This document shows, piece after piece, positions 1 to 64,000 of a stretch of DNA of 64,000 bases (its first letter is position 1; each line of letters begins with the position of its first letter). Position numbers and translations under genes: made by a program. The stretch lies in NCBI RefSeq assembly GCF_964355755.1, contig NC_092676.1, positions 26,828,288-26,892,287 of the forward strand. The letters run 5' to 3'. The notes below the pieces were generated by a model. The model had not been told where the DNA came from, made no database searches, and worked only from the letters and a program-made list of their open reading frames with translations. Origin of the DNA: Antedon mediterranea. Its lineage: Eukaryota; Echinodermata; Crinoidea; Comatulida; Antedonidae.

Positions 1-328
1 TTACTAAGCCCTGTTAAATGTAAACTAAACTATAAACACTATTGACCTATTACTGATGATGTTGATAACATCATAGTGAAATTATTATAAACAAATTACC
101 AATTTAAACATTGTTCTTATTTACAGTAATCTAATCTAATGAAACTCTAATTAAGAAACATGTGTTCAAACCTACATTTTTTTAATTAAAAGAATGGCCA
201 AAAAGTAAAGAAAAGTAACAATTTAGGTTGCAAATAATAAAGATTTGAAGACATGATTATTTACAGGTTGTGTTCACCAGTTGTTATAGAATATTGTAGA
301 CATCAGTCACAAACTTATACTACTTGTC
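1..328. other. No gene seen
   Basis: AT-rich sequence with frequent stops in all frames. I see no exon, RNA gene or recognisable repeat here. Confidence 0.5.
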
Positions 329-592
329 TCTACACACCCTTATCCCCTGCCCTTTCAACACCCCAACCCGTTCAGTATGACTGGCCTCTCGCATCATGAA
401 CTACTTCTACAGATAACCTGTTTTTACACACCCCTTATCCCTCTGTCTACACCCCAACCAGTAATGCACATACTGGCCTCTCGCATCACGATTAACTACT
501 CCTAGTCTGTTTCTACACACCCCTTACCCCCTGCCCTTTCTACACCCCACCCCTTTATCAGTAATGCACATACTGGCCTCTCACATGATGAT
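329..592. repeat. Degenerate tandem repeat, about 90-100 bp, three units
   Basis: Three successive blocks share the order CACACCCCTTA, then a C-rich stretch with ACACCCCA, then CAGTA...CTGGCCTCTC, then GCATCA or ACATGA. The units begin near 329, 424 and 514. They differ by small indels, so the array is old. It lies in otherwise AT-rich DNA and has no coding potential. Confidence 0.7.
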
Positions 593-1967
593 GAACCTTT
601 GATTGAGGGATGGTTGCACACATTGACCTTGGTGGTATAATAGCGTCAAATCTCTCATGAACTTTTGATTGTGCATTGTGGTTGAAAACCGTTTCCCAGA
701 AAACAAGATCATGTGTAGTACAGTATTTTTATCAATATTATTTATTTATTGTTTATTACATTATTTCCAGAATAACTAATAATATCCCTAATGTAATTAT
801 ATAATTAGTAAAATCATAATTTATTATTATTTGTTTATTTTGATGTAAGTTATATTCTTTATTCGCTTTCGAGGTATTTGATTCTAATTGTGTTTTATTT
901 TTAAATTTGTTTTAACCATTCTAAATAAATATAAATAATATAGGGGGATTTCTTTAAACAAAAATTGATTATTACAATTAGTTATTTGAATAATAATATT
1001 ACTAACATCTAATTTATTTAATTTATTAAGTTTTTTAACACTGCACTGCAATATTAATTTTAATATTGTTATTATAGTTTTATTTTTACCAATAAAAACA
1101 TTAAATTCAGTTAAATAAGTAATTTAAACTTGGGCCAAGAAACAATTTAAAACAATTACTAGCGATATTCAAATTGACCATTATGTAAAATTCATCTCGC
1201 CAAGGACTAGGTCTGTGGTAACGTATCCTGGTTCAGGGGCCTCTATTGGACGAGGCCAAATAATTGTGAAAAACGTGTTTCGTTAGTGTCATCATCGTCC
1301 TCGCCATATGTCAGTAGGCATAATCATATGTTTTGTACGGCTGCATTGAGTCTGTTGTTTTGCTTCTTATTTTTATAATTGTGAATTAGAGAGTTCAACC
1401 ACCTTAATATAATACTTAATCTATCATATTTCAAATGGCCATACAGATTAAATGATATGATAAAATATTGCGGCCGACATCGAATTTGTAACAAAATCAC
1501 GTTCTATCTGCCACCTTGCTATCATCTTATTCCCATATCGAATTTTAATTGTCTTATTTGACATTCAAACTTGGTTAAAAATATTGTGATACGACTGTCT
1601 ATTTGAATTCTGTAGCAAAATATGATATTAATACGCTGAGCGTTATCTTATATATCTTTTTTTTCTAGTATTGCCCAATAGTAGCATAAAATGATAATAT
1701 TTAAGGATGTCACATCACATAGCGACGTAGGATGGGAGTCATAAACCTGCTCAGCAACCAAAGCCAATAATAAATACGACGGTACCCTTTCGTTTTAATT
1801 TTTAAAAGGATTTTCCCTTTTTTGGCCGCAAAACCTATACTTTTACGGATGAGGATATTTTAAATACTTATTTATACTTTCATACTTTTTTCTAACAATA
1901 TTCCCATGCGTTTCTATTCTATTGGTTCATTCGGATTGTAGATTTGATGATATTTATTAAAATCAAA
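593..1967. other. Intergenic, no gene seen
   Basis: Very AT-rich, with many TTATTTATT-type runs. No open frame longer than a few dozen codons and no convincing splice-flanked exon was found. Confidence 0.5.
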
Positions 1968-2212
1968 AGGCAAATTTTTTTAAAAATGACAATGCTGTGG
2001 GTATCAGTGGCTGGATCACAATTGAGGTACAAACAAAATATGCAATGACAATGACAATACTGTGGGTATCAGTGGCTGGATCTCAATGAGATACAAAATA
2101 AAATAAGCAATGAAAAAAGTGACAATGCTGTGAGTATTAGTTGCTGGATCTCAATGAGATACAAAATAAAATAAGCAATGAAAAAAGTGACAATGCTGTG
2201 AGTATTAGTTGC
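1968..2212 (+). repeat. Tandem repeat array, left of the LINE
   Basis: About four units of 60-67 bp, each containing GACAATGCTGTG, AGTATTAGTTGCTGG (or GGTATCAGTGGCTGG) and ATCTCAATGAGATAC followed by an A/T-rich spacer. The first two units are the diverged GGGTATCAGTGGC type. The last two are nearly identical to each other and to the units right of the LINE at 3904-4055. The leftmost unit is preceded by AAAGGCAAAT, which also starts the related repeat at 6082, so this is an expanded copy of that family. Confidence 0.8.
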
Positions 2213-3733
2213 TGGAATGATCTCAATGAGATACATGGAAGTGAGAACTTCGCTAATGACTTAAACAACTTTTTCTGTCGTTTTGAATCCGAGATATTAG
2301 TTTCCAAAAATGAAAATGAAGACACAGAAATCCGCGAAAATGAGACTTCATTAGTAAACAATGCAGTCATAAATGTAGTTGATGTGCGTAATGTATTCGC
2401 CAAAGTAAAGCCTGGTAAAAGTACTGGCCCTGATGGAATTGGAAATCGTGTTATTAAATACTGCAACCAAGAGTTGGCACCGATATATACCAAACTTTTT
2501 AATGAGAGTTTAGCAAGTGGTACAGTGCCCAATCAATGGAAAACGGCCTTTATCTCACCTATTCCTAAGATAAAAAATCCCAAGGAACTTAATGACTATA
2601 GGCCAATAGCTATCACATCCAATGTTGGTAAGTGCCTAGAAAAGATTGTACTTAGGCAGTTGCTTGATCAGACCAAATTGTTTCTCGATCCTCTCCAATT
2701 TGCCTATCAGAGTAATAGAAGTGTTGAAGATGCTGTGCTCTTCCACTTACATAATATTTACCAACATTTAGATGTGCCTAAATCATATGTAAGATGTTTG
2801 TATATAGATTTTTCTAGTGCTTTTAATACCGTTGAACCTGGTTCATTAGTACGCAAACTTAAAGAAATGAACGTAAACGACACATTGACTTCATGGATAT
2901 ATAATTTCTTAACAAAAAGGTTCCAGTATGTTAAACTAAACGGTATTTTATCTGATAAAAGAACTGTTAGCATTGGCACGCCACAAGGGTCTGTTATCTC
3001 CCCAATGTTGTTTTCACTGTTCACCAGCAGTTTCAGAGCCAATTCAAATGAATGTTGTATAGTAAAATATGCAGATGACACAGTCATCACTGGATACATT
3101 ACTGGCAATGATGAAACAAGCTATAGACAACTAGGATGTGATTTTTATCACTGGTGCTGCAATAACAACCTGAAACTAAACATAAAGAAAACAAAAGAAA
3201 TGCAAATTGATTTTAGGAAAATTAAAGAACCCTTAGAACCTCTGATTATAAATGAAAATGAGATTGAAGTAGTAAATGAGTACAAATATCTGGGTTGTAT
3301 AATTGACAATAAGCTAAATTGGATAAATAATGTAAATAAAGCCACATGCAAAGCCAACCAAAGGATGTTTATTTTAAGAAAAATGAAGTACCTACAAATT
3401 GACAAAACTATACTTAAATTGTTTTATAACTCTGTAATTCTCAGTGTAATACTTTTTTGTAATGTTTGTTTTTATGGTAATACAATGCAAAAAGATAAAA
3501 TTAAACTTAATCGAATAGGAAATAGAGCAATTAGACTAGTAGGAGAGCACTTACCTGATGTTGAATCCTTGTATAAAGAAAATGTGTTAAAAAAAGTAAA
3601 AAGTATCATTGATGATGAAACACATCCTCTTCACAAACAATTTGCTCTCATGAATTCTGGCATAAGACTACGTGCACTTAATACCAAAACAAAACGGTTT
3701 AGGTGCTCGTTTGTACCTAATGTACAAAGGTAA
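2141..3733 (+). CDS. Reverse transcriptase ORF of the LINE, N-terminally truncated
   Basis: About 530 codons are open; the true N terminus is lost and no ATG start is implied. Visible RT motifs in order: GPDGIG (fingers), NDYRPIAIT, a QFAYQ block, YIDFSSAFN (catalytic Asp of motif A), TPQGSVISP (motif B) and YADDTVI (catalytic motif C). A C-terminal connector follows, with KYLGCIIDNKLNW. All catalytic residues are present and the frame is unbroken, so the copy is young, but it lacks the endonuclease needed for autonomous movement. The first residues are encoded by the flanking tandem repeat, whose unit reads in frame as DNAVSISCW, the same peptide that occurs inside the ORF. Confidence 0.85.
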   Translation: MLDLNEIQNKISNEKSDNAVSISCWNDLNEIHGSENFANDLNNFFCRFESEILVSKNENEDTEIRENETSLVNNAVINVVDVRNVFAKVKPGKSTGPDGIGNRVIKYCNQELAPIYTKLFNESLASGTVPNQWKTAFISPIPKIKNPKELNDYRPIAITSNVGKCLEKIVLRQLLDQTKLFLDPLQFAYQSNRSVEDAVLFHLHNIYQHLDVPKSYVRCLYIDFSSAFNTVEPGSLVRKLKEMNVNDTLTSWIYNFLTKRFQYVKLNGILSDKRTVSIGTPQGSVISPMLFSLFTSSFRANSNECCIVKYADDTVITGYITGNDETSYRQLGCDFYHWCCNNNLKLNIKKTKEMQIDFRKIKEPLEPLIINENEIEVVNEYKYLGCIIDNKLNWINNVNKATCKANQRMFILRKMKYLQIDKTILKLFYNSVILSVILFCNVCFYGNTMQKDKIKLNRIGNRAIRLVGEHLPDVESLYKENVLKKVKSIIDDETHPLHKQFALMNSGIRLRALNTKTKRFRCSFVPNVQR

Positions 3734-3903
3734 AATGTAACCGATAATTTTTATCTAATTTTAACAATTTTTAGCCTCTTAACTTTTTGTGTGTGTTTTT
3801 GTAAATTGTATTTTATATTTTTGTATTTTGCCAGTTTTCAAATCACATTTCTGTTTTTTAAATGGACAATAAAGTATATATGACTATGACTATGACTATA
3901 CAA
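2213..3903 (+). mobile_element. 5'-truncated non-LTR retrotransposon (CR1/L2/Rex-like)
   Basis: A LINE fragment carrying a long reverse transcriptase frame, a short 3'UTR with an AATAAA-like signal (ACAATAAAG near 3870) and a 3' end made of TATGAC repeats (about 3879-3902). The upstream endonuclease region is missing, so the element is 5'-truncated. It sits inside a tandem array that continues on both sides. The last unit before it ends TTGCTGGA, and the array resumes after the tail at CAAAATAAAATAAGC, giving a putative long target-site duplication of about 55 bp. Placement in the CR1/L2/Rex group is by recollection of motif style only. Confidence 0.8.
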
Positions 3904-4095
3904 AATAAAATAAGCAATGAAAAAAAGTGACAATGCTGTGAGTATTAGTTGCTGGATCTCAATGAGATACAAAATAAAATAAGCAATGAAAAAAGTGACA
4001 ATGCTGTGAGTATTAGTTGCTGGATCTCAATGAGATACAAAATAAAATATGCAAAAAGCTAAATCAAAATGATAGTAAAACAGCCAGAAAGAATA
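3904..4095 (+). repeat. Tandem repeat array, right of the LINE
   Basis: Two more units of the 60-67 bp repeat seen at 1968-2212, followed by GCTAAATCAAAATGATAG and AAACAGCCAGAAA. The same order of blocks occurs at 6155-6200, where it leads into the hammerhead-like motif. That motif is absent from this copy. Confidence 0.75.
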
Positions 4096-4129
4096 TGTAT
4101 ATTTGGGGCGACCTTTTCTCATTCTCACA

Positions 4130-4215
4130 GATTTGATCGTTTCAAATTAATTAATACATTTTCAGTATATCACCGGGCGTTTTAGAAATCTTTCTTTGCC
4201 TGCTGTGTTTATTAT
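4130..4215 (-). repeat. Repeat in opposite orientation to 6285-6350
   Basis: TTTCAGTATATCACCGGGCG followed by TTCTTTGCCTG is found here on the plus strand and as its reverse complement at about 6295-6345. The two copies flank the 5-6 kb region as an inverted pair. Confidence 0.6.
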
Positions 4216-4914
4216 CTTTCATGTAATGTAGTAAATATTCATCGGAGTCTGTGTCAATATTAACATACTATAGCAATATTTAAATGTATGTTTTGCTAAA
4301 CAACTCTAGGCTTCGTTTTCTTTAGGGGATTCACCTAGCCTGAATAATACGTGTGTGATTGCTTTTAAACCATTGACCTGTGTAAATCTGAGCCACCAGT
4401 GGGGCTAAAATGAAAACGAAACCGTACATCATTGCCTTTCTCAAGTAATAATCAACAGGTGACCCTGTCAATACCCTGTGGTGTCTCGTAACCCAGGTAA
4501 ATTATTTACAATTGCAGTCTGGAATGTCTATATGCTACCGGAATAGTTGGGAAATACCGGCTTGTTGATAAGTTGGTTCACCTTTTATTGTTTTTTGGAG
4601 TAAACTTGTTGCATGACCCAAAAACATTTTTTTTTTTTTTTTGCTTTGACGCATTGATAGGTTCATGTTAAAAACATTGATCTTGTTTAAAACATTCTAA
4701 AAATTCTTGGTTCCTCTCAAAGCTAATAATAGTAATAAATATATCTAGTTGTTGCTTTAAAACTAAATAAAAGAAATGAGGCAGATGTCAACAATATTAA
4801 TTCGTAACACATGGGCCTAAAAAAGGAATGAATAAAGCTGAGGAGAAAAAGAAAGACCACGAATGAACATTATGCAACGTCAGAAATATATGGAAATGCA
4901 ACTTCGAGATCAGG

Positions 4915-5415
4915 AAGATGAAGAGGATTGACAACAAAGTTGGAGAAATTATCTGAGAAGGTTCAAGAACTTGGAGATCAGAAAGATGAAGATGAAAAGT
5001 ATGTTTACGAGATGACGTGACAATGTTCAGGAAGATGAGGATTGGCAACAAAATTTGAAAGATTATCTGAGAATGTTCAGGAACTTGAAGATCAGAAACC
5101 TGACGATCAGGAAAGAAAAGGATTGGCAACAAAGTATGAGAGATGACCTGAGTATGTTCAGGAACTTCGAGATCATGAAAACGAAAAGGAGGATTGTAAC
5201 AAAGTTTGAGATATGACCCGAGAATGTTCAGGAACTTGAAGATCATGGATGATGAGGAGGATTGACAACTAAGTTGTAGAGATGACCTGAGAATGCCCAG
5301 GAACGTGGAGATCGGGAAGATAAAGAGGATGGGCAACACGGTTTGGGAGATAACCTGGAAATGTTCAGAAACTTCGAAATCATGCAAATGAAAAGGAGGA
5401 TTGGCAACAAATTGT
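4915..5415. repeat. Degenerate minisatellite, about 70-75 bp units
   Basis: About seven units of the pattern GAGGATTGGCAACAAAGTT, GAGA(T)GACCTGAGAATGTTC, AGGAACTTGAAGATCA and a GA-rich spacer. The purine bias makes long open frames on the opposite strand. Those frames contain only the repeat and show no known domain, so I do not call a gene. Confidence 0.75.
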
Positions 5416-5957
5416 AAAAAGACATGGGAATCAAAACCAAGGTGAGAAATTAAAATAAGATTTTCTAATCTTATTGATCCTTTGTTATTACCTTGTATAG
5501 AGTTGCAATAGGCCTAGTATATTTTATTTTTATATCATTCACCAATAACTTTTCCCATAACCATAGGTGTGAAATGGAACCTGATATTGATTCATTTTTC
5601 AAAGAAATGAAATTGTGCTTTCCTGAAACCAGCCATTTTCAAAGGTTATCCCAGTCACGTGACATCCTAAAATAAATAGTAGGTAAGTATTCTACCTTTC
5701 AATTTGGATTGCATTACCTCCGTTTGTGGTTGAAAATGTCCTATTATTCAAAAATGTTATATTCTCTTGCGAGCAAAAAAATGGTAGCACAAAAATAGAA
5801 TAAAGGAAAAACCAAAGTAGTTACGTTAATTCCATTATGTATGTATCAATTTGATCTCTGGTGCGCGTGCGTACAACTGAGGACTAGTTGTGTTCCAACC
5901 GTACCACGCCGAGAATGTTAAAGGGTCGTTATCCGATCGAGTTAAAGAACAATACCA

Positions 5958-6024
5958 TGAAAGCCCCAGTGGTCTAATGGTTAGGGCAACTGCATATCAA
6001 GCAGACGGTCCGAGTTCGAGTCGA
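5958..6024 (+). repeat. tRNA-derived SINE head or decayed tRNA
   Basis: An A-box-like TGGTCTAATGG and a B-box-like GAGTTCGAGTC are spaced as in a tRNA. Between them CTGC-ATATCAA-GCAG forms an anticodon-type stem with a 7-nt loop. No matching 3' acceptor stem follows: the sequence runs directly into a TA microsatellite. This fits a tRNA-derived SINE better than a functional tRNA. Confidence 0.6.

Positions 6025-6077
<53 letters not shown>
6025..6077. repeat. (TA)n microsatellite
   Basis: About 25 TA dinucleotides directly after the tRNA-like head, perhaps its retroposition tail. Confidence 0.9.
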
Positions 6078-6080
<3 letters not shown>

Positions 6081-6081
6081 C

Positions 6082-6246
6082 CAAAGGCAAATTACTGAAC
6101 AAAATGACAATGCTGTGGGTATCAGTGGCTGGATCTCAATGGAGATACAAAAATAAAAAGCGAAAAGCTAAATCAAAACGATAAAGTAAACAGCCAGAAA
6201 AGTTAGCAGAGCTTTCGGGCAACACTAGCCCTTCATCAGTGCATTT

Positions 6247-6250
<4 letters not shown>
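6082..6250 (-). mobile_element. Penelope-type repeat fragment with hammerhead-ribozyme-like core
   Basis: The fragment starts AAAGGCAAATTACTG, contains one copy of the GACAATGCTGTGGGTATCAG...GAGATAC block shared with the array at 1968, then AACAGCCAGAAAAGTTAGC. Read on the minus strand, 6244-6200 gives CACTGATGA, a stem GGGC-loop-GCCC, then GAAAGC-TCT-GCTAA. That is the order CUGAUGA, stem II, GAAA, short stem III, UA of a minimal type I hammerhead. Such ribozymes are known from Penelope-like retroelements. Helix I does not pair well here, so activity is doubtful. Confidence 0.55.
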
Positions 6251-6292
<42 letters not shown>

Positions 6293-6300
6293 AAATCAGG
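6243..6300. repeat. TA-rich perfect hairpin
   Basis: ATTTGTTTA, about 14 TA dinucleotides, then TAAACAAAT: a self-complementary block able to extrude as a cruciform. It follows the hammerhead-like repeat directly. Confidence 0.75.
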
Positions 6301-8099
6301 CAAAGAACATTAATTCTAAACCGCCCGGTGATATACTGAAATTTAATTAATTATATATATATATATATATTATATTTTTACTTGTTATGTACGTATTCGA
6401 AAGAAAAAAAACACTGACGTAAACTTTTAGCTAATATATATTTTTTGTAATGCAAACAATCGAAAATCAAATTTACTTCTAAGTAAAAAGTCATTAAAAT
6501 TAACAATTGTGAGTGACGGTAGGCAATTGTTACTTAATCTATGACTTTGCGACTTTTAAGTGCGAATATTTTAAGCTTTATTATAAAGGATATTATATAT
6601 ATAAATAGTATATAATCCGTCTTTCAGGTTTGTTTCAAAATAACTTTTTAACAAATTATTTATAGCATTTTCTTTCTAGACGAAAATACAGATAATAATT
6701 AATCCCATACAAAATAATACAAGATTTTCAGAAATATTGGAATTGACGTCAGCATAATTATTTTGTATTGATGACGTCAAAGGAGATGGGCTAGGTCGAT
6801 GCCACTCATCATACATCGGAACTTACTGGATTAATTTGTATTAACTGAATTGGCATTCATTGCACAGGAATCGGAACTTCTGGACACTGACCTATAACCT
6901 AACAGACTTCTATGATGAAATTCTCTGTTTCATCTTATTAGCAATTTAAAATGTACTTGATGGTATTAATATATTATTGATAAACTGGAATATTCATTTG
7001 ATAACCTCTATTACCGTATGTAAAGTAAACAATATTGAAACTTTATTGTATTGAAACAGATTTTCCAGAAAATTTTGTATTTTAGAATGTGAATATGAAG
7101 TTTTTTTTATTAAGAATACAAAATGTCGTTCTTGGTTTTGGAATTATACCTGCAGGCCCCTACAGTATTTTGATGTAAATTATTAGTTTGTTCAGAGTTG
7201 TGTCTGTGAACTTTTCAATCAGACATGTTATTGCGTAATCGGGAAGCTCGTCCTATCAAATACTTCCATCTGTATTCTCCAAAAGGAAAAACGGAAAAAA
7301 GTCATTTAGCCTTCAATTTTCAATAAAATATTTTGTTTTAATGTTCTTTAAATTGCATCTACGTTTTTACACGTTTTCTTAGGTATATGTATATAGTACA
7401 GCACCTTGTATTTGGCTTATTTCAGTTTTTCTTTCCGTAATTGTTTTAATGATTAATTATTGTTAATATAAAGTTTGCGGTACACCAGGTACATAATTAG
7501 TTCTAAAAAGAACTATTGAGTTTCTCGACGTTTCGATCAAGTATTGTTATATTATTTTTAAATATTATTTAAACGTGAATTAATATTCGAGTTTAAACTT
7601 ATTTCAAATCAGATTACAAAATAAAAGTAAATCTACCGGGTTAGACAGGTTATTAAAAACAAACAAATCATTATCATTTGAATTATAATCTAAACAATAT
7701 ACAGATCTGAAATACCGTATCTCCCTCCGTAGTTTCGTTTTGTTTAAAATAATAATTTCAATAACGAACTTCCATCAAGGCCTACTAGTTAAATAACGAT
7801 ATTATTAATGATTGTATATAAAAAAGATTATCAATTATGTTATCAAATAAATAATTATAATCAAACAGACCACAAATGGAATTCTAATTCTTTTTTTTTT
7901 TGGTTGTCCTGAATTTATTCATTTTCAAATGTTTCTTCTTTGTTTTTTCCTGATTTAATTTTATGTATACACCTCTTTTTTAAAGATATGTATGATATTC
8001 GAAATAAACAAACGGTACATTTTTTAAATTATATTCATATTTTTTTTGGGCTGTCCTGAATTTATTCATCCGTTACTCCTTGTTTTTTTCCTGATGTTT
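6301..8099. other. Intergenic, no gene seen
   Basis: Apart from the inverted repeat copy at about 6295-6350 this is AT-rich DNA with no exon I can support. Poly-T runs occur near 7890 and 8040. Confidence 0.5.
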
Positions 8100-8797
8100 T
8101 TAGTCGCGTGGAAGCGACTCTATAGTTCACTATGTCGGTCTGTCGGTCTGTCTGTCTGTCTGTCGGTCCGGTATCACTATGCGTTTTATCGCTTTCTGAC
8201 CTTATCTTAATATCAGTTTAATCTAGCTAAGTCAATTTTTCACAGTATATTCCTAATGGCCAGGAATCGATGTGGTTATGTTTTCACGGTGCGCAATAAA
8301 AAATTACGCGGTCTACGCACGATTTAACGAAATCACGTTTGTAATCATATCTTCACAATCATGAATCACAATTAAATAAAATTTGGTACTCATAAATGTC
8401 AGGGCATAAATCATTATATGGCAATACAATTACGTGCGTAGCGCATTTAACGCATGCGTACGCGCGCTTAAAATTTTCAAAATTTATTTTCGATGAAATA
8501 AGAGTACGTTTCAGGCAGTTTTAAGCGTTTACAAAATTGCCATGAGTGCGCAGATTTTTTCGCGCGCACTGCGCGTTAAATGTTATTTCGCACTCTTTTT
8601 GCCCGATTTCTGTTTTCTTGACTTACTTTTCAACTCGAAATTACGTTATACAAGCACGTCAAAAGTGACAGGCTACGCACGTGTAAATAAAAAAAATATA
8701 ACTGTTTTTAAACATTTCAACATTTTTAAACATGTTCAGTAATTTCGGTCAGTTGGTAGGTTGGTCGGTCGGTCGGTAAACACTAAGCACGCGACTG
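8100..8797. mobile_element. Non-autonomous TIR element, family C, intact copy
   Basis: An approximately 700-bp repeat with termini TAGTCGCGTG and CACGCGACT (inverted, about 9 bp). Just inside each end is a GGTC/TGTC tetranucleotide tract: GTCGGTCTGTC on the left and GGTCGGTCGGT on the right. The left end folds as AGTCGC-GTGGAA-GCGACT. The interior is rich in CG-containing palindromes such as GCGCGCACTGCGCG. A near-identical copy split by a reverse transcriptase fragment lies at 38043-40154, and a right-end remnant at 23308-23352. The short frame at 8542-8742 is part of this repeat and not a gene. Confidence 0.7.
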
Positions 8798-9415
8798 CAG
8801 CCATCTATATGGCCTTGTTTCATTTGATTGTTATTATTTTATGTATCGACCTCTTGTTTAAAGATATGTATAATGTCTGGATTCGAAATAAATAAACAAT
8901 TCTTATGTTTTAAGGACCTCGGTCACTGCGGTCTGAGTAATATAAGAGGGAACAGCTTAAACATTTATATTTTGTTGAAAATAATATAATCAATAATTAT
9001 CAAACCAACGTACGGTATTCTTGGGCGAAACAGGAACAGTATTGTGTTGTTATGCATAAGTATTCCGTGCAAATTGTAAAACAAACATTCGTTTATTTAT
9101 TTATTATGGTCGACAAATTGGTTCCGTTTCAGGACGTCTCTTCTTCACTCGACTAAATTTACTTTTCCAAAAATGATTGTCTATTCATGTTGCATTGTTC
9201 GTTTCCGTCGTGATTGGACATAAATGTTGTAAACTATATTATTCTATATATACTTACTCTTGTAACATATATAAGTTGTATCATTATGTTGGTGCATTGC
9301 TCTTAGTCGTGTGAATAGACATATTATGGGCATTATAGTTAATATGTATATAAAACTAAAGGTGTTATTGTTTAGTTATTTTTCAATTAATTCTTGTTTT
9401 TTTAATCGTGAGTCG
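8798..9415. other. Intergenic, no gene seen
   Basis: AT-rich with no supported exon or repeat. Confidence 0.45.
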
Positions 9416-9419
9416 TGAT

Positions 9420-9640
9420 CTAAAGTAGAAGAGAAGATAGAGTGTAGGAGGCTTACATTCCAGAGAAGAAGAGGAAGACCAAGATGCAAATGGAAAAAGA
9501 CTATAACAGATGTGTTTTGCTCTACGGAGCAAGCAAGTAAGATGTTAGAAGACAGGAGATGGTTTCAGAATAGTGTTAGCGAATCCACGCTCTGATCAGA
9601 GTTTGCTTTTTGATGACGATAGTGATGTTTATCTTGGTTT
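9420..9640 (+). mobile_element. LINE 3'-end fragment
   Basis: Translation gives RRRGRPRCKWKK, then STEQASKMLEDRRWFQ and a stop. This is the familiar C terminus of RTE/Jockey-like LINE reverse transcriptases (GRPR..W and DRR.W motifs). A second copy on the minus strand at 17985-18240 shares the EQAS(K/R)M...DRRWFQ segment and the DNA after it (CACGCT.TGATCAGAGTTTG). Confidence 0.7.
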
Positions 9641-9689
9641 TCATAATTACATCCATCATATCATTCATTTGTCATTGTTACCATCATCA

Positions 9690-9990
9690 ATATCATATTA
9701 TTTTATCCACCATCAATTTCTTTTTATTTTATCCACCATCAATTCCTTTTTATTTCATCCACCATCAATTTCTTTTTATTTTATCCACCATCAATTTCTT
9801 TTTATTTTATCCACCATCAATTTCTTTTTATTTTATCCACCATCAATTTCTTTTTATTTTATCCACCATCAATTTCTTTTTATTTTATCCACCATCAATT
9901 TCTTTTTATTTTATCCACCATCAATTTCTTTTTATTTTATCCACCATCAATTTCTTTTTTATTTTATCCACCATCAATTTCTTTTTTTAA
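9690..9990. repeat. 26-bp minisatellite, about 11 copies
   Basis: The unit is TTTTATCCACC then ATCAATTTCTTTTTA, almost perfectly conserved except for single T insertions in the last units. Because 26 is not a multiple of 3, two overlapping frames stay open across it. They encode only the repeat. Confidence 0.95.
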
Positions 9991-11503
9991 TCTCGCCCAT
10001 AACGAACAGAATAATTACAATACACAAACAATGTTTATTACAAATTTCTTTAATGGATTTTCAACTGGGTATTCCCATATAAAAAAATCGACTGTATAAA
10101 AAGAAAGATACAAAACCTATTCTAGGTATACGGTAACAAATAATGTTTATATACAATTATACATTCCCCGCCAGCAGGGGTTACAAAAAATAAGTATTAT
10201 TTTAATAATACTAATAATACATGTACTAATACTGAGCAAACAAACAAATAGTTTACAGGCAACATACTGAAAAGCATATGTATACATAGCAGTATATAGT
10301 CGTAAATAAAAAATTTTTTAAAAAGTTATTTTAGTGCATGATGTGTTATACTTATTGTTACGCAAACCAATTACGTTAATTACGGATTAAAACCAGAAAT
10401 GTGAATGCATTTTACGTCAAATGAGACTTTTCAGAAACAGAAACAAATTTGCTGCTCAGCAACGAAGTCAAAAGTATTAAATGAGGAATTCATATTTACA
10501 TATTATATACATTGGTTTTATACAATTGTTGAAGTCGTAATACGCTAGTGTATAAAAACATATTGAAACAAAGTCAATTATAAAAGATTAAAGCCAATAC
10601 AACTTTAAGTTTGGTTAGTAGTCCCTAAAGCAAAAATAATATAATTCGTTGATTTGCGAATTTATTGAAAATTATCCACAAAATTAAAAAAGATTGCATA
10701 GTAGAACTGCATCATTGGTTTCATGAGTTTGCATATTTTAAGATTATTTTATTTTAACACAATCCAAAAATAAGATTACTATCAACAAGATTTAAAAAGT
10801 ATTCAATTTTGAACAACGGAATTTCTGACACGAAAATCGAATGTTTTCAGTAGTTAGTAAGCCCTGAAGCAAGCCATCTCAGTTGACCATTAAGGAATAT
10901 CGGCGTAAGAGAATCTGTAATTCATAAACACTAATTACTAGCGCTTCTGAAAAACTCTCGGAAAGTTCTAACCATGTTTAATTGGTAGAAAACAACCGTA
11001 TATTATTGTATGCTAACAAATGCCTGAAGCTTAACTATGATTTTAAACAACTATATTAGAAAGGTTATCTTTTAAGTCAGGATGCAGCGAACCTTTCCTT
11101 CCGGCAACATTAGAAACAGATTGTATTTATACCGCTCATCTTGGAACATTATGTTGTTATAACCATTTACAACGATAAAGATAGTTCCCGGAATCCCGTT
11201 ATTGTCTTCTGATAATAATAAATTATTCTTTGTTACTCTCCTTTGGAATGTACTGAAATGGAAGATGTGTTTTAGTTTTTTAGTTCAGTCAGGAAGAAAA
11301 TCGTCCTTTTAATTTTAGACTGACATTTCCATTGCCCCGAGGCAGGTCGTCCTGCTCGAATCGATTTCACTCCTTTTCACTCGTTTTGGAATTGATCTTA
11401 GATATCCAACTGCGGATTGAAACGATCTCACAACAATGTTTCATCTTGAATAGTAGTAGTAGTTTACGTGCGAAATGGCACGATTGTCCTTTATAAGTTC
11501 TGT
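9991..11503. other. Region downstream of the ETS gene; possible 3'UTR
   Basis: No coding exon seen. On the minus strand the ETS stop codon is at 11504, so the right part is probably its 3'UTR. Minus-strand AATAAA motifs occur near 10668 and 10755, but I cannot tell which, if any, is used. Confidence 0.4.
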
Positions 11504-14500
11504 CTATAAGGATAAGGAACTATCACTTTCTGGTTCAGAGTTTGGAAGGCATGCGGCTTCTTTCCATCCAGAAGCGTTCTTGCCAAATTTGTACACTAAT
11601 CGTCTGCCATCAACTCGTTCCAATATTCCACGTCGATAGTAATACCTAGAAAAAAAACAATTTTCTTAGTTTAGTTTAAAATTATCAGGGGAAAATATTA
11701 TAAATAGTTAAAGATCTCGGTCGTTATCTTGAAAACGAATTGTTGTGTGCTAATTTTCGAAAATGTTCGTTTTTGTTGAAATAATTGAAACTCTTCTATT
11801 TGATGGTATCAAACTTAAAGTTAGTTGCTATTTATATTGAATAGTTCATTTGGTTTCAGTTGTATGTGCTGTTATATGCGCTGGTGTTTGGTAAATAAAA
11901 TAAAGTACTCACCTCATTGCTCTACTAAGTTTTTCGTATGTCATTCCGGGATTATTTTTCTTCCGCCCCCACATTCTTGCAACAGCTTCTGAGTTGACAA
12001 ATCGGAAAACTCCTTCCTCTCGGTCTTCCCATCGGATGAACTTAGGGCAACACGAGTTGTTCTTTAACAGATCTCTGATAAATTCCCATAAGTGATTTCC
12101 CTTCATACCCTCTCTGCGACCCCGACCTCTGTAATTTTTACCGTCAATGTCACAATCATCGGGGTCAACACGCTGGATTTTGCGAGGTCGACCTGGTCTT
12201 CTTTTTGATACGCCTGGCAATTTATTGTGAATGTCTTTGACAATGGTTTTTCGTTGGTAGTTGTGTGTTCGGGAGGAGGCGGTATATGTGGGGGATGGAC
12301 AGTCATCCGAATAGTTCGTTGGACTTTGTGGGGGCAGTGTGAAACTTGTTCCACTTGTATCGCTACAGTCACTTTCAGAATCTGAAAAATATAAATGGTT
12401 GAAAAGGTTATGTATACAGAAATTACACTTTAGGTTTTGTTTTTCGTCTTTCGAAACTTGTTTTTCAAAAATTGTATGTGAATTACGAGAAGGCATGCAC
12501 AATAAATCATAATTCAAGTAACAATATGCTTATACAACTTTCAAAGCTTCTCAACAAATAATACGGTTTATCTTTCAGAAGAATATTTGTAGTATATCCA
12601 ATATTGAATTTATAGAAGGTCAGATAGAGGTCAATAGAAGGCACTTACCATTACCAACGTCATATCTGTGGTATATGAATGTGTCCATTATTGATGGAAG
12701 ATCAGGGAAAGTATGTGTGCCATCAAAGTGTGATAACTGACCAATTGACGGAACTGTTTGAACTGTAAATAAAAAAAAAACAATTACTAAAATAATATTC
12801 AAGTCCATCTGCTAAAACTAACTAAAACCCCGGCCATTTTCAAGGAGACTGTATACATATTCTATATGGAAAAAAGAAACAGCAAGTAGGCATACGTCAC
12901 GTCACTTAACAATTGATATCACATGACGAATACTAGTCACTTGCGCACGACTCTACCATTTCTCAAAGTAGTCTGTAGTAGTCTAAATACAAACACTGTA
13001 TGCTGGTTTATCTGTTTACAGGTGTGGGTTGCCTCTTAGAAAAACAACCAAATTCAACTTACCATCTTCGTCACCCGGCATCTCAAAATTTGGGAAAGGG
13101 TTTTGATGAAGGTCGTGACCTTTGCCGTCAAATGGTGTTGTTAGAATGATGTCATTTAGATCTGAGGGTAATAAATATTTTAGCGTATAATTTCGGAGAA
13201 AATAATAAACATCATAGTCTATCATGAAATTGTAAGGCGACCTTCTATCGTACTGATCGTGAGAATATATTTGAAGGTAGACCTATAAGTACTTGATGAA
13301 GAGATTGTAGATTTGTTGAATCAAAAAGTTAATCAATCTCCATTCATGTTACATCAACAAAATTAGGAATGAAAAACGAAGAAAACTACATTTTCTTTGT
13401 GGTTCGTTTGTATATAATTAAATAGTAGCGCTGGCGCAAATGTTACTTGGATTGAATCTTAGTTTGGCATCTTTTGGGTGTATTTTGTTGTAGATAAATA
13501 CGTCATCAAAGTAACTTACCATGCATTGATATGATAGAAGGTAATATGCCTGGCAAGCATTCGTCATCAAATGTGTCTTGGTATGTGCACACTATAGTGA
13601 AAAAAAATGTATACATTTAATACAATGCAGTGCGTGGTTTACTTTTTATAGTAAGGTGTGAATATCATTACTATTTATGAACTTCTACTGTATAAAAGTG
13701 TACTTAATTTTAAATCCAAGATATTAATTATAAATAAAATTCTTTGTTGTTTTAAAAACAAAAGGAGGAGCGAAACTCATAATCATAATTTGGTATTGTT
13801 TATGACGAAATTCAGATTCCGAGACGATAAAAGCAGTTTTATTGAACTTGCGCTTTCGGAATGCTATGGCACGTCAAGAAGGTCGCTCAGTTGATTTCAT
13901 CAGCCTAAGGGGTAAGCGTCAAGGTGATACTTAATTTATAATAGCTTAGGGTCAGACTGACAGGTACTCGTTACAAAAATGCAATGGCTTATTGCCTCCG
14001 TTATCAGTTTAAAGGACAAGTATTGGATCCAATTTATTATTCAATTTCTGTCAAACGAGTTATAGTGACACTTGTCAATTCTACGTAATCTAATTATTAA
14101 ATAGATAATATAAAAGTTACTCATTTATCTTCCCCAAAATCGATTGTTGATATTCCATGCATTATGTAATGTATTGTGGGAAGTGGTTATGAAGGCGTGA
14201 AATAGTAATCTAGGATGACAGTGCAGAATGAATGTATGACAGTCCATAATCTCTAAAACCCCCTTTTAAATCTAAATAACTTCCTAAGGAAGGATGTAGG
14301 ACTTACTCGGATCCCAACTCGTATATTCCATGTTTTGCATTGAATTAGGAGAGACTCGCGTCGATGTTACTGCGGGTTCTAGCTGTGCGTATACAGGGCT
14401 GTGTGGCGGGGTTGGCAGACCGTCGTGACCAACGTAGTTGCTTAGTTTCGTAACACCGCTTGTTAACAACTCCTGTGAACAGTCGTCACTGAAAATCTAA

Positions 14501-14906
14501 AGAAAAGGAACAACATTTTTATACTTAAACGTAATTGGTTGTCATATTAGAAAATGTGTACGCGGGCGTACTATGGTTATTATAATTTGAACGCGCGCGT
14601 TAAATATTTTGTCACGTGGTGGTTGAAACTATTCGTCCTGGTTGAATAATAAAAGTCCGTAATTTTGTTTTGAAGTATATGGATGATTGACTTTGCTTTA
14701 AATAAATAATCTTCAATAAGAATTATTCTCAATAGAAATGTATTTATAGATGAACGGTGTCATTATGATAACTGACTACAATGAAAACCAAAAATAGATA
14801 TCATGATGTTGCAATATTATTATTATAGATGGGCCGCTGTGCGAATTAGTCCGAAATTCGGTTGAACTTTATGAAAACTTACCGATTCGTTTTTGTAGCC
14901 TTCCAT
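11504..14906 (-). CDS. ETS transcription factor, ESE (ELF3/EHF/ELF5) type, AT-hook plus ETS domain
   Basis: Seven coding exons on the minus strand: 14906-14883, 14496-14307, 13591-13520, 13161-13063, 12762-12649, 12381-11913 and 11645-11504. All have GT-AG borders and matching phases, giving 369 residues and a TAG stop. Residues 228-234 (RPGRPRK) form an AT-hook. The ETS DNA-binding domain runs from about 262 ([10 protein letters not shown]) through [12 protein letters not shown], the recognition helix [14 protein letters not shown] and [12 protein letters not shown]. This wording matches the ESE subfamily of epithelial ETS factors, where ELF3 also has an AT-hook. The N-terminal half is acidic and Pro/Ser-rich (TPPHSPVY), suggesting an activation region. 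Unlike vertebrate ESE proteins no Pointed domain is visible. The start at 14906 is the first ATG in the first coding exon; that exon has an acceptor at 14988 and no upstream ATG if joined to the exon at 16454. Nuclear DNA-binding regulator. Confidence 0.9.
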
Positions 14907-14988
14907 ATTTTGGGGGTAATATGCTGTACGATATGGCAACGGTTGTTGATATCCAAAGTTACCACTCCTATCAGTTGTCTCGTAGTGC

Positions 14989-16453
14989 CTATGTGAAGAG
15001 ATGAAGAAATATATTAATTTACCAGTTGGCGTTCCATACGAAGAATTAATGTTTCGAAAGCAGGCAATAAAATGGTGATTTAAACTTATTTGTTTTCTTT
15101 CAATCGCATTATCATATCATGGGATGTTGTGATTGTTATCTCTGCATGAAGTGAAGAACTTAAAAGTGTTTTGTCATTCAATACACTATAGATGCGAATA
15201 TAATTTACTATGGTCTATCAACGCCTAAAGCTATATAGAGGTATAGAGGCGTAATGCAAAGATGTTTTGACCTCTTTTTACATTGAGGAGAATAATAAAC
15301 TACGATCATTTCCTTTGCGGTTCTTAATAACAAACATTTTCATTTTTGAAGTAACGCTTCGTTAAACTTGCATTATCGATCGGTTCATATTCTATGAATT
15401 GTTGTCTGCAGAAATCTACGTAATCTATTCTATGAATATTCCAATAGAAAAACGATTGATTGTTCTATTGTAGTGAAATATAGCATAGGTGACTACTCTG
15501 AATACAATTGTATTGTTCGTCGGTAGATACCAATATTGCGCATGTACATATCGTGTTACAAATGCTCGCACATTACGTGATACGAAGTACGCGCGCGATT
15601 TAATAACTCCGAGGCACCACGTATAACATTTCAGGATGTTTACATTCAAAGTATGCATTATGCAAGGAGTAATAGGATATGTTTATGTTTTTTAACAGCT
15701 ACACAATAAGACCATTGGACACTATCCAACATTCTTTTGTATACACTATTTCAATGTGAATAAACTTTATATTATTATTAGTGTCTGGTATAAGAAGTAT
15801 AAATCATCACATAAGCCTAGTACAGTATTTATTCAACAGTCTAGTTCAGAGGTTTGAGACATTTTTAATACTGCTATTTTCGATTAAAAAGATAAATAAT
15901 GTTTTACTGAATATGATACGGATTCTCCATAATGTTAATGAATAACAGGCCTGCAAAAAATGTGCGGTATGTTAACGGGTTATTTGCCTGCTCATTAGGC
16001 GTATGATTAATTTACTAGAGTAGGCCAAGACCTGGCTAACAGGGGATGATTCTAGCCACCTGTTGGATTAAAAACAATGTTCTAGATTCGCGAAAACGAT
16101 GTTAGAATTGCACATTAGAAGACAAATGAAACCTATTATGAAAAAAAAAAAAATTGTGTACGATAAGGATCGTGAACGCAGGATCCGTCACGTACATATG
16201 GTGTTTTTATCTTACCAAATAAGGCAGTACTTGTTTTATGCATCACTAAACCGATGCATTACCTTGATCGACTAAACTGGCTAACAGTGTTAAATTGTGT
16301 TACTCGAGCAGATAATACAATTAGGTATAACCATCGAGTATGGTATAACCTTAGACTAAAAGTACATACAGTACAACTATTGATGCAATCATTTTACTTA
16401 AGTGTTTCAACAAAGGTAAATAAAATACAAGCATGCTTAAGACTTAGACTTAC
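14989..16453 (-). other. First intron of the ESE-type ETS gene, no further exon seen
   Basis: I looked for a Pointed-domain exon on the minus strand and found none. Short open frames near 15425 and 16254 are AT-rich and lack domain features. Confidence 0.4.
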
Positions 16454-16600
16454 CTTGCTAGACGTTGTTAAATTATCGTCTGTTAATATTACACGAGTTA
16501 CGTCCCGAAAGTAAGAGGATATATAACCAATTAGTTAGCACATTTATGTTGTGAGAGAAGTGAGTAACTAACAAGAACTGAAGTGGATCTTAATTTGACT
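16454..16600 (-). promoter_or_regulatory. Probable 5'UTR exon and promoter of the ESE-type ETS gene
   Basis: A strong minus-strand donor (CTAGCAAG|GTAAGTCT) ends at 16454. Joined to the acceptor at 14988 it brings no ATG in frame, so it would be untranslated and leave 14906 as the start. Upstream, TATTTATAGG (16630-16621) can act as a minus-strand TATA box, and several CCAAT/ATTGG boxes occur at 16690-16830. The link to the coding exons is inferred from position and splice signals only. Confidence 0.4.
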
Positions 16601-17760
16601 TTCAAATATACATTGCGACCTATAAATACAGATAGTAGTCTGCGTTTCAGGTAGTCGAAAGGGAATTCCCCTAGTTAGTTTGCAAAGATACGCCACTTGA
16701 TTGGCTGGTTTTAAAGTAGGCGTGTTTAACATCAAGCGACCAATAAAAAGCTTTGCTTCTGTTGAAGTTTGAGGGGGTTTACCAATGATGTCACTAAGGC
16801 GAGTTGATGTCACAAACTTCTTCAGCCAATCAAAGACGTGCATGTCACCAGAACTAATAGCTAATACCATATTTGTTGGAATTTGAAGGTACCTATATAA
16901 ATTTTGGACCACGTGAAATATATTAAACCCCGAAAAATTCCAGTTCTGGAAAAAAAAACCCAATACGTCATCTTTGGGGCTATATTTACACCTCATTTGG
17001 TTATGAATATGGACTGAATTGTTAGTTAGTAGTGTGGAAATGGTGATAGGTGCTCCCTGGGTTGCAGAGTAGGGGATTCTCACAGGTTGTAAAGAATGGT
17101 GGTATTACGCAATTACGGTATTTGATGTGCTCGGGAGCGTGTATTACATTAAAGGGTTAATATTTTTGCCGGCTAAAATATTCAATACATGCAGGTAGGC
17201 CCAGCAAAAGTATTATTGCCTATTTTATTTGTATGTATAGTGTAATAATACACATAAAATAGTAGAATACTGAGCTGGGCCGCCGCGTTCATATAAAGAC
17301 ATTGTGGTTCACGCGAATGGTACACTGTTACCTGGAAAGTATATCCAAATTGTAAATGTTAAGCCTAAATGTTAAAATGATAGAATAAAACTACTTCTCT
17401 CTTCCCTGGTGAGACGTATCAGATACGAATGCTATACATAAACGACTTTAGTATCTAACCATCATGGAGTAGGCCTAATAATTACCTAATTGTTACTCCA
17501 CGGTCCTATAAAATGGTAACGCTGCAATAAGGTATTGTTTGTTTATTGTCATAAAAGTAACATGATGTTATCTTATCTGAATGAAGCAAATTTGTTAATA
17601 ATTTACCTCTTGTATTTGTTTTTCAATTGGGCACGCGAAGGTTTCAATTGCGGTTTGATGTCATAACATTATTTCGAATTTCAATTGGGATTATTTTAGT
17701 ACAATATGCACCTGTGTGTACATCACCGAGTGGATTTGGTTTTTTTTTAAATTAAATATT
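16601..17760. other. Upstream region of the ETS gene, no gene called
   Basis: CCAAT-box-like sequences cluster on both strands at 16690-16830. A 171-codon minus-strand open frame crosses this region but is not supported as a gene. Confidence 0.4.
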
Positions 17761-17952
17761 TTATAAACTGCGATTAATATATGCATTATGCATTTTAATA
17801 TATGCATCTGCATCCTCTGTGTCTGAATTTGATGGAATGTCCGAATATGTATAATCGAGTATGTTTTGTGTTGGCTCTATAGCGTAAGCTGGCGTAGCGT
17901 AAACATTTGCGCGTGAATTAAAAGAACTAGAGCATGTCGTTGTTAACGCCAC
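17761..17952 (-). pseudogene. Possible C-terminal exon of a receptor-like protein
   Basis: The minus-strand frame ends with a stop at 17761 and reads ANVYATPAYAIEPT, then DYTYSDIPSNSDTEDAD and a C-terminal tail. The spaced tyrosines in acidic, Pro/Asn context resemble cytoplasmic tails of cell-surface receptors. No upstream exon of such a gene is visible and no strong acceptor marks its start. It abuts a LINE 3' fragment, so it may be a stranded exon copy. I cannot name the family. Confidence 0.2.
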
Positions 17953-17984
17953 TCAGTATGCCATGTCTATTTACGAACCCATAG

Positions 17985-18240
17985 GGAATGGAGGTGGTGT
18001 AAAAATAGGATGTTAAGGGTTAAAAAACCCTTCTTTTGCTCATTTAAATGAATAGCCTGCGGAGTGGACAATAATACAAGGGGCCAAAAGCATAAAGGCT
18101 CGTCGTCGTCAAAGCAAACTCTGATCAAAGCGTGGCTTCCCTGAAACCATCTCCTGTCTTTTACCATCCTACTTGCTTGCTCCATAGAGCCAATCGTACT
18201 ATTTGCATATAGGCTACGGTATATTAAACCATGCACAAAA
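17985..18240 (-). mobile_element. LINE 3'-end fragment, inverted relative to the 9.4-kb copy
   Basis: The minus strand encodes MEQASRMVKDRRWFQ, followed by DNA matching the end of the 9420-9640 fragment (CCACGCTTTGATCAGAGTTT). The two copies belong to the same LINE family and flank the ESE-type ETS gene in opposite orientation. The reading frame continues into the 3' flank and is not functional. Confidence 0.65.
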
Positions 18241-19792
18241 CTAAAAATTAATCCGTTTGACGAAGTTATTTCTGCGTATTGTACGTATTGTATATTTCAT
18301 GTCTGTGACCCTTTTTAGGAATAGAATTTAACACAGTGACATTCTATGCTTATGTTATGCTAATGTAAAGGTATAGGATTTGTCATTATTGTATTTGAAT
18401 GAGAACTTTGTACTCTGACCTTCTGTGTACCCCATTGTTGGTGACGGTAATATTGCTAATAAGCCTGGGGCTCTTTTAAAATACTGTATATATATAATAA
18501 AATACTTGTTTCTTCAAAGTGCACACGAACCGGATGTTTACACGTACATATTTGTCGCCAATTTAGGATTCAATTTTCAAGTATGTAATTGCTGGCCCAA
18601 TGTTTGGTTTTAATCATTAATTTTCCGGTTTAATATCTTGGGCGTTACCAGGATTGTTGGTAGAGGTCGAGATTATAATAGATATTTAGATTAGAGCGAG
18701 CTTATAGCATGGGACTATACGCCTATGTAGTCTATTCTGACGTCTTAAACAAATCTCATTTTAGAATACACCTATGTAGGCCTATGTATTCGGATATAGA
18801 AGTTGATGTTTTTTTAGGTCGAGTTATAATATATATTTAGACTGAATTAACGAGAGTCTAGCTTGTAGCTACTAAACTATGTGTAGAAGTATAGTAGCCT
18901 ATTCTGACGACTCAAACAAATCACATTTTAGAATAGGCCTATGTATGTATTCGGATAGAAGTATGATTTTTTTATTGAGGATAAAAAAATATATATAGGC
19001 CTACAGCTGCGTCAAACCGCCAACCACACACAGTCCCAATCCCTTTTAGTTGTACGAATTTCAGGAAACAAAGATATTAAAAATTGTAGGTGTGCCAGGA
19101 AAAATATGGTAAAATATATGTGAAAACGTACGAAATTGGTAGAAACAGCTTATTTATGCGTTAATAACTGTTATTCCCCGAACAGATGTGACGTGTTCAG
19201 CTAACTGTAAAGTTGTGTTTAGTTGAGGACCAACGTAGCGAAGACTATGACATTAGTCAAGTAATGGATTTCCATGGTCAAATGTGCTGTTACATGTAGC
19301 TAGGCATACTAGTCCCTTCTTGGCTCGTTATATTCTACGGCACCACCGGCCGGTCCACTTGCGCCCGTGGACACAGCGGCAAATGGATGGAAATGTACGC
19401 TATGCTGCCATTCTAAATAGAACGATATGCCTACATGCAACTCAAAATCTACTAAACTCCTTCATATTTGCATTCATCTTTCGTATCTTTTCTTAGTGCT
19501 ACACAAACCCAAACATTCAAACAAAATAAATATTGAGTATTGTTGCACATGGTATGCAAATTATACCAACAAGCACAGCATAACATGTGATCGGACCAAG
19601 AGATAAGTTCTTAATACAAAGACCATGATGCATTTTGATGAATATTGAGTATTGTTGCACATGGTATGCAAAATACCAATAATCACAACATAACAGTCAT
19701 GTGATTGAACCAAGAAGATGATAAATTCTGAAAAGAAAGACCATAATGCATTTTAAATCCATTTTGTTTAGGCCTCAATACTTGTGTACAGT
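18241..19792. other. Intergenic, no gene seen
   Basis: Contains a short direct duplication: blocks with TATTCTGACG.CT.AAACAAATC and TTTTAGAATA..CCTATGTA occur at about 18731-18800 and 18900-18960. A second one (TTGAGTATTGTTGCACATGG near 19531 and 19646) is also present. No coding exon supported. Confidence 0.5.
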
Positions 19793-19977
19793 TCAATCGA
19801 TGGTGAAGTCGTTCGCATAACAGGTGTCATTCTCATTCGGCAGGTGGCTCGTGATTCTTCGTTGCTTGGTCACTGGTGTTGAGTTTGTTGACTCATCGAT
19901 CATGAGTTTACCATTCTCCGTAGGGAAGACACTCTTTTGGCAGGTGAATTCGAAGCACGTGTTCACATTTTTACAAC
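19793..19977 (-). CDS. Putative terminal exon of a cysteine-rich secreted-type protein
   Basis: On the minus strand a pyrimidine-rich acceptor (GTCTGCCACTCAG) is followed by 61 open codons ending in TGA. The peptide begins CKNVNTCFEFTCQKSVFP and ends NDTCYANDFTID. Four cysteines, charged residues and mostly C or G at third positions suggest real coding sequence in otherwise AT-rich DNA. I found no preceding exon and no family match, so it could also be chance. The overlapping plus-strand frame at 19824 has no supporting feature. Confidence 0.3.
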
Positions 19978-22089
19978 CTGAGTGGCAGACGGCGTGTCAT
20001 ACTTACGTACGGACCAAACAATGTGAAAGATACTCACGGTAATAAAACGTCATTACATTATTTTTATTACATCGTTTATATCCTTGTTACTTAACGTACA
20101 TTCGACAGAAATAGAACTATCAAATAGTCTGATGACTATAAATATAGAATGATACAAGGCAATTTGAAGTAGGATATCGACGTCATTTAAGAGACTCGAG
20201 CGTTTACTAGGCCCATCCCTAGGCCTGCGTTTACTAGGCCTAGTCAGCTATTAATAAGACTCCCAGATAATATGACACCCGCACAACTAGCGCTAGAGTA
20301 AGACAACAACATGAATAAAAGTCTCGCTGGTCCTACATTGTTTGCTATTAAATGTTATATTTGTTATGGATCAAATAAATCGGCTTGTAACATGTGTGTG
20401 ACTTGTAAAAAGACACGTTGGAAAAAGGTAGAAAATATGGACAATTATACAGGATGTCTTGAAAACAGCACTAAATTTCACTGGCCCACTTTAGACACAC
20501 CCGGCCCACAACAGGAATAAATGGCACAAAATAGTAGAATACGCTGTCTACGATGAAGACGCGTGTTGAATTAATATTAGATAAGTTGGCGGCTTGGCCT
20601 ACATCAGTCGTGATATAGAAAATATCGAATTCAATATAGCATTTGTTTAGTGATTATTATTCAGTAGGCCTATATCAGTAATTGTAGTGTAGAGAGGCCT
20701 GCAAATGCTTTTTCATGAGGTCTTTCTCATCGCTATCTGCAATCTCAAAAGTCATACTGAAATATCCCAATGTTTATAATAACAGCACGTGTTTGTTGTC
20801 ATTGTTTCCTTTTTTATGAATACTGTGCCTATTACTGTACACTGTTATCATGAATGTATTTTGAGTTATATTGTTCTCTGTCTTAAAACAATTGTGTAAG
20901 CTAAACATTTCAATACCTTATCTGACAATCTTAAATGTTAATGCCATTTATGAGCAATAGAAGCTGTAGGCCTAAGCAAGTGCCAAGGTCTAAAATGGAA
21001 TTAAATCGAAGAGTTTAGGCAACATCTGGGCCTGACCCGGATCTAGCGGTTTATATATACTGTGCGATTATAAATTATTTACAACGTCATCGTCTTAAAG
21101 GAATGTGAGTGTAGGTGCTGAATCAGTCCCTCTTAATTGACTACGTCATCTTAAAACACCTACCAAATATGGTACAAGGCGAAAGGAAGTTTGATTCGTT
21201 AATTGGGACGTCATGCGCGTATGACACGTCGATTGTAATTGGCTATCTCATACACTCCTTGAAACAACAACCAAATATGGTGAGCTATTGGGCGGAACGA
21301 CATTTGATTCGTTATTAGAAATACGCCACGTGGGGTATGCCCATGTTTGGAAGGCGACGTACTCAACAGGTATCCACGTGACTGGGTAATTGTATGCGTC
21401 ATGTATCATGGTTAACTGGAACATTTGATAGTATTCTCGAATTCCTATTCCCCCACGAGTCCAGACAACCAATCCTATCACAAAAGAGGTGCTGGTTCGA
21501 ATCGCCCGAGTGTGCAATATTATTGTTACTAATTTAGGAGATATATAATATGTTGCCATTAATTTTGTATGGTACGGACGTTTATAGTTTGTACATACAA
21601 TAATGTGTGTCTGTGTAACTTAAGGGTCTATTCTAGGATGTTTGTTATTGTACTTTCGCCTGCAATTATATTATTATTAGGCCTATATTAGAGAAACTTA
21701 TTTTTTTCTAGGTATGATGAGCTGTCGTTTATTCGGAAATATTATCGCTCTAAATATTGTTCAAAACGACATATTGGCTGATAATAAAATCAATTTACCT
21801 AAAGAAATATGTTTTTTAAATAATATCAAAATAATCAGGATGTGATTGGGTGTTATATTGCAGTGACTTTGACACTTTGCGAAACTCATGGTGTACCCGG
21901 GTTTTCCCGTAACTGTTGAAAGCTACTCAGCTCCCTAGATATGCTGTGTTTCACGTGATCATTTTGCAATATGCCCTCTGTGTGCCCTCTCAGCTTTCTC
22001 AGTGTGTGCCACGTGTACACAATGTTAAGTAACACGTATAAATACTAACTGCGCACGTGTGCACACCAATGCAATGTGTGAACGCCGCT
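19978..22089. other. Intergenic, no gene seen
   Basis: A tRNA-type B box (GGTTCGAATCGC near 21493) is probably a SINE trace. TAGGCCTA palindromes are frequent. A short frame at 20311 starts with IKCYICYGS, which recalls a Ly6-type start, but it has no signal peptide, partner exons or domain completion. Confidence 0.4.
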
Positions 22090-22290
22090 TGTTGCTCGAG
22101 TAAAGCTTGGTTCCCACTATAGGACGCAACTCAAGGATGTAAGCCGCTTGTTGCTCGAGTAAAGCTTGGTTATATGACGCAACTCATAGGACGTAAGAAA
22201 TTAATCAATTATACGCGCTGCGCAAGGAGTATTTTTATTTATTTATTTGTCGCTTGCCATTGGCTAACTCGCTTGCGTTGTAGTCACAAG
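22090..22290. mobile_element. MITE family B, degraded copy
   Basis: Two direct copies of AAAGCTTGGTT...GACGCAACTCA at 22101-22190, and a complementary AACTCGCTTGCGTTGTAG at about 22265. These are remains of the palindromic B family better seen at 24010, 41344 and 62358. Confidence 0.55.
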
Positions 22291-24009
22291 TAGGCGTACG
22301 TACGTAATAACTATGTGCTCGTACGCACAGACTACTGTTTCAATGCTATTAGTTTTTTTCTCATAAAATTCTCCACTTTAAGTGTTATAGGCCTATCTAT
22401 TTTTCCTATATCGTCGTTTAGATAAGGGAGATACACTTTCAGTTTTGTTTTTATTATCAGCATGTATACATTTAAATACGTATTAATTACTGTTTAAGCT
22501 TTGCGATGTGATTTCAGGATCACTACGGTATGTCTAACTAGTCTGAACCTACTTATTCCTCACGCGATTTGCAATATTTAGGTCTACGTACTACAATCAT
22601 GTTGATGTGTTCTTTTATTTATTCATGAAAGTGAAAATGGTTGAAGAAAAGAACAATGTAAAAATGATGTCATCCAGGTTGTCGTTCGGTAGGTCAACGA
22701 AACGAAACTTCACGGTTTATGGTCCGTCGGGTTTGTATGTGTCGTCTGCTATGAAAATTGATTGCGCCATTTATAATAATCCTCTATTCAACTGATTTAT
22801 AGTGCACAGTCTAGTTATTTATTACGATTCAGCTCTGTTTATATTGTACGTTCGGGGAGATGGGAATTTTTGGTATGTCGCTTCTATGCATTAGCTGGAT
22901 TTCAACACGTTTACCTTTCACAACAATATAACCAATTAAAATAGACCTTAGTTTGGTATCCAATTACTGCAGTAATTGTTAAACTTCTACATCGACCCAG
23001 ATTCTTACTTGATTCCTCAACATCCATCAATAGTAGGCCTACATTAAATGCATTACATGTCTGTGGCTTATCTTAACGAGTCGTGTGACTAAAGTTATCA
23101 CTTTTCAATCTATCTCCACACTTTAAAAATGTAAAACAATCAAATTTATCAAAAGAGATCAAAAACAACATCACAGTACTGTTTGTGGTCATTGCGCCCT
23201 CTTCATAGATCCTCGAGGTTCCTTTACAGTTTAAATCCAAACACTCAATTTCAAAATTAAAATATGCAACTATGCTAGTAGATACAGAACTCTTTTTAGT
23301 CTACAATTCGGTCGGTCGGTTGGTCGGTAAACACTAACTTGAGCACGCGACTACAGCCATGTATATGATTGTGTAATCCGGTATAAAGATGTTGTTAAAT
23401 AAATAAAAGAATAAATCTATATTGTATATACAATAAATACGAATTTTCACAACGGTAGGCCTACTATTGAAATTTTGTTGACAATTTTGATTGAAAAATA
23501 CTGAATTTAAAAAAGAAATCAAAATTTAACAGAGAGGTAAACACCTTTCTTGATAGCCGTCGTAAACACAAGTGCTTTAGTGTACCAGGCAATAAATCTT
23601 CGTTCAGCTCTCTAAAAACCCGTATGACGCTGTCGTCTGGTACGTGACGACATCTCTACATTACATGACTTACATGGCAATGTAAAATAAAACTTAGGCC
23701 TAACAACATGTAAACATTTATGCGGAATTCGAATCCGAGACTCGGAACATCCCATGAGGAGAGGTTTGCTCGAAAAATGTTCAAGATAATATTAGGCTAA
23801 CATGACATTTACATTAACAACAAATCATAATAAAACAAATACAGTGCAATAGTAGAGTTAATATCCGTGTGTGTTCATGTTCATAATATTAAATTATTAG
23901 CTTTCTAATATCCGGAACAAATGATTTAGTATTATTATTGATTTAATGAGAGTTAATGTCCTTATCTAGTTTTTGACAAGTTTACGACGATAATACCGAA
24001 TTAATTTGT
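22291..24009. other. Intergenic, no gene seen
   Basis: Only the family C remnant at 23308-23352 is recognisable. A 62-codon frame at 22607 has slightly better codon balance than its surroundings but no domain. Confidence 0.4.
23308..23352 (+). mobile_element. Right-end remnant of TIR element family C
   Basis: GGTCGGTCGGTTGGTCGGTA, AACACTAA and then CACGCGACT match the right end of the element at 8100-8797. A possible trace of the left end (TTTTTAGTC) lies just before at 23293, so this may be a copy with almost all of its interior deleted. Confidence 0.65.
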
Positions 24010-24352
24010 AAAGCTTGGTTTTCACTGGGACGCAACGCAAGGACGTAAGCGCAACGTAAAGCTTGGTTCCCACTAGAACGTAACGCAAGGACGTAAACGC
24101 AACGCAAACGTTTTAACCACTGACAAGCGAAGTTATAAATAGACAGTTAGCAATCACAAGCGAATAAGCCATCGCTTGTAATTGGTCAATTCACTTGCGT
24201 TGCGTTACGTCCTTGCGTTGCGTCGCTAGTGGGAACCACGCTTTAGTGAGTTTACCAATCAAAAGCGATGGATTTATTTGTTGCTGGTCAATAGTCAACT
24301 CGCTTGCGTATGTGCGTCTACGCCCTTGCGTTGAGCGTGGAACCAAGCTCTG
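24010..24352. mobile_element. MITE family B, one copy nested in another
   Basis: The outer ends are AAAGCTTGGTTTTCACT (24010) and GAGCGTGGAACCAAGCTC (24352). The inner copy spans 24058-24245, with AAGCTTGGTTCCCACTAG and CTAGTGGGAACCACGCTT. The arms carry CGTAACGCAAGGACGTAA and its complement, so the whole can fold into a long hairpin. Open frames here on both strands are the mirror-image result of the palindrome, not genes. Confidence 0.85.
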
Positions 24353-26235
24353 GAAGCGGATTGCAATAGATGTAGGCTTAAGACCATTATTGCAATCCGC
24401 CCCTGGGATTTTTACTAGTAAAGTATCCAATAATCCAGGCCTATGTATGACTCATACATTCTTCGTTGCTATGTCTTCACTAAACATTCGTAGAGACGTA
24501 TTTTATATTGATCATAATAATATAATATAATATTATAATTTATATAACCATAAATGTATACGCAAATAGAAGTAAGCGTCGATCTTATTATCATTTTTAA
24601 GTCGCAGACCAGCATTTGAGTGTCCACACTCACGGATTTTAAATCGCTAGCGTAAGGTTTAATCGGATGGCCTTAATTAGGCCGCGTCTCGTCGTACGAT
24701 AATGCCAATTGATTTCTCACCAAGTTTAGGCATACTGCAGCAGTTGACCATGGAGGTTTCACCTTCATGAGGTGAACCACCCCATTCGCTATATTGAAAA
24801 TCAGTAAATTTGAAGCTCTCGTATAATGATATAACTTTTTATATAATTATTATATATCTCGGTATATTTTATTCAACATATAAATGTGGAACAAATGCAA
24901 AAATGATAAAATAATTTTGAAGCCCAATGAGCTGAATTGCAGTAATAATATAATAATTATATACATTAAACAAGCATCATCAACAAAGTAACAAATACTA
25001 AAATACAGTACTATAAACGCAGCCTGATAACAATTTAAAATGATTACATATTGATTGACATATGATTTTTTTTACGCGTGCGCACCAACCAACTGAATAA
25101 TTACAACATTTAATTGAAACTAGATTTTAATTTTTCATTTATTATAGGTGAACATTGTGATAAAAATATAAATTTACCGACATTTAATTATTTTAAATCC
25201 GCGCAAAAGCAACATGCATACGTACAACAAAATACGAGCTCAAATAGTTGATGTATGCCATTCTCTACCTAATGCATATACGCCTAATATACAGTAATTG
25301 TATTAAATGTAATATTGTACCTATTATGTGTCAGTAATATAGATAATGTAACTATTATTGTCAATAAATATGTATTCTAAAATTTTTTCAACAAAACCCT
25401 GTATACGTGCATAACATATTCGCTACAAAAGAAATAATTTATGGATTAAGGCAATAATTTGTGAACTTGGCCACGATTTTCATGCCCTGATATACCCACA
25501 CGGAGCGTATTCGACCAAAAAAACCAACAACGGTACTACTCTAACAACACGCATTCCATTACTCTTGATTTGACCTTAAAACTGTCTTTAAAAAACAAGC
25601 GGTGAATTGTTTTCGTCTTTTGAATATAATATTTAACGAGATGCATGTTTTACCCACAAAATTGGAATATAAACAAACTGATCATTACGAATGCCATACG
25701 TCGGGTTGTATTGCAATTTAGTAAAATCTAGACCTATTTTTTTGATTGAGTTCGCGATTTTTATTATTCGAATGGCCTTGCATCTAAAATATTTCTACCG
25801 ACATTTAACCTATGGATTGGGCTGCATTGAAGTTTCGTTATTAATTACAGTCTGCAACCGAAGCCAACATTTTTAGACTATAGCATAATGTATAGTACAC
25901 TGCATTAAAAACCTTTTATAATACATTTCGGTTTCACTTCTGTCCACACATCAACGCGACACCCCCGCAAAACATTGTAGTCTGTTGTAATGTGAAGAAT
26001 GCCGCCGTTTTTGCTGACAGTCTGAATATATTACCGGTTTCTTTTACGGGTAGTAAGTTGCTGTTAATTGCAAATCGAGTTTCAAGTTAAACAATTAAAT
26101 ACAGTGTATTTCCATTGTTGTCATTGTAAAGGCAAAAAAAGTTGCGAACTTAATGTAGTCGCAAAGAAAGTGTCGCGTAGCCTACGTGTGAATATGAATC
26201 GTGAAAACAAGAGACGGTAACGAGGCGCGTTTTTA
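24353..26235. other. Intergenic, no gene seen
   Basis: AT-rich. No exon, tRNA or recognisable transposon found. Confidence 0.5.
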
Positions 26236-26356
26236 GGAAAATGTGATGTGATCATAATGATGATGTCATATCACTACCATATTTGGGCATATCACTACCA
26301 TGTTTAGGTACATCACACCTTTTTGTCAAACTAGTTTGATAGTGTAGACAGAGCTT
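26236..26356. mobile_element. MITE family A, left end lost
   Basis: GATGATGTCATATCACTACC, two CCAT..TT.GG-type blocks, then TTTTTGTCAAACTAGTTTGA and TAGTGTAGACAGAGCTT. This is the right part of the palindromic family with termini AAGCTCTGTCTACACTATCA. Confidence 0.8.
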
Positions 26357-26579
26357 GAGCTGCGCGATGAGGTACTTTGTTTTCAATAGACATATTTTAG
26401 TAACCTCGATACTGATGGTTAAACTAATCGAAACACAATTGCAATATGTCGTCTGATTACTGTTTAACATGATCCTGAATAGAAACCCACCCTAGGCTCA
26501 TTATTCTGCATTTATTAACAGGTGAAATTAGTTTTGATTTCTGTTGAAAGATAGAAAAATAGTTCTAGGTCCGTTACAA

Positions 26580-26960
26580 ATTGAGACTCAGTGTTTGTTG
26601 CAGTAACTAACAGTACGTATTAGTGACCTTACTTAATTTTCATGTCGTTGCTGCAGTAACGCTACCTAGTTTATTGTTACTGCAGTATTTTTTCTATTTT
26701 GCTGATACTGATAACAAAAATGCTTTTTAGAAGGTATACACACATGCGCATGACTTTCAGTGGTAGCTCCTGTTCGTGACTAACCAGAATTTGTAGTGGT
26801 TTTTTTTATTCCAACTGTTTTACTATACTGCAAACAACACCATTACTGCCGATAAAACCGTATTGCACGGTATTGCAGCTGTAGTAATGTTACTGGATGT
26901 TACTGTAATGTTACTGCAGTATACGTCCTTGTTGCTGCAGTAATGGTACTGTGTATTGTT
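26580..26960. repeat. Region with repeated TTACTGCAGTAA-type palindromes
   Basis: GTTGCAGTAAC, GCTGCAGTAACG, GTTACTGCAGTA, TGTTACTGCAGTAT and GCTGCAGTAATGGTAC occur within 380 bp on alternating strands. It may be a decayed hairpin element, but I cannot define termini. Confidence 0.45.
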
Positions 26961-27165
26961 GCACACTACGCCAAATTTTACAGGTAGGCCCTACCCTGGT
27001 TAAAGTTATGGTGATCCATACAAAACTATCCTATATCACTTTCGAACTACTTTAGTACGGTATACTATCATTGTCGAGGTAATGGAATTATTAAACATAA
27101 ACATTAAAAATGTGAGGACATGGGAGACACTTTTGTGTAAATGATGTGTGATTATAGACACCAGG

Positions 27166-27325
27166 TTAATCTTGGTTTACGCTTTGATGCAACGCAAAGA
27201 CGTGTAAGCGCATCGCAAGTAATTTGACCAATCACGATGCGATGATCACCCGAACTGTCGCTTGTGATTGGTCAACTCACTTGCGTTGCGCCTCTGTCAT
27301 TGCGTTTCGTGGGAACCAAACTTTT
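27166..27325. mobile_element. MITE family B, short copy
   Basis: The left arm has GATGCAACGCAAAGACGTG and the right arm TTGCGTTGCGCCTCTGTCAT, TGCGTTTCGTGGGAACCAAA. Between them CAATCACGATGCGATGATC and GCTTGTGATTGGTCAACTCA complete the fold-back. Confidence 0.75.
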
Positions 27326-29684
27326 AGTACAGAATATACAGTTTACCAGTCTGTACAGAATGAAATAATTTACAATATTTAGTGTGGTTTTCAAGCTCGT
27401 TAAACTTTTAGCTGATTGGGTTAAAACAATTAAATCTTACAACGGTCCTTGAGAAATAGCATAAACATTTATGATATAGCAAAATAATAACATTTTCATA
27501 ATAACGATAAAGTCAACAATGAACACAAAAATTATTAAAATGATAACAATTATTTAATAATTAGTATCAGTGCGGTAGTATACTGTAGTCATGAAAACCT
27601 CCATAATTTTAGTCCTCGAAGATGAATCAAATAATTATATTTCTTTTTTGAATTTTTCAATTTATTTTGTCTGTCGATTATGTTGTTAAGTATCCAGTAA
27701 TTCATATGTCATTTTTAGTCCTTAAATTTAAATTCACAAATTTCCTTTAAAAAATACCCTCATTACAATATACATTATTTATTTTATACTGATACAATTT
27801 TACACAATGTTAAAAGATATAATAATAATAATTACAAACGAACCAATTTTACCAATGATACCATTGATTAAATTGTTCTTGATCAAATTGCACAATAGAT
27901 ATGAGAAAATATAAGGGAAAAACCAGAACAACAATGAATAGGAAGATATATTGAAATAATAATCTTTTTGAAGTTAATATGAATAAGTATTGAACGCCAC
28001 ATAAAAAGAAAAAATTGTTAAAAGATGGCATGCCTACAAAATGGACCTAAAAACATTAAGCGAACGTATGCAAACTTAGAAAAACAATTAAAAAACCCAT
28101 AAACGATGTAGAATATGGGTTTCGAAACCAGAGAACTGCGAACATCGAATAACCTTTATAAAATAAACTGTTAATAATCTATAAAATGTAAATACGTTTT
28201 TCCTACCTGTAGCAAGCATAGAAGTACGCAAAGCTTCCGTTATCCATAATGAATTACAACAAATACTATCGACAAAAAAATGAAGATCCACACAAATTAC
28301 CGTCACTTGCGTATGTCGTCACGGTTACACGAAAAAAGTATAACCTCTATACGCGTGATAATTTAATAATAATATTTATTTGCAACGCCACTGATTATAA
28401 ACGGTCCATAGCAGCCACCGGACTCGGATAGGGAGAGGTGACATTTATTTTCTTCCTCATCTGGTGGTGAGCAGCCAATCTCTTGTTTGACTTTTAAGAA
28501 GTGGGAGTGTTTTAACAAAAACTCGTTTTACGTTGATTTATTCATCGTTAGGGAGTCTTGAATTGCAGTGGTCGTGGGCAAATTAGCAGAAATGATTAAT
28601 GATATAACGGGTAGTGAGAGGTACTACCATATTACTATAAACCCTTAACATACTCTAAAGAAAAAATGTAAAAGAAAACCGTACAGTTAATTGCGATGCA
28701 TTAACGACTTCTGTAGGCCTACGCTTTTTATATCCTAATGACTGAAATGTAGAAAGAAACAAGCATTTGATTGTATAGCACAATATATATTAAAGATTTT
28801 TTTTTAAATTGTGTTGATTCACAGTATAATGCTATATAGATTGACAACAACAGTTGTCAGTATAATAACACGAAAACAGATACCATCATGTTTCTATTTG
28901 TACTTAAACGTACGTACGCAGTTAAGTAGGCCAATGACCAAAACAACAAATAAAAATTATGATAATCCACATGAACCGTTGACTCGTCTACTTGTAGAAG
29001 TTTTCAATTTTTCATTCGTTTTCGTATGATTAGATTAGTGTTTGTCATTTGTCCGAGGTCCTATATGCAGGTACGCCAGTAGCAGCTCCATTCCCTGGTC
29101 GTGCATGAACCAACCACCTCTACGCTCTAGGTGATCTAGTTTTTGAGCTCTCTCATTCTCAAAATTGTCTTTTGTCTTTTTTTATTACTATTAGTAGGTG
29201 AACTCTTTCGGTAATGTTAACTTGTTGTAAGAGGAGCATGCAGAGCAGAATTGTGTATTTCAAATGTTCGTCCATATTTTTTATCTATAGGCTAGAGAAT
29301 AATCATTCATTAGTTGTTAAACTCTTTGGATACCATTGTAGGCCTTGCCCTAAGTAGGACTTAAATCTTCTAAAACCAATAGATGCTACCAATATATTGT
29401 TTTTAAACAACATCAAACCATTTGCATAGGCCTAAACATATTTTTTCATTTTGTTTGTTTTCTGATTGGATGTTTGGAAAAAATGATCAAAGGAGCATTG
29501 TTTGTACAGTTTTTTTATGCTAGTTCTCACGCATATGGAAGTATGTACGTGCAACTAATTACAATGCACATTTGAATGATCCAAGACTTCTGATTGGTGC
29601 AATTGTGTTGCGCGTATACGTACGCACATCTTTCTCTTTCAGGTTCCTTATATGGCAACCAAGCGTGTTGCAGTTTTATCTAGT
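27326..29684. other. Intergenic, no gene seen
   Basis: Long AT-rich stretch; several short open frames lack domains, splice sites or codon bias. Confidence 0.5.
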
Positions 29685-29834
29685 AAAGCTATGTCTACAC
29701 TATCAAACTTTTTGTGACAAACAAATGTGATGTGTCTATATATGGACATGATGATGTCATATCACTACCATATTTAAGTATATCAATACCATATGTGTGC
29801 ACATCACACTAGTTTGATACTGTAGACAGAGCTT
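29685..29834. mobile_element. MITE family A
   Basis: AAAGCTATGTCTACACTATC at one end and GATACTGTAGACAGAGCTTT at the other. The interior carries TATATGGACATGATGATGTC and CATATTTAAGTATATCAATA. Palindromic, about 150 bp, no coding capacity. Confidence 0.85.
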
Positions 29835-30600
29835 TAATCTCATTTGTTGTGGTATACGCTTTCCGCGATTTTCCCCATTTTCCTTGTATTTCAATGCACG
29901 CTTTAAGTTCGTGTCTCCTAATGTCCTTGTCAAACTCCTTTTTTAGTTCATCCGGATATTTTATGTGCACATATAATGTAACAATCCTCTACTTCTAACC
30001 GTCGAGGATCAATTAAAACAACTCGTTTATAACGTTTTCCTTATTAATATATCAAATATGTAATCTTAGGTATGGTTCAATTTCAGACTCATCTTCTCTT
30101 AATTGTTTTAAACAATTCAATTTTGTCCATCGAAAACAATAACAGGATTTTGGTTTTACACTATGCGGTTAATATACTACTAGCCTTCGTCGCATCATCC
30201 CAGGGTATTTTATTTAGCCGCCACGACGTACCTTGTTATGGCAATAGAATCAAGTTTTCATGATTTTTGTTCACTGCAGCAGAGGAATCACACAAGTAGG
30301 CCTACAATAGCAAATTGTAAACCGAATATGAACATTTTACAAAACCAATGTAGACAAAAGTTTTCTTTGGTGCTTACGAATAGTATCTGGTACTCACCAG
30401 TTGTAAATAAACTGTTACGGTAACTTTTTCTAAGTTTTATTTCAACATGGGTTTAATGTAAAAAAGACATTTCCATATTCATTTTGTTAATTGTTACTTA
30501 AGACCAGATGAATATATCTAGGCCTAGTAGTAGTAGCCATATCATAAATACCTAAATGTAAGAAATAGTGCATTGAGCTTAGTTTCCATTTGTACACAAT
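29835..30600. other. Intergenic, no gene seen
   Basis: No supported features. Confidence 0.45.
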
Positions 30601-30769
30601 AAACCTCTGTCTACACTATCAAACTAGTTTGACCAAAAAATGTGTGATGTGCCCAAATATGGTAGTGATATGCTTTAATATGGTAGTGATACGACACCAT
30701 CCTGTCTATATATGGGCGCATCACATTTTGTTGTCACAATCATAAAGTTTGATAGTGTAGAAAGAGCTT
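30601..30769. mobile_element. MITE family A
   Basis: The left terminus is CTCTGTCTACACTATCAAAC and the right is AAGTTTGATAGTGTAGAAAG. It carries two copies of the ATATGGTAGTGATA block and one TATATGGGCGCATCACA block. Confidence 0.85.
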
Positions 30770-31325
30770 AACGTAAGCCAATCCTGATGGGCCTTCTTCC
30801 CAACTGTTGGAAAGTTATGTGTAGCTCTTATAGATAGAGGGCTCCCGACCGTGCATTGTATTGCCTGGGAATATAGTACCTGCATCTAGTATTGATTGTC
30901 TGAAATCACATGAGTGTGTGCCGACCGAAAAAAGTTCGGTCAGTCCAGGGCCAAGTACAATTATATAATTTCGCTACTCTCTTGTCAGATGATGTTGGTG
31001 TTAAACGAAGCACAGTTTTAAAAGTATAACAAACCTTTCATTAATATCTTGTGCTTGTGGGTTTTTTTCGGAAGTGTCAATAAATTATGTAATCACTATT
31101 ATTTTTAAACTAACAAAACGAGTTTGAGGAGGTGAAATTGTCCAACGATTGAGAAGAAGCCACAAAATGTGTGTTTTTTTAATAGTGTGTTCTTTTGAGT
31201 AAAATAGGCCCGTGATTTTCTATTTTCTGTTTTTTTTATGTCTAGAAAAGTCTTACAAACGTGTATTTGAAGGTCAGTAGCTACAGCATCCATCACATAT
31301 AAATATCTGAATATTAAAACCGTAC

Positions 31326-31404
31326 CATTATTAGCTTTTGAATCCGCGCGTGGCTTGCTGCGGCGTACGTCACAGTGCCCAGAATGTGCGTGTCAACTCC
31401 AAAT
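31326..31404 (-). CDS. Orphan exon-like segment
   Basis: On the minus strand TTTTGTAG precedes 26 open codons starting FGVDTHILGTVTYAAASH, ending at a weak donor (ATG|GTACGG). GC content and codon choice differ from the AT-rich flanks. No neighbouring exon or family match was found, so this is a weak candidate only. Confidence 0.15.
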
Positions 31405-32193
31405 CTACAAAATATGTGAATAACAGTTATTCAAATACAAATATTGATTGAAAGAAAAGGGGAAATCCCCTGTACAATTGTAACCCTTGGCCTGGTGCCC
31501 ACCTTGTTCCATAGATCTAATAACAATTGATTACGATTATGAAAATATTCAATGTTTGTCCTATCGAGGTTCTCAACTTTATTATAACTAATCTGTTGAT
31601 AACAGTATAGGCCCTGTGTCACTTGTCAAAAGTCGCTACGATTTACTATTGGTACCGTGAGATCAACAAGATAGGGTTTGGAGACATTCGGCAAATGTAG
31701 CCCTATTCATCTCGTGCCACATTTACAATCAAACAATTGTACCTACAGATAAAACCATGCAACTGCAGCGATTAACCGATTTATATTATTATCATGATAT
31801 TCATCTAATATAACAGAGATAAGTATTATTATAATTTCTAAACTATATTGTTGTGACAGATTCTTGGTAGAGACATTATTGTTATTATTAGATCATTGTG
31901 GTTCATAGCCTTGTTCAGGGTTAGGTGTAATTCGAACGAAGGGAGTGTGTTAAGTGCATTACGAAAACTAAAGCATTTCCCATTAAACTGATCTAATTTT
32001 ATCTTTTTATAGTTCTTATCTTTATTATTGTACATCAGGGGATGTATGAGAAACTTGACATATTAATGCGTTTGATTGATAGATGTATGTGGATCCAAGC
32101 CACGGGCGCCCGTTATCAACCCCGCTCCCCTTCCCCGCCAATTCAGACACATGATGACGACAGGGTGTGAAATGTTGGTGTTTTTTCCCTCTT
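31405..32193. other. Intergenic, no gene seen
   Basis: No supported features. Confidence 0.4.
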
Positions 32194-32252
32194 AATCTCT
32201 CAAGAAAGAGTTTCATCACTCAAGAAAGAGTTTAATCACTCAAGAAAGAGAG
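32194..32252. repeat. 22-bp tandem repeat, three units
   Basis: CTCAAGAAAGAGTTTCATCA, then CTCAAGAAAGAGTTTAATCA, then CTCAAGAAAGAG: short, nearly perfect and possibly polymorphic in length. Confidence 0.85.
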
Positions 32253-32787
32253 TTGTTTTTATTATGAACAGAAAGAGTAGATGTTTTTGACATGGTGATG
32301 AATTGATGATGATGACGACGACGAGGATGACGATACAGCAAGGAATGTAGCAGCGGTCCCTTTTTGAGGCAAGAGAGGAAGAGGCAGAAATCTTATCAAA
32401 TGAATTAATGGATTAACACCAGCAGTTATGAAAATGAGTGAAGCAAGATTGGATAGAGACAGCTTGCAAAGCATAACTTTCTACATGAAGATGGAACCAA
32501 TAGATAGATAGGATCTCTCAAATAGTGTGTTTCGTGTATCTATAAAGAAATTTAAAAACAGATGTTTTTTGGATTGTTAATTAGGATCTTTTTAGTGGGA
32601 TGACACATGACATCAAGATATTAATAATAATTTGTGGTATTTTCATATCAAATCAGGTGATTTTTTGTTGTGGGGTGATGATATGGATGAGTAAAAAAAG
32701 GTCATAATAATTGTTGGTGTTAAGTATTATTAACTTTCCTTCCTGAAGGCACGGTAGGGTGATAAATCGCCAGAGGCCTAAAGACAA

Positions 32788-32792
<5 letters not shown>

Positions 32793-32818
<26 letters not shown>

Positions 32819-33412
32819 CTTTTATTTTTCACACAACATTCATAAAAATATAAATAAGAAATTAAGTACAATAAAGTGTGAAAAACAGGGTAACCACAAG
32901 CAAGCAAAGCTTTTAATCTGTGGCACCCTAACTTAAAATATAAACTTACAAATATATTACAAAAATGTTTTCATGTAGTAAATAAATGAACGAAAATACA
33001 ACGTACTATAATATAATATATATATATATATACTTCACAGTCTCAGAATATATACGAAAATGTAATTAATTAAGTTAATGTTAGACATATTTTACAAATG
33101 TTGTTTTCGCAAAGATATATTGTTTCTTTATAACTATTAATGCATTTAGTTAGTAATAGTTTTTTAAATATTGATATATTTTCACTCTCTCTTATATTTC
33201 TTATAAGTTGATTCCATAGCTTAGGTCCTCTATATGCTATACTTTGCTGACCCATATTAGTTAATTTTATACAATAATTGTCTTTATTTCGAGTGTTATA
33301 TGTATGATAATTATCAAATAAACTGAATAAAGAATTAAAACATTTTGGAAGTTGTCCTTTTTGGTATTTAAACATAAAATTTAAAACACTGTTTTTATAC
33401 AAATCAAATATA
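32793..33412 (-). mobile_element. 5'-truncated LINE 3' end (CR1/L2-like)
   Basis: The minus strand encodes about 110 residues containing LPKCFNSLFSL, HTYNTRNKDNY and YRGPKLWNQL, the typical C terminus of CR1/L2/Jockey-type reverse transcriptases, with a stop at 33070. The 3' end is a run of AATC repeats (32793-32820), which is the retroposition tail. The catalytic region is absent. The element directly adjoins the composite SINE at 33430. Confidence 0.8.
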
Positions 33413-33429
33413 TTAAATTAAATTAAATC

Positions 33430-33865
33430 ACGATATAAGGTAAAGGTATTTATATTTGTCCTCAGGCTTAACTGGAAACTGAGGAAATTCGGATTAGGCC
33501 CTCCACGGACCCACGGCAGCCAGCAGTGCAGCGCCTACCAGATCAGCACACCGGGAGACGATCCCCTAATCTTTTCGAATAGTGTACCAAGTTCTTTAAC
33601 GTGAACTGTTAAGTGCACGGGACCAACGGCTTTACATCCCATCCGAAGGATGAGGCAATGAGAGTAAAGCATCTTGCCTAAGGATGCAATTAGTATGGTA
33701 CAGATAACCTCGAACCCATGCCTATCACATGCTAGTCCGATATTACCATTACACCATCACTCTCCAGTATATACAGCACCCGCCGCAACCGGGCCCAACG
33801 TTGCTTAACTTCGGTGATCTGACGAGAACCGGTGGCCGTATACAGTTGGAGGGGACACCCGGAAG
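33430..33865 (-). mobile_element. Composite SINE: 5S rRNA-like head, tRNA-like part and conserved core
   Basis: Read on the minus strand from 33843: GTATACGGCCACCGGTTCTC, GATCACCGAAGTTAAGCA and TTGGGCCCGG...GGGTGCTGTATAC. This is 5S rRNA with two internal deletions, the A-box/intermediate region being kept. Then 33765-33700 has A-box-like TGGTGTAATGGTA and B-box-like GGGTTCGAGG. Next comes a core with CATCCTTCGGATGGGATGTA, GGTCCCGTG, CACGTTAAAGAACTTGGT and TTCGAAAAGATTAGGGGATC. From memory this core resembles the deeply conserved animal SINE domain called Nin-DC. It is non-coding and depends on a partner LINE. Confidence 0.7.
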
Positions 33866-34234
33866 ACATACGGAAGTTTCCTGAAAAAAATAACATTTTT
33901 TTACCATTTATTAAACTTATCTATAATTTCAGCATTTTTGTTTCGGTTTCATTAAGTCGTCGGGGTCTTCCTTCCGTTGCCTGTTAAGTCTCTCTATTAA
34001 TGTGGTTTCGCGAGTAATTTACTGTCTTCCGAGAAGGATAAATCTATCCCACGCGTATTTCCGATCTCACGCATTTACCATATCGTGTATTTACGACACT
34101 CACGTTTTTTAACGGCACTCTCATGACGACGAACTTTCGCGTGTTTACGACACTCGCACGTTATTTCATACTCTTGCTAAATAGGCTTGTATTGTAGGCC
34201 TATTCTTTGTGATCTTCTTTTATTCAACCCCGAC

Positions 34235-34320
34235 ATATAGGTAATAATAATAATAATAATAATAACAGGATTTTTATAGCGCACATACCACTCAAGAGTG
34301 CTCAAGGCGCATTAAAACAA
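34235..34320. repeat. (TAA)n tract joined to a dispersed-repeat end
   Basis: About ten TAA units followed by GGATTTTTATAGCGCACATA, CCACTCAAGAGTGCTCAAGG and CGCATT. The TAGCGC...GTGCTCAAGGCGC pattern recurs in many marine-animal repeats as I recall them; orientation suggests a retroposon tail read backwards. Confidence 0.45.
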
Positions 34321-34369
34321 GAAATATTTCTTACAAAAAACGCTGCTCGCTTATTGAAAAATATTTTTT

Positions 34370-34560
34370 ATTTCAAATGTTTTTGAATGTGTCATTTTAT
34401 TGTCACATAATAGTTATTTTACCTGAAAAAAATGTAATTTAAAGCAACAAATACTTAAATTGTCTGTCAGACAATGGTTTTTGGGTTTCTTTTCTTTTTT
34501 TATATGTGAATAAATATTATTTTTTTGTTACAGAAGTGAATACTCAATTTCTGTCACTTT
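34370..34560. mobile_element. MITE family D fragment
   Basis: Shares CATTTTATTGTCACATAATA, CTGAAAAAAATGTAATTTAA and CTGTCAGACAATGG with the copies at 42844, 49021 and 53303, but lacks clear terminal repeats. Confidence 0.5.
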
Positions 34561-34960
34561 AGTTAATTTTATTGCTAAGGTCAAATCTGGTGGTCACTTA
34601 TCAAGTATCCTATTACAAACACAAACTTTAATGGCCTGTTTCGATAATAATTCAATGAATATCTGACAGTGAATATACCAGAAATGCTTAGGGATTTGTA
34701 ATTTTAGCATGACATGTCCTAATAGACTCTTTCCCAGACGTTTTTTGGGTCTACTGTAGCAGCTGGAATCAATAAATTATAGTGGAGTTTCCATTTTCAC
34801 AAAACTGTCTGTCCTTAGAACTATAACTGCTGCTTGCTTTAGCTTCTGATTGAGTAGTCCTAATGGGACGTAGCGGGCTAGAGCAGCAGCGTGAAAAATA
34901 ATAACAAATCATACAAATGATAGGTCCATGTTCAACCTTTCTTCATTGCAACTTGGGCTC

Positions 34961-35335
34961 TCGTACTGTGCACACTAGAGCTTTCGGCTGAGCCAACTGG
35001 CACGAGTAACACTTGGCTCACTAAAAAAATTGCCGCAAACTATGTTCGCGTTCTATCGGACGCACACTAAACGCCTTCAGTACGCGAATTTCTGGATAAT
35101 TACTTACTACGCTATACAGCACGTGCTGAAATATCATAATAAATCAGAACATGTCATGCGCAGTGGAATTTTTTAGTGAGCAGGAAGCTCACGTTCGGCG
35201 CACACATGAGGAAAATGGCACGCGTGCCAAAAAATACGATAGATATTTTCCTCAGCGGCACGCGTGGCCGATTCCTCACGAAATCCCCGGCGCACACTGT
35301 GAGGCAAGTGTTACTCTAGTGTGCGCCGGGCTTTA
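34961..35335. mobile_element. Possible TIR element, GC-rich
   Basis: GTGCACACTAGAG...GAGTAACACTTGGCTCAC at about 34968-35021 is roughly mirrored by GTGAGGCAAGTGTTACTCTA and GTGTGCGCCGGGCTTTACA at 35300-35335. The interior is far richer in CG than the flanks. An open frame at 35151 runs across it but has no domain. Confidence 0.4.
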
Positions 35336-38042
35336 CACGCGAAGTATCCGCGGCAAGCGTCAAATCGAAGCGAAAGTCGCGCGAAGTGAAAAAGTTGCCC
35401 AAGAAGGAGCAACTCAAGCGAATTCATGCGCGGAGCCTTGCGAACTCCAAATTCAATTCACCGCGCGTTGAAGTTAAAGGTAATTCCCACTGAAATAGTC
35501 CGTCGCGTCAAAATTACTGTTGCTTCACATTTAATTGTTCAGTTAGGACCGGCCTTCAGCAACGTGTCCAGATTCGTGACGACTATCTCTGTGTCATCCA
35601 GGACACCGAATTATGAATAGTCACAAATGTGTTTCCGAAATTTTGGAGATCTATAAATAGCATGCAATCTAAACACGACACGAATAATGACTATTTACAC
35701 GGATACACTAATTGTGTAAGCACTTGTTCAGAGGACACTTAAGAAGAATCATAGCAGACAATAGACCCGGATCTAGGGAACAATCAACAAAACAGCATAA
35801 CTGAAATAGTTAAATCAGACAGAAGAGAGCAATCAAAAGAATTATTGTATTGTGATTCAATATAATAGGCAAAGCAATGAAACACTATTAGATTCTACTT
35901 TCGGTTTTTTTCCAATGTATTTTTTGAGGAGCCTAGCCTCTTATTCCATTTTCCCAGGGTAGGAATGAGTAATATGGTATTTTTATAACACTGTTTACCA
36001 CATTAGAATAACACTGTTTACCGTGTTAGATGAGGCATAACTGTCTGGAATTGATACAGGGTAGGCCTAGTAGTAAACACTGCTGTTGTGTGGGTATATT
36101 TTATGGAAGACTCTTCGCTAAGCAGAAGTATTGCGCTACTTTGTATGGCACGCACACGTGGTATAAACATGTACCGTATGACGCGTTTTGTTTTGTAGCT
36201 ATAATTAAGCAACGAGCAATGTTGGCAGTTGAAACCAGGGAAGACACCATTCCATATAGTCTAGGATCTAGACGGAGTTTTGACTTAGTTTAAAAAAAAA
36301 AATTTTGTGTGCATATATAGCGTTTCATACGTATCGAAAAGCCGACTAGTAAACTAACATAAAAAAGACCTACAGACTTTGGGGTCTATCTATCTATCTA
36401 CTTCTATCTTCCCTGGTAATCTAATAATAAACTTATAACTAATACCTGTATTCCGTTAAAGGCTATTATTCTAAACAGTATAACCATAGTAAGTCTATAC
36501 TAATAATACATTAAAATAATAGGCCTACAAGAATAATAAACAATAAGAAACAGTAATAAAATACAAAAAACAAAAAGAGATAAATATAGTATTAATAGGT
36601 CTATACTATATTTACCTTATGAATAATTATGATATATGCGTATGTATGTTGGCCTACTGTTAAAAGTATTAGTAATCTTATTTACTATCATAATACACCC
36701 ATCCCGCCTGTTATAAAAAAATAAACCGTATACGCAATCAATTCTTATTAACCCTGTGGTTAAAAAAAAATCACCTCATCGAAAATCGCATAATTTAAGC
36801 TAACAATAGTAATGATGGTAATAATTGAGTTAATACTTTGTTGATTGATAAGATCTTTAGTGTTTCAACATAAAACGGCGGAAATTCACTTACTGTTTAA
36901 ACGATTTGTATAGGCCTACCGGTCTCACTTGAATAAGGATGCCGTAATTGAATAACCGCCCACCTAAATACAAAACTACCGATTGAAACATAATAAACTG
37001 GAGGCTTAGAATGAATGAAGCGAAGAATAGCTGAGATTAATTGATAGCTACCAAACCATAACAGGCCTAACAGTAATGTAATTTTTGTGATTCGATTATT
37101 TTTTTTGCCCCTTTTCAATTATTTTTTAACCATTTACATTTATTCAACAATATATATTTACATTCAAAAGTTAATTTTTTCCAACCATTGATTTACGCTC
37201 CAAAGTATTTAATTTAAATACAGTAGGCCTATTATTCTGAAAAGAAGATATTGAGTCTATAGTCCGCCTCCATATTTCAAACGTTTGTGCCTAGCCTATC
37301 AGCTGCTGCTGAATGCGAGCAGACAGACTCAGACTAATAGAAGTTGTATTAGCCACACGCTGCTGACTAAATTACCCGTTAATGTAAAATTAATTAACTG
37401 TATGTTTACCCTAAATATGCAGAAGTGTAATCAATGTATTATTTGGTAAAGTCTGAGCTTTGTGTTTTTTTATTCATCAATATGACACGTGCGCCAATGC
37501 AATTTACACCTTTGGGGGTACTTGAAATGTAGAACAAATGCCCCGGCATTAGTTACTTGCTAAATTGTTTATTTATTGGACATTGATAGAGAAACGTCAA
37601 TATGTATGTTAGCTAAATGATTTTTAATGTTTCCAAAATGCGGACAGCATTGGCTTATACGCACTTAACGTTACGGAATAATACGATATGTTTGATAATT
37701 AGTTGCCTGAGCCAATAGTCCAACTGATAAGATTTAAAGAAGCCGGGTGAATTTTATTCCATTGTGTACTGATTAGGCCCTTAGAAATATATTACCGGAG
37801 CTTAGCTTTGTGTAATAAACATCAGACAGTGACAAGAAGGAGAATAGTAGTGCGGGATCGATTCCATAGTTAAACTAGACATGATGTGTGGTTGTTTAGG
37901 GGGAAATTTGATTATGGTTATTTTTAGTTAAAATGTATCATTTAATAACAATAAAGTACAGTAGTAGCATTTTGTACCAATTAACAAGTTTTTAAACAAT
38001 TGAGGGCGACATACTACTTTTTCAGATACATCCTACAGTTTT
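35336..38042. other. Intergenic, no gene seen
   Basis: AT-rich, with a CTAT microsatellite near 36388. No exon supported. Confidence 0.5.
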
Positions 38043-40154
38043 TAGTCGCGTGGAAGCGACTCTATAGTTCACTATGTCGGTCGGTCGGTCTGTCTGTCGG
38101 TCTGTCTGTCGGTCTGTCTGTCTGTCTGTCGGTCCGGTATCACTATGCGTTTTATCGCTTTCTGACCTTATCTTGATATCAGTTTAATCTAGCTAGGTCA
38201 ATTTTTCACAGTATATTCCTTATGGCCAGGAATCAATGTGGTTATGTTTTCACGGTGCGCAATAAAAAATTACGCGGTATACGCTTCTACGATTTTTTCG
38301 AAAGTTTTTGAAAAGATTATCCATAATCAATTATACAATTATCTTACAAAATGTAAAGTGTTAAGCAACAATCAATATGGATTTAGAAACAAACACTCAA
38401 CTTCTCATGCTATGATTGACTTGGTCCATAAAATATTAAATGCATTTGAAAAAAAGGAATATGCACTTACTACCTTTATGGATTTGTCAAAAGCGTTTGA
38501 CATTATCGATCACACAGTATTCTGTTGAGCAAATTGGCGCATTATGGTATAAGAGGCATCGTTTTAATGTGGTTTAGAAACTATTTAAGTGGCCGCAAAC
38601 AATATGTTTATGCCAACGGTAGATCATCATGTTTAAAAGACACCAATATAGGGATGCCACAGGGTTCTGTTTTAGGACCACTTTTGTTTTTAATTTACAT
38701 CAATGATATAAGTCGAGCAAGTAGTAAAATAGATATAATTAGTTTTGCTGACAACACAACTTGTATAACAAGGGGAGATGACCCTACAATGTTAAACCAT
38801 ACTATGAATATTGAACTAGAAAAAATAAACGTATGGCTTAAAGCAAATAAGCTGTTACTGAATGTCAGCAAAACTAATTACGTTGTTTTTAGAACTAGCC
38901 AAAAGAACTTTGACAAAAAACCAGTTTGAAATAAAAATGAATAATGTGTTATTACACAGAAAAGAAAATGTGACATTTCTAGGTGTAATTTTAAACGAAA
39001 ATCTTAACTGGAAACATCACATACAGCTTATTAGGAAAAAAATGTCTAGGGCAATTGGTATACTTTTAAAAGTAAGAGAATTCTTTCCTCATAAAGTCCG
39101 TATTAGTCTTTATAACACCTTAGTATTACCTCACCTTCAGTATGGTAACTTAATATGGGGAAATACATACAAGAGCACGTTAGAAGTAATACTAAAACTC
39201 CAAAAGAGAGCTGTAAAATGCATTACCTTCTCTAAATCCAGACAAGCCTCAGAGCCACTGTTTAAGAAACTAAAAATATTAAACGTTTATGATATTTACA
39301 AAGTAAACGTCATAGGATTTATGGCAAACGTAAAATTCAATGAATTACCACATCACATTTTAAATATTTTTAATTACTGTGACAGTATTAGGCCTACTCA
39401 TAACCTCAGAACAGAAACTGAATTCGAAATTCCCTTCACAAGACTAACTTGCAGTCAACAGTTTATACACATATATGGACCAAAATTGTGGAAAGAATTC
39501 ACTTGTAATGGTGGTAATACACCGGTTATCTTAAAGAAACAAAATAAATGTATAAAAAAACAGGTTAAAAAATACTTTTTATCACTATATGCTGATTAAC
39601 AACACCTTTGTTTATTTTATTTATACTTGTTCTTATGTAAAAGGGTCCTACAAAAAAACGAAGCTATAGCTTTTTTATGCAGGATCCCTTTTCTCAGTTG
39701 TACTGTAATTATGATGTACTGTAATTGATGACTAATAATAAATGTGGAATAAATGAAATGAAAATGAAAATTTATTTTCGATGAAATAAGAGTACATTTC
39801 AGGCAATTTTAAGCGTTTACAAAATTGCCATGAGTGCGCATATTTTTGCGCGCGCACTGCGCGTTAAATGTTATTGCGCACTCTTTTTGCCCGATTTCTG
39901 TTTTCTTGACTTACTTTTCAACTCGAAATTACGTTATACGAGCACGTCGAAAGTGACAGGCTACGCACGTGTAAATTAAAAAAAAATAAATGTTTTTAAA
40001 CATTTCAACATTTTTAAACATGTTCAGTAATTTCGGTCAGTATGGTTCACTATGTCGGTCGGTCGGTCTGTCTGTCTGTCTGTCTGTCGGTCTGTCTGTC
40101 GGTCTGTCGGTCTGTCTGTCGGTCCGGTATCACTATGCATTGTAGCACGCGACT
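38043..40154. mobile_element. TIR element family C, second copy, split by a LINE fragment
   Basis: Positions 38043-38285 match 8101-8325 of the intact copy almost base for base, and 39766-40154 match its right half. Between them about 200 bp of the element is replaced by about 1.48 kb of reverse transcriptase sequence. The GGTC/TGTC tract is expanded at the left end and also at 40045-40125, and the right end reads CACGCGACT. Confidence 0.85.
38286..39765 (+). pseudogene. Broken LINE reverse transcriptase inside the family C element
   Basis: Three overlapping frames (to 38528, 38525-38929, 38862-39599) together form a CR1/L2-like reverse transcriptase C-terminal two-thirds. Visible motifs: NNQYGFR, TTFMDLSKAFD (motif A), GMPQGSVLGP (motif B), SFADNTT at the catalytic site, and later VTFLGVILNENLNW and GPKLWKEF. 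There are two frameshifts, near 38522 and 38920. The catalytic YADD motif has become FADN, losing one metal-binding aspartate, so it cannot be active. The 3' end is an ATGAA-type tail (AAATGAAATGAAAATGAAAA). Confidence 0.9.
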
Positions 40155-40302
40155 TAATGGCTGTTGGCCTTGTTAATCTTTATTTCACTATTATTATCAA
40201 ATAAATTATTTTCATTTAGATTATACTAATCACGGTCACCTTAACCTTTGTACTTTCGAAACGTGTTCACTTTCAATGTTTTAATGTTGTAAATCTTTGA
40301 TG

Positions 40303-40788
40303 AGGCCAATTTACACAGACGAGCGGTAACGGTAATATAAATATAGAATCTATGTTATTTCTTATTACCCGTAAAGCCTGGTTTCCATAAAATCGCTACA
40401 CCGTCTCGCCGACTGCTGTCGCCGACAGAGCGTAGCGATTCTATGGAAACGCTAGAATTTATCGGGGATCTAGTACGCGAGCGCTACATATTCTTTGGTA
40501 CACACGCATATACGATTCATCGCCGACAAAAATCGGCAAAGTTGAACATGGTTGAACTTTGCCGATTTGTCTGCGATGAATCGGGGAGACCTCCCCGATG
40601 CGCGTCGGCGACATCTGCGCGTGTAGCGATTTCAATGGAAACGGTGTAGCGATTTTATGGAAACCAGGCTTTACACAATACGCGGAGCGGACGGGCGGTT
40701 TCCGCGGAAGATAAATACAGATTCTATGTAGAACAAGCTACGCGGTTTTACCATTGCCGTTACCGCTCGTCTGTATAAATTGGCCTTT
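40303..40788. mobile_element. Outer MITE of a nested pair
   Basis: Terminal inverted repeats AGGCCAATTTACACAGACGA and TCGTCTGTATAAATTGGCCT, continued by GCGGTAACGGTAA and its complement. A second TIR element at 40372-40674 is inserted within it, so this copy is the older one. Confidence 0.8.
40372..40674. mobile_element. Inner MITE of the nested pair
   Basis: Termini are TAAAGCCTGGTTTCCATAAA and TTTATGGAAACCAGGCTTTA with CGCTACACCGT and its complement inside. The centre contains another palindrome, GATTCATCGCCGACAAAAAT...GATGAATC (about 40515-40583). The 68-codon frame at 40443 is only the palindrome read through. Confidence 0.85.
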
Positions 40789-40833
40789 ACGCGAACGCAT
40801 TTAAAAATACGGTATTTTTCTAGAGTTAGAATT

Positions 40834-41707
40834 ATGCTTGGTTCCCACTAGCGACGCAACGTAAGAAAATGCCCTTCCAATAATTGTGATTGCCCGTTCC
40901 TGCGTGAAATCAAACCTACGATGTTTGCAGCGTAGTTGGTTCCCACTTGTGATTACGCAATACAGCACTTTCTGTCGACACGTCGCTGTGTTGCGTTCTA
41001 GGGAACCACGCTTTATGGACAGTCTATAGTATAAGATATCTGATGCGCAAAGCACCTAATAATGCAACAATTATAGCTTTTGCGCAAGAAATTGAATGAA
41101 AACAGGATGGGGCTTTTATCTATGCCTATCCTGTATCAATAATGTGCTATATTAAGCGTGGTTCCCACTAGAGCGCAACGCAGAGACGTATTCACGCAAA
41201 GTTATGTATTGCGTAATCACAAGTGAGAACCGACGACGCAACAATGCTGTAGAAATCGCAGGTTTGATTTCACGCAGGTGGGGGAAAACACAATTATTGG
41301 AATGGCATTTGCTTATGTTGCGTCACAAGTGGAAACCAAGCGTTAAGCGTGGTTCCTACTAGCGACGCAACACAAGGACGTAACGCAACGCATGTGAATT
41401 GACCAATCACAAGCGATGGCTTATTCGCTTGTGATTGCTAACTGTCTATAACTTCGCTTGTCATTAATCAAGCTTGGTTCCCACTAGAACGTAACGCAAG
41501 AACGTAAACGCAACGCAAACGTTTTAACCAATGACAAGCGAAGTTATAGACAGTTAGCAATGACAAGCGAATAAGCCATCGCTTGTGATTGGTCAATTCA
41601 CTTGCGTTGCGTTACGTCCTTGTGTTGCGTCGCTAGTGGGAACCACGCTTTAAAACGCTTGCGTTGCGTTTACGTCCTTGCGTTACGTTCTAGTGGGAAC
41701 CAAGCTT
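40834..41707. mobile_element. Cluster of MITE family B copies
   Basis: Three adjacent family B elements. 40834-41015 has GCTTGGTTCCCACTAGCGAC and TAGGGAACCACGCTTT. 41154-41348 has GCGTGGTTCCCACTAGAGCG and GTGGAAACCAAGCG. 41344-41707 itself contains an inner copy at about 41470-41655. The last pair forms a long near-perfect fold-back (CAATCACAAGCGATGGCTTA and complement). The first two share a different interior (GAAATCAAACCTACGATG and complement), showing two subfamilies. Confidence 0.85.
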
Positions 41708-42240
41708 AAGTATAGTATTCAATTAACGCATCGTTAAAATCGTATAATTTTTACAAGCCTTTTTATGATGCGCATTGAACACGTGCGCATAACCATGGGT
41801 AGCTAGCTCTTCCTTGACAACGCAAGCCCGTGATGATCGCTATAGATATGAAGCAGTTGTCAGCTAACACATGCAAACAGGCCTAATCTCAATATTTCAC
41901 ACTGTGAACCACTTGAATTTATGTCATATTTACGTTGAACAAACATAAATACGCCTATAACACATTACGGACCTCGTAAACCAGGTCTACACAGGTGCTG
42001 TAGTTTCATACATTTTACAAAACTAAGTTCTACATTAATTTACTTATCCCAATGACACGTGCTGTAAGCATTAATTGATTTTGATTTTAATTAATATATT
42101 ATTTAAGTCTTAATAAACTCATGTAATATTTACATTAACTTGACTTTGGGCAAATAGTGCCACGTGACATTTGGGACACTGACAAAAAACCATTACTGAT
42201 TTATTAGCGATATAGTATAACCGTACCTATAACGTGTACC
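41708..42240. other. Intergenic, no gene seen
   Basis: No supported features. Confidence 0.45.
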
Positions 42241-42390
42241 GCAAAGTTCTGTCTCCAGACTATCAAACCTGAATACCCCCCAAACAATGTGATGTGCCCA
42301 TATATGGACACGATGACGTCATATTTCTACAATATTTTGGCACATCAGATTTTTTTGTCACATAATGTTTGATAGTGTTGATACAGTTTT
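42241..42390. mobile_element. MITE family A, diverged
   Basis: AGTTCTGTCTCCAGACTATC, CCATATATGGACACGATGAC and TTTTTGTCACATAATGTTTG with GATAGTGTTGATACAG at the right end. Confidence 0.75.
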
Positions 42391-42843
42391 AGTCTTCGTA
42401 CATGAAGCATCAGTTTCAAGGTCTGCAGTTTAACTCGTTAATTAGTTGTCTTTCTCGTTTCTAACCATCAAAACGGGTTTTAACTTCACCTGTTTACAGC
42501 AAATGCATTTGAAACGCTTTATTTCAAAACATGACGCCTATAAACGCGGCCTTTTAAAAAACGGATGATAACTTTCGAATCTATTGCAATCAAGTAATGC
42601 AAATATAATTAGTTAAATATTGTATTTATTTTATTTTTAGATTGGTAAGCATGACCATAAAGCAGGCCGATTATGGGCAAAGCCAAAGCACCTGCCATAG
42701 GCCTACTTTTGTACGAAATGTCTTTATCTCATGTGTCTATCAACGAACAAAGAATAAATTACATTCATTATGCTTACTACGTAGGCCTAGCTTTTTGTGG
42801 TCGTTGCTAGGCCTACAGATTGGGGTCATTGCATATCGTAATC

Positions 42844-43168
42844 TTAAAGATGTATTTTCCCCCTGAAAAAAAAAATTCTTAAACATTTTTGTTGTTGAAT
42901 ATGCCATTTTAATGTCACCTAAAAGTTATCCACTTTGACCAAAAATTGGATTGAAAAAATGTTTAATTTAAAACAAAAAATAGCCAAATTGGCTGCCAGC
43001 CAATGGGTTTTTGATTGAATTTAAACATTTATTTTGTCATTTTATAAGTGAAAACATTATTTTTGTAGGTTTTTAAATTCTACGAAAGTAATTAACTACA
43101 ATGTCTATTCAACGTCTGATTTTATTAATCTTTATTTTTCATGTTTTTGGGGGACAATACATCTTTAA
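42844..43168. mobile_element. MITE family D, best-preserved copy
   Basis: Termini are TTAAAGATGTATTTTCCCCC and GGGGGACAATACATCTTTAA, an inverted repeat of about 20 bp. The AT-rich interior of about 285 bp has ATGCCATTTTAATGTCACC and CAATCTTTATTTTTCATG-like blocks found in all copies. Confidence 0.85.
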
Positions 43169-44194
43169 CATAAGTACATGAAGTAAAACAATATAGATTT
43201 CTTTGGTGGAGTGACATTTTGACATAATTATTTGGCTTAGGATTATGATAATGATGTTAATCAGGAAAAATGAATAGCGCCCTCGTATTCGTCACAAACT
43301 TCGGAATACAAACTTACGTTGAACTGAGATATTCAGGATTTTTTATTACGTTCCTACTATTATTATTTTATTGAATAAGTTAATGTCTATGTAAGTTGCG
43401 GCGGCCAGGGGGTGCGGGGTTCGAACAAATAAATTGAAATTAATATTCGGACGACACCCTCATCATTGTCCGTAAAAGATTGGACCCCACGCTTTTTGCC
43501 CATCGTTGTAGATTTCAAACGAGGATAGGCCTACAGTACGACCAGTTAAACAATGCATACGTCACTAGCCTCTTGAAGCGTTGTACATTTTCGAAACTTG
43601 GTTAACTATTGTACGATTCTGTTTCGATTTGCTCTCTTTTGTATTGCGTAACTGTGTTAATCTATACGGAGATATGTTAACAATTAAAGAAATAAAATTG
43701 ACAAAGCCATAAAATAATTATTACAAGAGCAAACATAGTGTAGATCGCTTTGTTTATGGTTTGATAACGTTTTGTTTTGCAAAAGATGTTTTGAAAGTAA
43801 CGAATGATTGATTGAGTAAAGTGGCTCGTATCGTCGGCGGCAAAGCTGCTCTCGCGAACAAGTATCAACCGCTGTAGAATAATAATCGCTCTAGAACCTC
43901 TATTACGCGTACGGGGACGTCTTCGGCACCCAAAAACGTGTCCTCTGAATGGCCGGATTGTTAAATTATATTTTTTGGCCAAAGCACGTCACCCGTCAAA
44001 TAAACGTCGCTCACAATATAACACGCTGCGGCGATCGACGTTTTAGGCTGCGCACACAATATAAAAGCCACGTAAAATGTGTGTAGGTATGCGATTACGA
44101 TGAGAGAAGAATGGTTGAGGATAATGACGATAAAGATGATGATGATGATGATTGTTGAATATTATATAAATAAATAATAAGAACGCAATTTAGT
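43169..44194. other. Intergenic, no gene seen
   Basis: A short GAT trinucleotide run occurs near 44137. No exon supported. Confidence 0.45.
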
Positions 44195-44555
44195 GAGTAG
44201 GCCGCCTCCTATACTGTGACGACGACGAAAAACAAATGTTATGGCCGCCTCCTATACTGTGACGACGACGAAAAACAAAATAATGTTATGGCCGCCTCCT
44301 ATACTGTGACGACGACGAAAAACAAATGTTATGGCCGCCTCCTATACTGTGACGACGACGAAAAACAAATGTTATGGCCGCCTCCTATACTGTGACGACG
44401 ACGAAAAACAAATGTTATGGCCACCTCCTTATACTGTGACGACGACGAAAAACAAATGTTATGGCCGCCTCCTATACTGTGACGACGACGAAAAACAAAT
44501 GGTATGGCCGCCTTCTATACTGTAACAACTTCGTCGGAAAACAAATGTTATGTCA
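44195..44555. repeat. 43-bp minisatellite, about 8 units
   Basis: The unit is ATGGCCGCCTCCTATACTGT followed by GACGACGACGAAAAACAAATGTT. Copies are nearly identical; one has an extra TAA, one reads GGCCACC, and the last is degraded. A frame open across it merely translates the repeat. Confidence 0.95.
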
Positions 44556-46825
44556 CATAATTTGCGAATGTATGTGACCGCGTTTTGCGATAATTTCAGG
44601 GGGATAACTCGACCTCGTTATGATATCTGGGGGAACGCATGACCCCAATATTTCATAATTTCCTCATTCTACCTAAGATTTATAGGTAGCAATCATACAT
44701 TACAAATTTGAATAATAAAATTAGATCACATACGGTGCCAATTCCCACACATTGGACCTCGTGGGAAAGCCTCGATCTTCACTAAAGGGACACCAGATAA
44801 ATCATCACAGGAAAAACAGAGCAAAACAAGAATAAAAGTTAAAGGGTCAGTAGGCTATATTCTGTTTATTATTGACATCTCAACGTATGTTTTTGGTTCC
44901 CACGAATGTTCCCTCAATTTTCTCGAGCAATGAAATCAAGTCGAGTGAATTTTGGATAATATTACACGTTTTATGTGTCATTATAAGACCACTTATATGT
45001 TAGCCATTTATAGAAAGAACGTTTCAGGGACTTAAATGAAACAGGACCGTCCCATCCCCGTCATCTGACGTGCATGTGTCTAATCTGAATAGGCTTTAGA
45101 TACGGCTGCGCTCCAATATGGTTAATAAATAGCCAACATACTATAAGATCTGATTGGAACGGTAGCTTAATAACAAGGTAATTACTGAAAGTAATAAATA
45201 CAAATAAAACATCATACCAAACAGAAAATGCTCGACAAAATGATTAATTAATTTGAGGTAAGTCTTATAACGTATTCGAAATATTTGTCTTAGACAATTT
45301 TTGCCAGTAGGCCTATAGGCTACAGCCTATATACTAGGACCAAAACTTAGTAACAGTAGCCAACAGGTACAGTAATGCCTGACTCTCCCTTTAAATAATG
45401 TAACGTAAAATAATAACTTAATTAGGTCCGTATTTCAAGGTAAACGGTTTGTGTTTCCCCCCGCCGACAACCTTCACACTGTCTTACCTAGTTTCTCATC
45501 ACCATTAAGTACTACCAAATTCAGTAGGTTAGATGTCATGACAACCAGACGCGAGTGATTTACAACTCTTTACCTTATAATAAAAAAATAAATATTAAAC
45601 ATTCGACGATTCTAAATTTTATCCGGAAATGTACGGCTAATTGGGATAATTTAGATTGTGCAATAAATATATATTTTTTGATATACACTATGTATCAACA
45701 AAGGTATTGTTATTCCCCAATTACCACCTAGATTCTTGACCGATAAAGTAAAAATAGTAAAAATTAAAAATGATTACAGGTGATTGATTGACTGGTATGT
45801 ACGTATGCGTATACCATTTAGTATATGTATTCGAAACATTTAAAGAAGAGAATGCAAAATTAAGCATTAGGACCAGAATTTGTCAGTGCGTTCAAACGAT
45901 GATAATGTACGAATTAATTAGCTGTTAGTGGCGGTTTCATCGCTGTTGGTTGTAAACTGAATAAAATAAATAAATGTACGCGCGCGTCAACATTGTGGTT
46001 TGCGTATTTATTGCGTTTTTGGTAATCAGGTTCTAGTTCAAACCGTTTAGTTCTCATTTAGTCATATGAGTCTGCGCAGAATATCTCTTAGACTCAACAG
46101 TTGTATTTTAATTGTTAGATATTCATAAATATAAATTCGAACAATACAATACTATATTCCTACAGTGAAGTAGGCACTTTTTTTTATTCTGGTTAGATCT
46201 TTCCCTTTATATGAATTATCTATCTGGCCGCCATTACCATTTAAGAATTTTTCATCAGTTGCAGATCATTTTTTTTTTCGTTTACGTTCTTTGAAATTCA
46301 CTAATATATCGATATCACGTAGGCTTATCGTATTTAATTTTGATATAAACAATTTGTTAACAAAAAACAATTATCAAATGTATAATTAGTTAACGTTATC
46401 GCGTATTTGAATACCATTTGATAACATTCTTTTCATTTGACAACTATGCTTGATGAGATAGAAACTAAAACTCAAGATAAAGTTAGTTGGTGCCAGGCGT
46501 ACGTAAAAAGGAGTTGCGACGACGACAAAATTCAACCAATCAAAACAGCCGTATCACATCTTCCGGTATGAATGAGTCTGTCAAAATATTCGATTTGTAT
46601 TCATTTTATTAATCTATTGTAAATAAATGCTTTTCGTTTAAATTGATTAACTTGAATCGCTCGGTACAGGTTGACGGAGAAACGTTCTAAACAGGTTGAT
46701 GTACGTACGATAAAAAGAACGAGTCACAGTGCGCATCATTTACTGTCTACAAGAAGACGTAGTCTGATTTTCACCGCGTACTTCGAAAGAAACTTTTAGT
46801 GGGTTTTTTCTCGAAAATAACCAAA
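44556..46825. other. Upstream region of the Pointed/ETS gene
   Basis: No exon seen. Within the last 300 bp are a CCAAT box (46537) and an ETS-type site (CCGGAAGAT on the minus strand, about 46557-46565). These could contribute to the promoter of the ETS gene starting at 46826; autoregulation is only a guess. Confidence 0.35.
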
Positions 46826-49800
46826 ATGACACAAGAATATTTTTCAAAATGTCAGGAGGCATTTTCGTTTTTTCAATCTCACGATGATATTTCCTCTCCT
46901 GATGTAAGCATTTTTTGTTTTTATTTTTTAACTCGTTTTTTGTATGTATACTTTTCAGTAGACGCAATAAGATATAGACCTAATTAGAGGAGTTTAAAAT
47001 TTGTTTTATGTTTATAATGGCGTTTTAAATTGAAACACTTTACATAAAAGTTTAAGGAAAATGTACATTATGTCATTCATCCAAGTAAATATAATATGAG
47101 TCCAGTTGATTTGTTTTAATTTACTTAATGTAATACTTCTTGTATATCGAGTAAATCAATGTGTTTAATGTGATATATTATAATAATTTGTAACTTTCTT
47201 TTATGAAATTCATTTTCTTCAATATGAGGATATAATAATGTGCATTATTTACCTTTGCCTGCTATTATTTAACAGTGAACATTTTTTCTTTTCTATTAGT
47301 TTGTTAATAATTACATGATTATTGATAGGCCAATACCGTAATTATTAAGACATTAATCTAGGCATATTTTCCCTCATTCGCATAACGTTAAGACGTACAT
47401 CTTATTTCTTACGGTAGGAATTATTTTAGGAAATTTGCTGAATTTAATGTTTAAAATAATTTGTTTTAGGGTATTGACAACCTGTACAGTAAGATCAATC
47501 AGGACTGGCAGACGACACAGTCGTATGACGTCAGATCGCAAGTTTGCGCTAACCTCAACTTAAAGTCAACAGGTAAGACAACTCCTGCACCCCCCCCCCC
47601 TCCCCTCTCAAATATATTGTACAAAACCAGTGTACAATTGTTTATTACTGTATTACCGTATATGTTCGAACAAACGCCCGGAGGGTTTTTAGAGGAGCGT
47701 TTATTCAAGGGAGGCGTTCATTCTGGGGATGCGTTTATTTTTGGGGGTGTAAAATCACTGTTAAAATAATAGCAGGCAATGGCAATAAAATGCACATTAA
47801 TCGTCATATTGAAGAAAATGAATTTCATAAAAGAAAGTCAAATAAATTCTTCCTAAATATGAAAAAATACAACACAATTAATATCAAGAAATTCGTGGTC
47901 AATTGTAGATCAATTCTACTACATAGTATAGTATTTGAGGAAAAAAATCAAAGGCAGACGAAGATAAGTATTGACTTACCGTAATGTACGTAAAGATGGC
48001 TTATTTCAAAAAATTACAACCATCTATATATAATTGTTTAAATTCATCCTAATTTTAGACTGTTCGCGGTACTAGACGTACTATTTATTTTGCATCAAAA
48101 GTATATATATTTCTTTTACAGCAATATTTCTATTTAAGTGTAATTTATATAATCATAATGAACGGAAAACATGGTATTTGATACAAAATGGGTTATGCAA
48201 CGAGCCGAAGCTCTTTTAAACACATTACCATTTAAATAATATCTAATTAGCAAAAACAATAAAAGTAAAAATACATAAAATTATTACATAATGAATATTT
48301 TTCAGCCGTTCAAGTAATTATTATTTTAAAGGGCTTAATATGTATTTATCGACCTCTATATTGTGGCGTATTCACCTGCAGTGCATGTTTCAAAACTGTT
48401 GTGAAAAGAACACACAAACAATGTGAAGTTAAACCACAAGTCGATTAGTTTAAATCTCCCTGTAAGAAACACAAAGTATTCGAAGCAAACTGGTTGTGTT
48501 TGTAATAATACATGTAAGGTATGTTCAATGCAAATGAAACTCGGAGATGGTAAAAAAGAACTAAATTGAATTATCATATCCTTGATTCGTATGCAATATT
48601 GTTTCAACGTTTTCTTAAGCAAATCAAATCCCATAGGACCTTGGTATTACTGTTGGACAATGATGTGGTGCTTTGCCGGGGAAATTTATAGGAATGTTAT
48701 GAAGAGTTTCTCTAGAGATACATGCCCACACCTTATGCTGTGAAAATTTTACTCAATAAAATATATATTTAAATAAAACATTGAATGTAACTAGCATAGG
48801 CTACTCATTGTAATGTAGGGTCTAAAGCCTGTTTTACATTAGCGAATATTTTCGCGCCAACTTTCACGATTTCTGATTGGTTCCGTAAGTTTTCAAGTCA
48901 AATGAAAATATCACCACTTTCAATTCGCGCGAATAAATTCGTCTAGTAAAAAAAGGCTTAACCCTCAAATAACATCTCCGGTAATGTTTGCTCGTGTACA
49001 CATTTTTTGTTGTCTATAACTTTAAAGATGAATTGTCCCCCTAAAAAAAAAAATTCTTAACATTTTTTTTTTAATATGCCATTAAAAAAAATGTATTTAC
49101 CTAAAAAACTGTTATTTAAAGCAAAACATAGTCAAATTGGCAGCCAATGGGTTTTGGTTGAATTTAACCATTTAGTTTATCATTTAAGTGAAAACATAAA
49201 TTTGTTCTGGTTTTTTTTTCTACGGAAGGGATTAACTTTTATTAAAACTACAAAATAATCTATTCAAAGTCTAATTTTATCAATCTTTATTTTTCATGTT
49301 TTTAATGTAAATACATTATGATAATATACTTGAATATTCTTAGACCCCCAGACTTGGGACATCGACGATGTACAGGTGTGGTTGCGATGGGTCTCCACAA
49401 CCTGTCTTAAAATGGACCAGTCTGACATACCTCCTGTGTGTATGGATGGTAGGTCCTTGTCTAGCTGTACTGAGGATAACTTTAGGGAGATGCTCCAGGT
49501 TTCACCGATGGTTGCAGCTAATATTTACCAAATATTTAAATCATGGTACCAAGGTAAATATAATATTGGTTCTTAATTGTTTCAGATCTAATAAAGCCAA
49601 GTGTCATATTTAGGACTCGAAGTGTTTCATTAACAGGGGAGTCCTCAGAGCTCTGTCTACGCTAACTTTATGTAACAAAAAATGTGGTGTGCCCATATAT
49701 GGACACGACATATCATTGCTATCTTTATTATTCATTTGTCATCATATTCGCTATATGCCATGCAGCTGTACTTTTTTCTGTTCTTTTTTTATTTTTTATT

Positions 49801-51375
49801 CCAACTTTTATCTACTGGTTTTATATATATTTTGTATTTCTTTATTGTTTAATTAATTTATTTTCTTTATTTATTTTTTTTTTCTTCTCTTAATTTAAAT
49901 ATTTTGTAAAGGCAATCCCGTCACAAGATTGTAATCTTTTTGGGATTTGCCTTCGTCCATTTTCTTGTTTTATCACTTGCCATTTTGTTTTTGTTACTTT
50001 TGTCTTTTGGACGTGAATAAATGTTCCTTGAATTGAATTGAATTGAACCATATTTGGCATATCATTACCATATTTGGGCACTTCACACTTATTTTGTCAA
50101 AAAAGTTTGATAGTGTATAGACAGAGCTTTCTACAAGATAGGCATCCCAGCACATAACACCGTTTTCTACGATTATAAGACACTTTTTCCTAACGATTTT
50201 TTTTCTCAAAATTGTAGATGACGTTCAGACAATAAAAGCAATGACGTCAGGTGGAGGATTATGGGATAGTTTGTATGTTCAAGAACCCGTTATCTCTACA
50301 ACTATGAATGTAAATATATTTTTAAAATAATATGCATTTAAAAATGTTTTTTTCACACACAGTTTGGTAGTTTAGAGCTTAAGAGCCAGATAAAATCGAA
50401 AATAATTAATTCCATACTGACAGACTGATCAACGAATTTTTGTATTTTTAATTTTGTGTAATTCATTTTAAAGTATGAACCCCCGATGGAAACTTTCCAA
50501 CCAGACTACCACGAACCCCAGTTTGAACAACAACAACATCACCAGCACCAAGTCAACGTCGCACACTCTTCAGTTGATTGCGAAGCATGGCAGACACCAG
50601 TGTCGCCCAGTGGATATTTCTTCAACTCGGCACATGCTCCGTACGACCGACCTCTCGATTTCGGACGCCCACCCCCTGAATTCGGACGTCCGCCCCCCGT
50701 GTGTCATTACTACCCAATATCGGCTTCATGTCCGAGCAGTATGAGTGGGTGTCAGACCTCACCGTGTGACACCGTCATGGTGCCACACCAAGAACTCGAT
50801 AAGCAACCGAAGAAAAGACGAGGCCCGGGAAGACCAAAACTTATAAGACCACCTAAAACAAGTGAGTTGAAAAGAAAACTATTCATAACATTAACTATTT
50901 CTTATACTAATCGGAAGTGGTGTTTGATATGGCCAAAAAGTTTGGCATTCATGTTGTTGAGTTCTAGCTTTTCGAGAATATTAAGAATAGACCTAATATA
51001 CGTTTAATAAGTTTAACTTTCGTTCTATTATTTACAGAAAAACTACAATTGTTTGAATTTCTGCTCGAATACCTTGAGAATCCGTGCTCGCCTCACTTAG
51101 AATGGATTGATAAGTCAACTGGACTGTTTCGGTTCCAATCCGCTCACAAAGAAGACTTTGCAAATAAATGGGGCGATTATAAAGGCAACAGGAATATGAC
51201 GTATCAGAACTTAGCGCGTGCACTGCGTAACTATTGCCACAGCAATATTAAAATTATGCTGAACGAGAAAAGAAAGCTGCACTACCGTTTTAATATTGAA
51301 GCTATACTCGAGCACCCGACAAAGTTTAAATGTATATTTCGCTCTTACGCAAAACATACGACGAGGAAAAGCTAA
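46826..51375 (+). CDS. ETS factor with Pointed domain, AT-hook and SPI/PU.1-like ETS domain
   Basis: Six coding exons: 46826-46903, 47470-47572, 49344-49553, 50218-50309, 50474-50861 and 51038-51375. All have GT-AG borders and consistent phases, giving 402 residues and a TAA stop. Residues about 62-130 (TWDIDDVQVWLRWV ... MDGRSLSSCTEDNFREML ... IYQIFKSWYQ) form a Pointed/SAM domain of ESE-like style. Residues 162-270 are Gln/His/Pro-rich with a repeated FGRPPP. GPGRPK (278-283) is an AT-hook. The ETS domain (about 292-375) reads KLQLFEFLLEYL, GLFRFQSAHKEDFANKWG, KGNRNMTYQNLARALRNY. The HKE, KGNR and MTYQ..ARALRNY signatures are those of SPI/PU.1 factors, which in vertebrates lack a Pointed domain. 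A polyadenylation signal AATAAA lies at 51501. Start choice: first ATG in the first exon, close after an A-rich leader. Confidence 0.9.
47651..47760. repeat. GCGTTTATT-type dispersed repeat in intron 2 of the Pointed/ETS gene
   Basis: GTTCGAACAAACGCCCGGAG, GAGCGTTTATTCAAGGGAGG, CGTTCATTCTGGGGATGCGT and TTATTTTTGGGGGTG follow one another. This spaced GCGTT(T/C)ATT pattern is familiar from marine-animal genomes as the end of a DNA repeat. A C13 run precedes it at about 47589. Confidence 0.5.
48828..48962. mobile_element. Short MITE in intron 2 of the Pointed/ETS gene
   Basis: AAAGCCTGTTTTACATTAGC and AATATTTTCGCGCC are mirrored by TTCGCGCGAATAAATTCGTC and TAGTAAAAAAAGGCTTA. About 135 bp, non-coding. 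Confidence 0.6.
49021..49305. mobile_element. MITE family D, right end lost, in intron 2 of the Pointed/ETS gene
   Basis: The left terminus TTTAAAGATGAATTGTCCCC is clear and the interior matches the copy at 42844 (GGCAGCCAATGGGTTTTGG, CAATCTTTATTTTTCATG). The right terminal repeat is not recognisable. The end lies about 40 bp before exon 3. Confidence 0.75.
49648..50129. mobile_element. MITE family A split by a LINE 3' tail, in intron 3 of the Pointed/ETS gene
   Basis: The left half GAGCTCTGTCTACGCTAACT...CATATATGGACACGACATAT and the right half CATATTTGGCATATCATTAC...AGTTTGATAGTGTATAGACA form one family A element. About 320 bp (49725-50046) is inserted between them. The insert is T-rich and ends in TTGAATTGAATTGAATTGAA, the mark of a short non-LTR retroposon tail. 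Confidence 0.75.
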
Positions 51376-51963
51376 ACTATCTTGAAAAACAGTATACATT
51401 GGAAGACAATGTGTGTTACCAATACAGAAACTGGAATGAAGAAAAAGAAAAATGATATCCAAATTCTCCGCGTACGAACATTACAAGTATATAGCATTTC
51501 AATAAACAATAGGCTATTATTATTATGCCTATTACTAGTAGTAAATATTATTGTAAATATTTATGTATCTATTGAGTTTTTAATTAAACAGATGTTGATA
51601 AAATCAATACATTTGGATTTATTGTTATATCGTCGCGTGATTAAAAAGTGTATGTGTCGATCACATGGCGAAATGGTCATGGGATAAAAGTTTTGCAACT
51701 ATGGCACGCCGATTATTTATTGGTAAAAGTTGAATACCTTGAGTATATTTAAGATTATATGACGACAAAGGTAACAGTAACCTAACAATATACTGTATAA
51801 ATATATTGTAAAAAGAATATTATTTGATAAAGTAAACTAGGTCAAGGGATTTTAATTGAGACACACCCGGCAGATCAAAATAATCAGTTCGCTGCGTTCC
51901 ATAGATCGTATATCCGGCCCCTTTTTTTCTCCGTCTTGTTTATCGGCGAATCTTAAGAACACC
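51376..51963. other. 3'UTR of the Pointed/ETS gene and CNDP2 promoter region
   Basis: AATAAA at 51501 probably ends the ETS transcript, about 130 bp after its stop. The CNDP2 start codon follows at 51964 on the same strand, so its promoter must lie within this 590-bp spacer. No TATA box stands out. Confidence 0.45.
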
Positions 51964-54900
51964 ATGGCTAATTTGAAGACATTTTTCAGGTATTTTTCAC
52001 TTTCTTTTGCCTGTTTAACATTGCAGGTAGTTAGAATATATACAACTCTACATGCTCAATAGATAATAAGTTGTCATTATAGGTGTTTATGTAATCTAAA
52101 TTATTCTGATAGCTAGGCCTTGAAGGCTAGGCTCTAACCAGCAGGGGAGGAGGGAAGCAAAGGAGCGGCTGAAGTGAGCTATTTTCCTGCTCATTGTCGA
52201 GTATGAAGAGGGGCGGTCATGTGTAAGAAATATGTAACGTCACGTGAATAATGAAATATAATTATAAAACTTACAAACACCTTGTTTGATTTTGGGAATA
52301 AAACATATCTATAATAAATTGGGCAGTGGATATTCCTAATTTTGTTTCTGCATTTGCAACTGTGTGTGGAATCCTTCAAAGAATAATGAGGGCACTTCCT
52401 CAGGACTACATAGCCTAGCATCCAGGGTAGGGAGGTACCTCCCTGGCCTATCTACCAAGTAACCAATAAAATAATCAACTGTTCTATCTAGGCCAAGCTA
52501 CAGTAGGCTAGGCTAGATTAGTATGCTAAAAATTGACTCAATTTACAGTTATGTGGACGAACATCAAGAAGAGTATGTGAAACGTTTGGCCGATGCAGTT
52601 GCCATCAAAAGTGTCTCAGCTTGGCCTGAATGCAGAGGTGACATCACAACAATGGTCCACAGTGTTGCTAAGGTACGTATAACTGGCCAAAATCAACCAA
52701 TCAGATACTGTCCTACAATTGTCCTATTCTGCAGCAAAAGTGTTAAATATATTATTGCAAAACTTTGTTTGTGTACAATGCAAATGTTTTTCAAAGTAAT
52801 TTCTAGTTGATTTAATCAACAAAAACTTTATTTCATTCGTAAACTGAGCATAATTTTCTTGGTTCCAACTATATGAGCCTCTCCGGTAAGTTTACAGAGT
52901 GATGCAAGAACTGACAAAGTTAGTCCATTACAACTGGGGCTATCAATATTTTGTGCCTTCCATACATGCTTTTTCCCATATCCGATTACAATAATTTCAT
53001 ATATTATTAATTTATTACTACAGTATCTAATTATGCTAAATATGCTTATTTAGAGTTTAGAAAAGCTTGGTGCCACAGTGGAACTGGTTAAGCTAGGACA
53101 GCAGACTCTAGATGATGGTACAGTTCTTGATCTACCAGAGGCCATCCTTGGTAAGGAGGAGAGCTTAGTCAAAATATATAAAGGTTGAAAGGCTAAAGGT
53201 TTTAAATGGGTCAATTCATTCCATCTATTTGAATTTATATACAGTATAGCAAGTGTCAAACTGTACAATAGACCCACTGTAGATGCTCAATACATTTATT
53301 GATTTAAATATGTGTTGTCCCCCTTTTACATTTTTTGTTGAATATTTCATTTTAATGTCGCATAACAGATCCACTTTGACCAATAACTGGATAAAAAAAA
53401 TTACCTGTAAAAAACGTAATTTAAAGCAAAGCAGTTCTTAAATTCTCTGTCAAACAATTTTTTTTGGTTAAAATTAACAGGATTTTTAAAAACTTTTTAA
53501 AAGTGAAATAATTTTTGTTCTCTACAGAAGTGAATAATTTTATTAAAACTGCAAAATGGCCTATTCAAAGTATTTAAAGTTTTTATTAATCTTTATGTTT
53601 CATGTTTTTGGGGGACAAAACATCTTTATCATTTAGAATATTCTGTAGAGAGACGGTTGTACTGTACATCCAAATATGGTGAAGAGTGCTGGGACCTCGA
53701 CAATAATAGATAGTAGAGAGATAAACTGTCCTCTTAATACTAAATATGAACATTGTCATTTTTATTACACAACAATTTGTGTGTGTACCACTTGAAAAAT
53801 AGTTACATTCAACAAAAGATTATCTCGGTCAAATCTTAATTAAGTAAATCGTAAGTTGGTAAATTAATCCCGCCATTTTTATTTGCTTTTTTGATGTACA
53901 TGTATATTAATATTTAAGGTGATTTTATATATTATTGATGTATTTTTAATGTTATTTATTGAGATGCCAAATAAATGAAAAGAAAAGAAAAATCGGCTCA
54001 TGTAAACAGCAAAGAAAAAGCACCGAAAGAGGAAGTGTTCCTTAAAAACTATACCAAATAAAATGTCATATAACAATGTAGAGTTATGTTTAACCATGCT
54101 TATAAGTGTAATAAAATGATATATTTATGATTAAAGATTCAAAACCAAATAATAAATATGGTTTTTGAACTCATTATTTGTTCATTAGAGCAAACACAAA
54201 ATTTACAGAGTTTTCCCCAGATAAATAATATAATGGCATCTCATAGAAAGTTATTAATTTCAATACTCTGTACTCTCGTAAGTCTTGTATTGACCCACTC
54301 AAAAAGTTCAAACACCCCAATTTTGTTTTTGAATAATTATGATTTCAATTAGTTTAATTTTAAAAAGTTTTAGAAAATGTATTATTTTTTTAAATATTAT
54401 TTTCTTGATTATATTTAATAATTTTATATTTCAGGTTCACTTGGGTCAGACCCAAATAAGAAAACTGTCTGTCTGTATGGACATTTAGATGTGCAACCAG
54501 CCCAAGTGGTAATATTATTTATATTGTTTATAATCTTTAATTACAGTTAAGTCCTGTACTTGGTCAGATGTTTGCCCTACTCTGACGTAATTTGTAGTTT
54601 ATACTAAGTACATTGAGAATACTTCAACAAAAATATGCAAGTTATTTTCAGGTGGGACTCAAACCCACGACCTTTAGATCACCATTCTGACATTTATACC
54701 TCTAAACCACTGAGCTTGCCTCGATGGCTAGGGGTTACATTCAAACTTAGTGGTCTATAGGTATGAACGTGATAGGCTAGTAATGTGGAGGTCGTGGGTT
54801 TGAGTCCCACCCGAGAACTACTTGTGTATTCTCAATGTACTTAGTATAAAGTACAAATACGTCAGAGTAGGGCAAAAATTTGACCAATTACTCTACACCC

Positions 54901-57900
54901 TGATTCAAAGTTACTCCACAGTAATTACAAACAATTTCAAGCCCTGTCCTATTACTAGGTGATTTGTAACATTTTTACAACTCTCCAAGTTAACAATTTG
55001 TTTCTATAAATGATTTAAACAGTCAGATGGTTGGGACACAGAGCCGTTTGTTTTAACGGAAAAGGATGGCAAGCTTTATGGGAGAGGATCGTCTGACGAT
55101 AAAGGACCAGTTCTGGCATGGGTCAACATGATAGAAGCTATGCAGGCTCTCGGCCAAGAAATTCCAACCAATATTAAGGTATGCTTGCATGTATAGGCCA
55201 AGAGATTCCTGCAGGCTCTAGGCCAAGAGATTCCCACCAATATTCGGGCATATATAGGGCAAGAGATTCCAACCAATATTAAGGTACAGTATGCTGGCTT
55301 GTATTGGCCAAGAGATTCCTGCAGGCTCTAGGCCAAGAAATTCCCACCAATATTTAGGTATTCTGGCATGTATAGGCCAAGAGATTCCTGCAGGCTTTAG
55401 GCCAAGAAACTTACACCAATATTAAGGTCGTGTTGTATGCAGGCTCCACCCCGACCGGTTGTCACAAACCACTAACTTGTGATGACTGGCTGATATTTTT
55501 CTTTTCATTTTAGTTTTGCTTTGAAGGTATGGAGGAGTCTGGCTCAGAAGGTCTAGATGAACTAGTGTTTTCAAGGAAAGACACATTTTTCAAGGTATAC
55601 AACACATACATTATACAATAAGGTTATTTTTTTATACTATAATTTTAATGTAAATTAATAAAATTCATTCAAAAGATAAGCTCCTTTTCCATATTTGCTA
55701 TTGTGTGTTGCGATAATATAATATCATTATCTATATCTATAGGATGTTGATTATGTATGCATCTCTGATAATTACTGGTTAGGCAAAAAGAAACCATGCA
55801 TCACATATGGTTTAAGGTATGTTTATTACATATGTTCATTTTAATTCGCAACATATAATACACATTGTTGAGTACAGTTTGAATATAACAATCATTACTT
55901 TTAACTGCCATACCCATATTGTATTACATATTATGTTGAGATTTGTTAAGTAGCACCCTCTATGTTTGGATGTATTTTTTAAATAATTATAGCACCCTCT
56001 GTGGTATGGCCATGCTTTTATAAAGTCTTGATATTTCATTTTTCCAAGTTGGAACCACTGCTTTGACAGATGCATTCTTTCTTTATAGAATGGTATTTAA
56101 CTGTTTTTTGTTTTGGTTCTTTTTAGAGGTATTTGCTACTTTTTTATTGAAGTGAAATGTGCAGATAAAGACTTGCATTCTGGCGTCTTTGGAGGTTCAG
56201 TGTGAGTTACATTAATTTAATTAAATTTACAATTAAACCTTTTTTTTATCTAGAAAATCTAAATCTGCCTTTTAATGAACGCAAATAAGTTTTATCCAAA
56301 TTCCGTGGTAAACCACAGTCAAGTTAAGGTTTCTAGTTATTGCGTCTTTGGTATTTTAAATTTTTTCAATATAATTGAAAAAAAAAACTTAAAATTTATG
56401 TTACTATATGCCACAGTATTTAATTATTATTGTTAAAATTAATGTTAACATTTCTATTAAATATATATAATATGTATTTAATTAACTATTATTTAATAGG
56501 CATGAGGCCATGGCTGATGTAATAGCCCTTTTGAACACTCTTGTTGATGTCAATGGCAAAATCTTGGTTCCTGGTGTCACAGATACCGTGGCCGAACTTA
56601 CTCCAGAAGAAAAGGCAAAATATGAAGCGATTGATTTTGATAAGGTAATGCTTATTATTGTGGTGCAAGAGTGTGTAGTAGTATCACAGGTTTTTAAACT
56701 TGGCTACCGAACCATCAGTCCTGGGTTCAAATCCTGTTGGATATCTGAATTTTGTCACATGACAAAACACTCCCAAAGACTTGTTATAAAGCTCTGTCTA
56801 CATTATCAAATTTTATGTGACAAAGAAAATGTGATGTGCTACTATTTTTCAGCATATCAATACCATATTTGGGCACATCACACTTTCTTTGTCAAACTAG
56901 TTTGATAGTGTACAGATTAAGAATGTTTATGTAGAGCATCTTGTGTCTTTGTCTAGTCCATGGATTGTCACCTGTATATCAATATACTATCAATAGTACT
57001 TGCCAGTGTGACAACATGCTGATTTAAAAATAGTTCACAACAACACTAAAGTTCTGTCTACACTATCAAACTTTATGTGACAAAAAAATGTGATGTGCCT
57101 ATATATGGACATGATGATGTCATATCACGACCATATTTAAGCATATCACTACCATATTATCAAACTTTATGTGACGTGCCTATATATGGACATGATGATA
57201 TCATGTCACTGCCATATTTAAGCATATTACTACCATATTTAGGTGCATTACACTTTTTTCAAGGGGAAGTATTTTCAATGATGCATGTTTAGAATCGGTA
57301 TAATGTTTTCAAAGAAATTCACAATAAATAATGTTGTTTGTGTTGTAGGAGGATTATAGAGAAGACATCGGGGCTAACAAGTTGATGCATGAAAGTAAAG
57401 AACAGATATTGATGCATAGGTGGCGCTATCCATCATTGTCCATTCACGGTAAGACTATTCTTTTATTCTTTATTAAAGCCCCATTCCCTACGTTTTTTAG
57501 ATCTAATTTAAGATCACAAACTATATTTAATGTAAAAATAATACTATGTGGTCCTATTGCGATAACTTTTTTCGTCTTTAAACGGTTAAAAATGTGAAAA
57601 ATAAATCGATTCTAATAATTATAGCGGCCCGCTATAAATCCCAAAATGCATTGCGCGCGGATTGATATTTTTGTTTTTCACCTGTAATTCGCCCACTTTT
57701 CGATCGATCGTGAAGCCAAAACAAATGGAAGACTCCTAACTTTTCAGCGAAAATACCGGGTTTTCCCTAATTTGTATCAACGGAGTCTGGCAAAAATAGA
57801 AAGACAATTAATGCAGCAACTATACAACGTCAGGCTAGGTATATAGCTAGCGTACGATGTTCGTACGTTATCGATGTTTACCAGCTAGGCCTACAAAACT

Positions 57901-60013
57901 AAGCCTAGCTAGGCTAGGCCTAAGACCGTCCACGAGAGGTCGATCGCCGCGAGCTACTTAGGTAGTGCATTGTTTCTCACTTTATCATAATTTACCATAA
58001 AACGTACATTTAAGACAAGGAATGACATGGTTTAATGTTTTTAAAGTGATATATATGTATCATTTTCCAAAAAACGTCCAAAATTGCAGGGAAGGGGTCT
58101 TTAAAAACAAACCAATTGGCAGCAAATCTGCTGAATTGCATGGTAAGGGACAATATACATTCAAAAGACAAGTAAAGTAAAAGTCATCATTAAACAAAAT
58201 TATCGCAATTAACAAAATATATATAAATGTAGACATAAAGTATAAAAAATATAGACATAAAGTATAAATATAGACATTATCAGAGCTTTTGAGATATTTA
58301 GTACTAGCCTAACTGGACAAGTTAATATATGCTGTGCATGTTGTGCTATTTAAATGCAGTTATTTACCCACATAAGATCTATGGATCTGGATGATGTTTT
58401 TAATTTATTGTGACGTTATTTTGGCTAGCAAAATGTGGGAAATGTTTTTTTTTTCTTACCTTATTTTGTCAGTTTTGTTTCTCAATCATATATATTTATA
58501 TATACAGTGTCTTTTATCTGGAGGACCAAACTTAATAAAGCCTTGGCTTAATGCGTCCTCACACAATTATATTTATTATTTATCATATGTTCTGTATATT
58601 TTTTTATTTTATATTGTGTGAAACAATAAACTTGAACTTGAATCTATTAGCTGGTGGTCCACAGTAGATAACAAACTACAAATTTATTTGATGTGAATTC
58701 AGGTATTGAAGGAGCATTTTATGAACCTGGATCAAAGACTGTGATACCAAGGAAGGTGATTGGCAAGTTTTCAATCCGTCTTGTGCCAGACCAGGATCCT
58801 GCCGTTATTGAGAAACAAGTTCTTGATTATCTGAATAAGAAACACAAGGAACGAGGCTCACCAAATACGATGACGTGAGTCCCAAATATGGACATCATCA
58901 TATCCACATATGGACATCATCATATCCATATATGGGCACATTACATTTTGTTGTCACATAAAGTTTGATCGTGTAGACAGGGCTTAAAACCTTCTTTGTA
59001 ATTTGTTAGAAAGCAGATAGCTTGTTTGCTTGTGAAAATTTTTGATGTTTTTATGTTTTCTTATCAACAGTCCATCTATGGGCCATGGAGGCAAATGTTG
59101 GGTGTCAGATTTCAACCATCCTCACTATCAAGCTGCAGCCAGGGCTAGTAAAACAGGTAAAAATGATAATAGTATCAAATAACAACTCCACCCTGCATTT
59201 TGTTATTAAGACACTGCTTTGACTTCATTTCTTCAATCCATTGTATAAACTAGAAAGCTCTGACCACACTATCAAACTAGTTTGACAAAAAAAGTGTGAT
59301 GGGCCCAATTATGGTAGTGATATACCCAAATATGGTAGTGATATGACATCATGTCCATGGGCACATCACATTTTTTTGTCAGATAAACTTTGATAATGTA
59401 GACAGGCTTAAGCCTTTACTAAGTGTCCTACTATTATCTACATCGTATAGTGTATGGCATAGAACCGGATATGACTAGAGAGGGCGGTAGCATCCCAGTT
59501 ACGCTGACTCTTCAAGAAGCAACTGGAAAGAATGTTTTACTGCTGCCGATCGGAGCATGCGATGATGGAGCGCATTCTCAAAATGAAAAACTTGACCGGT
59601 ACAACTACATTCAAGGGGTAAGCATGAACAATTATATATTTTAGTTTAAATAATATGAAAATACACTGAGAAAGAGTTGGTGTTAACCGAAACCTCTGTA
59701 ATTTCTTTCTTGTTGTTTTTACTCATGTTATTTGTATCTCCATTGCGATTCAGCTACTAATACTGTACCTAGAGCTTGTCATTTTTCCATTTGCCTATTT
59801 GATTAATATGAAAATACACAAATAAAAGTGTGAATCATTTTTGCGATTATGGAATTATGCTTCCATAATTTCCTGTTTATATATATTTAAATTAATTAAT
59901 TTGAATTGAAATATTAAATTAAAAGAAATAAAATTGAAATTTTTACATTCCTTTTTTTCCCATAGATCAAGCTGATGGGTGCATACCTACACGAAGTATC
60001 GCAACTGAAGTAA
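51964..60013 (+). CDS. CNDP2: Cytosolic non-specific dipeptidase (carnosine dipeptidase 2), M20 metallopeptidase
   Basis: Fourteen exons: 51964-51989, 52549-52672, 53054-53150, 54435-54508, 55023-55178, 55514-55594, 55743-55816, 56127-56201, 56500-56644, 57349-57448, 58703-58874, 59071-59156, 59451-59617 and 59966-60013. Borders are GT-AG, phases agree, and the product is 474 residues. It hydrolyses dipeptides such as Cys-Gly in the cytosol with two divalent metals. The di-metal ligands fall at the same numbers as I recall for mammalian CNDP2: His99 (YGHLDVQP), Asp132 (SSDDKGP), Glu166/Glu167 (GMEESGS), Asp195 (ISDNYW) and His445 (DDGAHSQ); the inserted-domain His228 (DLHSG) is present too. 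Length equals the family norm. The start at 51964 has a good context (ACCATGG) and gives [13 protein letters not shown], close to vertebrate N-termini. Introns hold at least five transposon copies. Confidence 0.97.
53303..53639. mobile_element. MITE family D in CNDP2 intron 3
   Basis: The left end AATATGTGTTGTCCCCCTTT and right end GGGGGACAAAACATCTTTAT are inverted. The interior matches other copies (TTTCATTTTAATGTCGC, TTTATGTTTCATGTTTTTGG). Confidence 0.8.
54570..54885. repeat. Inverted pair of tRNA-like SINEs in CNDP2 intron 4
   Basis: The minus-strand arm (54720-54570) and plus-strand arm (54745-54880) share GGTCGTGGGTTTGAGTCCCA (B box), an A-box-like AGTGGT(C/T)TA(T/G)AGG, GAGAATAC/ATTCTCAATGTACTT and CCCTACTCTGACGTA. 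The arms are about 130-140 bp around a spacer of about 25 bp, so the transcript would fold into a long hairpin. Neither arm has a clean acceptor stem. Confidence 0.75.
55179..55430 (+). repeat. Repeated copies of the CNDP2 exon 5 end inside intron 5
   Basis: The last 36-40 bp of exon 5 (CAGGCTCTCGGCCAAGAAAT onward to ATTAAG|GT) recurs at about 55212-55249, 55259-55283, 55322-55357 and 55391-55426. Each long copy is preceded by ATTCCTGCAG, a good acceptor. Three copies are followed by GT (AAG|GTACAG, TAG|GTATTC, AAG|GTCGTG). The copies keep the peptide [10 protein letters not shown] or close variants, diverging mainly by synonymous-type changes. Confidence 0.85.
56788..56917. mobile_element. 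MITE family A in CNDP2 intron 9
   Basis: AAAGCTCTGTCTACATTATC at the left and CTTTGTCAAACTAGTTTGAT with AGTGTACAG at the right; interior CATATTTGGGCACATCACA. A tRNA-type B box (GGGTTCAAATCC) lies just before it near 56723. Confidence 0.85.
57047..57260. mobile_element. MITE family A with internal duplication, CNDP2 intron 9
   Basis: AAAGTTCTGTCTACACTATC starts the element. The block CAAACTTTATGTGAC...CATATTTAAGCATAT occurs twice (57068-57155 and 57164-57235). The right end is truncated after ACACTTTTTTC. Confidence 0.8.
57473..58112. mobile_element. Possible TIR element in CNDP2 intron 10
   Basis: TTAAAGCCCCATTCCCTACG and TTTTTTAGAT at the left are mirrored by CAGGGAAGGGGTCTTTAAAA and CCAAAAAACG at the right. 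The roughly 640-bp interior is less AT-rich than the intron and has no open frame of note. Terminal match is imperfect. Confidence 0.45.
58490..58643 (+). mobile_element. LINE 3'UTR fragment in CNDP2 intron 10
   Basis: GGAGGACCAAACTTAATAAA, GCCTTGGCTTAATGCGTCCT and a terminal AATAAACTTGAACTTGAA look like the 3' end of a non-LTR element with an ACTTGA tail. No RT coding part is present. Confidence 0.5.
58880..58985. mobile_element. MITE family A abutting the exon 11 donor of CNDP2
   Basis: Two AAATATGGACATCATCAT-type blocks, then CATATATGGGCACATTACAT and AAGTTTGATCGTGTAGACAG. The recognisable element starts about five bases after the exon 11 donor (GTGAGT), so the left terminus is gone. Confidence 0.75.
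59254..59410. mobile_element. MITE family A in CNDP2 intron 12
   Basis: AAAGCTCTGACCACACTATC, two ATATGGTAGTGATAT blocks and AACTTTGATAATGTAGACAG. It ends about 40 bp upstream of exon 13. Confidence 0.85.
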
Positions 60014-60540
60014 ACCCAATTAAAATAATAATCAGACTATAAAAACTAAACCATTGTATTCAATTTTATTTCCATTAATTTAATTTTAGATAACTAATAT
60101 TTTTGTATTTAAATAGAATTATCAATTTACAATTTATGATTTAATAGTCATTTTTCATAAATGTGCAAATGATACAGCACAGACCACACTGACTCAGAGC
60201 ATTCCAGTATAAAGACATTTTATTTTGCAACTGAAAATAATTTTAATTTGATCTATAATATATAAAAGAATTTAAAACTGAGGGTAGAGTTTACAAATTA
60301 TATAATACTCAGTTTATTGCTAAATTACACTACTAAGTGGCTAAAAGAAATAATACAAAATAAGGATTGTGAATTTTGAGTTTTTGTTTATTTTGTATTT
60401 CAGCATCATAAGTTCCTCGTACACTAAGAGCTTGTTCAGAAGTTGGTTAGGTATTTCCTGGATAAACTGCGCTGCGCTAACTATGTTTAACGCATCATTT
60501 TACACTTTATCCACCATCACTGTATAGTAGTGCAATGATG
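60014..60540. other. Shared 3' flank of convergent CNDP2 and HSPBP1
   Basis: The two stop codons are 527 bp apart. On the minus strand AATAAA motifs at 60392-60387 and 60224-60219 could end HSPBP1. On the plus strand an ATTAAA near 60019 is the best visible CNDP2 signal. The 3'UTRs may overlap. Confidence 0.5.
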
Positions 60541-63071
60541 CTATCTGTCAACTGACACCTTCTCTTTGCTGAACAATAATTTTATAAGTTCATGTGAATA
60601 TTCCAATTCCTCCTAAAACAGAAAGAAAAAAAAATTGTATACAGTTTTGTTGGCAAATTTAGATTGTGTAAAGCTCTGTCTACACTATCAAACTAATTTG
60701 ATGGAAAAAGTGTGATGTGCCCAAATATGGTAGTGATATGACATCATCATGTCCATATATGGGCAAATCGCATTTTTTTGTCACATAAAGAGCTCTACAT
60801 TTGTTGTTTCTACAGTATGTCCCTAATAACAGCAACTACATAGTTTGTGTACGTTATGTTCTTAACACTAACCTGGAATTCTTCTTTCCCTTTTAACATC
60901 TCTTGTCGATCCTTTAATAGTTTATGCAAATGTAAACAAGGATTCTTAGCATCTGATTGGGCAGCTGTGTGGTCTTGAACCAGAGTCAATAAGGAGAGCA
61001 TTACGTATTCATGAGTGTTGTCATGGTCCGTCTGTAGCATGCTCACTAACTGGTCTACCATCCCCATCTGCTGTACCACATCTGTCGACAGTATCAACAT
61101 TTTATTTTACACATTAAAATCGACTAGTAAAAACAAGGTATCAACTATGGCACTCAAATCATATATTTTATTTACGTTTGTCAAGATTGAGATGGCCATG
61201 GTGGCTTAAAATAATATTAATAATTTATAATATTGAGAAGAGTATCCCCAGTGATTTTTTGAAAACACTTCATAAAGTTAGTGTTGCCCTGGGCTGGATG
61301 TAGACCTGGACCACTTGAGATAGGTCCAGAAGAGGCTTTGATATTTTGGCCGGCTTATGCAGTGAACGGCTCCTCAATGGCTTGAGGAAATGAATCCTCA
61401 GGGCCGTCGTTTAGAACACAAGTGTAAACATGCTAGATCGGCCCGAAACAATTACTGGAATGGCACAGTACCCATTGTGTAAATGGGGTCTTAGGCCAGG
61501 TGGATGAGGTGACTTCATCTACATTCTTATCCAAAAGAAATACATTTCTTGGTAATTTACCTTTGTGTTTTGAATCCATTCTGAGAATGCTGTTAAGGAG
61601 GAATGATGCTTTGATTCTTAGCTTTGTGATACAACCTTGCATTGCTCTTACGAGATAAGAGAAGCCATCATTTGCTGTGAACGCTTCTAGACAAGGCTCA
61701 TGATCACGTACCATACCTAATTGCAAAAACAAAAATATTTGATGAATTTGAACTAAATTTCGCCTGGTTTATTTAACTATTATCCATAATGATCTTTTTA
61801 TATTCTTGTTTTATTTTATTATCATATTTATTTTATATATTTCTCGCAACATAGGCCTACTAAAAAAAATTGATTATGTGGAAAATTGTGTGTCGTTTAC
61901 GACTGCATTAGTTATAGGTATTAAATTTCTTATTCGGGACAACAAATAAATTACAAGTAACATACAGGAGATAGCATACAATGCTTTAACTCTCACGATG
62001 TCTGCATCATCTTTGTCTACGAGGTCAAAGAGCACTGGTATCATGTCATGGTTCAAGAGTACGTTCTGGCTGTATGGATTGTTTTGCGATACCATTGCTA
62101 TCAATTCTGCCGTGTTCCACCTCACCTCTGAACTGGGATCGTTTAGGAGTTCTTTTAGGATTGCAGTTCCACCAATCTTGTGAAAATCTAGCAAAAGAAA
62201 AATGTTTCACTTTATCTGTCTACTTACTTGTTTGTCATCACTATAGTCATCATTTTCATTTTCCGCTACTGTCTTACTGTGGCTTGGTGGTTAACGTGCT
62301 TACCTGAGTTCGACCCTGACCAGGGTTTAAACTCGCGAATCTTTCAACTCCACTCCCCTAAGCTTGGTTCCCACTACAACGTAACGCAAGGACGTAAACG
62401 CAACGCAAGCGTTTTAACCAATGACGAGAGAAGTTATAGACAGTTAGCAATCACAAGCAAATAAGCCATCGCTTGTGATTGGTCAATTCACTTGCGTTGA
62501 GTTACGTCCTTGTGTTGCTTAACCCTAAAATGAGACTCGGTTTATAAGCATGATAAATTATAGAAATAGTTTATCCCTCCTGTAATTGGATGAGTGGAGA
62601 GTTACTCGCTGTTGGAAGCGTATGATATTTAAAAAAAACCCAAAAAAGTCTTAGCATGTGACCAATTGCTTTTAATGTGTAACTTACCGCTCGCATTGTC
62701 TATAGTTTGACAAAGGTCTTGTAAATGTTCTAGTAGAGATGCTTTCACTAAAGTGTCGTTCTCATGAGAGCTGCCAAGCAGTGGTTTAATATTATCCACA
62801 GTTTTTTTCATCTCCTTCGCTTCATCACAATGTAAATCGTTGAAAACATTTCGGAGAAACTCTTTTTTCTAAAGAAAGAATTTTCTAAATTACTTGGAGA
62901 TGAATAAAAAGAAATTTATTTAGTGATTATTGGTAAACATTTTCTGATGTTTACCTCTTCGGTCATCTCTTCTCTTTCGACCGGTTCATCGCTTTGTACT
63001 GTGTTTTCAACTGCAAGCTGTAATATTCCAGATAAACTCTGATCAGGCTGATTTCGACTTCCGGATGCCAT
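60541..63071 (-). CDS. HSPBP1: Hsp70-binding protein 1 (Fes1-type nucleotide exchange factor)
   Basis: Six coding exons on the minus strand: 63071-62955, 62868-62688, 62187-61966, 61716-61561, 61081-60873 and 60612-60541. Borders are GT-AG with matching phases, giving 318 residues and a TAG stop. The protein is an armadillo-repeat nucleotide exchange factor for cytosolic Hsp70. Diagnostic segments are EVRWNTAELIAMVSQNN, DIVRVKALYAISCMVRDHE, GFSYLVRAMQGCITKLRIKASFL and DVVQQMGMVDQLVSML; the ARM core is about residues 85-270. The N-terminal 40 residues are polar and acidic, shorter than the Gly-rich vertebrate leader, which explains the smaller size (vertebrate forms about 360). The start has a sound context (AATCATGGC). 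A 5'UTR intron is likely: acceptor at 63101, donor at 63479. Confidence 0.95.
60670..60789. mobile_element. MITE family A in HSPBP1 intron 5
   Basis: AAAGCTCTGTCTACACTATC at the left and TTTTTTGTCACATAAAGAGC at the right, with AATATGGTAGTGATATGACA inside. Confidence 0.85.
61082..61560 (-). other. HSPBP1 intron 4, no extra exon
   Basis: 479 bp of intron between the exons ending at 61561 and starting at 61081. No further exon is needed, since the frame is continuous across the junction. Confidence 0.8.
62272..62345 (+). repeat. tRNA-like SINE fragment in HSPBP1 intron 2
   Basis: GTGGCTTGGTGGTTAACGTG (A-box-like) and GAGTTCGACCC/AGGGTTTAAACTC (B-box-like) in tRNA spacing. No complete cloverleaf. 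Confidence 0.5.
62358..62523. mobile_element. MITE family B in HSPBP1 intron 2
   Basis: The left arm AAGCTTGGTTCCCACTACAA with CGTAACGCAAGGACGTAAAC is mirrored by TCACTTGCGTTGAGTTACGT with CCTTGTGTTGC. The last about 20 bp of the right terminus is replaced by TTAACCC. Confidence 0.85.
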
Positions 63072-63652
63072 GATTTTTAAAATCTGTATTTGTATCTATT
63101 CTAAAAAATGAATCAAATTTAACATAAATAATTATTAATATTGCATAAAGCATAATTATTGGATGTTAATTATTCAAATACTTTATGATAATTGTACTGT
63201 ACTAAACTCCCTAACTCCAACTAGGCTTATTTACCAAAATATAGAAATACTACTACTTAAAGTAGGCCTTAGTTAGCCTATCTTTAGGTAGAAAGTGCTA
63301 TTCCTTCAAACCTGTCAACTAGGCCTACTACCCCAACGTTGTATATACAGTCTGAGTCAGTGGTAGTAGATTGGGCCTCCTATCTTAGCCTATCTATTAT
63401 TAAACTTAAAACGCACACTACTAGCCTAGGTAGAAGTAGACACTATATTCTAGGCCTAGTTTTAGAAATTATGACTTACTTGAACCTAAGTTTAATGAAA
63501 TAAAAATGTGCTGAGACTGTATGAACTAATTTAAAAAACCAGAACCTTCTCGAACTAACCACAACATGTTGTTTGTTGATGATCTGAAATGTGACCTTTC
63601 TAGGTTTGACCTCCTGTTCACTCAAGCATTACTTTAGGTCACCGGCAAAAAC
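63072..63652. promoter_or_regulatory. Probable bidirectional promoter, HSPBP1 / SAMM50
   Basis: The two start codons face away from each other 581 bp apart. A minus-strand donor (GGTTCAA|GTAAGT, ending at 63480) and an acceptor (TTTTTTAG before 63100) outline an HSPBP1 5'UTR intron. Core promoter sequence should therefore lie at about 63500-63640. No TATA box is evident, as usual for housekeeping pairs. Confidence 0.55.
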
Positions 63653-63673
63653 ATGGGGACTGTTCATGCAAAG
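63653..63673 (+). CDS. SAMM50: First coding exon, probable sorting and assembly machinery component 50
   Basis: AACATGGGGACTG starts a seven-codon exon, MGTVHAK, ending at a GT donor (AAG|GTACTT). Vertebrate SAMM50, the beta-barrel insertase of the mitochondrial outer membrane, begins MGTVHAR as I recall it. The match is short, and the remaining exons would lie beyond the right edge of the window, so the call rests on this peptide, the start context, the donor and the divergent position next to HSPBP1. Confidence 0.5.
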
Positions 63674-64000
63674 GTACTTTCAAAATATGAATTATTTAAT
63701 AATATTTATACTATGAAATTAGTGAATTTAGGTTTGTGTTTATCTCTATAAAAGCATGTTGCATCATATCGATAAGAAACTACTATAGGCCTAGGCTGGC
63801 TAGCTAATATAAAAATAGGCTGGTTTCCCATCCATTTTGTGTGAACTGGGGGCCGGGGAGGATCAGCACAACAGTTTTAGTAATAGTATGGTGTAATCTA
63901 GTAAAGGCTAGGCCTAGAAGGGTTTATATTTGTTTTTCTCATCTATAATTATATACATATTAACAGTAACATTCTAAGCCAAGTTATTGAACGCTGATGA
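63674..64000 (+). other. Intron of the probable SAMM50 gene, no second exon seen
   Basis: AT-rich with several AGGCCTA motifs. No acceptor followed by a plausible SAMM50 exon is visible before the window ends. Confidence 0.4.

Follow-up and report, generated by a model that had tools for sequence, protein, structure and literature searches.

A gene of the crinoid Antedon mediterranea, located on the forward strand at positions 46826-51375 of the window (the whole 64,000-nucleotide stretch of DNA that was analysed), encodes a predicted protein in which a Pointed domain and then an AT-hook-like motif precede an SPI-type ETS domain. The SPI subfamily is an outlier of the ETS family. Its member PU.1 has a key role in myeloid regulation in vertebrates, and to our knowledge none of the vertebrate SPI proteins has a Pointed domain. 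This descriptive trait of the vertebrate proteins does not extend to the crinoid gene, in which a SAM_PNT match of 35 bits lies in the same reading chain as the ETS domain. In the reading that we regard as probable, this is the sole SPI gene found in an echinoderm genome, and its Pointed exon is ancestral and was later lost from the SPI genes of vertebrates.

Exon chain and domain content of the SPI-type gene

The 402-residue reading frame runs through one open chain of six GT-AG exons, the phases of which (in-out) are 0-0, 0-1, 1-1, 1-0, 0-1 and 1-end. Among eight donor combinations tried, a single one stays open to the terminal stop, the other seven containing at least 11 stops. The proposal of the first-pass annotation that the gene closes in frame over six exons was confirmed by the GT-AG borders, the phases and the single terminal stop, and the Pointed and ETS exons are predicted to reside on one transcript.

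Exon 1 (46826-46903) comprises 26 codons, beginning with the start ATG and ending at the donor GTAAGC, and is followed by exon 2 (47470-47572; phase 0 in, 1 out). The Pointed (SAM_PNT) domain, residues 61-130, is encoded by exon 3 (49344-49553), which is symmetric in phase (1-1), a property that would equally suit exon capture. Exon 4 (50218-50309; phase 1 in, 0 out) and the Pro/Gln/His-rich exon 5 (50474-50861) code for linkers, the latter carrying the AT-hook-like motif at its C-terminal end, and exon 6 (51038-51375) supplies the ETS domain (residues 294-375), a C-terminal tail and the stop. Exons 1, 2 and 4 have no known homologue, and openness lends little support to these short exons, because many of their single-base shuffles remain open (763, 620 and 348 per 4000, respectively); the corresponding numbers for exons 3, 5 and 6 are 80, 28 and 1 per 4000. 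The intron preceding the ETS exon is in phase 1 and lies 11 nt upstream of the helix-1 codon, and a comparable phase-1 intron is present in five of the nine genes examined (ERG, ETS1, TEL, ELF and ELK).

An AT-hook had been annotated at residues 278-283. The sequence GPGRPK is indeed found at that position, within KKRRGPGRPK (274-283), but the identification is a pattern match, with P rather than R before the GRP core, and Pfam AT_hook was not listed at E≤10 for either a 30-residue piece or the neighbouring ESE protein by a program that drops most matches above E 0.1. Motifs of this kind also occur in the neighbouring ESE gene and in an ELF gene.

SPI placement of the ETS domain

Judged by its sequence, the ETS domain of the crinoid gene is an SPI domain. 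The Pfam Ets match (69.3 bits, E 3.6e-19) is above the cut-off, the best PDB matches are PU.1, SpiD and SpiB (74-64 bits, the next family reaching 44 bits), and identity amounts to 47-49% with three SPI domains versus 28-40% with 15 others. In the ETS tree the SPI split received a support of 99.2/99 (94.4/93 under C20). In an alignment of 19 ETS domains, all four SPI rows, and none of the 15 others, had two extra residues ahead of helix 2, forming an insertion that includes HKE. The SPI hallmarks named in the first-pass annotation were all located, namely HKE (residues 327-329), KGNR (339-342), MTYQ (344-347) and ARALRNY (350-356), the recognition-helix arginines and the MTYQ..ARALRNY block being contained in the segment MTYQNLARALRNY at residues 344-356. 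The likeness to PU.1, SpiB, SpiD and SpiC in ETS sequence, insertion and motif blocks is nevertheless incomplete: besides the additional Pointed domain and AT-hook-like motif, the GNRKK loop is one residue shorter in the crinoid protein and the C-terminal half of its ETS domain is divergent.

The phylogeny that had been called for, with a firm position inside the ESE subfamily (ELF3, EHF, ELF5) as the contrary outcome, returned SPI as the best tree. ESE membership of the ETS domain was rejected, although barely, as the forced ESE placement has an AU p of 0.047, while KH (0.051) and SH (0.125) retain it. The earlier suggestion that the ETS exon was exchanged or converged is unlikely in view of the SPI grouping and the occurrence of the HKE insertion in SPI rows only. 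As for the sister group of SPI, the ESE, TEL, ELF, SPDEF and ETS groups all stay inside the AU set.

The Pointed domain and the genomic surroundings

The SAM_PNT match (E 1.4e-8) exceeds the gathering cut-off of 24, and the acceptor of the Pointed exon lies inside an Asp codon in phase 1, as it does in five of the six other Pointed exons read in the genome, including those of SPDEF and ERG; the acceptor of the TEL Pointed exon, unlike these, is situated 5 nt upstream. The best pairwise scores were obtained with TEL (69), SPDEF (65) and ERG (63), at an identity of only 20-26%. The first-pass annotation had described the domain as ESE-style. A Pointed domain is present, but the ESE label found no support: the scores against EHF and ELF3 are the lowest of nine compared (z 3.5 and 5.2, versus 9.4-10.2 for TEL, SPDEF and ETV6), an ESE profile gave 11.4 bits against 33.5 bits (profiles of 2 and 7 sequences), and the exon is absent among the matches listed for a human EHF query against the assembly. 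Plain identity does not separate the candidates (0.24 and 0.24 for EHF and ELF3 vs 0.23-0.26), and in the Pointed tree, which was built as proposed earlier, all six tested placements stay inside the AU set, the ESE placement having an AU value of 0.137. No close relative of the domain was found within the genome (next match E 0.35), and hence there is no sign of a recent copy. Near TEL (C7:412295) there is an apparent Pointed exon for which no following ETS exon was found. Structure prediction from the single sequence of residues 1-161 gave a mean pLDDT of 46, too low for the model to be of use.

ETS domains were read at 12 places in the genome, and the gene described here is the sole one read as SPI. 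A SpiD query against the genome returned it as the best match (67.7 bits), and no second SPI gene was found in the genome searches; one could still be hidden where the assembly is masked or incomplete. Its neighbour in the window is an ESE (ELF3/EHF/ELF5) gene at 11504-14988 on the reverse strand, 32 kb away and head to head, modelled with seven exons, an AT-hook-like motif and a provisional 5' end. The ESE gene has an intron inside its ETS domain and the SPI-type gene has none. No Pointed exon was detected near the ESE gene by Pfam over the assembly, by profiles in the six frames of the window or by human EHF against the assembly.

Exons of DNA polymerase delta (POLD1) lie ~106 kb to the left of the SPI-type gene (the one exon tested gave 103.9 bits to human Pol delta), and in human POLD1 adjoins SPIB. 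POLD1 was the only one of the four families searched, all of them neighbours of vertebrate SPI or ESE genes, that proved to be near: LTA4H/RNPEP (PF09127) is on C9, NDUFS3 (PF00329) is on C8, and NR1H was not near, the nearest nuclear receptor being NR1D-like. The genome also holds a Bindin match of 107 bits, in keeping with an echinoderm, the matched stretch containing one stop that was read through. A COX1 search gave no match; GH6 gave none either, nor did it in any of the controls, so that its absence carries no information.

Origin of the Pointed-ETS architecture

The SPI placement of the ETS domain, the lack of a second SPI gene in the searches and the proximity of POLD1 together lead to the reading of the gene as an SPI orthologue, and we infer that its Pointed exon was retained from an ancestor. 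The early-deuterostome SPI lineage would most likely have possessed a Pointed exon, like several other ETS subfamilies, the vertebrate SPI genes having lost it; the ESE gene next door would have lost its own Pointed exon separately. A Pointed-bearing SPI ancestor is favoured, though not proven. An ancestor held in common with ESE, as had also been put forward, does not follow in the same way, ESE being one of five sister options inside the AU set. The linkage to the ESE gene and the AT-hook-like motifs point towards ESE as the sister, yet a motif of this kind occurs in the ELF gene as well. The order of Pointed domain, AT-hook-like motif and ETS domain is that of ELF3, which carries an AT-hook. 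Tentatively, and with more doubt than confidence, SPI and ESE may be seen as local duplicates of one Pointed - AT-hook - ETS gene, still adjacent here and close to POLD1, with each of the two keeping a different ancestral part; PU.1-type factors of vertebrates would then be stripped-down forms that lost the Pointed domain before assuming their role as blood-cell master regulators.

Secondary gain of the Pointed exon, in which a phase-symmetric (1-1) Pointed exon would have been captured from, e.g., the neighbouring ESE gene, is rather unlikely. The symmetry itself, the absence of a detectable Pointed exon in the ESE gene 32 kb away and the fact that vertebrate SPI genes are not known to have a Pointed domain would all suit such an event; however, by score the domain resembles EHF and ELF3 least, even if identity does not separate them, and any capture must be old, since the domain has no near paralogue. 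It is improbable that two genes, one Pointed-only, as is Drosophila mae/edl, and the other an ordinary SPI gene, have been run together. Although exons 1, 2 and 4 are short and the exon near TEL seems to be a Pointed exon with no detected ETS exon behind it in the same genome, the phases fit across all six exons up to the single terminal stop, and no more than 1.5 kb separates the Pointed exon from the ETS exon, which share a strand and follow each other in the customary order. Very improbable indeed is an origin by duplication of the adjacent ESE gene, with an ETS domain that converged on SPI features, to which the head-to-head arrangement, the AT-hook-like motif of both genes, the top score of the window ESE domain among non-SPI domains (128) and the KH and SH results might point. 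It conflicts with the support for the SPI grouping, the HKE insertion and the AU test; in addition, the ESE motif GKNA.GW is absent after the ETS domain in the alignment, the ETS domain lacks the intron seen in the ESE gene, POLD1 is linked, and the searches turned up no further gene that could be the genuine SPI member.

SPI factors are characterised by binding to GGAA sites of the PU.1 type and by IRF partnership. The architecture found here would correspond to a GGAA-binding transcription factor with an ETS domain that reads DNA as PU.1 does, the AT-hook-like motif perhaps assisting through minor-groove contact, and the Pointed domain may bind a partner, be it a kinase, a co-regulator or a second protein of the Pointed type. 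An SPI (PU.1/SpiB/SpiC subfamily) gene has already been reported in the sea urchin (PMC3308324, citing Rizzo 2006), and the comparison with the crinoid gene is at the level of the subfamily. The listed titles and abstract openings of the searched literature, a set with most subscription papers outside its scope, made no mention of an SPI gene with a Pointed domain. In molluscs, ESE genes have been described as having lost the Pointed domain (PMC10664356), and the crinoid pair suggests that loss and retention of Pointed domains took place independently in different ETS subfamilies. A Pointed-bearing SPI gene beside an ESE gene, near POLD1, provides a concrete and checkable picture of the SPI ancestor, and losing a module that docks kinases or partners would be a route by which the SPI factors of vertebrates could have been rewired.

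Structure of the predicted SPI gene

The gene with an ETS domain of SPI type (the PU.1/SpiB/SpiC/SpiD subfamily) is predicted at 46826-51375 (+) and encodes 402 residues in six exons (46826-46903, 47470-47572, 49344-49553, 50218-50309, 50474-50861 and 51038-51375). As proposed in the first-pass annotation, these close in frame up to the terminal stop, the only open chain among the eight donor-site combinations tried. Both a Pointed domain (Pfam SAM_PNT, residues 52-125, 35 bits versus a cut-off of 24) and an Ets domain (residues 294-375, 69.3 bits versus 26.9) exceed the Pfam cut-offs, confirming their presence in one predicted chain. The AT-hook claimed for the same protein is an AT-hook-like motif match alone: KKRRGPGRPK is present at residues 274-283, with a proline preceding GRP, and the Pfam search, run to E<=10 with software that discards most matches over E 0.1, did not list AT_hook. 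After shuffling (n=4000 each), exons 3, 5 and 6 stayed open 80, 28 and 1 times, chance openness thus being unlikely; exons 1, 2 and 4, which are without known homologues, did so 763, 620 and 348 times, and their openness lends little support. The observation is real and beyond chance, and as a gene model an SPI gene with a Pointed domain is very likely.

The phase-1 acceptor of the Pointed exon lies inside the Asp codon of DPxxW, as in five of the six other Pointed exons read (ERG, ETS1, GABPA, SPDEF and an exon at C7:412295, C7 being the contig of the window), whereas the TEL acceptor, also phase 1, is located 5 nt upstream. The phase-1 donor follows after 70 codons, and after 66-68 codons in four of those six. 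Ahead of the ETS domain, the helix-1 codon is preceded at 11 nt by a phase-1 intron. Of nine other genes examined, five (ERG, ETS1, ELK, TEL, ELF) have a comparable phase-1 intron 11-20 nt before that codon, and none was found in GABPA, ERF, PEA3 and ESE. Given these shared borders, the window gene is built as an ordinary Pointed-ETS gene, which fits inheritance.

Affinities of the ETS and Pointed domains

Among the best 60 of 67 PDB matches to the ETS domain, the top ones were PU.1, SpiD and SpiB (74.0-63.8 bits, 12 distinct sequences), followed by FLI1 (44.2 bits) and EHF (43). A tree built from 19 ETS domains (11 of this genome, 8 of PDB) gave support of 99.2/99 (SH-aLRT/UFBoot) to the split uniting the window gene with PU.1, SpiB and SpiD against all others; under a site-heterogeneous model the support was 94.4/93. 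Identity is 47-49% with the three SPI domains and 28-40% with the 15 others, and a two-residue insertion bearing HKE is found in all four SPI rows of the alignment and in none of the remaining 15. The domain forms a long branch, so that long-branch attraction is a caveat for the trees; the insertion and the gene neighbourhood are free of it. Judged from its sequence, the domain is SPI, in agreement with the earlier reading. The contrary outcome named there, a position firmly inside ESE (ELF3/EHF/ELF5), was not recovered: the AU test narrowly rejected a placement forced into ESE (0.047); the KH (0.051) and SH (0.125) tests did not. As sister group of SPI, ESE, ELF, TEL, SPDEF and the ETS group all fall inside the AU confidence set.

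The Pointed domain had been described as ESE-style, a label that the comparisons leave unsupported. Of nine domains compared pairwise, TEL (69, z 10.2) and SPDEF (65, z 9.8) scored highest, followed by ERG (63, z 8.5), ETV6 (61, z 9.4), the C7:412295 exon (55, z 9.4), ETS1 (47, z 6.8) and GABPA (47, z 5.8), with ELF3 (42, z 5.2) and EHF (32, z 3.5) lowest; plain identity (0.20-0.26 with all nine) gives no separation. A seven-sequence non-ESE profile yielded 33.5 bits versus 11.4 for a two-sequence ESE profile, the two being of unequal depth. PDB matches at E<=1 comprised TEL, ERG, GABPA, SPDEF, ETS1 and FLI1 chains, EHF and ELF3 being absent, and when the assembly was searched with EHF, the window Pointed exon was not among the matches listed at E<=10. 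The trees leave the domain unplaced, all six tested placements lying inside the AU set (ESE at 0.137).

ETS genes and neighbourhood in the Antedon genome

The assembly (354 Mb, 18 contigs) contains 12 ETS-domain places, read as eleven genes: ERG, ETS1/2, GABPA, ELK, TEL, ELF, ERF, SPDEF, PEA3, ESE and the window SPI gene. The names follow our reading of the sequences, those of SPI and ESE being backed by the PDB search too. A SpiD query of the assembly returned the window gene first (67.7 bits) and GABPA second (55.4); no second SPI gene was found, in an assembly whose masked or missing stretches could conceal one. The Pfam Pointed model matched 11 places at E<=1, including the window gene (36.4 bits). 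A Bindin match (107 bits, one stop read through) points to an echinoderm, bindin being known in sea urchins and sea stars. The TEL-like Pointed exon at C7:412295-412471 (55.6 bits) stands in an open frame of 157 residues, ∼41 kb to the right of the ETS exon of TEL (C7:371193). The next ETS place listed on the contig is 20 Mb off, and the exon possibly encodes a Pointed-only protein resembling Drosophila mae/edl, itself Pointed-only.

Head to head with the SPI gene lies an ESE gene (11504-14988, -; 5' end unsettled), the ETS domain of which matches EHF (153 bits) and ELF3 (147) in PDB and groups with ESE in the 19-domain tree (89.4/90). Its seven-exon model is open, with Ets as the sole Pfam match over cut-off; Pfam and EHF queries of the assembly and profiles over the window revealed no Pointed exon belonging to this gene. 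Across 109,444 open-frame residues of the loci examined and the window, the AT-hook-like pattern has four distinct occurrences: the SPI gene, the ESE gene (a stretch of ten residues, upstream of its ETS domain), one further window frame and the ELF locus, there upstream of the ETS exon, so the motif is not exclusive to ESE and SPI.

DNA polymerase delta exons (C7:26764167-26768589; the one tested gave 103.9 bits versus the human protein) lie left of the window, ∼106 kb from the SPI gene start. By our arithmetic, the chance of one single-copy gene within 106 kb in 354 Mb is ∼0.06%, or ∼0.2-0.3% allowing for the four neighbour families examined, of which one was near: LTA4H/RNPEP and NDUFS3 were on other contigs (C9 and C8), and in place of NR1H the receptor near the window is NR1D-like (72.7 bits). 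In human, POLD1 adjoins SPIB (19q13.33), and SPI1, EHF and ELF5 all lie on 11p.

Between POLD1 and the ESE gene, four long open frames stand in tandem (C7:26782380-26801064, -; ∼560-580 residues, one incomplete), alike by eye in the parts viewed; in the first copy, the one scanned, EF-hand and HMGL-like similarities are weak, none of them reaching the cut-off. By eye, window 52517-52810 and 56486-56905 (+) resemble a cytosolic dipeptidase (CNDP2-like), these short pieces having no Pfam match at E<=0.1, and two open frames at 61433-62206 (-) are HSPBP1-like, the piece 61874-62206 giving a HEAT match (31 bits); human HSPBP1, like SPIB, is on 19q13. Long open frames at 2141-3733 (+) and 38193-39599 (+), the second spread across several frames, look like LINE-type reverse transcriptase, and minisatellites occupy 9681-9986 (26-base unit, 11.7 copies) and 44200-44552 (43-base unit, 8 copies).

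Possible function and origin

As the recognition-helix block ARALRNY is intact, the protein likely binds DNA at GGAA sites in the manner of PU.1. The Pointed domain would supply a docking or self-association surface, for which TEL offers a precedent in the portion of PMC8151852 available; single-sequence structure prediction of residues 1-161 was too poor in quality to inform. Docking of the ETS1/2 Pointed domain with ERK2 is described in the available part of a molluscan survey (PMC10664356), where SPI was not found and many ESE genes are without a Pointed domain. The available text of PMC3308324 already reports the PU.1/SpiB/SpiC subfamily for echinoderms.

Linkage and motif order make descent of SPI and ESE from a shared Pointed-bearing ancestor, as first suggested, an attractive idea, yet the trees do not settle the sister group of SPI, and the idea is kept as a tentative one. 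The main rival to inheritance, capture of a Pointed exon by an SPI gene, is compatible with the symmetric 1-1 exon; against it, the best genome match of the Pointed domain besides itself has E 0.35, and since no near paralogue was found, nothing within the reach of the search points to recent copying from another Pointed exon. Capture is regarded as rather unlikely. The better reading, and a moderately probable one, is that SPI retained an ancestral Pointed domain which was lost in vertebrates.
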